From: Bacillota bacterium
GTDB lineage: Bacteria; Bacillota; Sulfobacillia; JACIYH01
Length of the DNA stretch: 37,858 bases
Direction of reading: 5' to 3'
NCBI GenBank assembly: GCA_030019365.1
Contig: JASEFA010000002.1
Coordinates: 83,461-121,318, forward strand
The position numbers and the translations under genes are program-made. The notes beneath the pieces were generated by a model. That model made no database searches and had not been told where the DNA came from. It was given only the letters and a program-made list of their open reading frames with translations. Of this stretch, positions 1 to 37,858 are shown piece after piece. Within the stretch, counting starts at the first letter, position 1, and the number at the start of each line of letters is the position of its first letter.

Positions 1-480
1 GGTGAGCGTCATGGTGAGCAGGGTGCGACCGTGGAAGGCGTGGTCGAAGCACACCACCGCCTGCCGGCCCGTCGCCTTCCGGGCCACCTTCACCCCGTTC
101 TCCACCGCCTCCGCCCCGCTGTTCACCAGCATGACCTTCTTGGCAGTAGCACCCGGCGCCACCTTCGCCAGGGCCTCCGCCAGGTCTACGTACACCCGGT
201 AGCCCACCACCATGAAGCAGGTGTGCAGAAACCGCCCCGCCTGCTCCCGCACCGCCTCCACCACCGGCGGCGGACAGTGACCCGCGTTCACCACCGCGAT
301 GCCGCTCGCGAAGTCGATGAATACGTTGCCGTCCACGTCCTCGAGCAGCGCGCCCTCCGCCCGCTCCACAAACAGCGGGGTGGCAAAGGAAACCCCCGCG
401 GGTACGAAACGGGCCCGGCGCTCCAGCAGCTCCTGCGTGCGCGGGCCGGGGACGGCCGTCTGCAACCGGATGGCGCCCAC
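1..480 (-). CDS. gabT: 4-aminobutyrate aminotransferase, N-terminal part (cut by window edge)
   Basis: This is a class-III PLP aminotransferase; only the first 160 codons lie in the window. What is visible matches GabT-type enzymes: an N-terminal FVPAGVSFATPLFVERAEG stretch, then DVDGNVFIDFASGIAVVNAG, HTCFMVV, the PLP-phosphate loop NSGAEAVENGVKVAR, and FDHAFHGRT. The active-site lysine would lie beyond the edge. The GTG start at 480 is one base after the stop of the aldehyde oxidoreductase gene, and its ribosome site GGAGGG overlaps the last codons of that gene, so the two are translationally coupled. GabT moves the amino group of 4-aminobutyrate to 2-oxoglutarate, giving succinic semialdehyde. 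As last gene of a patA-led operon it fits the final transamination of putrescine breakdown. Other omega-amino acids remain possible substrates. Confidence 0.85.
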   Translation of the reverse strand, partial: MGAIRLQTAVPGPRTQELLERRARFVPAGVSFATPLFVERAEGALLEDVDGNVFIDFASGIAVVNAGHCPPPVVEAVREQAGRFLHTCFMVVGYRVYVDLAEALAKVAPGATAKKVMLVNSGAEAVENGVKVARKATGRQAVVCFDHAFHGRTLLTMTLT

Positions 481-481
481 G

Positions 482-2413
482 CTACATCCCTCCCAGCCCG
501 AGTTCGGCCAGCCTGGCCGGGGTGGGCACGCCGGCCTCGTCCCAGCCCCGCAGGCAGTAGTACTCGTCCAGCATGGCCCGGAACACCTCCGCCGGCACCA
601 CCTTACCCGCGGCCGGCCCATCGGGCAGCGGCTCCTCCAGCACGCGGCCGGGCAGGTAGTCGTGCTCCCGGCGGAACCCCTCGCGCACGTTGAGCAGCCT
701 GCCCAGGTTCCAGATGCGCTCGCCCGCCAGGCGCAGTTCCTCCGCCGTCACCTCGCGGCCCAGGGCCACGGAGCAGAACCCCGCCATCAGCTCCAGGCTC
801 AGGGCCCAGAAGTCGCAAAAGATGAGCGAGAACTTGACGGAGTTCTGGTGCTGCCCGTTGATGACCAGCTGCGCCTTCCCTTCCCCGGTGAAGGGATCCA
901 GGCTGCCGAAGGCCTCATCGGCCACCGGCCAGGCCCGCATGTGGCACGCTCCCCGGTCGGCGGTGGCGTAGGCCAGGGCCATTCCCCAGGAGCCGCGGGG
1001 CTCGTACCCGGGGAACTCCAGGCCCTTGACCTCCATGGCGAACTCCCTGCCCCCGTACCGCCCGGCCAGGTAGCGCACCCCCCGCCCCAGCTCCTTCCCT
1101 ACCCCTTCGGCGCGGGCGATGAGCACGGGCGCCCGCAGGTAGGACTCCACGTCACCGAAGCGCAGGCCCAGGTCGGCCAGATCCCGCTCGGCCAGCTCCA
1201 TGGCGAAGGCCACCACCCCGCCCGTGGAGATGGTGTCCAGCCCCAGGTCGTCACACAGGCGGTTGAACTCGATCACCGCCCCCAGGTCCCCGATGCCGCA
1301 GTTGGAGCCGGTGAGGGCCAGGGTCTCGTACTCGGGACCCTCCACCGTCCCCTCCCCCGGCCAGCCCGCCGCGCCCCTGCCACCGCCCACCGCCGCACTG
1401 CCACCGCCCACCGCCGCGCCACCGCTGCCCGCGGAGCCCGCGGGGGCGCGCAGGAAGTTGCCGCAGCCCAGGCCGCAGCCGAAGCAAGACTTCTTGGCCA
1501 CCCGCAGGGAGCGCACCGCCTCGGCACCGATGGCATCGGCGGCAGCGAAAGTGCCGCTCTGGAAGTTGCGGGTGGGCAGGATGCCCGCCGACTGGGAAAG
1601 CCCCACGATCATGGGGGTGCCGTCGGTGTAGGCCCACAGGTTGGTGTCGGTGAGCAGGTCCTCCCGCATGGCCCGGTGGGTGAACTCCAGGAAGCGGCCC
1701 ATGTCGGGGGCAACCAGGGCACCGGTGCCCCGCACGGCCACCGCCTTGAGGTGCTTGGACCCCATCACCGCACCCACCCCACCCCGGCCCGCCTGCCGGT
1801 ACAGCTCCGAGGTCAGGCAGGCCATGGGCACCAGGTTCTCCCCCGCCGGTCCGGTGGAGATGATGCGGAAGCCCTCCCCCAGGGAATCCCGCAGGCGGAA
1901 CTCGGTCTCGTGGCAGCCCTTTCCCCACACGTCGTCGCCGTCCCGGAACCAAACGCGGTCGTCGTCGATCACCAGCACCACGGGATGGGGAGCCCGCCCC
2001 GTGATCACCACCAGGTCGTACCCGGCGTACTTCAACTGGGGCCCCACCGTGCCCCCCACCGAACAGTCCAGGATGGTCCCCGTGGCAGGCGACCTGGTCA
2101 CCACCCCCAGCTTGCCCGTGCACGGGGCCAGGGTCCCCGTCAGCGGCCCCGTCACGAAGACGAGGGCGCTGCCCGGCGCCAGGGGATCGGTTCCCGCCGG
2201 CACGGCATCGTAGAAGTAGCGGAAGCCCAGACCCTTGCCGCCGAAGAACAGCCGCGCCCACTCCCGGTTGAGGGGCTCCGCCCAGCTCGACAGCGTCCCC
2301 AGGTCCACCCGCAGGACCTTGCCCGCGTACGTATCACGGCCCTCACTGGCACCACGGGGCTCGCGCCCACCGTTGGCGCCGCGGGGCTCGCGGCCACCAG
2401 CCACATCAGCCAC
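482..2413 (-). CDS. Aldehyde:ferredoxin oxidoreductase family protein (tungsten type)
   Basis: The 643-residue protein has the AOR fold: N-terminal KVLRVDLGT and FFGGKGLGFRY, the cluster motif C310-x2-C313-x3-C317, a fourth cysteine C533 (FCDFW), an acidic EYETLALTGSNCG segment and RGACH near 487-491. Family members hold a tungsten bis-pterin and a [4Fe-4S] cluster and oxidise aldehydes to acids with ferredoxin. Two stretches look foreign: the first 25 residues contain GGREPRGA twice, and residues 323-356 form a Gly/Ala insert with AAVGGG twice, directly after the cluster cysteines. The GTG start at 2413 overlaps the end of the polyferredoxin gene by 8 bp and has a strong GGAGGAGGTGA site. 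Between patA and gabT, the inferred substrate is 4-aminobutanal made by PatA, giving 4-aminobutyrate and reduced ferredoxin. The substrate is not proved by sequence. Confidence 0.9.
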   Translation of the reverse strand: MADVAGGREPRGANGGREPRGASEGRDTYAGKVLRVDLGTLSSWAEPLNREWARLFFGGKGLGFRYFYDAVPAGTDPLAPGSALVFVTGPLTGTLAPCTGKLGVVTRSPATGTILDCSVGGTVGPQLKYAGYDLVVITGRAPHPVVLVIDDDRVWFRDGDDVWGKGCHETEFRLRDSLGEGFRIISTGPAGENLVPMACLTSELYRQAGRGGVGAVMGSKHLKAVAVRGTGALVAPDMGRFLEFTHRAMREDLLTDTNLWAYTDGTPMIVGLSQSAGILPTRNFQSGTFAAADAIGAEAVRSLRVAKKSCFGCGLGCGNFLRAPAGSAGSGGAAVGGGSAAVGGGRGAAGWPGEGTVEGPEYETLALTGSNCGIGDLGAVIEFNRLCDDLGLDTISTGGVVAFAMELAERDLADLGLRFGDVESYLRAPVLIARAEGVGKELGRGVRYLAGRYGGREFAMEVKGLEFPGYEPRGSWGMALAYATADRGACHMRAWPVADEAFGSLDPFTGEGKAQLVINGQHQNSVKFSLIFCDFWALSLELMAGFCSVALGREVTAEELRLAGERIWNLGRLLNVREGFRREHDYLPGRVLEEPLPDGPAAGKVVPAEVFRAMLDEYYCLRGWDEAGVPTPARLAELGLGGM

Positions 2414-2837
2414 GGGAGCTCACCTCCTCCACTGCCTGCCCCAGGGACAGGGCGTCAACCGGACACCAGGCCACACAGGCCGGCCCGCCCTCCCGGCCGG
2501 CACAGCCGTCGCATAGCCGGACGGGCTCACTACGGATGACGCCCCGCGGGCACTCCTGGACACACAGGCCGCACTCCGTGCACAGGTCCCGGTCCAGGAG
2601 GAGGTGACCGTCGCGCACGCTGATGGCCGCGGTGGGACACACCTCCTGGCAGCTCAGGCAGCCGTCGCACGCGGAGAAGCTCACCTCCGGACCCGCGTAC
2701 GTGTACGGCTTCTCCACCCGCAGGGTGGCCCGGAGGGGATTGAACACCCCCTCGCGGGTGGCCGCGCAGGCCAGCAGGCACATCTGGCAACCGGTGCACC
2801 TGGACCTGTCGACGGACAGGATCTCGATTTGCGCCAT
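2406..2837 (-). CDS. Polyferredoxin, four [4Fe-4S] clusters, AOR electron-transfer subunit
   Basis: A 143-residue ferredoxin-like protein of the HycB/AorA type. It has four cysteine groups: CTGCQMCLLAC, CDGCLSCQEVCP, CTECGLCVQECP and a C-terminal CDGC plus CVAWCP pair, enough for four cubane clusters. It has no signal peptide and no membrane span. In the characterised aldehyde oxidoreductase of Aromatoleum aromaticum a similar small polyferredoxin partners the catalytic tungsten subunit; here it lies directly upstream of, and overlaps, the catalytic gene, so it probably carries electrons away from it. No flavin subunit is visible, so the final acceptor is probably soluble ferredoxin. A GTG at 2846 overlaps the patA stop as GTGA, but the ATG at 2837 sits 4 bases after GGGGTGAG and is preferred. 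Confidence 0.88.
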   Translation of the reverse strand: MAQIEILSVDRSRCTGCQMCLLACAATREGVFNPLRATLRVEKPYTYAGPEVSFSACDGCLSCQEVCPTAAISVRDGHLLLDRDLCTECGLCVQECPRGVIRSEPVRLCDGCAGREGGPACVAWCPVDALSLGQAVEEVSSRG

Positions 2838-2842
2838 GACTC

Positions 2843-4198
2843 TCACCCCAGGCTGCGCGAGATTTGCGCGAGCACGGACTCCAGGATGTTGAGCACGGTG
2901 TCCACTTCTTCTTTCTCAATTGTGAGAGGAGGCTCGAAACGGACGGTTTTGGCGTTGATGAGCGTGCCCGCCACCAGTACCCCATTCTCGAAAAGACCCT
3001 TCGCCCCCTCGTACCCCAGCTCGTTGGTGCGGAACTCCACCCCCAAGAGGAGACCCAGGCCCCGCGCCTCCTGGCACACCCGCGGATAGCGGTCGGCCAG
3101 CACCCGCAGCCCCTGGAGGAAGTAATCACCCACCACCGCCGCCCGCTCGTACAGCTTCTCCTCCAGGATGACGTTGATGGCCGCGATGGCCGCCGCGCAG
3201 GCGATGGGGTTGCCCCCGAACGTGGTGGTGTGCAGGAAGGGATTCGGGGTCATCTCCTGCCAGACCTCGGCCGTGGCGACGAAGGCCCCGATGGGCATCA
3301 CGCCACCCCCGAAGGCCTTGCCCAGGCACAGGACGTCGGGCACCACGTCCCAGTGCTCGCAGGCGAACATCTTCCCGGTGCGGCCCATGCCCGTCTGCAC
3401 CTCGTCCAGCACCAGGAGCGCCCCGTGGCGGTCGCACAGCTCCCGCACCCGCGGCAGATAGCCATCCGGAGCCACGTGCACCCCGCCCTCGCCCTGCACG
3501 GGCTCCAGCACCACCGCCGCCACCTCCTCGCCAGTGAAGGCGCAGCTGGCCATGGTCTTCTCCAGGGCATGGGCGTCCCCGAAGGGCACGTGGTGCACGT
3601 GGGGCAGGAGCGGCAGATAGGGCTTGCGGAACACCGCCTTGGACGTCAGGGACAGCGATCCCATGCTCTTGCCGTGGAAGGCGTTCACCGCGGCGATGTA
3701 AGTCTTGCGGCCCGTGTGCAGGCGGGCCAGCTTCATGGCCCCCTCCACGCTCTCGGTGCCGCTGTTGGTGAAGAAGGAATACTGCAGGTCGCCGGGAGTG
3801 ACGTCCGCCACCAGCTTGGCCAGCATGGCCCGCAGGGGGTCCAGCAGTTCCTGGCTGTGCAGGGCCTGGCGATTCAGCTGGTTCATCACCGCCGCCATCA
3901 CCTTGGGATGGCGGTGGCCACAGTTGTAGATGCCGTAACCGCCCAGGCAGTCGATGAAGACCTTGCCGTTGACGTCCTTGAAGGTGACGCCCCGGTCGTC
4001 CCACTCCACGGCGGTGTAGTCGGTGGATACGGACTTGCGATACTCCAGAAAGCCGGGGTTGACGTGATCGCGGAACCCCCGGACCGTCGCCTCCACCACC
4101 CAGGCCCTCTCCTCGGGGCTGAGCTCCTTCCGGGCGATCATGTCCAGGATCCTCTGGGATTCCGCCACCACTGCCTCGTAGCTGGCGCGAGGCACCAC
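2843..4198 (-). CDS. patA: Putrescine aminotransferase
   Basis: A 451-residue class-III aminotransferase very close to E. coli PatA (YgjG). Shared blocks are HVNPGFLEYRKSV, FIDCLGGYGIYNCGHRHPKV, HSQELLDPLRAMLAK, YSFFTNSGTESVEGAMKLA, VLDEVQTGMGRTGKMFACEH, NPFLHTTTFGGNPIACAAA and the PLP-binding lysine K294 in LCLGKAFGGGVMPIGA. PatA moves one amino group of putrescine to 2-oxoglutarate; the product 4-aminobutanal cyclises to pyrroline. Length and all catalytic blocks are normal. The GTG start at 4198 follows TAGGAGGGATGT. It is the first gene of an operon with the polyferredoxin, AOR and gabT, and lies just downstream of an exact sigma-54 promoter match, as does E. coli patA. Cadaverine is a possible second substrate. 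Confidence 0.93.
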   Translation of the reverse strand: MVPRASYEAVVAESQRILDMIARKELSPEERAWVVEATVRGFRDHVNPGFLEYRKSVSTDYTAVEWDDRGVTFKDVNGKVFIDCLGGYGIYNCGHRHPKVMAAVMNQLNRQALHSQELLDPLRAMLAKLVADVTPGDLQYSFFTNSGTESVEGAMKLARLHTGRKTYIAAVNAFHGKSMGSLSLTSKAVFRKPYLPLLPHVHHVPFGDAHALEKTMASCAFTGEEVAAVVLEPVQGEGGVHVAPDGYLPRVRELCDRHGALLVLDEVQTGMGRTGKMFACEHWDVVPDVLCLGKAFGGGVMPIGAFVATAEVWQEMTPNPFLHTTTFGGNPIACAAAIAAINVILEEKLYERAAVVGDYFLQGLRVLADRYPRVCQEARGLGLLLGVEFRTNELGYEGAKGLFENGVLVAGTLINAKTVRFEPPLTIEKEEVDTVLNILESVLAQISRSLG

Positions 4199-4241
4199 AC
4201 ATCCCTCCTAACGACGAGTGCGGTTCTATAAAAGCTTCTGG

Positions 4242-4257
4242 AGCAAGAACCGTGCCA
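4242..4257 (-). promoter_or_regulatory. Sigma-54 (-24/-12) promoter for the patA operon
   Basis: Read on the minus strand the sequence is TGGCACG-N4-TTGCT, an exact match to the core RpoN consensus with the required 4-bp gap; the base before it is C, also as in the consensus. It lies 44 bp upstream of the patA GTG, so transcription would begin near 4230. Such promoters need an enhancer-binding ATPase that responds to a metabolite or to nitrogen status. No such regulator gene is in the window. The rest of 4199-4659 holds no convincing gene. Confidence 0.75.
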
Positions 4258-4395
4258 GGTTTTCTCCCGCCACGCTGCTCTCACCCGCCTGCCATCCAGC
4301 CGCCTCATGGACTAACGAGTCGCGCAAGACCGCGTTTTGGCAACGGGTCCATTACTGCCTCGCCAGGCTGGGGGCTGGCCACGGCCTTCCCCGGC

Positions 4396-4411
4396 ATCTC
4401 ACTTCTGAGAT
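4396..4411. promoter_or_regulatory. Candidate activator-binding palindrome upstream of the patA promoter
   Basis: A perfect 6-bp inverted repeat, ATCTCA-CTTC-TGAGAT, about 140 bp upstream of the sigma-54 promoter on the minus strand. That is a usual distance for enhancer-binding-protein sites. A single short palindrome is weak evidence, and it could equally serve the plus-strand gene at 4660. Confidence 0.25.
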
Positions 4412-4614
4412 ATGACTACCAAACATGAGACGCGGGCAGGCCTCTACCCTTGCCGGGTTGCAACGGAGCTACCGTTGCATTCCTCGTCACACCACGACCC
4501 GGCCTGTTTCCCTGCGGCAGGCACCATAAGGATGCTCGCTGCTGCGGGCACCGTTCCTCCTTCTTTCGAGGCACGTGCGGCAGTCTTCTTCATAAAGCCT
4601 TCATGGTTGGCGGG

Positions 4615-4620
4615 TATGAT
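4615..4620 (+). promoter_or_regulatory. Candidate -10 element (TATGAT) for the secreted protein gene
   Basis: TATGAT stands 40 bp before the TTG start at 4660 in an AT-richer pocket. No good -35 hexamer is seen at 16-18 bp, so it may depend on an activator or on a GGG-extended -10 context. Confidence 0.35.
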
Positions 4621-4659
4621 AAGTGCAGGATCGGGAGCGGGAGAAGGAGGTCGATTCTG

Positions 4660-5430
4660 TTGCGGAAGTGGATGTGGGTGCTGGCCGGTGCCCTCGTGCT
4701 GGCGCTGGCGGCATCCCCGGTGCTGGCCTCAGGCGGCGGCGGGCGGCTGTGGGCTCGCAACGGTGCGGGGCTGGACCAGCTGGGCGTGCAACTGCGGGAT
4801 CGCACCTGTGCGGAGCTGGGCGTGACGCCCGAGCAGTTCCGGCAGGCCTGGCAGCGTGCAGCGACCGCAATCGTAGACGAGCTTCAGACCCAGGGGAAGC
4901 TGACCGCCCAGCAGGCGGACCGGATCCGCCAGCACATCCAGCAGGGCAACCCCGATCTCTGGGGAATGCCGCGGGTCGGCGGCAAAGGGGTGCGCGGGGC
5001 TATGGGAATCCACATGCAGGCGGGCCGGCTGGCCCTGGACGAGCTGGCCGGGTTCCTGGGCATGACCCCGGAGGACTTCTGGGCGGCGCTGCGCAGCGGT
5101 AAGTCGGTGGCGCAGGTGGCGGAGGAGCGGGGCAAGACCCGGCAGGAAGTGATTGACTTCCTCACCGCCAAGGTGAAGGAACGCCTCGACGAGGCTGTGG
5201 CGGCAGGCAAGATCACCCAGGAGAGGGCCGACCAGGTGATGGCCACTTTCCAGGCCCGCCTGCCGCAGATGCTGGACTTCGTGCGCAATTGCACCGGCTG
5301 TCCCTCCGGTGTCCCCGGCAGCGGCATGGGCGGCGGACGGGGCGGCCGGTGGCAGCGGGGTGGCCAGGGGCCCCAGGCGCCTCAGCCGCAGGCACCCCAG
5401 CCTCAGGCACCTCAATCAGGCGGCCTCTGA
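4660..5430 (+). CDS. Secreted helical protein with Pro/Gln-rich tail, function unknown
   Basis: The start is read as TTG at 4660, 9 bases after AAGGAGG. The product then begins with a classic signal peptide: RKW, a hydrophobic run near residues 5-20, and an ASPVLAS cleavage region. The mature protein is helical, with two copies of a motif in which an LG(V/M)TPE segment precedes an amphipathic helix and a (G)K(L/I)TxxxAD segment (GKLTAQQADRI and GKITQERADQV). This resembles small exported proteins of unknown function common in Bacillota. Near the C-terminus are a CTGC pair, a Gly/Arg-rich stretch and PQAPQPQAPQPQAPQ. It is probably a cell-envelope or extracellular protein; no enzyme motif is seen. 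The open frame extends upstream to 4450, but that part has no ribosome site and would bury the signal peptide. Confidence 0.75.
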   Translation: MRKWMWVLAGALVLALAASPVLASGGGGRLWARNGAGLDQLGVQLRDRTCAELGVTPEQFRQAWQRAATAIVDELQTQGKLTAQQADRIRQHIQQGNPDLWGMPRVGGKGVRGAMGIHMQAGRLALDELAGFLGMTPEDFWAALRSGKSVAQVAEERGKTRQEVIDFLTAKVKERLDEAVAAGKITQERADQVMATFQARLPQMLDFVRNCTGCPSGVPGSGMGGGRGGRWQRGGQGPQAPQPQAPQPQAPQSGGL

Positions 5431-5452
5431 CGACGTAGATCGCATCACTGAA

Positions 5453-5488
5453 CCGGAGGGGACATCCCGTAGGGGGTGTCCCCTCCGG
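5453..5488 (+). terminator. Strong hairpin, probable transcription terminator
   Basis: A perfect 12-bp stem (5453-5464 pairing with 5477-5488, CCGGAGGGGACA and its complement) encloses a 12-base loop, 23 bp after the stop of the secreted-protein gene. There is no T run after it, so termination may be imperfect or aided by a factor. Confidence 0.65.
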
Positions 5489-5557
5489 CTTATGCCACGG
5501 TCAGGGGACGGCCCGTGGGGTCCCGTGCTGTCTTTCCCTGTCGAATCCCTTGGATAG

Positions 5558-5596
5558 TTGCACTGACAACCCCGCGGTTGGTAATGTGTTGTTACC
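5558..5596 (+). promoter_or_regulatory. Promoter with overlapping palindromic operator for the MFS gene
   Basis: TTGCAC (5558-5563) and TAATGT (5582-5587) are 18 bp apart. An inverted repeat, GGTAA at 5580-5584 with TTACC at 5592-5596, covers the -10 element and extends imperfectly to 9 bp per arm. This is the usual place for a repressor site. No regulator gene is adjacent. Confidence 0.45.
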
Positions 5597-5645
5597 GGCC
5601 GGCGCGGAGAGGTGATACGGGAACTCGATTGTGCAGAGGAACACG

Positions 5646-6998
5646 ATGGGCAAATCCTTTGACCGGCGCGTGTGGATCCTGACGTGGGGTGAGCTCGCCA
5701 GCAGCATCGGCTATTTCTCCATCTGGCCCTTCTTCTCCATGTACACCACCGGCCGCCTGGGCGCCACTCCGCTGGCGGCCGGGCTGATGCTGACCCTCAA
5801 CGGTGCCGCCGGCATAGCCGGCCAGCTGATCTCCGGCCATCTCGCCGACAGCCGCGGCCGCCGCCCCGTCATGCTGGCCGGTCTTGGGCTGCAGGCCCTG
5901 GCCCTGGTGGGCCTCGCCCTCACCCGCGACCTCCGCTCCATCGCCGTGCTCACCATGCTGCACGGCCTGGGCAGTCCCCTGTTCCTTCCCGCCGCCCATG
6001 CCGTCATCGCTGACGTGACACCCCCCGGGCGGCGGATGGAGGCATACGGCCTCCTGCGGGTGGCCGTCAACGCCGGCTGCGCCATCGGCGCCCTGGTGGG
6101 AGGCGCTGTGGCGGCCCGCAGCCTGCTTCCGGCCTTCTGGGGAACCGCCGCTGTCCTGGCGGCCTTTGCCGTCATCATCGCCGTCACTCTCCCCGAGTCG
6201 TCACCCCGCCCGCACGAGACCAGCGATGCGCCCGCCCCGGACTCACCCGGCCCCGGCGACGCGCCCGCCCCGGACTCGCCCGGCCCCGGCGACGCGCCGA
6301 CCCCGGGCGCGCGTCCGTCGGCCGCCGCCGCACGGCCGACCACCCGCGACCGCCAACAACGACCGCCTGCCCCCCCGGTCGGTGCAGGATACGCCCAGGT
6401 GCTGGCCGACCGGGTCTTCCTGCTCGTGGTGGGAGCCTCCTTCCTCGTGTGCCTGGTTTACAACCAGATCGGCGTGACCCTGAACATCTTCCTCAGGGAC
6501 GCCCGTGGTATCGGAGAACAGCAGTTTGGTTACCTGGTCACCCTGAACGGCCTGATGGTGGTATTGCTGCAAATGCCCATCGCCCGCCGCATCAGGGGAA
6601 AGTGGCTGGGCACGGCCATGGCGGGGGGAGCCACACTCTACGCCGTCGGGTTTGCCGGATGGGCGCGCGTCGGCAGCCTACCGGCGCTGCTGGCCTTCAT
6701 GGCCGTGGTAACCCTGGGGGAAATGGTCCTGGCCCCGGGACTCACCCAGTTGGCCGCCGACCTGGCTCCCCCCGAACTGCGAGCCCGCTACCTGGCCTTT
6801 TCCTCCCTGCCATGGTCCGGGTCAAACCTGGTGGCCCCGGTGGCCGGAGGCGCCCTGCTCGGGCGTTACGGCGGAGAAAACCTCTTCACCGGCGCTGCCG
6901 TCCTGGCCCTCGTCTCAGCACTTATCTACCTGCTCCTCAACACCGCCATCGCCACCCGAACCGGAATGCGAAGTGGGGTTACGGGGAGGAGGAGATGA
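5646..6998 (+). CDS. Major facilitator superfamily transporter (putative drug exporter)
   Basis: A 450-residue, 12-helix MFS protein. The loop-2/3 signature is GHLADSRGRRPVMLAG, after a first half with FFSMYTTGRLGATPLAAG. The second half restarts at YAQVLADRVFLLVVGASFLV. The cytoplasmic loop between helices 6 and 7 is swollen by a Pro/Ala/Asp-rich insert containing DAPAPDSPGPG twice. MFS proteins of this type export small molecules by proton antiport; the substrate cannot be read. The ATG at 5646 follows AGAGGA at 5 bases and is preferred to the in-frame GTG at 5631. The 3' end overlaps the convergent NlpC/P60 gene by 20 bp. Confidence 0.85.
   Translation: MGKSFDRRVWILTWGELASSIGYFSIWPFFSMYTTGRLGATPLAAGLMLTLNGAAGIAGQLISGHLADSRGRRPVMLAGLGLQALALVGLALTRDLRSIAVLTMLHGLGSPLFLPAAHAVIADVTPPGRRMEAYGLLRVAVNAGCAIGALVGGAVAARSLLPAFWGTAAVLAAFAVIIAVTLPESSPRPHETSDAPAPDSPGPGDAPAPDSPGPGDAPTPGARPSAAAARPTTRDRQQRPPAPPVGAGYAQVLADRVFLLVVGASFLVCLVYNQIGVTLNIFLRDARGIGEQQFGYLVTLNGLMVVLLQMPIARRIRGKWLGTAMAGGATLYAVGFAGWARVGSLPALLAFMAVVTLGEMVLAPGLTQLAADLAPPELRARYLAFSSLPWSGSNLVAPVAGGALLGRYGGENLFTGAAVLALVSALIYLLLNTAIATRTGMRSGVTGRRR
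6225..6300 (+). repeat. 33-bp in-frame tandem repeat inside the MFS gene
   Basis: Two units of 33 bp (6225-6257 and 6258-6290, two mismatches) plus ten bases of a third encode DAPAPDSPGPG repeated. It lengthens the cytoplasmic central loop and keeps the reading frame. Confidence 0.85.
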
Positions 6999-8229
6999 TG
7001 CGGCGGCCGCCCAGGAAGCGGCCGCTCAGGTAGGAGCTGTACTCGGGATCGGCGGGGTCAAGGCTGTTGATGGCCACGCCGCGGGAACCGCTGTGGATGA
7101 ACCGGCCCCCGCCCATGTAGATGCCCACGTGGGACGGCCCCGCCTTGTAGGTGGTGAAGAAGACCAGATCACCGGGCGCCAGCTTCGCGCGGTCGACCAC
7201 GGGCGCACCCGCACCGTACTGCATGTCGGCGTCCCGCGGTATCTGCCAGCCGTTGACCCGAAAGGCAAACTGGGTGAAGCCCGAGCAGTCGAACCCGTAA
7301 CCCGTCGTCCCACCCCACAGATAGGGCACGCCCAGGTAGCGGTGGGCGGTCGCTATCACGGCGCGGGCATCCTTCTTCTCCGCAGAGACCATCCCGTGGC
7401 CCGGGTAGACCTTCACCTGGCTGGCGGCGATGAACCCCTGTCCTCCCCCCGGCAACCCCACCCGTACCCATCCTCCCTGCTCCCCCAGCCAGGGCAGTTC
7501 GGTTCCCTCCACCGCCTGCTGGGGCAGGACCTCCCGCCCGTCCCCCGGAGGGGAGGCCCGCACGGGAGCCAGCCGGGCGGTGACCACCGCCCTCTTTCCC
7601 GCCAGGAAGGCATCTGCCTGCGCCCGGGTGCCCGGGACCAGGGAGCGGCCGTCCACCCACCCCAGGTAGCCATCCCACATGCTGACCCGGTACCACCCCT
7701 CCTCCTCCTCCAGGACGTCCACCACCATCCCCAGCACGGCCTGGGTCACCGTGTGCTTGCCCTCAGCCTGGCCGGGGGCATCGCCCAGGTTGACCACGGG
7801 CAGGCTTATCACTCCCCGCACCCTGTCGCCCAGGGCAGGATGGGGCAGGACCTGCACGGCATCGGTGACCTCCCGCACCCCGGGGAGACGACGGAGAACC
7901 GTCACCGCTTCATCTTTGAGCTGGGGCGAGCTGCTCTTACCGGTCAGGGTAACCCGGCCCTGTGCCACTGCCACATCCACCTGCCATATTGTAGTGCGCT
8001 CGTCGACCTGCCTCTCCCGAGCGAGAGCAGCCAGGGCGTCCCGCGCCGAAGCGAGAATCTGGTCATCGGGAACGGGGTTCGCCGAGGGGCCACGGCACCC
8101 GGCGGGCAGGGCACATCCGGACCCTGAGAGCATGAGCGCCACGCAAGCTGACAGCGTGAGCACCACCCACCCCACCGCCCTGAGGAACCGCTGTGCTTCG
8201 GATGGCCCGCTCACCAGCCCGCGCGACAT
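6979..8229 (-). CDS. BON-SH3-NlpC/P60 cell-wall hydrolase
   Basis: A 416-residue exported protein. Residues 17-37 are a hydrophobic export segment followed by cysteines C39 and C45; neither is a perfect lipobox. Residues 54-128 resemble a BON domain (VDVAVAQGRVTLTGK, VLRRLPGVREVTDAV). Two SH3b-like segments follow (about 137-200 and 210-275), then NlpC/P60 from 288: RYLGVPYLWGGTTGYGFDCSG with nucleophile C315, H367 in GPSHVGIYMG and H379 in RFIHSGS. The catalytic part matches YkfC/Spr-type gamma-D-glutamyl-diamino-acid endopeptidases that cut stem peptides. A BON domain on such an enzyme is unusual and may bind lipid or envelope. The start at 8229 has only a weak ribosome site. Confidence 0.88.
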   Translation of the reverse strand: MSRGLVSGPSEAQRFLRAVGWVVLTLSACVALMLSGSGCALPAGCRGPSANPVPDDQILASARDALAALARERQVDERTTIWQVDVAVAQGRVTLTGKSSSPQLKDEAVTVLRRLPGVREVTDAVQVLPHPALGDRVRGVISLPVVNLGDAPGQAEGKHTVTQAVLGMVVDVLEEEEGWYRVSMWDGYLGWVDGRSLVPGTRAQADAFLAGKRAVVTARLAPVRASPPGDGREVLPQQAVEGTELPWLGEQGGWVRVGLPGGGQGFIAASQVKVYPGHGMVSAEKKDARAVIATAHRYLGVPYLWGGTTGYGFDCSGFTQFAFRVNGWQIPRDADMQYGAGAPVVDRAKLAPGDLVFFTTYKAGPSHVGIYMGGGRFIHSGSRGVAINSLDPADPEYSSYLSGRFLGGRRIISSSP

Positions 8230-8287
8230 CCAACTTCACCGCCCTTTGGGGCGTCACGTCACCGGCCTTCCCGGTGTCATACCGGTT

Positions 8288-8362
8288 CTAGGTTTTCATG
8301 CGGGGGTCCAGGGCATCCCGCAGCCCGTCGCCGAACAGAGGAATGCCCGCGCCGGCATCGTA
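8288..8362 (-). pseudogene. C-terminal scrap of a DppC-type peptide ABC permease
   Basis: On the minus strand, GIPLFGDGLRDALDPRMKT then stop is the near-invariant ending of oligopeptide/dipeptide ABC permeases of the DppC/OppC kind. An in-frame TAA at about 8366-8368 and unrelated sequence beyond show that only about 24 codons remain. It points toward the nagA scrap at 8440; between the two (8363-8440) nothing was recognised. Confidence 0.6.
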
Positions 8363-8439
8363 TCCTTGTTACAGACGCGTCGTCCGGCCCCGGCATTATG
8401 GGAGGTACCCACCAGACCGGCCCGAGCACCAACGCGGCG

Positions 8440-8652
8440 ATTGGAGCGGGGCCGCGGTCCTGGGCGTCCACTGCGAGGGGCCCTACCTGTCCCCCGTGCG
8501 CCGGGGGGCGCAGGCCTTCAGCAATCTGCTTGCCTGGGGTTTTTCCGTGGAAGAAGCCGTCAGGCTCACCAGCACCAGCTCAGCCCTTCACCTGGGCTGG
8601 GTCAGCGCAAGGGGCGCCTGGAAGCAGGTATGGACGCCGACCTGGAGGCGAG
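8440..8652 (+). pseudogene. nagA: Decayed N-acetylglucosamine-6-phosphate deacetylase
   Basis: Three pieces of NagA lie in order. VLGVHCEGPYLSPVRRGAQ is the metal-site block of the family. It is joined directly to FSNLLAWGFSVEEAVRLTST, from near the C-terminus, so about half the gene is missing. After SALHLG the frame changes by one base to GQRKGRLEAGMDADLEA, the C-terminal block. The last codons supply the GGAGGCGAG ribosome site of the next gene, which may be why this scrap is kept. It cannot encode an active enzyme. Confidence 0.75.
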
Positions 8653-8655
8653 ACG

Positions 8656-9756
8656 ATGCACCACTATCTGCTGGAAATGCTCAAGTGCCCCGCCTGTGGG
8701 GGCGAACTCCGCTTCCATATCGAGGAAGAGCAGGCAGGTCACATCGAATGGGCCGACATCCGTTGCACAGCGTGCGGGGCCGAGTATCCTGTCCGAGAAG
8801 GCATCGGGGTTTTCCTGACACCCGATCTGCCGCGGCACGACCTCTGGGAGCAGGTGGAGAGCGGCCTGGACCGGTACCTGCGCGACCACCCCGATATCGA
8901 GGACCGGCTGCTCAACTCAGACCCGGGGACCCTGGCGGCCGCGGATCGCTTTTTCCGTGCCATGGTCCTTGAGGAACGGGGCGATTACGCAGGGGCGGCT
9001 GCCCTGGAAGCGCAAGCGGGACGGGAATTGTACACCGATGAGTACAATGCCGCGGTGGACAGCCAGATGAAGTACCTGTGTGACCGCCTGGCCGGCCACC
9101 ATCCGGCATCAGCGCACCACCATGCGACGGCCAGCCACGACCACCCGGCGGGGGGCCAGGAGCATGCAGGAGCCAGCCAGGGCCACCCGCCCCCGGGCCG
9201 GGTCCATCCGGTGGTCGATCTGGCATCAGGGCGCTGCGGCCTGGTGGAGAAGCTGGCGCGCCACCTCGACCGGCCCGTCGTAGCCAGTGACTTCAGCCCC
9301 CGGGTTCTGCGCCGGGACCGCCGCTATCTGGAGTTCGCGGGGCTTTACGACCGGGTGAGCCTGCTCGCCTTTGACGCCCGGCGCACCCCCTTCCGGGACG
9401 TCAGTGTGACCGCACTCACCACCTTCGCCGGACTCGCCAACATCGAGCACCCCGGTGATCTGCTCCGGGAACTCAGGCGTATCGTGTCCGGTACGTTCTA
9501 CGCCATCTCGTGTTTCTACGCTCCGGACGACCGCATCAACCGCGAGGCCATCGAGGCCCACGGCCTGCATCCCTTTCTCTTCCGCGACACGGCCCTGGAC
9601 CTGTTCAACAGATCTGGATGGCGGGTGGAGGTCGTCAACACCCGCCGGGCCAGGGCACTTCCCACCCCGCGGAGCGCCCTCATCCCGGAGGCAGGAATTG
9701 ACGCCCTCCCGGTAGCGGAAACCACTCTGGAGTGGTGCACCCTGGTAGCCACCTGA
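8656..9756 (+). CDS. Trm112-like zinc ribbon fused to a SAM methyltransferase-like domain
   Basis: The ATG at 8656 follows GGAGGCGAG; the frame is open further upstream, but that part is the nagA scrap. Residues 1-52 form a Trm112-like zinc ribbon (C11-x2-C14, C37-x2-C40, then EYPVREGIGVFL). A helical section follows, then HPVVDLASGRCGLVEKLAR (motif I, an ASGRCG variant of the glycine-rich loop), PVVASDFSPRVLRRDRRYL, FDARRTPF, and NIEHPGDLLRELRRIVSG as in class-I SAM methyltransferases. A His-rich insert, about 150-190, with many HH, AHHH and HDH groups stands before motif I and could bind metal or be a neutral expansion. The substrate is unknown; related fusions often modify small molecules or lipids. 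Confidence 0.75.
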   Translation: MHHYLLEMLKCPACGGELRFHIEEEQAGHIEWADIRCTACGAEYPVREGIGVFLTPDLPRHDLWEQVESGLDRYLRDHPDIEDRLLNSDPGTLAAADRFFRAMVLEERGDYAGAAALEAQAGRELYTDEYNAAVDSQMKYLCDRLAGHHPASAHHHATASHDHPAGGQEHAGASQGHPPPGRVHPVVDLASGRCGLVEKLARHLDRPVVASDFSPRVLRRDRRYLEFAGLYDRVSLLAFDARRTPFRDVSVTALTTFAGLANIEHPGDLLRELRRIVSGTFYAISCFYAPDDRINREAIEAHGLHPFLFRDTALDLFNRSGWRVEVVNTRRARALPTPRSALIPEAGIDALPVAETTLEWCTLVAT

Positions 9757-9857
9757 GCCCGGCGCCTGCAGGCACTCCCCGCCGCGCCCACCCCGGCGGG
9801 CACTCCATCCCACCCAACCTGGCCCGGGCCCCGATGCGTCTTCCGAGTGCCGGCCCG

Positions 9858-10193
9858 CTAGGTGTGCTCTGCCATGCCTTTCAGGCGCGCCAGGGCGCGA
9901 CCGTAGTCCTCATGCCCGGCCGCCCACTCCTCCAGTCGCGGGCAGGCGAACTCCCCGCACTGGCTGCAGAAATCCAGGCGCCGTTCGTCGACACAGCACT
10001 TGAGTATCCAGCACCCCGGAGACCAGTGCCTGGCACGGTCCCCACGGCAGCCGTCGCAGCGCACGTCTTCGTCCCGGAGCTCGATACCACGCTTTTCGCG
10101 GAACCACCTGATCATCCGCTGCCTGACTTCCGCATCCGTCTGCGCCAGGTAGATGTCGCAAACGGCGCAGTCCAGCCCGCATGGTGCCACCAT
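9858..10193 (-). CDS. DUF3795 cysteine-rich protein
   Basis: A 111-residue protein with the DUF3795 pattern: APCGLDCAVCDIY at the start, then CDGCRGD, SPGCWILKCC and FCSQCGEFACPRLEEWA. The many paired cysteines suggest zinc or iron-sulfur binding; the role of the family is unknown. The ATG at 10193 places the first motif at residue 2, normal for the family. The frame runs on upstream to 10346, but that part lacks family features. It is convergent with the methyltransferase gene, with a 101-bp gap that holds no clear terminator. Confidence 0.8.
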   Translation of the reverse strand: MVAPCGLDCAVCDIYLAQTDAEVRQRMIRWFREKRGIELRDEDVRCDGCRGDRARHWSPGCWILKCCVDERRLDFCSQCGEFACPRLEEWAAGHEDYGRALARLKGMAEHT

Positions 10194-10450
10194 CGACCGC
10201 TCCACCACACCACCCCCGGGTCGATCCGTTTCGTCCGTCGCATGCCTGCTCAGATGTTCGCTGCCACCCCGTGTCAATTCCTTCTGGGGTCGCCCGCCAG
10301 CAGAACAGCACACCCCGTGGCCGCAACACGCCGGCCCCGCGCGCACCCCGCCGGAACAGGCTGCGCCCGGACACGTGGCAGAGGGACGCCTGTTCTGCTA
10401 TCCTCTACGTGATGTGGTACTGGACGGGCATAGCCGGCAATGCACCCGGG

Positions 10451-11368
10451 ATGGACAGCACCGTCACTGAGGCGGTGGGTCCGAGCGGCGAGGCGAACGC
10501 CGCTGCGCGGGCGGCACGGGCCGAGGCGAACGCCGCTGCGCGGGCGGTCTGGGACGAAGCGGGCGTGCGGGACGCCGTGGCAGCGTTCAGACTGAAGCTA
10601 CGCGAAGGCTTCAGCGTATCGACGCCAGAGCAGGTTCTGCACCTGGTGGAGCAACTCGGCTTCTGCCACGCCTTCACCCCTGAGCCGCCCGACTGCCCCT
10701 TCTCCGTGGCCGCAGTGCCCGGCCTGTTCGAGCTGCTGCCCACGGACGACGAGGACACTCGCTGGGACTGGGCATGGACCTGGAAGGACTCCTTCCTGGA
10801 GTCAGGCCACGTTTACTACGGCAAGCTCATCCACCGCAAGCCTACCTACGTCTCATCCCGCATGCTCTCCCCGTTCTACGCCATGACCGGCAATCTGGGC
10901 GACGCGGACGACTGCGCCAATGCCCTGGACGAGGCTCGGGCGGGGGGCTTCGCCTGCACCGTCTACGAGCACATCGCCGCCTCGGGGCCCACCTCGACCA
11001 TTGAACTCGGGCGGCACTTCGCGGTGACCCGGGCGACCCTCGACCGCGCGCTGACGGAACTGCAAACAGCCATGCTCCTGGTCCCCGCGGGCACGCGGCC
11101 CGAGGGACCCCGCAAATACACCTACGTATGGGACATCTTCCCGCGCCGCTTTCCCGCCGCAGTAGCAGCAGCATCGTCCCTCGGCCGGTCCCAGGCGACC
11201 GAGGAGGTCATCCTGCGCTACCTGCAGCTGGCCGGCGCCACCTCGGAGCACCACATCTGCCGGGCACTGCCCATCCCCGCCTTCCTCATCACCAACGCGC
11301 TCAAGAAGCTCCAATCCCGGGGCCTGGTCGCCCAGTGCCAGTCACCCACCGCACCCCGCCGCCGCTGA
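10451..11368 (+). CDS. Winged-helix protein, possibly AlkZ-related
   Basis: About 305 residues. After an N-terminal Ala-rich part the protein has LREGFSVSTPEQVLHLVEQLGF, then WDWAWTWKDSFLESGHVYYGKLIHRKPTYVSS, and at least one winged-helix module (TSTIELGRHFAVTRATLDRALTELQTAMLL) followed by a second HTH-like segment ending in LITNALKKLQSRGLVAQ. This order recalls AlkZ/HTH_42 proteins, some of which are DNA glycosylases, but a catalytic QxQ motif was not found, so the name is tentative. The start is uncertain: ATG at 10451 after ACCCGGG or ATG at 10412. TATCCT near 10398 may be the -10. The N-terminus holds a tandem repeat. Confidence 0.6.
   Translation: MDSTVTEAVGPSGEANAAARAARAEANAAARAVWDEAGVRDAVAAFRLKLREGFSVSTPEQVLHLVEQLGFCHAFTPEPPDCPFSVAAVPGLFELLPTDDEDTRWDWAWTWKDSFLESGHVYYGKLIHRKPTYVSSRMLSPFYAMTGNLGDADDCANALDEARAGGFACTVYEHIAASGPTSTIELGRHFAVTRATLDRALTELQTAMLLVPAGTRPEGPRKYTYVWDIFPRRFPAAVAAASSLGRSQATEEVILRYLQLAGATSEHHICRALPIPAFLITNALKKLQSRGLVAQCQSPTAPRRR
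10489..10547 (+). repeat. 33-bp-period in-frame tandem repeat in the winged-helix gene
   Basis: A 26-base segment at 10489-10514 recurs without change at 10522-10547. It encodes EANAAARA twice near the N-terminus and keeps the frame. Confidence 0.85.
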
Positions 11369-11414
11369 CACCGCCGCACCGCCACGACCGGCGCCATTGA
11401 CACCCGCCGCGCCC

Positions 11415-12404
11415 TCAGGTGTCCGTGCGGCGGCAGAGGATGCTGCGCAGGGTATCCACGGTGATATTCCCTCCGGAGAGCATGAGCGCCACCTTCTTCC
11501 CGGCCAGCTCATTCCGCATCTTCAACGCGGCTGCGGTGGCGGCCGCCCCCGCGCCCTCGGCCAGCTGGTGAGCCGTCTCCAGGAGCAGGACGACGGCGTC
11601 CTTCATATCATCCTCGGACACCAGTACCATGTCGTCCAGGTAGCGGCGCAGGATACTGAACGGTAACTCAAACGCCACCCGGGTGGCCAGCCCCTCGGCG
11701 AAGGTGTCGCAATCCGGCGTCTCCACCAAACGACCCTGCTTCCAGGACAGGTAGACGGCCGGAGCGCGCTCCGCCTGTACGCCGATCACCTGGATGGCGG
11801 GATTCAGGCTCTTGGCCACGATACACGCCCCGCACGCCCCGCTGCCGCCCCCGATGGGGACGATGATGTAATCCAGGTCGGGGACCTCCTCCAGGATCTC
11901 CAGGTAGGCGGTGGCCACCCCGGCAATGAGCAGGGGCTCATTCATGGAGTGCACGTAGCGGTAGCCCTGTCGTTGCGCCTCCTCCTCCACCCACAGGCGG
12001 GCCTCGTCGAAATCCTTTCCCCGCAGGACCACCTCCGCCCCCAGGCGCCTCATCGCCTCCACCTTGTAGGGATTGGCGCCCTCCGGTGCGGCGATGATGG
12101 CCCTCACCCCGAAGGCCCGCGCCGCGTACGCGATGGACTGCCCGTGATTCCCGGTGGACGCCGTGATGACCCCGTTCCGCCTCTCGTCCGGCGTCAGGCG
12201 TGACACCAGGTTGAGGCCACCCCGAACCTTGAACGCCCCAATCGGCTGCAGGTTCTCGCACTTCAACCACGTCTCGCATCCCAGCGCCTCACCCAGGGCG
12301 CCGGGCCTGATCAGCGGCGTGGGTCGCAGGAACCTGCCTACCACCGTCCGCGCCCGGTACACATCCGCGATACTCGGCTCCCACAACTCCGGCATAATCA
12401 TCAC
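11415..12404 (-). CDS. Threonine/serine dehydratase, PLP fold type II
   Basis: A 329-residue enzyme of the catabolic threonine dehydratase type, with no C-terminal ACT domain. Seen are the PLP lysine in PIGAFKVRGG (K59), the substrate loop TASTGNHGQSIAYAAR, APEGANPYKVEAMRRLGAEV, the phosphate-binding loop IGGGSGACGA and the C-terminal EGAGAAATAAAL and MLSGGNI. Such enzymes convert L-threonine to 2-oxobutyrate or L-serine to pyruvate, plus ammonia. Without a regulatory domain it is probably catabolic. The start is ambiguous: GTG 12404, ATG 12401 or ATG 12395; the last has GGGTGA at good spacing. No partner genes adjoin. Confidence 0.87.
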   Translation of the reverse strand: MMIMPELWEPSIADVYRARTVVGRFLRPTPLIRPGALGEALGCETWLKCENLQPIGAFKVRGGLNLVSRLTPDERRNGVITASTGNHGQSIAYAARAFGVRAIIAAPEGANPYKVEAMRRLGAEVVLRGKDFDEARLWVEEEAQRQGYRYVHSMNEPLLIAGVATAYLEILEEVPDLDYIIVPIGGGSGACGACIVAKSLNPAIQVIGVQAERAPAVYLSWKQGRLVETPDCDTFAEGLATRVAFELPFSILRRYLDDMVLVSEDDMKDAVVLLLETAHQLAEGAGAAATAAALKMRNELAGKKVALMLSGGNITVDTLRSILCRRTDT

Positions 12405-12745
12405 CCACGACCAGCTTCCACACCCCAGGCCGGCCGACCTGCTCCGACCGGCCAGGCGGCGATTCTTTCACCGCTCGCAGGCGAAGGAAGCGGCGAAGAA
12501 TTGTCCAGAACGGGGGCCGGCGGCCCCTCCAGCCTGGCTCCGGCGCAGCCGCCGTCTACATAACCTGTCCCACCGCCGACTTATGTCGAAGCTGCCAGGC
12601 CGGCAGGTGACCTCCGCACCCCGAAAGACCGCCATGTACCCGGCATCTGTCGAAAAAGGCACCACCCACTTCCTGCCAACCAGGCGAGATTTTCACCACC
12701 TGTGGATAACCTCCTGCCGAGGACAGGACAATGCTGGGAATCCGA
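12405..12745. other. Intergenic stretch without a recognised gene
   Basis: No coding signal is convincing on either strand. It holds the upstream region of the dehydratase gene (minus) and several CTGCC/GGCAG inverted pairs, such as CTGCCAGGCCGGCAG near 12590. No remnant of a known family was recognised. Confidence 0.5.
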
Positions 12746-12839
12746 TATAATCCTGGTAAACTGGCAGGAGAATGATGGCATCCGTGTAAGATAGTGGAGG
12801 ATGTAAGATACTGGAGGATAATAGCGAGGAGGGGGACTC
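12746..12839 (+). promoter_or_regulatory. Perfect TATAAT -10 followed by a leader with repeated ribosome-site motifs
   Basis: TATAAT at 12746-12751 is a perfect -10; a matching -35 is not obvious (AGGACA at 12725 is 15 bp away). Downstream come AGGAGA with a tiny ATGATG...TAA frame (12771-12788), then GGAGGATGTAA and GGAGGATAATAG carried by the 17-bp repeat, then GAGGAGGGGG before the GTG of a 24-residue frame. The result is a short transcript with up to four ribosome-site-like signals. Confidence 0.4.
12786..12819 (+). repeat. 17-bp tandem repeat, two copies, each carrying TGGAGGAT
   Basis: GTAAGATAGTGGAGGAT at 12786-12802 is followed at once by the same sequence with one change (G to C) at 12803-12819. 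Confidence 0.85.
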
Positions 12840-12914
12840 GTGTGGGACTTCCCCGTACCGATCGACCTGGTTCACGCCGATCTCCCCATGGAGGCCAGGT
12901 TCGAAGGTCACTGA
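12840..12914 (+). CDS. Possible 24-residue peptide
   Basis: A GTG at 12840 stands 4 bases after the run GAGGAGGGGG and opens a frame of 24 residues rich in hydrophobic and acidic groups (starts MWDFPVPIDLVHADL), ending TGA at 12914. Its 3' end overlaps the convergent nitroreductase stop by 7 bp. The strong ribosome site and the TATAAT about 90 bp upstream argue for expression; no family was recognised. It may instead be the 5' stub of a lost gene. Confidence 0.35.
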   Translation: MWDFPVPIDLVHADLPMEARFEGH

Positions 12915-13768
12915 GGTCGGGAGAGTTGCGCCATCCGGGGTTGCACGAAGCGCGCCACCTGGGGCGGATGGAGCGGCTCCCAGGAACCTCGCACCCCATG
13001 GGCCAGCGCGGCAACCTCGATGTGGAGCATGGCGATTCCGCAGTCCAGGCGTCTGCTGATGCCGCCGGGGTCGCGCCCTCCCGCCACCGAGACGGTGATC
13101 GTGCAGCCGGCCTGGTCGGGGGGAGACGCAACCTCTACGCTGAAGCGCCATGGCTGGCGATTCACTGCGGACGGGGCCAGCCGGGCAGCCTCGAGGGCGG
13201 CCAGCACCCACCCCGGCCAGCGGGCTTCTTCGGGCAGCCCGCTCCCGGGGTGATCCTGGACCATCAATTGGGCAAGCGGCTTCCGGTGGTGCGAGCGAGC
13301 AAACCCGGTCATGAGGGACTCCTCCCAGGTGCAGTGACCAGGACGACCGAAGGGGATGACGGCCATCACCTGCTCTCCGGCGCCCACACCCAGCAGCCGG
13401 CCCGCCACCTCGGGGCGGAAGAACCCTCCCACCCAGCAGGTACCCAGACCGAGGGAGGTGGCCTCGAGCACCAGCGCCTGGCCGGTGTAGCCGACTCGCT
13501 CCTGTACGTAGGGGCTCCTCATGTCCCCCACCAGGGCCACGTAGGCCGGCGCCCCCTTGACCTGCCCGTAGCTCCCCACCAGCCCCCTCAACACCTCATC
13601 TGCCGGGCGCGGTACCAACACCGCCCGCGCCTCCCCATAGGGGCGGAACTCCGCACACACAGCCTCCATCCGCCCGAGCAGCCCGGGCTCAACCGGCAGC
13701 CGGTCGAAATGCCGGCGCGAACGGCGCCTTTCGATGGCCCGGTACCACTGCCCGACAGGTATCTCCAC
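12908..13768 (-). CDS. Nitroreductase-family protein (TM1586-like, putative FMN enzyme)
   Basis: A 286-residue protein with the two-fold nitroreductase layout of the TM1586 group. The first half begins with WYRAIERRRSRRHFDRLPV, then GYTGQALVLEATSLGLGTCWVGGFF and MAVIPFGRPG; the second half has LEAARLAPSAVNRQPWRFSV and RRLDCGIAMLHIEVAALAHG. The ARLAPSAVNRQPWRF block is the usual FMN-contact segment. These enzymes bind FMN and reduce nitro or quinone compounds; the physiological substrate is usually unknown. The ATG at 13768 is preceded by GGAAGGAGGTACGTGGGG, a strong ribosome site. It stands alone, 100 bp from the iron-sulfur aldo/keto reductase on the same strand, which may read through into it. 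Confidence 0.8.
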   Translation of the reverse strand: MEIPVGQWYRAIERRRSRRHFDRLPVEPGLLGRMEAVCAEFRPYGEARAVLVPRPADEVLRGLVGSYGQVKGAPAYVALVGDMRSPYVQERVGYTGQALVLEATSLGLGTCWVGGFFRPEVAGRLLGVGAGEQVMAVIPFGRPGHCTWEESLMTGFARSHHRKPLAQLMVQDHPGSGLPEEARWPGWVLAALEAARLAPSAVNRQPWRFSVEVASPPDQAGCTITVSVAGGRDPGGISRRLDCGIAMLHIEVAALAHGVRGSWEPLHPPQVARFVQPRMAQLSRPQ

Positions 13769-13872
13769 CCCACGTACCTCCTTCCAGGCACCGCGCTCGC
13801 CGGGGGTCGGAGCCGCGGGCGGCGAGGGCGGCTATGTGCTGCGGGCAGGGCGGGCGAGGGCGGCAAGGGCGC

Positions 13873-15033
13873 TCAGGCGCCGGGCGTGGGGCCGGCGAGG
13901 GCGGTGAGGGCGGCGACCATCTCCTTGAGGTACTGCGGTATGGGGAGACCCTGGGGACAGGCCGACTCGCACTGCCCGCACTCCGCGCAACTGGCGGGGT
14001 CCCCCAGGCGCTCCTTGACCCGGTCGCAGTGCCTGGCCAGCTCCCCGAGAGAACCATACACGGACGCGTCGTTGTACAGCCCGAACAGGTCCGGGATGGA
14101 GATCCCCTGCGGGCACGGAGTGCAGTAGCCACAGTGGGTACAGTCGACCTTCGTGCGCCGGCGGTAGGCGGCCCTGACCTCCTCCACCAGGGCCAGTTCC
14201 TCCCCGGTGAGGGAGTTGGGCAGGGCCGTCCCGGCGGTGCGAATGTTCTCTGCCAGCTGCTCCATGGTACTCATGCCGCTCAGCACCACGGTCACCTGCG
14301 GATGATTCCACACCCAGCGCAGCCCCCATTCAGCCGGCGTGCGCTTCACGGGGGCGCGATCCCAGATGGCCTGCACCTCGGGCGGGACGTTCTTCGTGAG
14401 ACTCCCGCCGCGCAGGGGCTCCATGACCACCACGGCCAGGCCTTTCCCGCCGGCATAACCGAGACCTTCGATCCCGGCCTGGAAGTGCTCGTCCATGTAG
14501 TTGAACTGGATCTGGCAGAGATCCCACGGGTAGGCGTCCACGATGGCCTTGAAGACCTCCAGGCTGTCGTGGAAGGAGAAGCCCGCGTGCTGGACGCGGC
14601 CGTCGGCCCGGGCGCGCTCGAAGAACCGGAACACGTCGGCCTTCACCAGCGTCTTCCACCGTTCTACGGTGAGGCCGTGCATCAGGTACACGTCGACGTG
14701 GTCCGTCTGCAGCCGCTCGAGCTGGATGTCGAGGTACCGGTCGAAGTCCTCGTGGGACTTGACCAGCCAGGTAGGGCACTTGGTGGCCAGCTTCACGCGC
14801 TCCCGGTACCCGCCCCCCAGTAGGCGGCCGACGACCACCTCGCTCTGTTCGCGGTGATAGCTGTAGGCGGTGTCGATGTAGTCGACGCCGTGTTCCACGG
14901 CATAGCTCACCATTTCCGCCGTCTTTTCTTCATCTATCTTCGCCGGGTCGTCATCGACGACCGGAAGCCGCATCATGCCAAAACCCAGGATAGAAACCTC
15001 GAAGCCCTGTGACCCGAACTTCCTGCGCAGCAT
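13873..15033 (-). CDS. Aldo/keto reductase with C-terminal [4Fe-4S] domain
   Basis: A 386-residue protein. The N-terminal TIM-barrel carries the AKR tetrad D54, Y59, K85 and H119 (DYIDTAYSYH, LATKCP, VYLMHG), and the C-terminal third carries two iron-sulfur groups, CTHCGYCTPCP and CAECGQCESACP. The fusion is common in anaerobes; electrons may pass between NAD(P)H and ferredoxin via the clusters. The start ATG at 15033 follows GGGGGGCGG and gives the usual MLRRKFG opening; the frame runs 12 codons further upstream without a ribosome site. The substrate is unknown. Confidence 0.88.
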   Translation of the reverse strand: MLRRKFGSQGFEVSILGFGMMRLPVVDDDPAKIDEEKTAEMVSYAVEHGVDYIDTAYSYHREQSEVVVGRLLGGGYRERVKLATKCPTWLVKSHEDFDRYLDIQLERLQTDHVDVYLMHGLTVERWKTLVKADVFRFFERARADGRVQHAGFSFHDSLEVFKAIVDAYPWDLCQIQFNYMDEHFQAGIEGLGYAGGKGLAVVVMEPLRGGSLTKNVPPEVQAIWDRAPVKRTPAEWGLRWVWNHPQVTVVLSGMSTMEQLAENIRTAGTALPNSLTGEELALVEEVRAAYRRRTKVDCTHCGYCTPCPQGISIPDLFGLYNDASVYGSLGELARHCDRVKERLGDPASCAECGQCESACPQGLPIPQYLKEMVAALTALAGPTPGA

Positions 15034-15533
15034 TTTCCGCCCCCCGTGATGACTCATCTGCGGAGCCAACGACGACCCCGTCGGCCGACCCCGCCCTCCC
15101 GTCGCCCGGATCCGGCACAGCTACCAGGCAGGACACCCCGCACGCCTACCCGGCACGCCCATGGCGCCCGGCCGCCCGGCGCGCTCCGGCCGCACGCACT
15201 ACGTTTCGGCCTGGGCGCCCGCATTACCTGCCGGCAGATCCGCTACCACATGCGCCAGAAGGCCGACAGGAAGGAACGTCACGGTGCAGCAACCTCCATC
15301 CTCCCATTAACCCGCGCCCAGGTGAACTGCCCTTTCTCACCCATCAGAGGGTGCCAGCAATTCAGTGGTCAATGTCGCCCTCGGGCTGCCCCGCCGGTAC
15401 TACCGGCCCGACGGCACGCCGGCCCGCGCCTGAGCCGCCTGCAGCCCCGCCCGCGGAACAGCCTGCCGTCCGGCGGACCCGGCAGAGAGGAGTGGGTTTC
15501 GACACGACGAACAGGCAACGTGGGGGGTGTGGG
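15034..15533. other. 500-bp stretch without a recognised gene
   Basis: Located between divergent genes. The plus-strand frame into the ThiF-like gene stays open here, but its content is Pro/Arg/Ala low-complexity typical of non-coding GC-rich DNA. A short run on another plus frame (about 15346-15432), reading NVALGLPRRYYRPDGT before a stop, looks like a possible gene scrap but was not assigned. Confidence 0.4.
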
Positions 15534-16487
15534 ATGCAGCAGCACGGGAGCGCCGGGGGAGCGGTGGCGGCCCTGCAGGGGCGAGGTCGCCGGGAGGGCC
15601 GGTGGTTGGTGGTGGGGGAAGCCGACCTGGAGGCGGTGGCCGGGGAGTGGGGTATCCCGGTCAGGGAACTCATCTGCCTGGGCCTGGCCGCCGGCACGGT
15701 GCCCGCCCGGTTCCTGCGGAATATGGGGGTCATGGGCGCAGAGGGCCAGCTGCGCCTCCTGGACGCGCAGGCCACGGTGATCGGGCTCGGAGGTGCCGGT
15801 GGGCTGGTGGCGGAGACGCTGGCCCGAGCCGGAGTGGGCACCCTGGTGCTGGTGGACCGGGACGTCTTTGAGGAATCCAACCTCAACCGGCAGCTGCTGG
15901 CCAGCTCCTCCACCATCGGGAGGTCGAAGGCCGAAGTGGCCGGCGAACGCATCCGGGACGTCAACCCCCACACGCGCGTGGTGGCCAGGCGGCAGGCGCT
16001 CACGCCGGAGACCGCCCGCAGCCTGCTGGAAGAGCCATTTGGAGCAACGAAGCGGAACCGGGTGGTGGTGGACTGCCTGGACAGCGGGCGAGACCGCCTG
16101 ATCCTGCAGCGCGGCTGCCGCGAGCTGGGCCTGCCCCTGGTGCACGCCGCCGTAAGCGGGTGGCAGGGCCGCGTCACGCTCATCATGCCCGACCGCCCCG
16201 GTCTGGAGCACTTCTACGAAGACGCGGACCTCCCCACCGGGGACGAAATCCTGGCGGCGGGGGTTGCGCCCCCCGTGCCCCTGATCGTGGCAGCCTGGGA
16301 AGCGGGAGTGGCCCTGCGGGTCCTGTTGGGGGATGCGTCGGCGGCAGGGCATGTGTTCACATACGACGTGGCCACCGGCCACGCGATCAGTGTTCCCTTT
16401 GGATTGGCGCGCATGTCGGCCGCCTGGTGGCGGCGCCGGAAAAAGCCGGCGCCCCGCACGGGGAGTCAATCCGCGCCGCAGCCATGA
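15534..16487 (+). CDS. ThiF/MoeB/HesA-family adenylyltransferase
   Basis: A 317-residue E1-like protein. Residues 80-135 hold the nucleotide site GLGGAGGLVAETLARAGVG, the acidic LVDRD and the catalytic NLNRQLL arginine; later come VVDCLDS and AAVSGWQGRVTL. Such enzymes adenylate the C-terminal glycine of small sulfur-carrier proteins (ThiS, MoaD) or peptides. The paired CxxC zinc cysteines of MoeB/ThiF are absent, which fits the HesA/TtuC-like shorter members or a divergent role. A first 75-residue segment precedes the fold. The ATG at 15534 follows GGGGGGTGTGGG. A role in pterin cofactor for the tungsten enzyme is possible but only a guess, as the genes are 13 kb apart. Confidence 0.82.
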   Translation: MQQHGSAGGAVAALQGRGRREGRWLVVGEADLEAVAGEWGIPVRELICLGLAAGTVPARFLRNMGVMGAEGQLRLLDAQATVIGLGGAGGLVAETLARAGVGTLVLVDRDVFEESNLNRQLLASSSTIGRSKAEVAGERIRDVNPHTRVVARRQALTPETARSLLEEPFGATKRNRVVVDCLDSGRDRLILQRGCRELGLPLVHAAVSGWQGRVTLIMPDRPGLEHFYEDADLPTGDEILAAGVAPPVPLIVAAWEAGVALRVLLGDASAAGHVFTYDVATGHAISVPFGLARMSAAWWRRRKKPAPRTGSQSAPQP

Positions 16488-16548
16488 TCTTCGCGGCCCC
16501 GCAGCCGCGCGCTCCAATCTCGCACGGACGGGCCCGCAGCCGCGCGGC

Positions 16549-17448
16549 CTAATCCCGTACGCAGGAGCCCGTCCGGCCCCGCAGGTGGGCGATCTGGCCC
16601 CGGAGCAAAGAGAGCACCTTGCGGTCGATCTCGGGTCCGGGGCGGTGCCTCTCCTCCAGGTTCTCCACGCCTTCATAAGTGGACAGTGCCGCTTCCAGTT
16701 CCGGCGACCAGCGGCCGTCCGTCGCACCCGCCCAGTAGCCGAGTCCCCTCAGTCCCTCCTGGATCTCCTTGATCAGGGCCTCGTCCAGCGGCAGGATGTC
16801 CTCGGGGGCCGGTGGCAGGAAGTAGAGATCGTGCAAATCGATGAGGCGGCCCAGCTCCACCACCGGGTCGGGGTGGTCGTCCACGCGCAGGTCCATGTAG
16901 CGGTCGCTGAGGCCGCCGTATCCCCCTCCCGCGCGCACCACCAGGATGCCCGCCGACTGCCTGCCCCGCCGGTCCCCTCCCGCCCGGTCGCCCGCCAGGA
17001 GGGCCGCGTGCAGGCGCCGGGCCAGGGAGCCACGGGTGGCGAGGAAGGTATCCGCCATGCCCCGCACTACCTGCTCGCCGGCCAGGATGTTGCCCTGGCA
17101 GGTGAAACCTTCCCCTGCGATGCCCCCCGCCCAGGACAGGCAGCCCTCCCCGGTGAAGGTGGCGCTGCGGCCGGCGGCGTCAACCAGCCCCACCTGGCGC
17201 AGGTGACGCTCCTCGTCCGCCGCGGTGAGTTGCCGCACCGCGTCCGGGGCGGGGATGCCCGCCGCCATCAACTCCAGGCCCCGGGGACCGTAACTGACGT
17301 TGGCGTGCGCCTGGGTGGCCACCGCCCCCACCCCGGCGCGGGCGTGCATCACCACGGCCCCCGCGGCCAGGAACTTGGAGGCCACCGCCACCCCCCATTC
17401 CTGCCTGTCAGGGTCATACGCCACTATGGAAAACGTACTCGGCCTCAT
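16549..17448 (-). CDS. DUF1028 protein with peptidoglycan-binding-like C-terminus
   Basis: A 299-residue protein. Residues 1-210 are DUF1028, an Ntn-hydrolase-like family: STFSIVAYDPDRQEWGVAVAS, GAVATQAHANVSYGP, TGEGCLSWAGG, CQGNILAG and SAGILVVRAGGGYGG, DLRVDDHPDPV. The last 80 residues (LDEALIKEIQEGLRGLGYW...WSPELEAALSTYEGVENLEER) look like a peptidoglycan-binding-type helical domain, a known partner of this family. The biochemical role is unknown. The ATG at 17448 follows AAAGGGGGG. No signal peptide is seen, so the protein is probably cytoplasmic despite the wall-type domain. Confidence 0.85.
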   Translation of the reverse strand: MRPSTFSIVAYDPDRQEWGVAVASKFLAAGAVVMHARAGVGAVATQAHANVSYGPRGLELMAAGIPAPDAVRQLTAADEERHLRQVGLVDAAGRSATFTGEGCLSWAGGIAGEGFTCQGNILAGEQVVRGMADTFLATRGSLARRLHAALLAGDRAGGDRRGRQSAGILVVRAGGGYGGLSDRYMDLRVDDHPDPVVELGRLIDLHDLYFLPPAPEDILPLDEALIKEIQEGLRGLGYWAGATDGRWSPELEAALSTYEGVENLEERHRPGPEIDRKVLSLLRGQIAHLRGRTGSCVRD

Positions 17449-17718
17449 GCGCCGCGCCCCCCTTTGTTCGGTCTCCCCCGCAGCTCCCTACCCGGGCTCC
17501 CGCTGCCTGAGTCCGACCCGGGCCCCGGCATCCGGTTTCTCTGGCGCACACCCGCTTTCCTTCGAGCCGCTCCCTGGGGGGTGACGAGCCAGCCGCCTGA
17601 CGCGCTGCCACCCGGCTGTCAGCAGCCAGCCAATTCGCACGCCGTCGATCTGAGAACGAGACGGCCGCCGCGTGGTAGAATAGGCGCGCAGGCCGGCACC
17701 GGGGGCGGGGGATCAGCG

Positions 17719-18294
17719 GTGGCGAAAACCGTTGCGAACACGTACGAGGGCAGGAACATCCTGCGGGGGTATCCGCTGATCGTCACGGCGGGCGTCATCC
17801 GCAAAGATGACGCCGTCCTCATCGCTCGCCGGGAATCGGGACCGCTGGCAGGCCAGTGGGAGTTCCCCGGAGGCAAGCTCGAACCCGGGGAAAGCCCCGA
17901 GGCATGCCTGGCCAGGGAACTCCGGGAGGAGCTAGGCCTGGAGGTAGAGGTCGGGGACATCTTCGCGGTGGTCTACCACGAGTACCCCAGCGGGCCGGTC
18001 CTGCTCCTCGGGTACACCTGCCTCCTCCCCGAAGGCCACGCCTGCCCGCCCGAAGACTGCGCCTCTCACCTGCCCGAAGACTGCGGGCACAATCAGACGA
18101 GGTCCCGCCCGGGACGGGTACCGTCCCGGTGGGTGAAGATCCCCGACCTGCACCGCTATGGCTTCGCTCCCGCGGACCTCCCCATCGTTGAGAAGCTGCA
18201 GCGCACCGGCGCGGCTCCCGCTTGCGGGGAGCAACGGCGCCGCAGCGGCATCCGCGAAGAACAGGCATCGCCCCGTGCCATGCTTAGGGCTTGA
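17719..18294 (+). CDS. Nudix hydrolase, MutT-like
   Basis: A 191-residue protein with a complete Nudix box, GGKLEPGESPEACLAREL then REELGL, which binds Mg2+ and cleaves nucleoside diphosphate derivatives. The N-terminal VTAGVIRKDDAVLIARR and the late RWVKIPDLHRYGFAPADLPIVEKL fit 8-oxo-dGTPase or CTP-pyrophosphohydrolase members. A loop insert (residues about 104-133) holds PEDCASHLPEDCGH, a tandem PEDC duplication. The last 25 residues are probably a non-family tail. The GTG at 17719 follows GGGGGATCAGCG; TAGAAT at 17676-17681 may be the -10. The divergent gap 17449-17718 has no gene. Confidence 0.85.
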   Translation: MAKTVANTYEGRNILRGYPLIVTAGVIRKDDAVLIARRESGPLAGQWEFPGGKLEPGESPEACLARELREELGLEVEVGDIFAVVYHEYPSGPVLLLGYTCLLPEGHACPPEDCASHLPEDCGHNQTRSRPGRVPSRWVKIPDLHRYGFAPADLPIVEKLQRTGAAPACGEQRRRSGIREEQASPRAMLRA

Positions 18295-18343
18295 CGACGT
18301 GCATGCTTAGGGCTCGACGAGTGCCGCCGTCAGGGCTTGATGA
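18279..18343 (+). repeat. Tandem duplication of the dehydrogenase 3' end
   Basis: CATGCTTAGGGCTTGACGA at 18279-18297 recurs with one change at 18302-18320 (period 23), and AGGGCTTGATGA at 18332-18343 is the related true 3' end of the minus-strand dehydrogenase (VIKP-stop). The extra copies lie in the junction of two convergent genes and supply the last codons and stop of the Nudix gene. Confidence 0.7.
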
Positions 18344-19448
18344 CGGCCTTGATGACCCGCAGGCTTTCGACGTCGAGCAGGGCCTGCTGGCACTCCTCCA
18401 GCGGGTAGAACCGGGAAATCGCCTTCTCGTAGGGGACCCCGCGTCCCCTGGTCGCCAGCAGGTCAGTGGCCCGGTACAGGTGGGTGAACTCGGTCCCCCA
18501 GCACCCGCGGATGTCCAGGTGCTTGCGGTTGATGTCCAGATGGGGGTTGACCTCGACCGGGCCGTTGTCGGTGTACTGGCCCACCACGACGTAGGTGCCC
18601 GCGTCCCGGGTCATGCGCATGCCTTCCGCCACTGCCCCGGGGACACCGGACGCCTCGATCGTAACATCGGCGCCTTTACCCGCCGTCAGCTGGCGGATCC
18701 GGCCGACGCGCGCCTCCGGCGACGGATACTCCTCCAGGTCAACGGCTTCGTCGGCGCCGAGGGACAGTGCCATTTCCAGCCGCAGCCTGGGTGCACCGAT
18801 CACGATGACCCGCCGGGCACCCGCCAGCCGGGCAAAGAAGCAGGCGCTCAGGCCCACGGGCCCCGGCCCCTGCACCACCACGGTGTCGCCCAGGCGGATG
18901 CCCGCTCGCTCCACGGCGTGGAATCCCGTGGGCAGGCCGCATCCCCCCGCGATGAACTTCTCCGGGCTGAGGTCCTCCGGGAGGTGCATGATGAGGACGC
19001 CCGGCTTGAGATAGATCTTCTCACTCCATCCCCCCAGGAGTCCCTCCGTGGCCGAGTACGTGATACCGTACACCCGTCTCTGGGGGCACCGCGTGGCCGC
19101 CTTCGCCACCAGGCAGGTCCAGCACCGCCCGCAGGTCTCGTGGACGTCGAGAAAGGTGACCAGATCACCCCTGCGCACCGGCTGCCCCCGCGGCGTGAGC
19201 ACCTCCTGGCCCGCGGCCGGCGGGGCGACCTCTTCCACCATGCCCACGCTCACGTGACCCGGGATTATGGGATAGGGAACCCCTGCCAGCTGTCCGTGGT
19301 AGAGGTGCACGTCAGTCCCGCACACCTCGCTGTACACCGTTCTGAGCAGGACGCCGCCCGGCTCGAGGTGGGGCGGAGGGAACCCGCGCACCTCGACGGG
19401 TTTCTCCGGCCCCGTCATCACCGCTGCCCGCACCTCTTGCCCGCTCAA
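18330..19448 (-). CDS. Zinc-binding alcohol dehydrogenase (MDR family)
   Basis: About 372 residues. The N-terminal domain has catalytic C43 (EVCGTDVHLYHG), H65 (IPGHVSVG) and four structural-zinc cysteines (C106, C109, C112, C121, in CGRCWTCLVAKAATRC). The Rossmann part has VVVQGPGPVGLSACFFARLAGA and ADVTIEASG. The usual GHE glutamate after the catalytic histidine is valine here, a real departure. The enzyme would oxidise an alcohol or sugar alcohol with NAD(P). The start is uncertain: TTG 19448 lies 10 bases after GGAGGG; GTG 19433 gives the typical MRAAVMTGP opening but a poor ribosome site. The frame continues to 19733, overlapping the next gene's signal peptide, and is not coding there. 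Confidence 0.85.
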   Translation of the reverse strand: MSGQEVRAAVMTGPEKPVEVRGFPPPHLEPGGVLLRTVYSEVCGTDVHLYHGQLAGVPYPIIPGHVSVGMVEEVAPPAAGQEVLTPRGQPVRRGDLVTFLDVHETCGRCWTCLVAKAATRCPQRRVYGITYSATEGLLGGWSEKIYLKPGVLIMHLPEDLSPEKFIAGGCGLPTGFHAVERAGIRLGDTVVVQGPGPVGLSACFFARLAGARRVIVIGAPRLRLEMALSLGADEAVDLEEYPSPEARVGRIRQLTAGKGADVTIEASGVPGAVAEGMRMTRDAGTYVVVGQYTDNGPVEVNPHLDINRKHLDIRGCWGTEFTHLYRATDLLATRGRGVPYEKAISRFYPLEECQQALLDVESLRVIKAVIKP

Positions 19449-19659
19449 TCCCGTCACTCCCTCCGCTCTCCGCCCGGTACGCCCGACGGCATATCCCCAT
19501 CTTCGTGCCGGGCCGCCCGCCGTCCTGCTGACCATGGGCGCAACGGGAAATGGCACGGCGTGGTAGGATCGGGACGGACACCGGTAGCGGGCCACTCGCC
19601 CAGCACCTGACGGAGGCAACCCGCACTCGCCGATCACTCTCATAAGGGAGGAGATCGCC

Positions 19660-21084
19660 ATGGTTGAACGGAGAGTGGGATGGTTCCAGCGGGGCACGGC
19701 TACTCTGCTCATCGCGTTCTGGCTCTGTTTCACTCTGACCTCACCCGCCCACGCTGGTGCTGCTACTTATCGGGGCTTTCCCACGGTAGACCTCTACGTC
19801 AACGGCCACCCGGTCGGGGGTGACGTACCGGCGATCGTGCTCGACGACCGGACCCTGGTTCCCCTGCGTGCCGTTGCAGAGGCTCTCGGTCAGAAAGTCT
19901 GGTGGGACGGCACTCTGAAGGCGGTATGCGTCGGTGAGGCGCCTGTGATCGCCGACGAGAGCGCCGGTGTGGAACCGGTGAAGAGGGTTCAGGAGGCCGC
20001 TGCCAAGGGCTGGGACAGCATCGAGGCCAGCCTGGGTGAGGCTGGCGAGATACCTTTCACATGGGTCTTCGGTGATCGCCAGGCGTGGTACCGGCACCTA
20101 ACCGGGCTGGGGGTGGCCGAGGATCGGGCCGCCAAGCTCGCGAAGTACGCGGCGGGGTGCGCCTACGACCACGCGGAGGTTCTGGCGGAAGAAGGCTCCA
20201 CTCTTGATCTTACGGTGGCCCACGAGTTCGTGCACGTGCTCTTCCGGAGGCACGGCCTGCAGGGTGCCATGCCGCGCTGGCTGAACGAAGGGATCGCCGA
20301 GTACATAGCGCGGGAAGCCACGGGGTACACCCCGTCTTCGCCCAGGGGAAGCGTGCTGTGGGACTCGGCCCGGCAGGAGGTTCTCTCCCATGCCCTCTCG
20401 GGGACCCTCGAAGACCTGCCTGCAACCGACGAGCAGTGGGATGACCACCTCGGGGTTTACCCGGTCCACGACCAGGCGCTTTTGGCGGTGGATTGGCTGG
20501 TGGCGCACTCCCATCTGGATGGCCTTTTCGCTTACCTTTCCAGCCTGCGCGAGGGTAAGACGCATGAGGACGCCTTCCGCAGCGCCTTCGGGCTGGACGT
20601 GCAGGCCTTCCCGGACGATTTCCGTGAGGCACTCCGAGCGGAGGCCCAGGCGGCATTGCAGGGTTCGGGCGTCCGGCTGGAACTGGATGTGCCCGAGGGT
20701 TTCTCCGGTACCCTGACCGTTTTCCCTCCCGGCAGGACCGAGAGCGAGGCGTGGAAGCTAGCAGGTGGCCGGTCGGTGACGGTGACGCTGGGGAGTGACG
20801 GGATCCTCAAGGTGGACCTGCCCCTGGCCGGTTCCGGCCGGTACACGATAAGAGAGGCATACAAGGACCTTCTCGCGCTGTACGTGACTTCGGATACAGC
20901 TATTGCAGCGCCGAGGGAATCGCGGGTAAAGCAACTCGCCATCGCGGTGGTGAAGAGCCGCTTTGGCTGGTACTGGGGCGGCAACACCGCCTTCTACGAG
21001 GATGGCTCCCGGGAAACCAACGCAGAGGATCCAGCCTTCCCGCTGGGAATCCGTCTCACGACGGTCCTGCCGCTACCATACTGA
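19660..21084 (+). CDS. Secreted zinc metallopeptidase (MA clan) with copper-amine-oxidase-like stalk
   Basis: A 474-residue exported protein. Residues 11-32 form a signal peptide ending SPAHAGA. Residues 40-95 resemble the copper-amine-oxidase N-terminal-like domain of Bacillota wall proteins (VDLYVNGHPV, DRTLVPLRAVAEALGQKVWWD). The catalytic domain has VAHEFVHVLFRRHG with H188, E189 and H192, and NEGIAEYIA as the downstream glutamate helix: a gluzincin of the peptidase-MA-like kind. The last third is beta-rich (VRLELDVPEGFSGTLTVFPPG) and ends in a short novel tail. The ATG at 19660 follows GGGAGGAG. It precedes the beta-helix/cupredoxin cassette by 76 bp and may process envelope proteins; a direct link is unproven. 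Confidence 0.85.
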   Translation: MVERRVGWFQRGTATLLIAFWLCFTLTSPAHAGAATYRGFPTVDLYVNGHPVGGDVPAIVLDDRTLVPLRAVAEALGQKVWWDGTLKAVCVGEAPVIADESAGVEPVKRVQEAAAKGWDSIEASLGEAGEIPFTWVFGDRQAWYRHLTGLGVAEDRAAKLAKYAAGCAYDHAEVLAEEGSTLDLTVAHEFVHVLFRRHGLQGAMPRWLNEGIAEYIAREATGYTPSSPRGSVLWDSARQEVLSHALSGTLEDLPATDEQWDDHLGVYPVHDQALLAVDWLVAHSHLDGLFAYLSSLREGKTHEDAFRSAFGLDVQAFPDDFREALRAEAQAALQGSGVRLELDVPEGFSGTLTVFPPGRTESEAWKLAGGRSVTVTLGSDGILKVDLPLAGSGRYTIREAYKDLLALYVTSDTAIAAPRESRVKQLAIAVVKSRFGWYWGGNTAFYEDGSRETNAEDPAFPLGIRLTTVLPLPY

Positions 21085-21160
21085 CCCCCGCCGCCCGTTC
21101 TGCGTACTATGTATCAAGTTCTGAAGCCCATGACGGCTGTGTGGCTGGGGAGGCACGGCC

Positions 21161-24100
21161 ATGGGGGGCAGGGGCGGGCGGGGCCGCACCGGGGAGGACC
21201 GCTCGGCTGCTGGCACCAGCGCGGGCGGGACCATCACAGTGGTGACCAGGGACATCACCACGGGCGCACTCATACCCGAGTTCAAGTTCATCGTCAGCGA
21301 GAACAACGTGGGTGATCCCCAGGCCGACCTGCCCGAGGAGCAGCGGGACCCCGCCCGCTTCCCGTCGCTGAAGCCGGCTGCCAGCCACAGCCCCGTGGTG
21401 GCCGCGGGGGAAGCCTCCCCCGGCTCTCCCGGCGCGGTCACCGTCCCCGACGGCAGCTACCTCGTCTCTGTGCTCGCCCCGGGGTACAAGATGGGGGGAG
21501 CCTGGGTCACCGTGGCCGGCTCCCCGGTCACGGCCGAAGCCTGGCTCCACCCCCACCCGCTCCCCCTCTCGAAGATCAGGGTGCGGGTGTTCCACGACAA
21601 CAGCCCCGTGAACGGCGAGGACGACACCCCGCTGGAGACGGGACTGGAAGGCTTTCGTATCGTTATCGAAGACGCCGGCGGCGAAGTCACCGTGGACTAC
21701 TTCGGCAACCCCCTGGGGACGCGGTACGAGGTTGACGCCGAGGGCAATATCCTGTTCGACGAACTGGGAAGCCCCGTCCGCATCCCGGGCACCGGTGGCA
21801 GGATACTCACCGACGCCAACGGCGAAGCCGTGATAGAAAACCTCCCCCCTGGTAAGTACGGGGTGCAGGCCATCCCTCCTGACGGGACCGACTGGATTCA
21901 GACCAGCACCATCGAGGGGACCCACGTCATCGACGTCTGGATCGAGGAGGGAAACGACGGCTACAGCCCCCGCGAGGGGTTCAGGGCCCCCCTGGTGTGG
22001 ATAGGTTTCGTGCGACCCATGGAGTTCCCCCCGCCCGTGGCGTGGACGACGGGAGAAATCAGGGGCAGGGTGCGGACCATCATCGAGTTCGTCCCTCCCG
22101 TGCGGCCCCTCGTCCTGGGGGACGCGGTGGACCGTCCCTGGATCGCCCTCACCGACATCGGGCGCACCGACCGCCAGGTGTACACCGGCCGCGGGGACGC
22201 CGACGGCACCTTCACCATCAGGAACGTCCCGCCCGGCGTGTACCAGATGGCCATCTGGGACGAACCCCTCGACCACATCATCTCCTTCCGCACCGTGCAG
22301 GTGGAGGCCGGCCAGACGGTGGACATGGGCGACATCGGCATCCCGCGGTGGTTCGGCTACCTGAGGGGCAGCGTCTTCCACGACCCCGACGCCGACGCGG
22401 CTCGCCAGCCGGGTGAGGGCGGCATCCCCAACGTGGAGGCGGGGACGCGCTTCAAGGACGGGAGCGTCCAGTACCGCACCGTCAGCGACATGCGCGGCAA
22501 CTACGCCCTCGACGAAGTGTTCGAGCTAGAGAGGTTCGCTGTGGCGGAGGTGGGCTTCACCCGCCTGGCCGCCACGGGCGCCACCGCCACCCCGGACTCC
22601 GGCATACCGGTACCGGTACCCACCGGCTGCACGGATCCCCAAGGGCGATACGTCCGCTGCCCGGAAACGCATCCCGGGGCACTCACCCTGGCCGAGCTGA
22701 CCTGGGCCGCCAAGACCAACCGCATCGACTGGGGCAAGAAGCCGTACGGCCGGGGAGAAAACGGCGGCATCAGCGGGATGGTTTACTACGCCACCATGCG
22801 CAACGAGATCGACCCCAGGTACGCGGTGGCTGAAGACTACGAGCCGGGCGTGCCCGGGGTGCGGGTCAACCTCTACGACGCCACCGTCGACCACATGACG
22901 GGAGCCGTCACCCCGGGCCGGCTCCGCGCCTCCGTGACCACCGATGCCTGGGAGCACCCCACCGGCTGCCGCGACCCCGAGGGCAACCCCGTGCCCTGCA
23001 TAGAGGTGCCCGGCATCTCCAACCAGGTGAGGCCGGGGGTGTTCGACGGGGCATACGCCTTCGCCCCCCTCCCCCCGGGGACCTACGTGGTCGAGGTGGT
23101 GCCTCCTCCCGGATACCGCGTCCTGGACGAGAACGCGGTGAACACCGGCGAGGGAGACGTGTTTGCCCCTGCAGGTACCGCTCTCGCCGTGCGGGCGCGA
23201 CCCCGGCTGCGCATGGCCCCCGCTCCCTACCTTCCCCTCCCCCACCCGCCCTACTACGACCCCGCCCGGAAGGTGGTCACCGTCCGAGACGACCTGAACG
23301 CCACCGCCGACTTCTTCATCTACACGGACGTCCCCGTGCCGGGCAGGATCGTGGGGTTCCTGCTCGACGACGTGAACATCGAGACCGACCCCAACCGCAT
23401 CTATTACGGCGAGAAGAGGGGCATCCCCGACACCCCCGTCGGCATCCGGGACTTCCGGGGGAGGCTCATCACCACCGTCCACTCGGACATCAACGGCATC
23501 TTCGAGGTGCTGCTCCCCTCCACCCACACCAGGAACGTCCCCACCCCCTCGGGGGTGGCGCCCGGTATGTACCAGATCGTCGGCAACGACCCCGGAGACC
23601 CGGACCGGCCCAACGCCAGGTACAACCCCAACTACCAGACCCTCAAGATGGTCTTCGACGTGTGGCCGGGCAAGACCACGTACGCCGACGTGGCCCTCTT
23701 CCCCATCACGGCCTTTGTGGCCAGGCCGGCGGTCCAGTTCGCGCAGCCGCCGCGGTGTGACGTGCCCCCGGGAAGGCCGGAACTCTTCCGCGTGGACAGG
23801 GTGCACGTGGAGCCGGGCGGGCCCAGGCAGATCACCGTCACCGGACGGGGCTTCGGGGCGACTCCCGGGGTGGTGACGCTGGACGGCCTGGCCATGCCCG
23901 TCACCACCTGGGCGGACACCTCCGTCACCTTCGAGGTGCCCGCCATCCCCGGAGGGCCGAAGCAGCTCCTGATCACGAACGCGGCCGGGCAGACCTGCGC
24001 CAACGGGATCACCGTGCACGTGCTGGACGCCGGTTACCATCCCCCCATCATCACCGTCCCCGACGCAGCCCTTCCCACCGTCCAGTCCGCCATCGACGCC

Positions 24101-25657
24101 GCCGCCGACTGCACCCTGATCATCGTGGCGCCCGGCACCTACCACGAGAGCCCTATCATCTGCAAGAACGTCAAGCTACAGGGGATGGGGGCCGGCGATA
24201 CGGTCATCGACGGGCGCTTCTTCCTTTCCTACCTGGACGACTGGCTCGCCAAACTCCAATCCATCGAGTTCGACGGTCCCGAGCTCGTTCCACCCGATCA
24301 GGTCAAGGAGATCAGCCGGGGCCAGGTCATCACCGTGGTGGCTAAGGCCGGGTCGTTCAGTTCTTCCTTCCCGCCCCAGGTGGACGGCTTCACCATTACG
24401 GGCGCGCGCGGTGAAGAAGGGGGCGGGATCTACGTGAACGCCCACTGCCAGCACCTCATCATCAGCAACAACGTCATCCGCAGCAACGGGGGCGGGTTCG
24501 GAGGCGGCATCACCATAGGGAAGGCGTACGCTGGCGACAACCACAACGGCCACATCCGCATCCACCACAACCGCGTGGTCAACAACGGCGGCATCAGCCT
24601 GGCCGGCGGCATCGGCATCTTCAACGGGGCGGAGTACTACGAGGTCGACCACAACGAGATCTGCGGGAACTACTCGGCCGAGTACGGGGGCGGCATCTCC
24701 CACTTCGGCCTTAGCGACGGCGGCAGCATCCACCACAACTGCATCCTATTCAACGCTTCTTTCGACGAAGGGGCGGGCGTGTTCGTGGGCGGGGAGCAGC
24801 CGCTACCTCCCGAGGTGCTCAGCGCGGGTTCGGGCCGGGTGGACATCTACAACAACCTCATCGCGGGCAACGTGGCCAACGACGACGGAGGGGGCATCCG
24901 CCTCTTGCAGCCAAGAGACTACCGCATCAACATCTACAACAACTTCATCGTCAACAACGTCTCCACCGACCTGGGCGGGGGCATCGCCCTGGACGATGCG
25001 TCTATGGTGGTGATCTGCAACAACACCATCGCCAAGAACATCACCACCGCCACGGCGGAGGACAGTGATGGCCGGCCCCACGCGGCGGGGCTGGTGAGCG
25101 AAACCCACAGCGACGCTTTCCGGGCCACCCTGCCCCCGGACGATCCCGGATTCAGCAACCCGGTCCTCTTCAACAACATCTTCTGGGACAACCGGGCGGG
25201 CGTGTTCGACCAGACGCTCGAGGCGGGCCGGGGCGGCATCGCCGGAATCGGTGCCCCCGGGGACCCACGGCCGGTGAACGTCATTGACCTGGAGGTCTTC
25301 GGCGCGCCCGCGTTCCTGGAACCCCAGTACTGCACCCTTTCCCGGCCCTATCCGGGAGGGAGCAACAACCGGGTCGGCAACCCCATGTTCGTGCGCGAGT
25401 ACGACACCCGGCTCACGGCGGTGGCATTCAACATGGAGGCCGACTTCAAGACCGTGAGGATAGTGACGGCCATCCCCGAGGCGGAGGGGGATTACCACCT
25501 GACGGCAGCCTCCACCATCGCCATAGACAGAGGGACTCCGCGCGTCACCCGGGTGGTGGCCGGGCAGCTCGAGCTCTTCCAGGCTCCGGCCCGCGATTTC
25601 GACGGTGACTTGCGGCCCCGGCGGGCCGGGTACGACATCGGTGCCGACGAGCTCTGA
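21161..25657 (+). CDS. Giant SdrD-B-like/IPT/beta-helix protein, first gene of the cupredoxin cassette
   Basis: A 1498-residue protein. Four SdrD-B/carboxypeptidase-regulatory-like segments start near residues 138, 399, 536 and 726, each with a beta-strand opening (VRVFHD, GSVFHD, GMVYYA, GFLLDD) and a later GxYxLxx or PPGxYxV hairpin such as LPPGKYGVQAI and LPPGTYVVEVV. Residues about 876-960 form an IPT/TIG fold (ITVTGRGFGATPGVVTLDG). Residues about 966-1370 form a right-handed parallel beta-helix with repeated NNxIxxNxxxxGGGI turns, and the tail RDFDGDLRPRRAGYDIGADEL matches the choice-of-anchor-Q ending. The protein looks made for surface or matrix assembly, yet no signal peptide follows the ATG at 21161 (ribosome site GGGGAGG) and no anchor is seen. 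Three cupredoxin genes follow at 45, 42 and 20 bp; a shared operon is inferred. CGTACTAT near 21104 may be a sporulation-type -10, weakly. Confidence 0.85.
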   Translation: MGGRGGRGRTGEDRSAAGTSAGGTITVVTRDITTGALIPEFKFIVSENNVGDPQADLPEEQRDPARFPSLKPAASHSPVVAAGEASPGSPGAVTVPDGSYLVSVLAPGYKMGGAWVTVAGSPVTAEAWLHPHPLPLSKIRVRVFHDNSPVNGEDDTPLETGLEGFRIVIEDAGGEVTVDYFGNPLGTRYEVDAEGNILFDELGSPVRIPGTGGRILTDANGEAVIENLPPGKYGVQAIPPDGTDWIQTSTIEGTHVIDVWIEEGNDGYSPREGFRAPLVWIGFVRPMEFPPPVAWTTGEIRGRVRTIIEFVPPVRPLVLGDAVDRPWIALTDIGRTDRQVYTGRGDADGTFTIRNVPPGVYQMAIWDEPLDHIISFRTVQVEAGQTVDMGDIGIPRWFGYLRGSVFHDPDADAARQPGEGGIPNVEAGTRFKDGSVQYRTVSDMRGNYALDEVFELERFAVAEVGFTRLAATGATATPDSGIPVPVPTGCTDPQGRYVRCPETHPGALTLAELTWAAKTNRIDWGKKPYGRGENGGISGMVYYATMRNEIDPRYAVAEDYEPGVPGVRVNLYDATVDHMTGAVTPGRLRASVTTDAWEHPTGCRDPEGNPVPCIEVPGISNQVRPGVFDGAYAFAPLPPGTYVVEVVPPPGYRVLDENAVNTGEGDVFAPAGTALAVRARPRLRMAPAPYLPLPHPPYYDPARKVVTVRDDLNATADFFIYTDVPVPGRIVGFLLDDVNIETDPNRIYYGEKRGIPDTPVGIRDFRGRLITTVHSDINGIFEVLLPSTHTRNVPTPSGVAPGMYQIVGNDPGDPDRPNARYNPNYQTLKMVFDVWPGKTTYADVALFPITAFVARPAVQFAQPPRCDVPPGRPELFRVDRVHVEPGGPRQITVTGRGFGATPGVVTLDGLAMPVTTWADTSVTFEVPAIPGGPKQLLITNAAGQTCANGITVHVLDAGYHPPIITVPDAALPTVQSAIDAAADCTLIIVAPGTYHESPIICKNVKLQGMGAGDTVIDGRFFLSYLDDWLAKLQSIEFDGPELVPPDQVKEISRGQVITVVAKAGSFSSSFPPQVDGFTITGARGEEGGGIYVNAHCQHLIISNNVIRSNGGGFGGGITIGKAYAGDNHNGHIRIHHNRVVNNGGISLAGGIGIFNGAEYYEVDHNEICGNYSAEYGGGISHFGLSDGGSIHHNCILFNASFDEGAGVFVGGEQPLPPEVLSAGSGRVDIYNNLIAGNVANDDGGGIRLLQPRDYRINIYNNFIVNNVSTDLGGGIALDDASMVVICNNTIAKNITTATAEDSDGRPHAAGLVSETHSDAFRATLPPDDPGFSNPVLFNNIFWDNRAGVFDQTLEAGRGGIAGIGAPGDPRPVNVIDLEVFGAPAFLEPQYCTLSRPYPGGSNNRVGNPMFVREYDTRLTAVAFNMEADFKTVRIVTAIPEAEGDYHLTAASTIAIDRGTPRVTRVVAGQLELFQAPARDFDGDLRPRRAGYDIGADEL

Positions 25658-25702
25658 CCCCCGCGGTCCGGGGCGCGGCGGCCGACCGGGGAGCGTGATA
25701 CC

Positions 25703-26720
25703 GTGGCCACAGTGAGCAAGCGGTACGGGGCGACCGACGGGTCCATCAGCATGCCCGACGGCACCACCCACTACATCTTCGGCTTCGTCGACATCACCGG
25801 CGTGCCGGAGAACATGATATTCGAGTTCAGGGGCCGGGCCCAGCTCCTGGCTCCTCTGCTCGAGGTGCACGAGGGAGACGAGGTCTACCTCACTCTGACC
25901 AACCTGGGCATGCCCGGGAGGCCCGACCTGGACGACGCCCACACCATCCACTGGCACGGCTTCCCCAACCAGATCCCCCTGTGGGACGGCGTCCCCGAGG
26001 CGTCCGTCTCGGTGCCGGTGGGAAGGGATTTCGTCCACTATTACCGCCCCCGGGATCCGGGGACCTACATGTACCACTGCCACTTCGAACCGGTGGAACA
26101 CATCCAGATGGGCATGGTGGGCCCGCTGGTGGTGCGGCCCCTCATCGAGAAGAGACCCGGGTACGCGGGCAGGAAGTTCGCCTACAACGATCCCGCCACG
26201 GAGTTCGATCGGGAGTACCTCGTCTTCCTGACCGAGATGGACAGCCGTCCCCACCACCTGGTGGCAAACGCGCAGCAGTTCGACTGGACCGAGTACCGCC
26301 CCCAACTACTGGCTGCTGAACGGGAGGGCCTACCCGGACACGGTGAAACCCGCGGGAACGGCCGAGCTGCCCGAGCAGCCATACTCCGCCCTCATCTCCG
26401 CCCAAACGGGGGAGCGGGTCCTGCTGCGCTTCGTGAATCTGGGGTACCAGCAGCATGCCGTGCAGATACTGGGCATCCCCCTCAAGGTGGTGGGCGAGGA
26501 CGCGCAACAGCTGCTGGGAGTGCACGGGGAAGATCTGTCCCGCCGGAGGAACACCCTGTACCTCGCTCCCGGCCAGACCGCAGACGCCATCATCACGGCA
26601 CCCGAACCCGGCGTCTATCCGCTCTACAGCACCAACTTCCACAGGAACACCAACGCCGGGTCGTCTTTCGGCGGGATGATCACCGAAGTGAGGATCTCAC
26701 CCCGGCGAGCCCGCCCCTGA
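25703..26720 (+). CDS. Cupredoxin protein A: type 1 copper site plus half of a trinuclear site; frameshifted
   Basis: Two cupredoxin domains. In domain 1, H80-x2-H83-W-H85-G and YHCH (H125, C126, H127) with H133 and M138 give a whole type 1 copper site (H80, C126, H133, M138) and two of the four HxH pairs of a trinuclear centre. The HCHFEPVEHIQMGM block resembles MofA/OmpB-type oxidases. Domain 2 (about 200 on) keeps only one histidine, in NLGYQQHAVQI. The reading frame breaks at five Cs (26299-26303): 25703-26302 reads in one frame, 26304-26720 in another, and removing one C gives the expected YRPNYWLLNGRAYPDT. This could be true decay, a sequencing error or programmed slippage. The GTG at 25703 follows GGGGAG; no signal peptide. 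Confidence 0.8.
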
Positions 26721-26762
26721 GCGCAGCCGGGCCCGGACCGGCCGGAAGAAGAAGGTGGTCCC

Positions 26763-27926
26763 ATGGCGACGATCGACCTGTGGGTGAAAGACGGGTACCT
26801 CAGCACCCCCGACGGCAACAGCATATACTTCTGGGGCTTCTCGGCCAGCCCCGACGGCCCCGCCCAGGTCCCCGGGCCCCACATGGTGGTGCAGCAGGGC
26901 GAGCAGGTAACCGTCAATCTCATGAACACCCTGCCCCTCGAACCCGTATCGATCGTGTTCCCCGGGCAGTGGCCGGTCTGGGTGGGCGGCAGGCTGGCCC
27001 GGCCCCAGTACGATCCGGCGGGAAACCTGGTCTCCTTCGCCGATCACGCCCCGCCGGACCGCGGGGTGATCTCCTACACCTTCACGCCCGAGCGCCCGGG
27101 GACGTTCCTCTACGAGAGCGGGACCCACCCGCACAAGCAGGTACCCATGGGGCTCTACGGGGCGCTGGTCGTCCGGCCCGCGGACTACGACCCGGCCGAC
27201 CCCGCGCGTAAGACCGCCTATGGCTTCGGCACCGACACCGAGTTCGACCGGGAGTATCTCCTCATCACCGGTGAGATTGATCCCGAACTGAACAACGCCG
27301 TGGGGGAGGGCAGGCCGTACCTGGTGCCGAGGTTCCGGCCCCGCTACTGGACCCTGAACGGGCGCTGTGCCCCCGACACCATCCTGCCCGACCGGGTACC
27401 CCACCTTCCCCACCAGCCGTACGGGTCCATGGTCATGGGGCTACCCGGGGAAAAGATCCTCATCCGCCTTGCCGGGGCGGGCGTCGACAACCACCCCGTG
27501 CACCCCCACGGCAACCACGTCCGGGTGGTGGGCACCGACGGCAGGTTGCTCAGGAACGACGGCACCGACCTCTCCGGCAGGAGGTTCACGGTGCTGGTGG
27601 GGGCCGGGCAAACCTGGGACCTGGTTTTCTCGTGGACCGGCCTGGGATTCACACCCGAGAACCCCATCCCCACCGTCCTGCCCAACAGGAGGAACCTCGG
27701 GGTCGGGGATGCCGGCTGGACCCTGTGGAGCGGCAGCCCTTACCTGGGGCAAAAGGGCGACATCCCCGTGGCGGTCGTCTCCTTCAACGAGTTCGGGGAG
27801 TACTACTTCATGCTGCACGCCCACGAGGAACACAAGATAACCAACTGGGGCGAGTTCCCCGGGGGCATGATGAGCATGATCGCCATCTACCCCTCCCTGA
27901 GCCCCGCCGTGGGAACGCTGCCTTAG
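26763..27926 (+). CDS. Cupredoxin protein B: second half of the trinuclear copper site
   Basis: A 387-residue, two-domain protein, paralogous to A and C. Domain 1 aligns with A domain 1, but the ligands are lost: HTIHWHG becomes VSIVFPG, and YHCHFEPVEHIQMGM becomes YESGTHPHKQVPMGL. Domain 2 has what A lacks: NHPVHPHGNH (H244, H247, H249, H252) and LHAHEEH (H352, H354, H357) before EFPGGMM. Thus B gives two HxH pairs but no type 1 cysteine. With A it completes the eight histidines expected of a trinuclear cluster. The inference is a heteromeric multicopper oxidase with the site at an A1-B2 interface. The ATG at 26763 follows AAGAAGGTGG; no signal peptide. The shared FDREYL segment after domain 1 further ties it to A. 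Confidence 0.85.
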   Translation: MATIDLWVKDGYLSTPDGNSIYFWGFSASPDGPAQVPGPHMVVQQGEQVTVNLMNTLPLEPVSIVFPGQWPVWVGGRLARPQYDPAGNLVSFADHAPPDRGVISYTFTPERPGTFLYESGTHPHKQVPMGLYGALVVRPADYDPADPARKTAYGFGTDTEFDREYLLITGEIDPELNNAVGEGRPYLVPRFRPRYWTLNGRCAPDTILPDRVPHLPHQPYGSMVMGLPGEKILIRLAGAGVDNHPVHPHGNHVRVVGTDGRLLRNDGTDLSGRRFTVLVGAGQTWDLVFSWTGLGFTPENPIPTVLPNRRNLGVGDAGWTLWSGSPYLGQKGDIPVAVVSFNEFGEYYFMLHAHEEHKITNWGEFPGGMMSMIAIYPSLSPAVGTLP

Positions 27927-27946
27927 CGCCGGAAAGGAGAGCCACC

Positions 27947-28948
27947 ATGCCGGCCCTGGTCAGGAAGGATCTGTGGGTGAGAAGAGGTCTCCTGAAGCTG
28001 CCGGGGGCGCACGTGCCGTTCTGGGGGTTTGCCGCCTCTCCCTCGGCCCGGCCGGTGTTGCCCGGGCCCGTGATCACGGCCACCGTGGGCGACGTCATCC
28101 TGGTAACCCTGCGCAACACGGAGCTGCCCGTGCCGGTCTCCCTGATGTTCCCCGGGCAGACGCAGGTCCTCACCAGACGGCCGGCCACCCGCTGGAAACC
28201 GGTCAGCCCCCGCTACCAGGCGGGCAGGATGGTCTCCCTTACCGACACCCTGGACCCCGGACCTGATGGCTGGATCAGGTACCGGTTCCGGGCCAGCAAG
28301 CCCGGGGTGTACCTGTACCAGTCGGGCACCAACCCCGGAGTCCAGGTGCAGATGGGTCTCTACGGGCTGATCGTGGTAAGGCCGGTGGGGTTCGCGAGGC
28401 CGTCCGGCCCCAACTACAGGACGGCCTACGGCGCCCAAACGAGAACGGGCTTCGACATCGAGAAGCTGCTCGTCCTGGGAGAGGTGGATACCGCCATGCA
28501 CGCCAGGGTGGCTGCGGGGGCGGAATTCAACATCCTCAACTTCGCACCCGACTACTGGGTGATCAACGGGCGTTCCTACCCGGACACCGACCGCCCGGAC
28601 TACGATCCCGCCCTGCCCCACCAGCCTCTGGGGTCGGCGGTGGCGGCCAGGACGCGCGGGCGCATACTTCTCCGGCTGATCAACGCGGGCTTCCTCAACC
28701 ACACCATTACCTTGGGAGGTCTGCCGGGACGCGTCGTCGGCGAGGACGGATTCCCCCTCGCCTCCCCCGCGCTTGACGCCACCTACGAGAAGACCGCCGT
28801 GACGCTGGGCGCGGGCCAGAGCCTCGATGTCATCGTCAGACCAGGGCACCCGGGGGAGCACTACCTGCGCGCCCGCGACTACCGCCGCATCGTCAGCGTG
28901 AGCAGCTTCCCGGTCGGGATGATGACCCGCCTAGCGGTCACCGCCTAG
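27947..28948 (+). CDS. Cupredoxin protein C: copper-free paralogue
   Basis: A 333-residue, two-domain paralogue of A and B. Domain 1 aligns with VSLMFPG in place of HTIHWHG and YQSGTNPGVQVQMGL in place of the HCH block. Domain 2 has NHTITLGGLPGRVVGEDG, keeping one histidine, and RARDYRRIV in place of B's LHAHEEH. So no copper site is expected; it should be structural, as the blue-copper-free domains of ceruloplasmin-like six-domain oxidases are. The ATG at 27947 follows AAGGAGAG, 20 bp after the stop of B. No signal peptide. It is the last gene of the cassette; no clear terminator follows within 80 bp. Confidence 0.85.
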   Translation: MPALVRKDLWVRRGLLKLPGAHVPFWGFAASPSARPVLPGPVITATVGDVILVTLRNTELPVPVSLMFPGQTQVLTRRPATRWKPVSPRYQAGRMVSLTDTLDPGPDGWIRYRFRASKPGVYLYQSGTNPGVQVQMGLYGLIVVRPVGFARPSGPNYRTAYGAQTRTGFDIEKLLVLGEVDTAMHARVAAGAEFNILNFAPDYWVINGRSYPDTDRPDYDPALPHQPLGSAVAARTRGRILLRLINAGFLNHTITLGGLPGRVVGEDGFPLASPALDATYEKTAVTLGAGQSLDVIVRPGHPGEHYLRARDYRRIVSVSSFPVGMMTRLAVTA

Positions 28949-29031
28949 CGGTCCCGGCCTCGGCCCACCCGCATAATCAATGGCTCGGGTTGCCGCCATC
29001 GCACAGGTCATTACGCTTGTATCTTGAGCTA

Positions 29032-29060
29032 TTGACAGATAGCAAAGACTAGGGCAATGT
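29032..29060 (+). promoter_or_regulatory. Candidate promoter (TTGACA-17-CAATGT)
   Basis: A perfect -35, TTGACA at 29032-29037, with CAATGT 17 bp further on, in the AT-richest pocket after the cupredoxin genes. It would serve the HTH remnant and the HAD gene. Confidence 0.4.
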
Positions 29061-29128
29061 ACCAGCAGACCTTGCTTTCCCTGGTGACGAGGCACCGGCC
29101 AAGCGGTCCACCGGTTGAGGTGATCGTC

Positions 29129-29311
29129 TTGGTCGAACCACTCCTTACACCCGAGCAGGTGGCCGACAGAATACGTATCAGCCGTCTGACGGTCATGCAC
29201 TACCTCCGTACCGCGACGGCCTCCTGCGCATGCTGGCGCACCCCAGGAGGACCCGAGGCTTTCAGGGGCCCGCTTGCCGGCCACCGTTCCATGGGGGGGC
29301 GGGAATCCTGA
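29129..29311 (+). pseudogene. Remnant of an excisionase/MerR-type HTH protein
   Basis: From a TTG at 29129, VEPLLTPEQVADRIRISRLTVMHYLR matches the start of HTH_17 (excisionase-like) DNA-binding proteins, in which an arginine-rich wing should follow. Instead the frame runs into unrelated residues; one base shift gives YLRDGLLRM, suggesting a frameshift at about 29208-29212. What follows shows no domain and merges with the start of the HAD gene. Probably inactive. Confidence 0.45.
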
Positions 29312-29316
29312 ACGCG

Positions 29317-30024
29317 GTGGTATTCGACCTGTTTCACACCCTGGTGGATCCCGAACAGTTTCGTCCTCCAGGCTTCGTGCGGTCACACGCCGTCGCCGAC
29401 CTGCTGGGGTTTCCCCGGGCCGAGTTTACGCACTACTGGGCCCTGACCAGGCACCGGCGGAACACCGATTCGTCTCTCTCCGTGCGGACGCTCATCCGGG
29501 AATACGCCCGGTCCAAGGACCTGCCCGTGTCTGAGCAGGCTCTCCAGGAAGCGGAGGAGTACCTGGGCAGGTACCAGGATATGGCCATCCTGGAACCTGA
29601 CCCCGGGGTACTCGATGCCCTGCGGAACCTCAGGGGCCGGGGGATGCGCATCGCCGTCCTGAGCAACATAGACGCACGTGAAATCGCGGCGTGGCCGCGC
29701 TCTCCCCTCCGCCCGCTGGTGGACCGGACCTGCTTCTCCTGCTTCACCGGGGTGGAGAAGCCCGACCCGCGGGCGTTCGCCATGTGCCTGGAGGCTCTTG
29801 GTGTGGCAGCAGCGGATGCGGCCTTCGTCGGGGACGGGGGCGACGGCGAGCTGGCGGGGGCAAAGCGGGCCGGTTTCGGGTGCGTCGTCTTCCTGCGCCG
29901 CTGGGTGGCAGTGAACGGGTTACGTTCCCCGGAGGAACTCGCCGCCTTCGCCCGGCAGGCGGACTGTTGCGTGGACGATTTCCCCGCGCTGGTGGATCTC
30001 GTGCTGTCTAGTTCCCCCGGCTGA
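29317..30024 (+). CDS. HAD-family hydrolase
   Basis: About 235 residues with the HAD motifs in order: I in VVFDLFHTLVD (nucleophile D; the second acid is F, as in haloacid-dehalogenase-type members), II in IAVLSNID, III in the lysine of GVEKPDPRAF, IV in FVGDGGDGELAGAKRAGF. The cap is helical (about 20-95). It probably removes phosphate from, or dehalogenates, a small molecule. The start is uncertain: the GTG at 29317 begins right at motif I; an ATG at 29230 lies in the HTH remnant without a ribosome site; a CTG at 29308 is better placed behind GGGGGGGCGGG. The 3' end overlaps the CPBP tail scrap on the other strand. Confidence 0.82.
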   Translation: MVFDLFHTLVDPEQFRPPGFVRSHAVADLLGFPRAEFTHYWALTRHRRNTDSSLSVRTLIREYARSKDLPVSEQALQEAEEYLGRYQDMAILEPDPGVLDALRNLRGRGMRIAVLSNIDAREIAAWPRSPLRPLVDRTCFSCFTGVEKPDPRAFAMCLEALGVAAADAAFVGDGGDGELAGAKRAGFGCVVFLRRWVAVNGLRSPEELAAFARQADCCVDDFPALVDLVLSSSPG

Positions 30025-30125
30025 TGGCCACCCTCCTGGGCCCGTAAAGGGCGACCACTACCGCCGCCAGGAGGGCGGTCCACACGGTGCGGTACACGAG
30101 CCTCCCTTCCGGGCCGGTGCTACCT
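30008..30125 (-). pseudogene. C-terminal scrap of a CPBP (CAAX-type) membrane protease
   Basis: On the minus strand, the last helix YRTVWTALLAAVVVALYGPRR before a short tail and stop at 30008 is the usual ending of CPBP-family intramembrane proteases. The frame is open upstream for about ten codons, but the catalytic motifs are absent. From a GTG at 30097 behind GGAAGGGAGG it could be translated as a 29-residue membrane peptide, so a small-protein role cannot be excluded. Confidence 0.5.
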
Positions 30126-30398
30126 TCCCTCTGCCTGTCCAAGTACGGCTTCGAGCAACACGCGGACCTCGTGTGCGCCAGCTTCGAACAACCGGCGCAC
30201 CTCCGCGTTCACTTGCTTGTAGGACTTCCTCCATGGTGGCAGGCCGCTCCACGCCCTGTACTGGCCTGCCAGCCAGAGGTACCGGTCCAACTCGCGGGCA
30301 GTCACGGGGAAGCCAAGCGATTCACCGGAGGTAGAAGTTGACGCCTCCGCCTCCCGTGTTCTACCATGTGTCAAAGAAGACGCGGGGCCGGTGCCCAC
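30120..30398 (-). CDS. Small hypothetical protein
   Basis: A frame of 92 codons whose latter part, about residues 32-92, has protein-like composition (TARELDRYLWLAGQYRAW, then KSYKQVNAEVRRLFEAGAHE, LLEAVLGQAEGR), probably helical. No family was recognised. Possible starts are GTG 30398 and GTG 30305; neither has a ribosome site. It may be a remnant, like its neighbours. Confidence 0.3.
   Translation of the reverse strand: MGTGPASSLTHGRTREAEASTSTSGESLGFPVTARELDRYLWLAGQYRAWSGLPPWRKSYKQVNAEVRRLFEAGAHEVRVLLEAVLGQAEGR
30338..30367 (+). promoter_or_regulatory. Candidate promoter of the tandem GNAT gene
   Basis: TTGACG at 30338-30343 and TACCAT at 30362-30367 are 18 bp apart, 118 bp upstream of the GNAT start. 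It lies over the 5' part of the small minus-strand frame. Confidence 0.4.
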
Positions 30399-30484
30399 GG
30401 AATAGGCGAGGGTGGCCGGGTTCCCCTCGGCTGACGAGGGGAAAGCGCTGGCCGCGTTGTGCCTGACGAAGGGGGCGAGGGGGC

Positions 30485-31696
30485 ATGGGGCGCCACGTGG
30501 AGGTCTGCGTGAGGCCGCTCCGGCGCGAGGATCTCGCCGGCATACACGGCATCCTGCGGCAGCCGGAGGTGGTGAGGCAAACCCTGCAGCTGCCGTCGCT
30601 GCAGGTGGGCTGGATGAGCGGGTGGCTGGCCGATCCCCAGAGCAGGATTAGCCTGGTGGCCGAACTGGTCCACCTCAGCGGACGTCCGGGACAGGAGACG
30701 CGGCAGGCCGTCGTGGGGATGATCTCCCTGCAGCGGTTTACGGGGCGCCAGGAGCATGTGGCCGGCCTGGGGATGTTCGTAGACCCCGCCTTCCACGGGC
30801 GGGGCATCGGGACCCGGCTCGTGGAGGCTGCCCTGGAGGCGGCCGACCGGGAGTGGCAGGTCGTGCGCACCCAACTCGCGGTTTACCCCGACAACGAACC
30901 AGCCCTGCGCCTGTACCGGCGCTTCGGGTTCCGGGAGGAGGGCCGCCTCGCCCGCATGGCCATCCGGGACGGAACCTACGTGGACGCCATGGTCATGGCC
31001 CGAATCCGTCCCGATCTTGCCACCGCCGGTGATGCCCGCGAGGAAGAGACCGCCGACCAGGTGCCCGCTACCCACGGGCGGGGCGCCGGCGCTGCCCCGG
31101 AGAGGCGCGGTCCCGCTCTCGGGGGAGCAGCACGGGATGCCACCGCCAGCGACGCGGATGCGATCGAGGTGAGACCGCCGGACCCCGCCGACGCCGCCGG
31201 CCTGGTGCGCCTGTACCGCGATCCCGGCCTCATCCGCAACAGCCTGCTCGTCCCGGACCCGCCCCCCGACGAGAAGGACGTCGCAGAGAAACTGGGGACC
31301 CCACCCGGGGTACCTGTGCACGTGTTCGTCGCCGTCTTGCGCGGGGAGCTTTGCGGGGAGGTCCGGCTGGCACCCCAGCGCTCGCCACGGATGGCCCACA
31401 GCGCCCAGGTCACCCTGCTGGTACCACCGCCCGGCAGCTCTCTGGCCGAGGGCCTGGGCTTTCCCGCCCGCCCGGTCGCCCGGGCCCTGCTCGAGGCAGC
31501 ACTGGACCTGGCGGATCGCTGGCTTCTGCTTTACCGGCTGCGCCTGGACACGTACCCGGACGAAGAGTGGCTGTTCCCCGTGCTCCAGGGGCTCGGCTTC
31601 GTCGTCGAGGCCAGAGACCGCATGGCCGCCGCCCGCGACGGGCGCTACGACGACCGCCTGGTTTGGGGCCGGCTCAGGCCCGGCAGCCCCATGTAA
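30485..31696 (+). CDS. Tandem GNAT acetyltransferase
   Basis: A 403-residue protein with two GNAT-like halves. The first (1-178) is complete: VRPLRREDLAGIHGIL, the acetyl-CoA loop FHGRGIGTRLVEAAL, and YPDNEPALRLYRRFGFREEGRL, as in YhhY/RimI-like N-acetyltransferases. The second (about 226-403: VRPPDPADAAGLVRLYRDPGLI ... ARALLEAALDLADRW ... FPVLQGLGFVVEARDR) keeps the outline but lacks the Q/RxxGxG loop, so it is probably a regulatory or structural half. They are joined by about 45 residues of Ala/Gly/Asp/Arg-rich linker. The ATG at 30485 follows GCGAGGGGGC. The substrate is unknown. Confidence 0.82.
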   Translation: MGRHVEVCVRPLRREDLAGIHGILRQPEVVRQTLQLPSLQVGWMSGWLADPQSRISLVAELVHLSGRPGQETRQAVVGMISLQRFTGRQEHVAGLGMFVDPAFHGRGIGTRLVEAALEAADREWQVVRTQLAVYPDNEPALRLYRRFGFREEGRLARMAIRDGTYVDAMVMARIRPDLATAGDAREEETADQVPATHGRGAGAAPERRGPALGGAARDATASDADAIEVRPPDPADAAGLVRLYRDPGLIRNSLLVPDPPPDEKDVAEKLGTPPGVPVHVFVAVLRGELCGEVRLAPQRSPRMAHSAQVTLLVPPPGSSLAEGLGFPARPVARALLEAALDLADRWLLLYRLRLDTYPDEEWLFPVLQGLGFVVEARDRMAAARDGRYDDRLVWGRLRPGSPM

Positions 31697-31728
31697 GAAT
31701 CCACCGGACTGCGCATGAGGTGGGAGGA

Positions 31729-32469
31729 ATGGACACCCAGACCCTCCTGGTCTACGAATCTCGTGCACCCGAGTTCTGCGCACGCTACCGCGCCATCGAA
31801 CCGCGGGAACTGTACGGGCTGATGGAGGGTTTCTTCCGCCGGGGTGAACCGACCGCGGACATCGGTTGCGGGAGCGGGCGGGACGTCGCCTGGCTCGGGC
31901 GGCACGGTTTCCCCGGCACCGGTTACGACGCCTCCCCCGCGATGATTGCCGAGGCCCGCAAAGGCTACCCCGGGATCGACGCGCACCAGGCCAGCTGGCC
32001 GGGCCTCTCGCGGCCCAGCCAGGCGAAGAGCCCGGATACGGCACCCGAAGCCCCCGAGGTGATGCACAGCCTCTCTCTACAGGTGAATGAGTTCATCCAG
32101 CCACGCCGGTCCGGTGCCCTGGAGGCGCTGCCAGAACAGGTCCTCGAACAGATAGTGGACGGCCAGCATTCGCCAGCCGGCCCAGCGCTGGGTGACGAAC
32201 TCCACTATCCTGTCAACAGGTACGAGCTCCTCGCCGAACAGGAGGCGGGAGAAAATCTTCTGCTCCCAGGGCGAGATATGCTGAAAGACGTCGTAGCGGC
32301 GGAAGACCTCGAACAGGAGATACCACACAGAGGCCGGGCCAACACCATGGAGCGACAAGAGCCGTTTGCGGAGAGCGTCCGTGTCCAGGCTGCGGAGCTC
32401 TATCTCGTCTATTCCTCCGCGGACGAAGGTATCCGTCAGTCTTCTGATGGTCCGAGCCCGGTAGCCTAG
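31729..32469 (+). pseudogene. Truncated SAM methyltransferase running antisense into the glycosylase gene
   Basis: The first ~90 residues are a class-I methyltransferase: TADIGCGSGRDVAWLGRHG (motif I) and FPGTGYDASPAMIAEARKGYP. Motifs IV and later are missing. From about 32010 the residues lose family likeness, and from 32077 to the stop at 32469 the frame is simply the complement of the DNA glycosylase gene. The ribosome site GAGGTGGGAGGA before ATG 31729 is intact, so a 247-residue hybrid could still be made, but it lacks half the methyltransferase fold. It is probably a deletion product. Confidence 0.65.
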
Positions 32470-33135
32470 CTTCAGGCGGCGGAGGTCGTCCTCGGTGGCA
32501 TGGTCGAGAAGCTCGGGACCGCCCAGGGCTCCCATCTCCTTTCCGGCGAAGACGACCGGGTAACCGTAATGGGTGATAAGGTTGTCCATCATCTGCGCCG
32601 TCCGCCGGACAGTGGCGTTCTGTAGGACCACCGTGATGACCAGGAACTCGAACAGCGAGCCGCTCGCAGAGACCTGCATCCCGCGCCAGCGCCTGATGAC
32701 TGGTCCGAGGAGATCGTCTCCGGCGAACCGCTCGTAGAACGGCGCGAGGTCGGCAGTCATTCCGTAGCGGTAGGCCAGCTCTTTGAGGAGCCTTGAGACG
32801 AGGTCGGGGCCTGGGTCGCGCTCCGCATGGACGGTGACCTTCACCAACGGGTCGTCGACAGGGCCTTCTGCCCGCATGGTCACACCCAAGGGCGTCCTCT
32901 CGTAGACGAGAGCCTGGTACCAGACGTGGTCCTCGAGGAGAACGTTGCGGGAGGGGAAGTGGGACGGCTTGTAGGCCGTGGCCACGAGATTGTAAGGCGG
33001 GATGGGGCGGATCTCGCCCTCCCGGATCGGGCGCAGCTCGAGAACCCGGCCGCCGCGGTCCGGGTCGCCACCGCCACGGGCTGTGCCACCGGCGCTACGG
33101 GTTCGGCCGCCCTTCCGCTCCACCCTATCCGGCAT
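32077..33135 (-). CDS. HhH-GPD DNA glycosylase-like protein
   Basis: A 352-residue protein of the AlkA/OGG1-like superfamily. Residues 30-140 form an N-terminal domain; LFEFLVITVVLQNATVRRTAQMM is the usual entry helix of the HhH-GPD fold (compare LxxxILxQQ); LRKRLLSLHGVGPASVWYLLFEV is the helix-hairpin-helix with GVG. After it family members have D-x-F-P-x2-D with a catalytic aspartate; here the order is YDVFQHISPWEQKIF, and a Ser/Pro/Trp run replaces the aspartate, so the mechanism may differ. It would find damaged bases in DNA. The ATG at 33135 follows GGGGAGGTCCTTCG and overlaps the upstream chimeric gene by 11 bp. The first 30 residues are low-complexity. Confidence 0.78.
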   Translation of the reverse strand: MPDRVERKGGRTRSAGGTARGGGDPDRGGRVLELRPIREGEIRPIPPYNLVATAYKPSHFPSRNVLLEDHVWYQALVYERTPLGVTMRAEGPVDDPLVKVTVHAERDPGPDLVSRLLKELAYRYGMTADLAPFYERFAGDDLLGPVIRRWRGMQVSASGSLFEFLVITVVLQNATVRRTAQMMDNLITHYGYPVVFAGKEMGALGGPELLDHATEDDLRRLKLGYRARTIRRLTDTFVRGGIDEIELRSLDTDALRKRLLSLHGVGPASVWYLLFEVFRRYDVFQHISPWEQKIFSRLLFGEELVPVDRIVEFVTQRWAGWRMLAVHYLFEDLFWQRLQGTGPAWLDELIHL

Positions 33136-33733
33136 CGAAGGACCTCCCCGCCCTCGGATTTCCCGCCTTCTGGCTTTCCTCGGTCGTCTCGTACATCTCC
33201 CGGATGATGCTCTCGATGGACTCGTGCTCTGCCTTGACGTTCACGATGTGGTGAGTGCTGGCCACCTCGGCCACCACCTGGCTGAGGTCGTGACGTCTCG
33301 GGTCGTACATGACCGTGATCCAGGCCCCTTCCCGGCGGACGACCGTTCCGGTCGAGATAGCCAGGGGGCGATCGAAGTCGGAGAGTTCGAAGACCAGGAT
33401 GTTCTCCTGGGACAGGCCCCGGAGGTGATCGATGCTGCCGTCGAAGAGGATGCGCCCGTGGTTTATCAGGATCAGGCGGTCGCAGAGCCGCTCGATGTCT
33501 GCGATGTCGTGGGTGGTGAGCAGGATGGTCACCTTCCGCTCCCGATTCAGGCGGGTCAGAAAGCGCCGGATGCGCTCCTTGGCCACGAGGTCAAGACCTA
33601 TCGTCGGTTCATAGGGGACGCCGAACCCGCCCCCGAAGTCCAGCACCTCTAGGGGGAGGCTGTGTTCAGTCGATAGGCGGACGGCCAGGCCCAGCATGTG
33701 CTCAACTGTTAGCGATGCTCCCAGACCGGCCAC
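33125..33733 (-). pseudogene. Chimera: PLP decarboxylase fragment joined to ABC ATPase C-terminal half
   Basis: A 202-residue frame made of two unrelated pieces. Residues 2-41 (GLGASLTVEHMLGLAVRL, then LPLEVLDFGGGFGVPY) are the middle of a fold-type-III PLP decarboxylase such as LysA. Then EPTIGLDLVAKERIRRFL and VTILLTTHDIADIERLCDRLILINHGRIL are an ABC ATPase from just after the Walker B site, with its C-terminal accessory part. Walker A and the signature motif are missing, so no ATPase is possible. The join lies at about 33610. A GTG at 33733 follows the SCIFF stop by 8 bases. It looks like a large deletion scar fused in frame; the glycosylase downstream was probably once in an operon with the transporter. 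Confidence 0.75.
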
Positions 33734-33741
33734 CTCGCCGG

Positions 33742-33957
33742 CTAACGGGCATCATCCAGAGGGCAGGGCTGGTTGCTCACCGTGCAGGAAGTCTTGCACG
33801 CCGATTGGCACGAGGTCTGGCACTCCTGGCACTCGCGCGACAGGTCGGTGCGCCGCGCCTCGCGGTGCCAGCCCGCGGAGAACACCACCTCGAAGTGCGA
33901 CGTCCTGACCTCCGCACCATTCGCCACGTCAGCCGGTTCCACCGTACGCATCCTCAA
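33742..33957 (-). CDS. SCIFF (six-cysteine) ranthipeptide precursor
   Basis: The C-terminal core reads CQECQTSCQSACKTSC followed by TVSNQPC: six cysteines in the near-invariant pattern of SCIFF peptides of Clostridia (the CteA type), which a radical SAM/SPASM maturase converts to thioether-bridged ranthipeptides. Most SCIFF precursors are about 45 residues; this one is about 71, with a longer leader (RTVEPADVANGAEVRTSHFEV...). The TTG at 33957 lies 4 bases after GGGAGGTG and is preferred; an ATG at 33951 is possible. A promoter-like extended -10 is 39 bp upstream. The maturase that normally follows is not here: the PLP decarboxylase/ABC chimera starts 8 bases after the stop. Confidence 0.85.
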   Translation of the reverse strand: MRMRTVEPADVANGAEVRTSHFEVVFSAGWHREARRTDLSRECQECQTSCQSACKTSCTVSNQPCPLDDAR

Positions 33958-33995
33958 CGGACACCTCCCGTCTGGCCGCCAACGGCGCCTGCACC

Positions 33996-34004
33996 ATATT
34001 ATCA
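33996..34004 (-). promoter_or_regulatory. Extended -10 (TGATAATAT) before the SCIFF gene
   Basis: On the minus strand TG-A-TAATAT is a full extended -10 in a very GC-rich setting, 39 bp upstream of the TTG start. TTGACT lies 22 bp further up, too far for a standard -35, so the TG extension would carry recognition. Confidence 0.5.
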
Positions 34005-34135
34005 CAGCACCGCCCGGCGGGCGAGTCAAGGGCCCGGCCCCGGGCGGCTGGGGCCGCCAGCCCCGCGCCCCTCGCCGCGCCAGCCTGGCGGCACACGCAG
34101 GAGTCCGACGGGACGCCCGCGCCCGGTCGGAGGCT

Positions 34136-34840
34136 TCAAGGTACGATCAGATAGAGCCGGCTTCTGTTGATGACCAGCGCGTGGCGGCTTGTTTCCGTCA
34201 CAATCACCAGGGTGTCGTGGTCGATCCTCGCGTCCCTCACCCAGAACTGGCCCTCCAGCAGCACCGTCTCCCTTCCGGGGGAGTCCCTGGCAAAGATCCT
34301 GGACCCCTCCTTTCCTGCCCGCTGGAAGTATTCCTTTCCACCCAGCGACCCGATCAGGAGATCCCGGTCCAGCGCCGGACCGTAGGGGCGCGGTCGGGAC
34401 CGAGGGGTGACCTTGCCATCCACGGATACCCTGACCCCCATTTGCTCCGGCCGAGGGTCATCCCAGGGGAGGCGATACCAAATGTCCACGTATTCACGGG
34501 AAGGACCCCATTCCAGCGACTCAACTATGCCGGAGATATCGACCAGTTTCCGGGGCCTTCCTGCAGAGCCCACCCTGGAATTTCGCACGGGGTCCTCCCA
34601 AATCCACAGTTCGCTTGCCTGATGGACCAGGTACGGATTTCCGGTTGGGGTTATGTCGTCGCCTTGGACCACTGTTCCGGTAGTGAAGGCAAGGGCCTCT
34701 TCGTCGGGCGTCCATGCCCAGCGCCCTATGCTCTCATTGTTAGGAAATCGGTGACTTCTCCCACATCGATGACCTGACGAGGTCTTTCAGGGTCAACGAA
34801 GTCATGGTGGGGGAACAAGCCCAGTGTGACGGTGTCCGGA
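34136..34840 (-). pseudogene. Frameshifted, 5'-truncated beta-propeller-like (TolB/WD40-type) protein
   Basis: Two minus-strand frames join into one sensible protein. DTVTLGLFPHHDFVD then RQVIDVGEVTDF is followed, after a one-base shift near 34738-34745, by NNESIGRWAWTPDEEALAF, TPTGNPYLVHQASELWIW and a beta-rich end (ETVLLEGQFWVRDARIDHD). The WAWTPDEEALAFTT and ASELWIW segments resemble blades of TolB/WD40-like propellers that bind ligands or partners. No start or signal peptide is found for the joined frame; the 5' part beyond 34840 is lost. It is probably inactive, although 34136-34672 could give a 178-residue product from a GTG. Confidence 0.55.
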
Positions 34841-34982
34841 AATCCCCCTCGTGCTCTCGCAGCCCATGGGGCGACACCCCACCGAGGGCCAGCGGGCCTG
34901 CCGAATAGTTGACGAATGGAAAGAAGTGGGTGCCCGCGGCGCCAACCCGGCGCAGGCATGTGCACTCGGCGCGCGCATGTGC

Positions 34983-35011
34983 TTGACACCGTCCCCCGAG
35001 TAGAGTAGGTA
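34983..35011 (+). promoter_or_regulatory. Promoter of the SPL-like radical SAM gene
   Basis: TTGACA at 34983-34988 and TAGGTA at 35006-35011 are 17 bp apart, 31 bp before the GTG at 35042. It is among the best sigma-A-type matches in the window. Confidence 0.6.
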
Positions 35012-35041
35012 AAACCGGGGGGGTCGACAGTTACACCGGGA

Positions 35042-35917
35042 GTGCAACCCGTAACCTGCAAGACCGCCTTAAGCCGGACGGGCATTCCGGGGCATAAGTA
35101 TTGCCTCAACCCGTACACCGGGTGCCGGCACGGCTGCCTTTACTGCTACGCCCCTGTAGTCCTGCGTTTCTCACCCGTCTCGGACGCCTGGGGAACGAAG
35201 GTCCAGGCCAAGATGAATATCCCCGACGCACTCTCCAAGGAGGTTTTACGCAAACGTACTCCCGTGGGAAACGTGATGCTCGGCAGCGTGACTGATCCCT
35301 ACCAGCCCTGCGAGCAGGAACTGGGTCTGACCAGGCGGTGTCTCCAGATCCTGGGCGAACTGCCGGGGGCCGGAGTCTCAATTCTTACCAAGTCGGCCCT
35401 TGTGACAAGGGATGTGGACCTTTTCAGAACATGGATCTCAGGAAACGATGAGCCTTCCCGGGGCCGAGGGAGTGACGACGGCCCTGGCGCCCCCCCGGGC
35501 ACTCGACTTTCAGTCGGCTTCATCATAACCGTTCTTGACGACGATATCGCCAAAGCCTTCGAACCGGGCGCTTCTCTGCCTTCGGAAAGGCTGAAGGCCG
35601 CAAAAGATCTCGTTCAAGAGGGTATCCCGGTGTGGGTGTTTGTGGCGCCGGTCCTTCCGGGAGTCGGAGACAGCCGAGAATCCTTGCAAAGCCTCCTGTC
35701 AGCCATCCGCGATGCCGGGATCTCCACGGTCAGCTTCGACCGCCTGAACCCCTATCCGAGAAGCGTGGCGCTCCTTCAAGCCACGTACAGGCACCGGTTC
35801 CCCGGTGCCCTCCCCTATCTCGAGGAATACCTCCGACACCCCATTGCCTACTGGGCGGACTTTGAGATGCTGGCCAGGTCCTTAGCTGAAGAGATAGGCC
35901 TCGAAACCAACGTATGA
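35042..35917 (+). CDS. Radical SAM protein of the spore-photolyase-like (SplB/Rv2578c) family
   Basis: A 291-residue radical SAM protein. NPYTGCRHGCLYCYAP carries the C-x3-C-x2-C cluster motif near residues 28-35; then come VMLGSVTDPYQPCEQELGLTRRCLQIL, VSILTKSALVTRDVDLF and VWVFVAPVLPGVGDS, as in SplB-like 'DNA repair photolyase' proteins. True spore photolyase repairs thymine dimers with 5'-deoxyadenosyl radical; this shorter relative's substrate is unknown. A linker, about 130-150, holds SRGRGSDDGPGAPPG. It has no SPASM domain, so it is not a SCIFF maturase. The GTG at 35042 has a poor ribosome site (CCGGGA). Confidence 0.85.
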   Translation: MQPVTCKTALSRTGIPGHKYCLNPYTGCRHGCLYCYAPVVLRFSPVSDAWGTKVQAKMNIPDALSKEVLRKRTPVGNVMLGSVTDPYQPCEQELGLTRRCLQILGELPGAGVSILTKSALVTRDVDLFRTWISGNDEPSRGRGSDDGPGAPPGTRLSVGFIITVLDDDIAKAFEPGASLPSERLKAAKDLVQEGIPVWVFVAPVLPGVGDSRESLQSLLSAIRDAGISTVSFDRLNPYPRSVALLQATYRHRFPGALPYLEEYLRHPIAYWADFEMLARSLAEEIGLETNV

Positions 35918-36065
35918 GCCGGGAGAAAGTCTCTCGGGGCCCCGTACTGCCACGACCACGGCGGCGCAGAGTGCTCCACAACAGCGCGTAGTCTTTCGCG
36001 ATCAATCGGGTGCATGAAGAACTCCCCGGTGAAGTTCATCATGAAGTGGAACAGCACCGGCGGAA
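35848..36065 (-). pseudogene. C-terminal scrap of a second CPBP membrane protease
   Basis: On the minus strand, PVLFHFMMNFTGEFF carries the H-x3-N motif of CPBP (CAAX) proteases, followed by HPIDRERLRAVVE and a decayed tail, YGAPRDF, where active relatives have a hydrophobic helix ending YGPR. The frame runs on antisense to the radical SAM gene. Only the last motif is left. The GNAT gene's last codons (36039-36060) are the same DNA in another frame, so a deletion probably joined the two. Confidence 0.55.
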
Positions 36066-36569
36066 TTCGTCGGCCAGGACGGCCATGAGGTGCTGGTCGC
36101 GCCAGCCCCCATCCGCGAACACGGCCTGCCGCAAGGTGCCCTCCCGCACGAAGCCGCACTTCTCGTAGCAGCGCTGGGCCCTCACGTTGTCCGCGTTCAC
36201 CCGCAGGTAGATGCGGTGGAAGTTCATCTCGTCGAAGGCGAAACGCAGCAGGGTACGGATGGCGTCGCTGCCATATCCTCGCCCCCAGCATTCCTTCTCG
36301 CCGATGAAGATCCCCAGTTCGGCCTGCCGGTGAACCTGGTCAATGCGGTGCAGACCCATGACGCCGATGGGCCTGCCGTCGCGCGTCTGGATGAGGAGCA
36401 CGCGGTCGCTCTCGCTGCGGGAAACCCGCTCGAGCCAGTCCCGCTCCTGGGAACGCGAATAGGGGAAGTGGGGCATCAGGTACCGGCCGAACTCGCGGTC
36501 GTTGATCCAGCGCAGTAGCGTGTCCACATCCTCCATTTCGGGAGGCCTGAGCACCACCTTCTCTCCCAT
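36039..36569 (-). CDS. GNAT acetyltransferase, RimJ/RimL-like
   Basis: A 176-residue N-acetyltransferase: VVLRPPEMEDVDTLLRWIND, PIGVMGLHRIDQVHRQAELGIFIGE, the acetyl-CoA loop CWGRGYGSDAIRTLLRFAF and LRVNADNVRAQRCYEKCGFVREG are all as in RimJ/RimL-type enzymes that acetylate protein N-termini, amino acids or antibiotics. The fold is complete; the last 8 residues (RRCCSTS end) are encoded in the join with the CPBP scrap. The ATG at 36569 follows AAGGCG; a GTG at 36593 is less likely. Confidence 0.85.
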   Translation of the reverse strand: MGEKVVLRPPEMEDVDTLLRWINDREFGRYLMPHFPYSRSQERDWLERVSRSESDRVLLIQTRDGRPIGVMGLHRIDQVHRQAELGIFIGEKECWGRGYGSDAIRTLLRFAFDEMNFHRIYLRVNADNVRAQRCYEKCGFVREGTLRQAVFADGGWRDQHLMAVLADEFRRCCSTS

Positions 36570-36593
36570 CAGCAACGCCTTACACCCCCACAC

Positions 36594-36900
36594 GATGTCC
36601 CCGTGTAGCCGCCTCCCCGACCAGGAGGCGCCGACCCCCCTGTCGGAGGTATGTCATCTCCTGTTCTCCGTCGCCCTGCCCCATCCCTTCACGGCACTTC
36701 CCTCACCCGACGTCCTCTCACCCCGCTTAACCGCGCGCTGGAAGGACGGGACCGGCCTCCGCCGAATGAATCGCGGTGAGGGAGTCCTCGTACCGCCCAG
36801 CAGGGGCTGGCGTCCCTTCCGTCGGCCGCGTCGGTTGCCACACGGTTCCCGCGTCGGTTTCCAGGGGTTCCCGGTACCTCACGCAAGGAGGGAGCGCATC
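36594..36900. other. Intergenic stretch without a recognised gene
   Basis: It separates two divergent genes. It contains short hairpins (CCGAC...GTCGG near 36629-36644; CCAGC...GCTGG near 36809-36824), perhaps leader structure for the metallo-beta-lactamase-fold gene. No riboswitch or T-box consensus was seen. Confidence 0.4.
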
Positions 36901-37722
36901 ATGATAACCACCAGCCAGTTCGGGCCGGTGACCCAGTTTACTATGGGCCGCCTGTTCGGAGGGAAGCCGGTCTATACCATGGCCTGTTACCATGTCGACG
37001 GGCTCTTGATCGATACCGGCCCGGCTCACGTGGCAGAAGAGATACCGGCCGCCCTCGCCCCCTGCCCCGTCCGGACCGTCGTCAATACCCACCACCACGA
37101 GGACCACATCGGCAACAACGCCATCCTGCAGCAGCAGTTCGGCACCGGTCCCGCCCTCGCCCACCCCCTGGCGGTGCCGCGCATCAGCGATCCGACGTCA
37201 TGGATCGCACGCCTGCTTCCCTACCAGCACTTCGCCTGGGGTTCGCCTCCGGCCTCCGCCGCCGCGGCCATCCCCGACCACCTGACCGTCGGGCGCCACC
37301 GGTACGCGGTCATCCACACACCCGGCCACAGCGACGACCACATCTGCCTGCTGGAACCGGACGAGGGGTGGCTGTTCAGCGGCGACCTGTTCCTGTCCGA
37401 ACGGGCCGAGATCATGCGCAGCGACGAGGACGCCGGCCAGATCCTGGCCTCCCTGCGCCGGCTGCTGGACTACGAGTTCAAGACCATCTTCTGCGGGTCC
37501 GGCCGCGTGGTGGAAGACGGCAGGCGCGCACTGGCGGCCAAGGTCGAGTTTTGGGAGCACCTGGCCACCGAGGCCTGCCGCCTGAGGGCACAGGGCAGGG
37601 AGCCGGAGGAGATAAGGCAGGCGCTGCTCGGCGAGGAGAGCACCCTGTACTCCCTCACCGGGGGCGACTTCGGCAAGATCCACCTCATCAACTCTCTACT
37701 GAGGTGCTTCTACCGTTCCTGA
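36901..37722 (+). CDS. Metallo-beta-lactamase-fold hydrolase
   Basis: A 273-residue protein. NTHHHEDHIG (H64, H66, D68, H69) is the H-x-H-x-D-H metal motif; HTPGHSDDHI gives the third-site histidine and FSGDLFLSERAEIM the bridging aspartate. The C-terminal helices (residues about 200-273) resemble the tail of glyoxalase-II-like/RNase-Z-unrelated hydrolases. It probably opens a thioester or lactone; the substrate is unknown. The ATG at 36901 has an excellent ribosome site, AAGGAGG, 8 bases upstream. Confidence 0.87.
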   Translation: MITTSQFGPVTQFTMGRLFGGKPVYTMACYHVDGLLIDTGPAHVAEEIPAALAPCPVRTVVNTHHHEDHIGNNAILQQQFGTGPALAHPLAVPRISDPTSWIARLLPYQHFAWGSPPASAAAAIPDHLTVGRHRYAVIHTPGHSDDHICLLEPDEGWLFSGDLFLSERAEIMRSDEDAGQILASLRRLLDYEFKTIFCGSGRVVEDGRRALAAKVEFWEHLATEACRLRAQGREPEEIRQALLGEESTLYSLTGGDFGKIHLINSLLRCFYRS

Positions 37723-37750
37723 AAACTCAATGACACCCCCGCCGGACTGC

Positions 37751-37858
37751 GATCGGGCGTAGGGTCCGCGGTGGGCCCGCGATCGCGGCGTATAGTCCAC
37801 CGTCGGGCGCGGATCGCGGCGTATAGTCCACGGTCCACCCCGACATCGTGGCGTATAG
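37751..37858 (+). repeat. Degenerate ~31-bp tandem repeat reaching the window edge
   Basis: Units begin at 37751, 37781, 37812 and 37844 (spacing 30, 31, 32). The shared core is GATCGCGGCGTATAGTCCAC (exact in units 2 and 3; unit 1 diverged; unit 4 cut by the edge), followed by about 11 variable bases. It starts 28 bp after the stop of the preceding gene. Confidence 0.7.

Follow-up and report, generated by a model that had tools for sequence, protein, structure and literature searches.

A six-cysteine precursor beside a composite reading frame

The DNA analyzed here, hereafter the window, is a stretch of 37,858 nucleotides in mid-contig (C2, 578 kb) of a draft Bacillota genome of 27 contigs (G000). 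Toward one end it encodes a six-cysteine ranthipeptide (SCIFF) precursor, which is followed on the same strand by a reading frame made of pieces of other genes. The features around the precursor are listed below.

33998..34029, minus strand: putative promoter TTGACT-N17-TGTGATAAT (extended -10), kept in G002
33962..33969, minus strand: Shine-Dalgarno-like GGGAGGTG, read from the sequence and kept in G002 with a spacer indel
33742..33951, minus strand: SCIFF precursor, type A (69 aa, ATG start; TIGR03973 and PF13165)
33763..33831, minus strand: six-cysteine core CQECQTSCQSACKTSCTVSNQPC, from the translation
33125..33733, minus strand: composite open reading frame (ORF) of a spacer remnant, a decarboxylase-like scrap and a C-terminal ABC ATPase piece (profile matches and comparison with G002)
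32077..33135, minus strand: HhH-GPD/Ogg-like DNA glycosylase gene (TIGR00588, E 5e-12; PF00730, E 0.0018)
35042..35917, plus strand: PA0069-like radical SAM gene (NF033668, 151 bits, far below its cut-off)

Both curated models recognized the precursor above their cut-offs (TIGR03973, 54.6 bits against 50, E 7.2e-15; PF13165, 54.4 bits against 27, E 1.1e-14), and the family spacing C-x2-C-x3-C-x3-C-x3-C-x6-C had a single match in a six-frame translation of the window, which is the core of this peptide. An earlier sequence-only reading had described such a core behind a leader longer than usual, and both descriptions agree with the model matches: the TIGR03973 alignment begins only at model position 17, and the leader is unusual as well as long. 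The same reading called the ribosome site and the extended -10 intact. This stands insofar as both are conserved in the congener G002; a strict consensus scan upstream of the precursor found no promoter, with TTGACT and GATAAT 20 bp apart, and the case for an intact -10 therefore rests on conservation rather than on the scan.

The neighboring gene had been described as a fusion of broken pieces beginning 8 bases on, and this is what was found. The composite ORF starts at GTG 33733, 8 bases past the SCIFF stop; its N-terminal ~10 residues derive from a former SCIFF-maturase spacer, 37 residues weakly resemble a PLP-dependent decarboxylase (PF02784, 18.0 bits, below the cut-off of 23.4), and its 3' part matches an ABC ATPase toward the C-terminus (positions 150-260 of the 302 in the drrA model) and lacks Walker A. 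It is probably no working gene. Its DNA had no close counterpart elsewhere in G000 or in the congeners G001 and G002, and the source of the decarboxylase/ABC scrap was not found there. The idea that the ORF retains the first residues of a maturase (MAGLGAS versus MSDLGAS) was dropped, since the DNA alignment sets the G002 maturase start codon at ~33705 and not at GTG 33733.

The SCIFF had also been read as lacking its maturase, and neither a maturase nor a remnant of one was detected in the window, so that the adjacent enzyme of the SCIFF two-gene system (ScfA plus ScfB) is missing here. The remnant search returned one significant match only, to a frame that overlaps the SCIFF region preceding a maturase on contig C3, not to the enzyme itself. 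The radical SAM gene at 35042..35917 is PA0069-like and no SCIFF maturase.

Comparison of the locus with two congeners

Two congeners, G001 and G002, were compared at this locus. The additional features used in the comparison are the following.

36039..36593, minus strand: GNAT acetyltransferase, conserved upstream neighbor of the SCIFF in G002 (PF13302, E 6.2e-33)
36901..37722, plus strand: MBL-fold hydrolase, conserved neighbor in G002 (PF00753, E 5.2e-22)
33705..33711, no strand: breakpoint, where homology with the G002 SCIFF-maturase locus ends (blastn ends)
16613..18042, minus strand: NUDIX plus DUF1028 block (blastn to G002 locus L024, 7370-8926; PF00293, PF06267)

In G002 (C76:13482-15272), an ortholog of the window SCIFF with 90% amino acid identity is followed after ~33 bases by a radical SAM/SPASM maturase of 515 aa, and the acetyltransferase and MBL hydrolase genes of the window recur upstream of it; window positions 35898-37858 are 93% identical to the G002 locus. 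The two loci thus share the orthologous precursor, its upstream neighbors, the promoter and the ribosome site, whereas G002 keeps its maturase in place and has no second pair. Homology between them stops within a few bases of the G002 maturase start codon. The NUDIX and DUF1028 genes, which come directly after the maturase in G002, lie 15.7 kb away in the window with order and orientation unchanged, so that ~15.7 kb of DNA now stands where the maturase was. The HhH-GPD/Ogg-like gene is part of this DNA and is absent from G001 and G002 at the DNA level. On this comparison, the type-A maturase of the window was removed by a rearrangement.

The arrangement in G001 is different again. There, the PA0069-like radical SAM gene, which occupies the same place as in the window and is missing in G002, is followed after 12 bases by the sequence that follows the maturase in G002, and no type-A pair is present. 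Blocks of the interposed DNA (window 18.3-19.5, 20.1-21.1 and 30.5-31.7 kb) also occur at this locus in G001, in another order. Taken together, the three arrangements indicate a locus prone to rearrangement in this genus. Short direct repeats (GCGTATAGTCCAC...) at window 37734-37858 recur, in multiple copies, at the corresponding position in both congeners and may mark a rearrangement site.

Several other observations were made in the interposed DNA. A methyltransferase ORF at 31351-32469 breaks off at ~32030 and continues into unrelated sequence; this break and the one at 33705 bracket a 1.7-kb island, with the HhH-GPD gene and the ABC and decarboxylase scraps, that is found in neither congener at the DNA level. 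Farther on, an ORF of 1498 aa with SdrD_B-like and carboxypeptidase-regulatory-like domains (21161-25657) is followed by three overlapping multicopper oxidase-domain ORFs (25703-28948).

The G002 locus bears out the suggestion that the precursor has lost its partner, as a maturase fills the corresponding gap. The sequence-only reading had named such a maturase in relatives, lost from the window through misassembly, as the finding that would overturn it; the first part was found in G002, and the second is unlikely. A break exactly at the maturase start, a patchwork ORF after it and a draft of 27 contigs are all what would be seen if the real chromosome carried a maturase next to the SCIFF. However, the type-A maturase is nowhere in the assembly, the blocks flanking it on either side keep their collinearity with G002, blocks of the interposed DNA occur independently at the same locus in G001, and the window lies well inside its contig, which together make an assembly error very improbable.

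A second pair and the linkage of SCIFF genes in other genomes

The absence of a maturase holds for the locus and not for the genome. A profile search of G000 for a TIGR03974-like enzyme, which the sequence-only reading had proposed, gave one strong match, at C3:10999-12399 (363 bits); TIGR03974 is by far its best NCBIfam family, although the score is below the cut-off of 425. The nearest solved structure is CteB (PDB 5WGG, E 1.2e-88), which aligns from query residue 81 on, including the CxxxCxxC and SPASM cluster cysteines. Directly upstream of this intact enzyme, at C3:10700-10837, lies a second SCIFF, which shares 83% identity with that of the window over 51 residues. We refer to this pair as type B. 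The maturases of the genus (L025 2982-4559, on C3 of G000; L023 6532-7947, in G001; L024 5725-7272, in G002) score 363-376 bits against TIGR03974, so annotation by its cut-off misses them and standard annotation would leave them unnamed.

The type-B pair occupies the same site in G000 and G001 and is the sole SCIFF pair of G001. In G002, this site is empty (C69:14820-14955), with the two flanks 135 bases apart and nothing of the pair between them. Each of the three genomes therefore has one complete pair, and only that of the window has an extra precursor. In the maturase tree, the type-A and type-B enzymes of the genus form one clade (100/100) apart from all others sampled, with the type-B enzymes of G000 and G001 together. 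Such a clade would be expected of a duplication within the lineage, and transfer from an unsampled relative would also be compatible with it. Type-A and type-B maturases share 59% identity. The cores of the peptides are the same in both G000 copies, G001 and G002, and the recognition stretches are similar (HFEVVFSAGW...DLSRE in type A and HVRVVFSAGW...DLPRE in type B); the type-A leader has five extra residues. A stretch of 91 bp at 94.5% identity suggested gene conversion between the two copies; the idea was dropped, since G001 has the shared codons too, and they are probably ancestral.

A study that collected the enzymes by adjacency described SCIFF as a system pure to the point that a maturase should accompany each precursor (PMC5300114). 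In our survey of 61 genomes of the class, 27 of 30 SCIFFs had an adjacent maturase, and the window copy was alone in having none in reach; G000 was also the only genome with two SCIFFs. In the remaining cases, the pair was either split by contig ends (G039) or 2.4 kb apart, with an IS607-type resolvase and TnpB between (G019). The insertion in G019 (L154, C91:46800-51600), with a resolvase-like ORF of ~200 aa and a TnpB-like ORF of ~530 aa named from their sequence only, represents another way of parting the pair. Among further loci from public genomes, the maturase was adjacent in 76 of 80, a count that takes in two loci (L047 and L117) assigned by table reading after the scripted rule missed both. 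The other four comprised one locus at a contig end, one whose assembly gave no match at all and two from Pelotomaculum. Among open-license articles, no paper on unlinked SCIFF precursors was found.

The Pelotomaculum genomes offer an independent parallel and a precedent for an unlinked pair. In P. terephthalicicum (G061, locus L054) and Pelotomaculum sp. PtaU1.Bin035 (G062, locus L104), there is a single SCIFF and a single full-length SCIFF maturase (617-618 bits, above the cut-off), each on a different contig, and no SCIFF-like core was found beside the unlinked enzyme in either genome. In the latter, a 42-aa C-terminal maturase stub lies just downstream of the SCIFF (L104 6199-6324). A congener of the former (G066) has both a linked and a solo maturase. 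The unlinked enzymes are 81-88% identical to its solo enzyme and 46% identical to its linked one, while the stub shares 71% identity with the linked enzyme, against 35-38%. These identities indicate that Pelotomaculum, like the window genome, lost a linked enzyme in the presence of a second one. In Pelotomaculum, no enzyme other than the distant one is a candidate for acting on the SCIFF. The two cases share a precursor apart from a full-length maturase, with the linked enzyme lost or reduced to a stub and a paralog elsewhere; they differ in that the distant maturase lacks a SCIFF of its own in Pelotomaculum, whereas that on C3 has one.

Fate of the orphaned precursor

Compared with G002, the core of the window SCIFF has 0 non-synonymous and 6 synonymous differences, and the whole gene has a dN/dS of 0.12, a divergence that may mostly be older than the loss of the maturase. 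Counts on individual branches, from 41 alignable codons with the B copies as outgroup, gave 2 non-synonymous to 2 synonymous changes for the window and 0 to 5 for G002 (Fisher p 0.17, calculated by hand on these few changes). Two changes at conserved sites occur in the orphan alone, a leader V replaced by F and a P replaced by S immediately ahead of the core, and these changes outside the core would fit relaxed constraint. The intact core is thus no proof of the continuing selection that had been proposed, given a core divergence that may mostly predate the loss and two conserved residues changed in this copy alone.

The reading that we favour, at slightly better than even confidence, is that a deletion orphaned the precursor and that the C3 maturase probably still processes it in trans. 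The type-A locus was once a normal pair, in the order MBL hydrolase, acetyltransferase, SCIFF, maturase, NUDIX and DUF1028. As the comparison with G002 shows, a rearrangement cut it at the maturase start codon, removed the enzyme and put ~15.7 kb of different DNA in its place, among it the scrap in the composite ORF; this loss would have been tolerated because the enzyme had become redundant. The orphan SCIFF would still be transcribed from its own conserved promoter, its leader would be recognized by the C3 maturase, and its core would receive the same cysteine thioether cross-link or cross-links as in CteA, where the thioether joins Cys to Thr (review PMC8326336). The orphan may thus serve as a second gene for a peptide nearly identical to the product of copy B. 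The suggestion of maturation by a distant enzyme consequently has a concrete candidate, albeit one with its own SCIFF substrate. Acceptance of the type-A leader by the type-B enzyme is not assured, given the 59% identity of the maturases and the five extra leader residues.

Nearly as likely is a recent relic, that is, an orphan redundant with the C3 copy and drifting, with too little time elapsed since the maturase was lost. The complete second pair makes the orphan redundant, G001 has no type A at all, two positions that are otherwise conserved outside the core have changed in this copy only, and scrap DNA adjoins it. Against drift, the orphan has no frameshift, stop or lost cysteine, it retains its promoter and ribosome site, and its core differences are synonymous only.

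That the six-cysteine peptide works unmodified had also been suggested, and it might then bind metal or form disulfides; only the absence of a linked maturase speaks for this. The genome does encode a maturase, and all SCIFF peptides so far described serve as substrates of one (PMC8326336, PMC5300114), and we regard an unmodified function as the least credible explanation.

Returning to the favoured reading of processing in trans, the window genome resembles the known SCIFF systems (ScfA plus ScfB; CteA/CteB, Tte1186a; ranthipeptides) in its six-cysteine core and CteB-like maturase, and differs in the maturase not being beside the precursor, in the long leader and in the second SCIFF. Part of the literature cited in PMC8326336 reports a role of SCIFFs in quorum sensing in solventogenic clostridia. 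The window holds a natural case of a precursor that a deletion left without its enzyme, in a genome that has a duplicate of the system, and maturation of this precursor in trans is favoured but unproven. With close to an even chance, SCIFF maturation can more generally move to a distant maturase: at least two lineages would have lost the linked enzyme after a second existed, with one enzyme serving a precursor in trans (here, two precursors with different leaders).

The window and Pelotomaculum genomes are natural cases of broken adjacency in which a maturase survives elsewhere, and such unlinked pairs make the trans-recognition of SCIFF leaders directly testable. If true, trans-maturation would run against the view of SCIFF as a strictly paired two-gene system.
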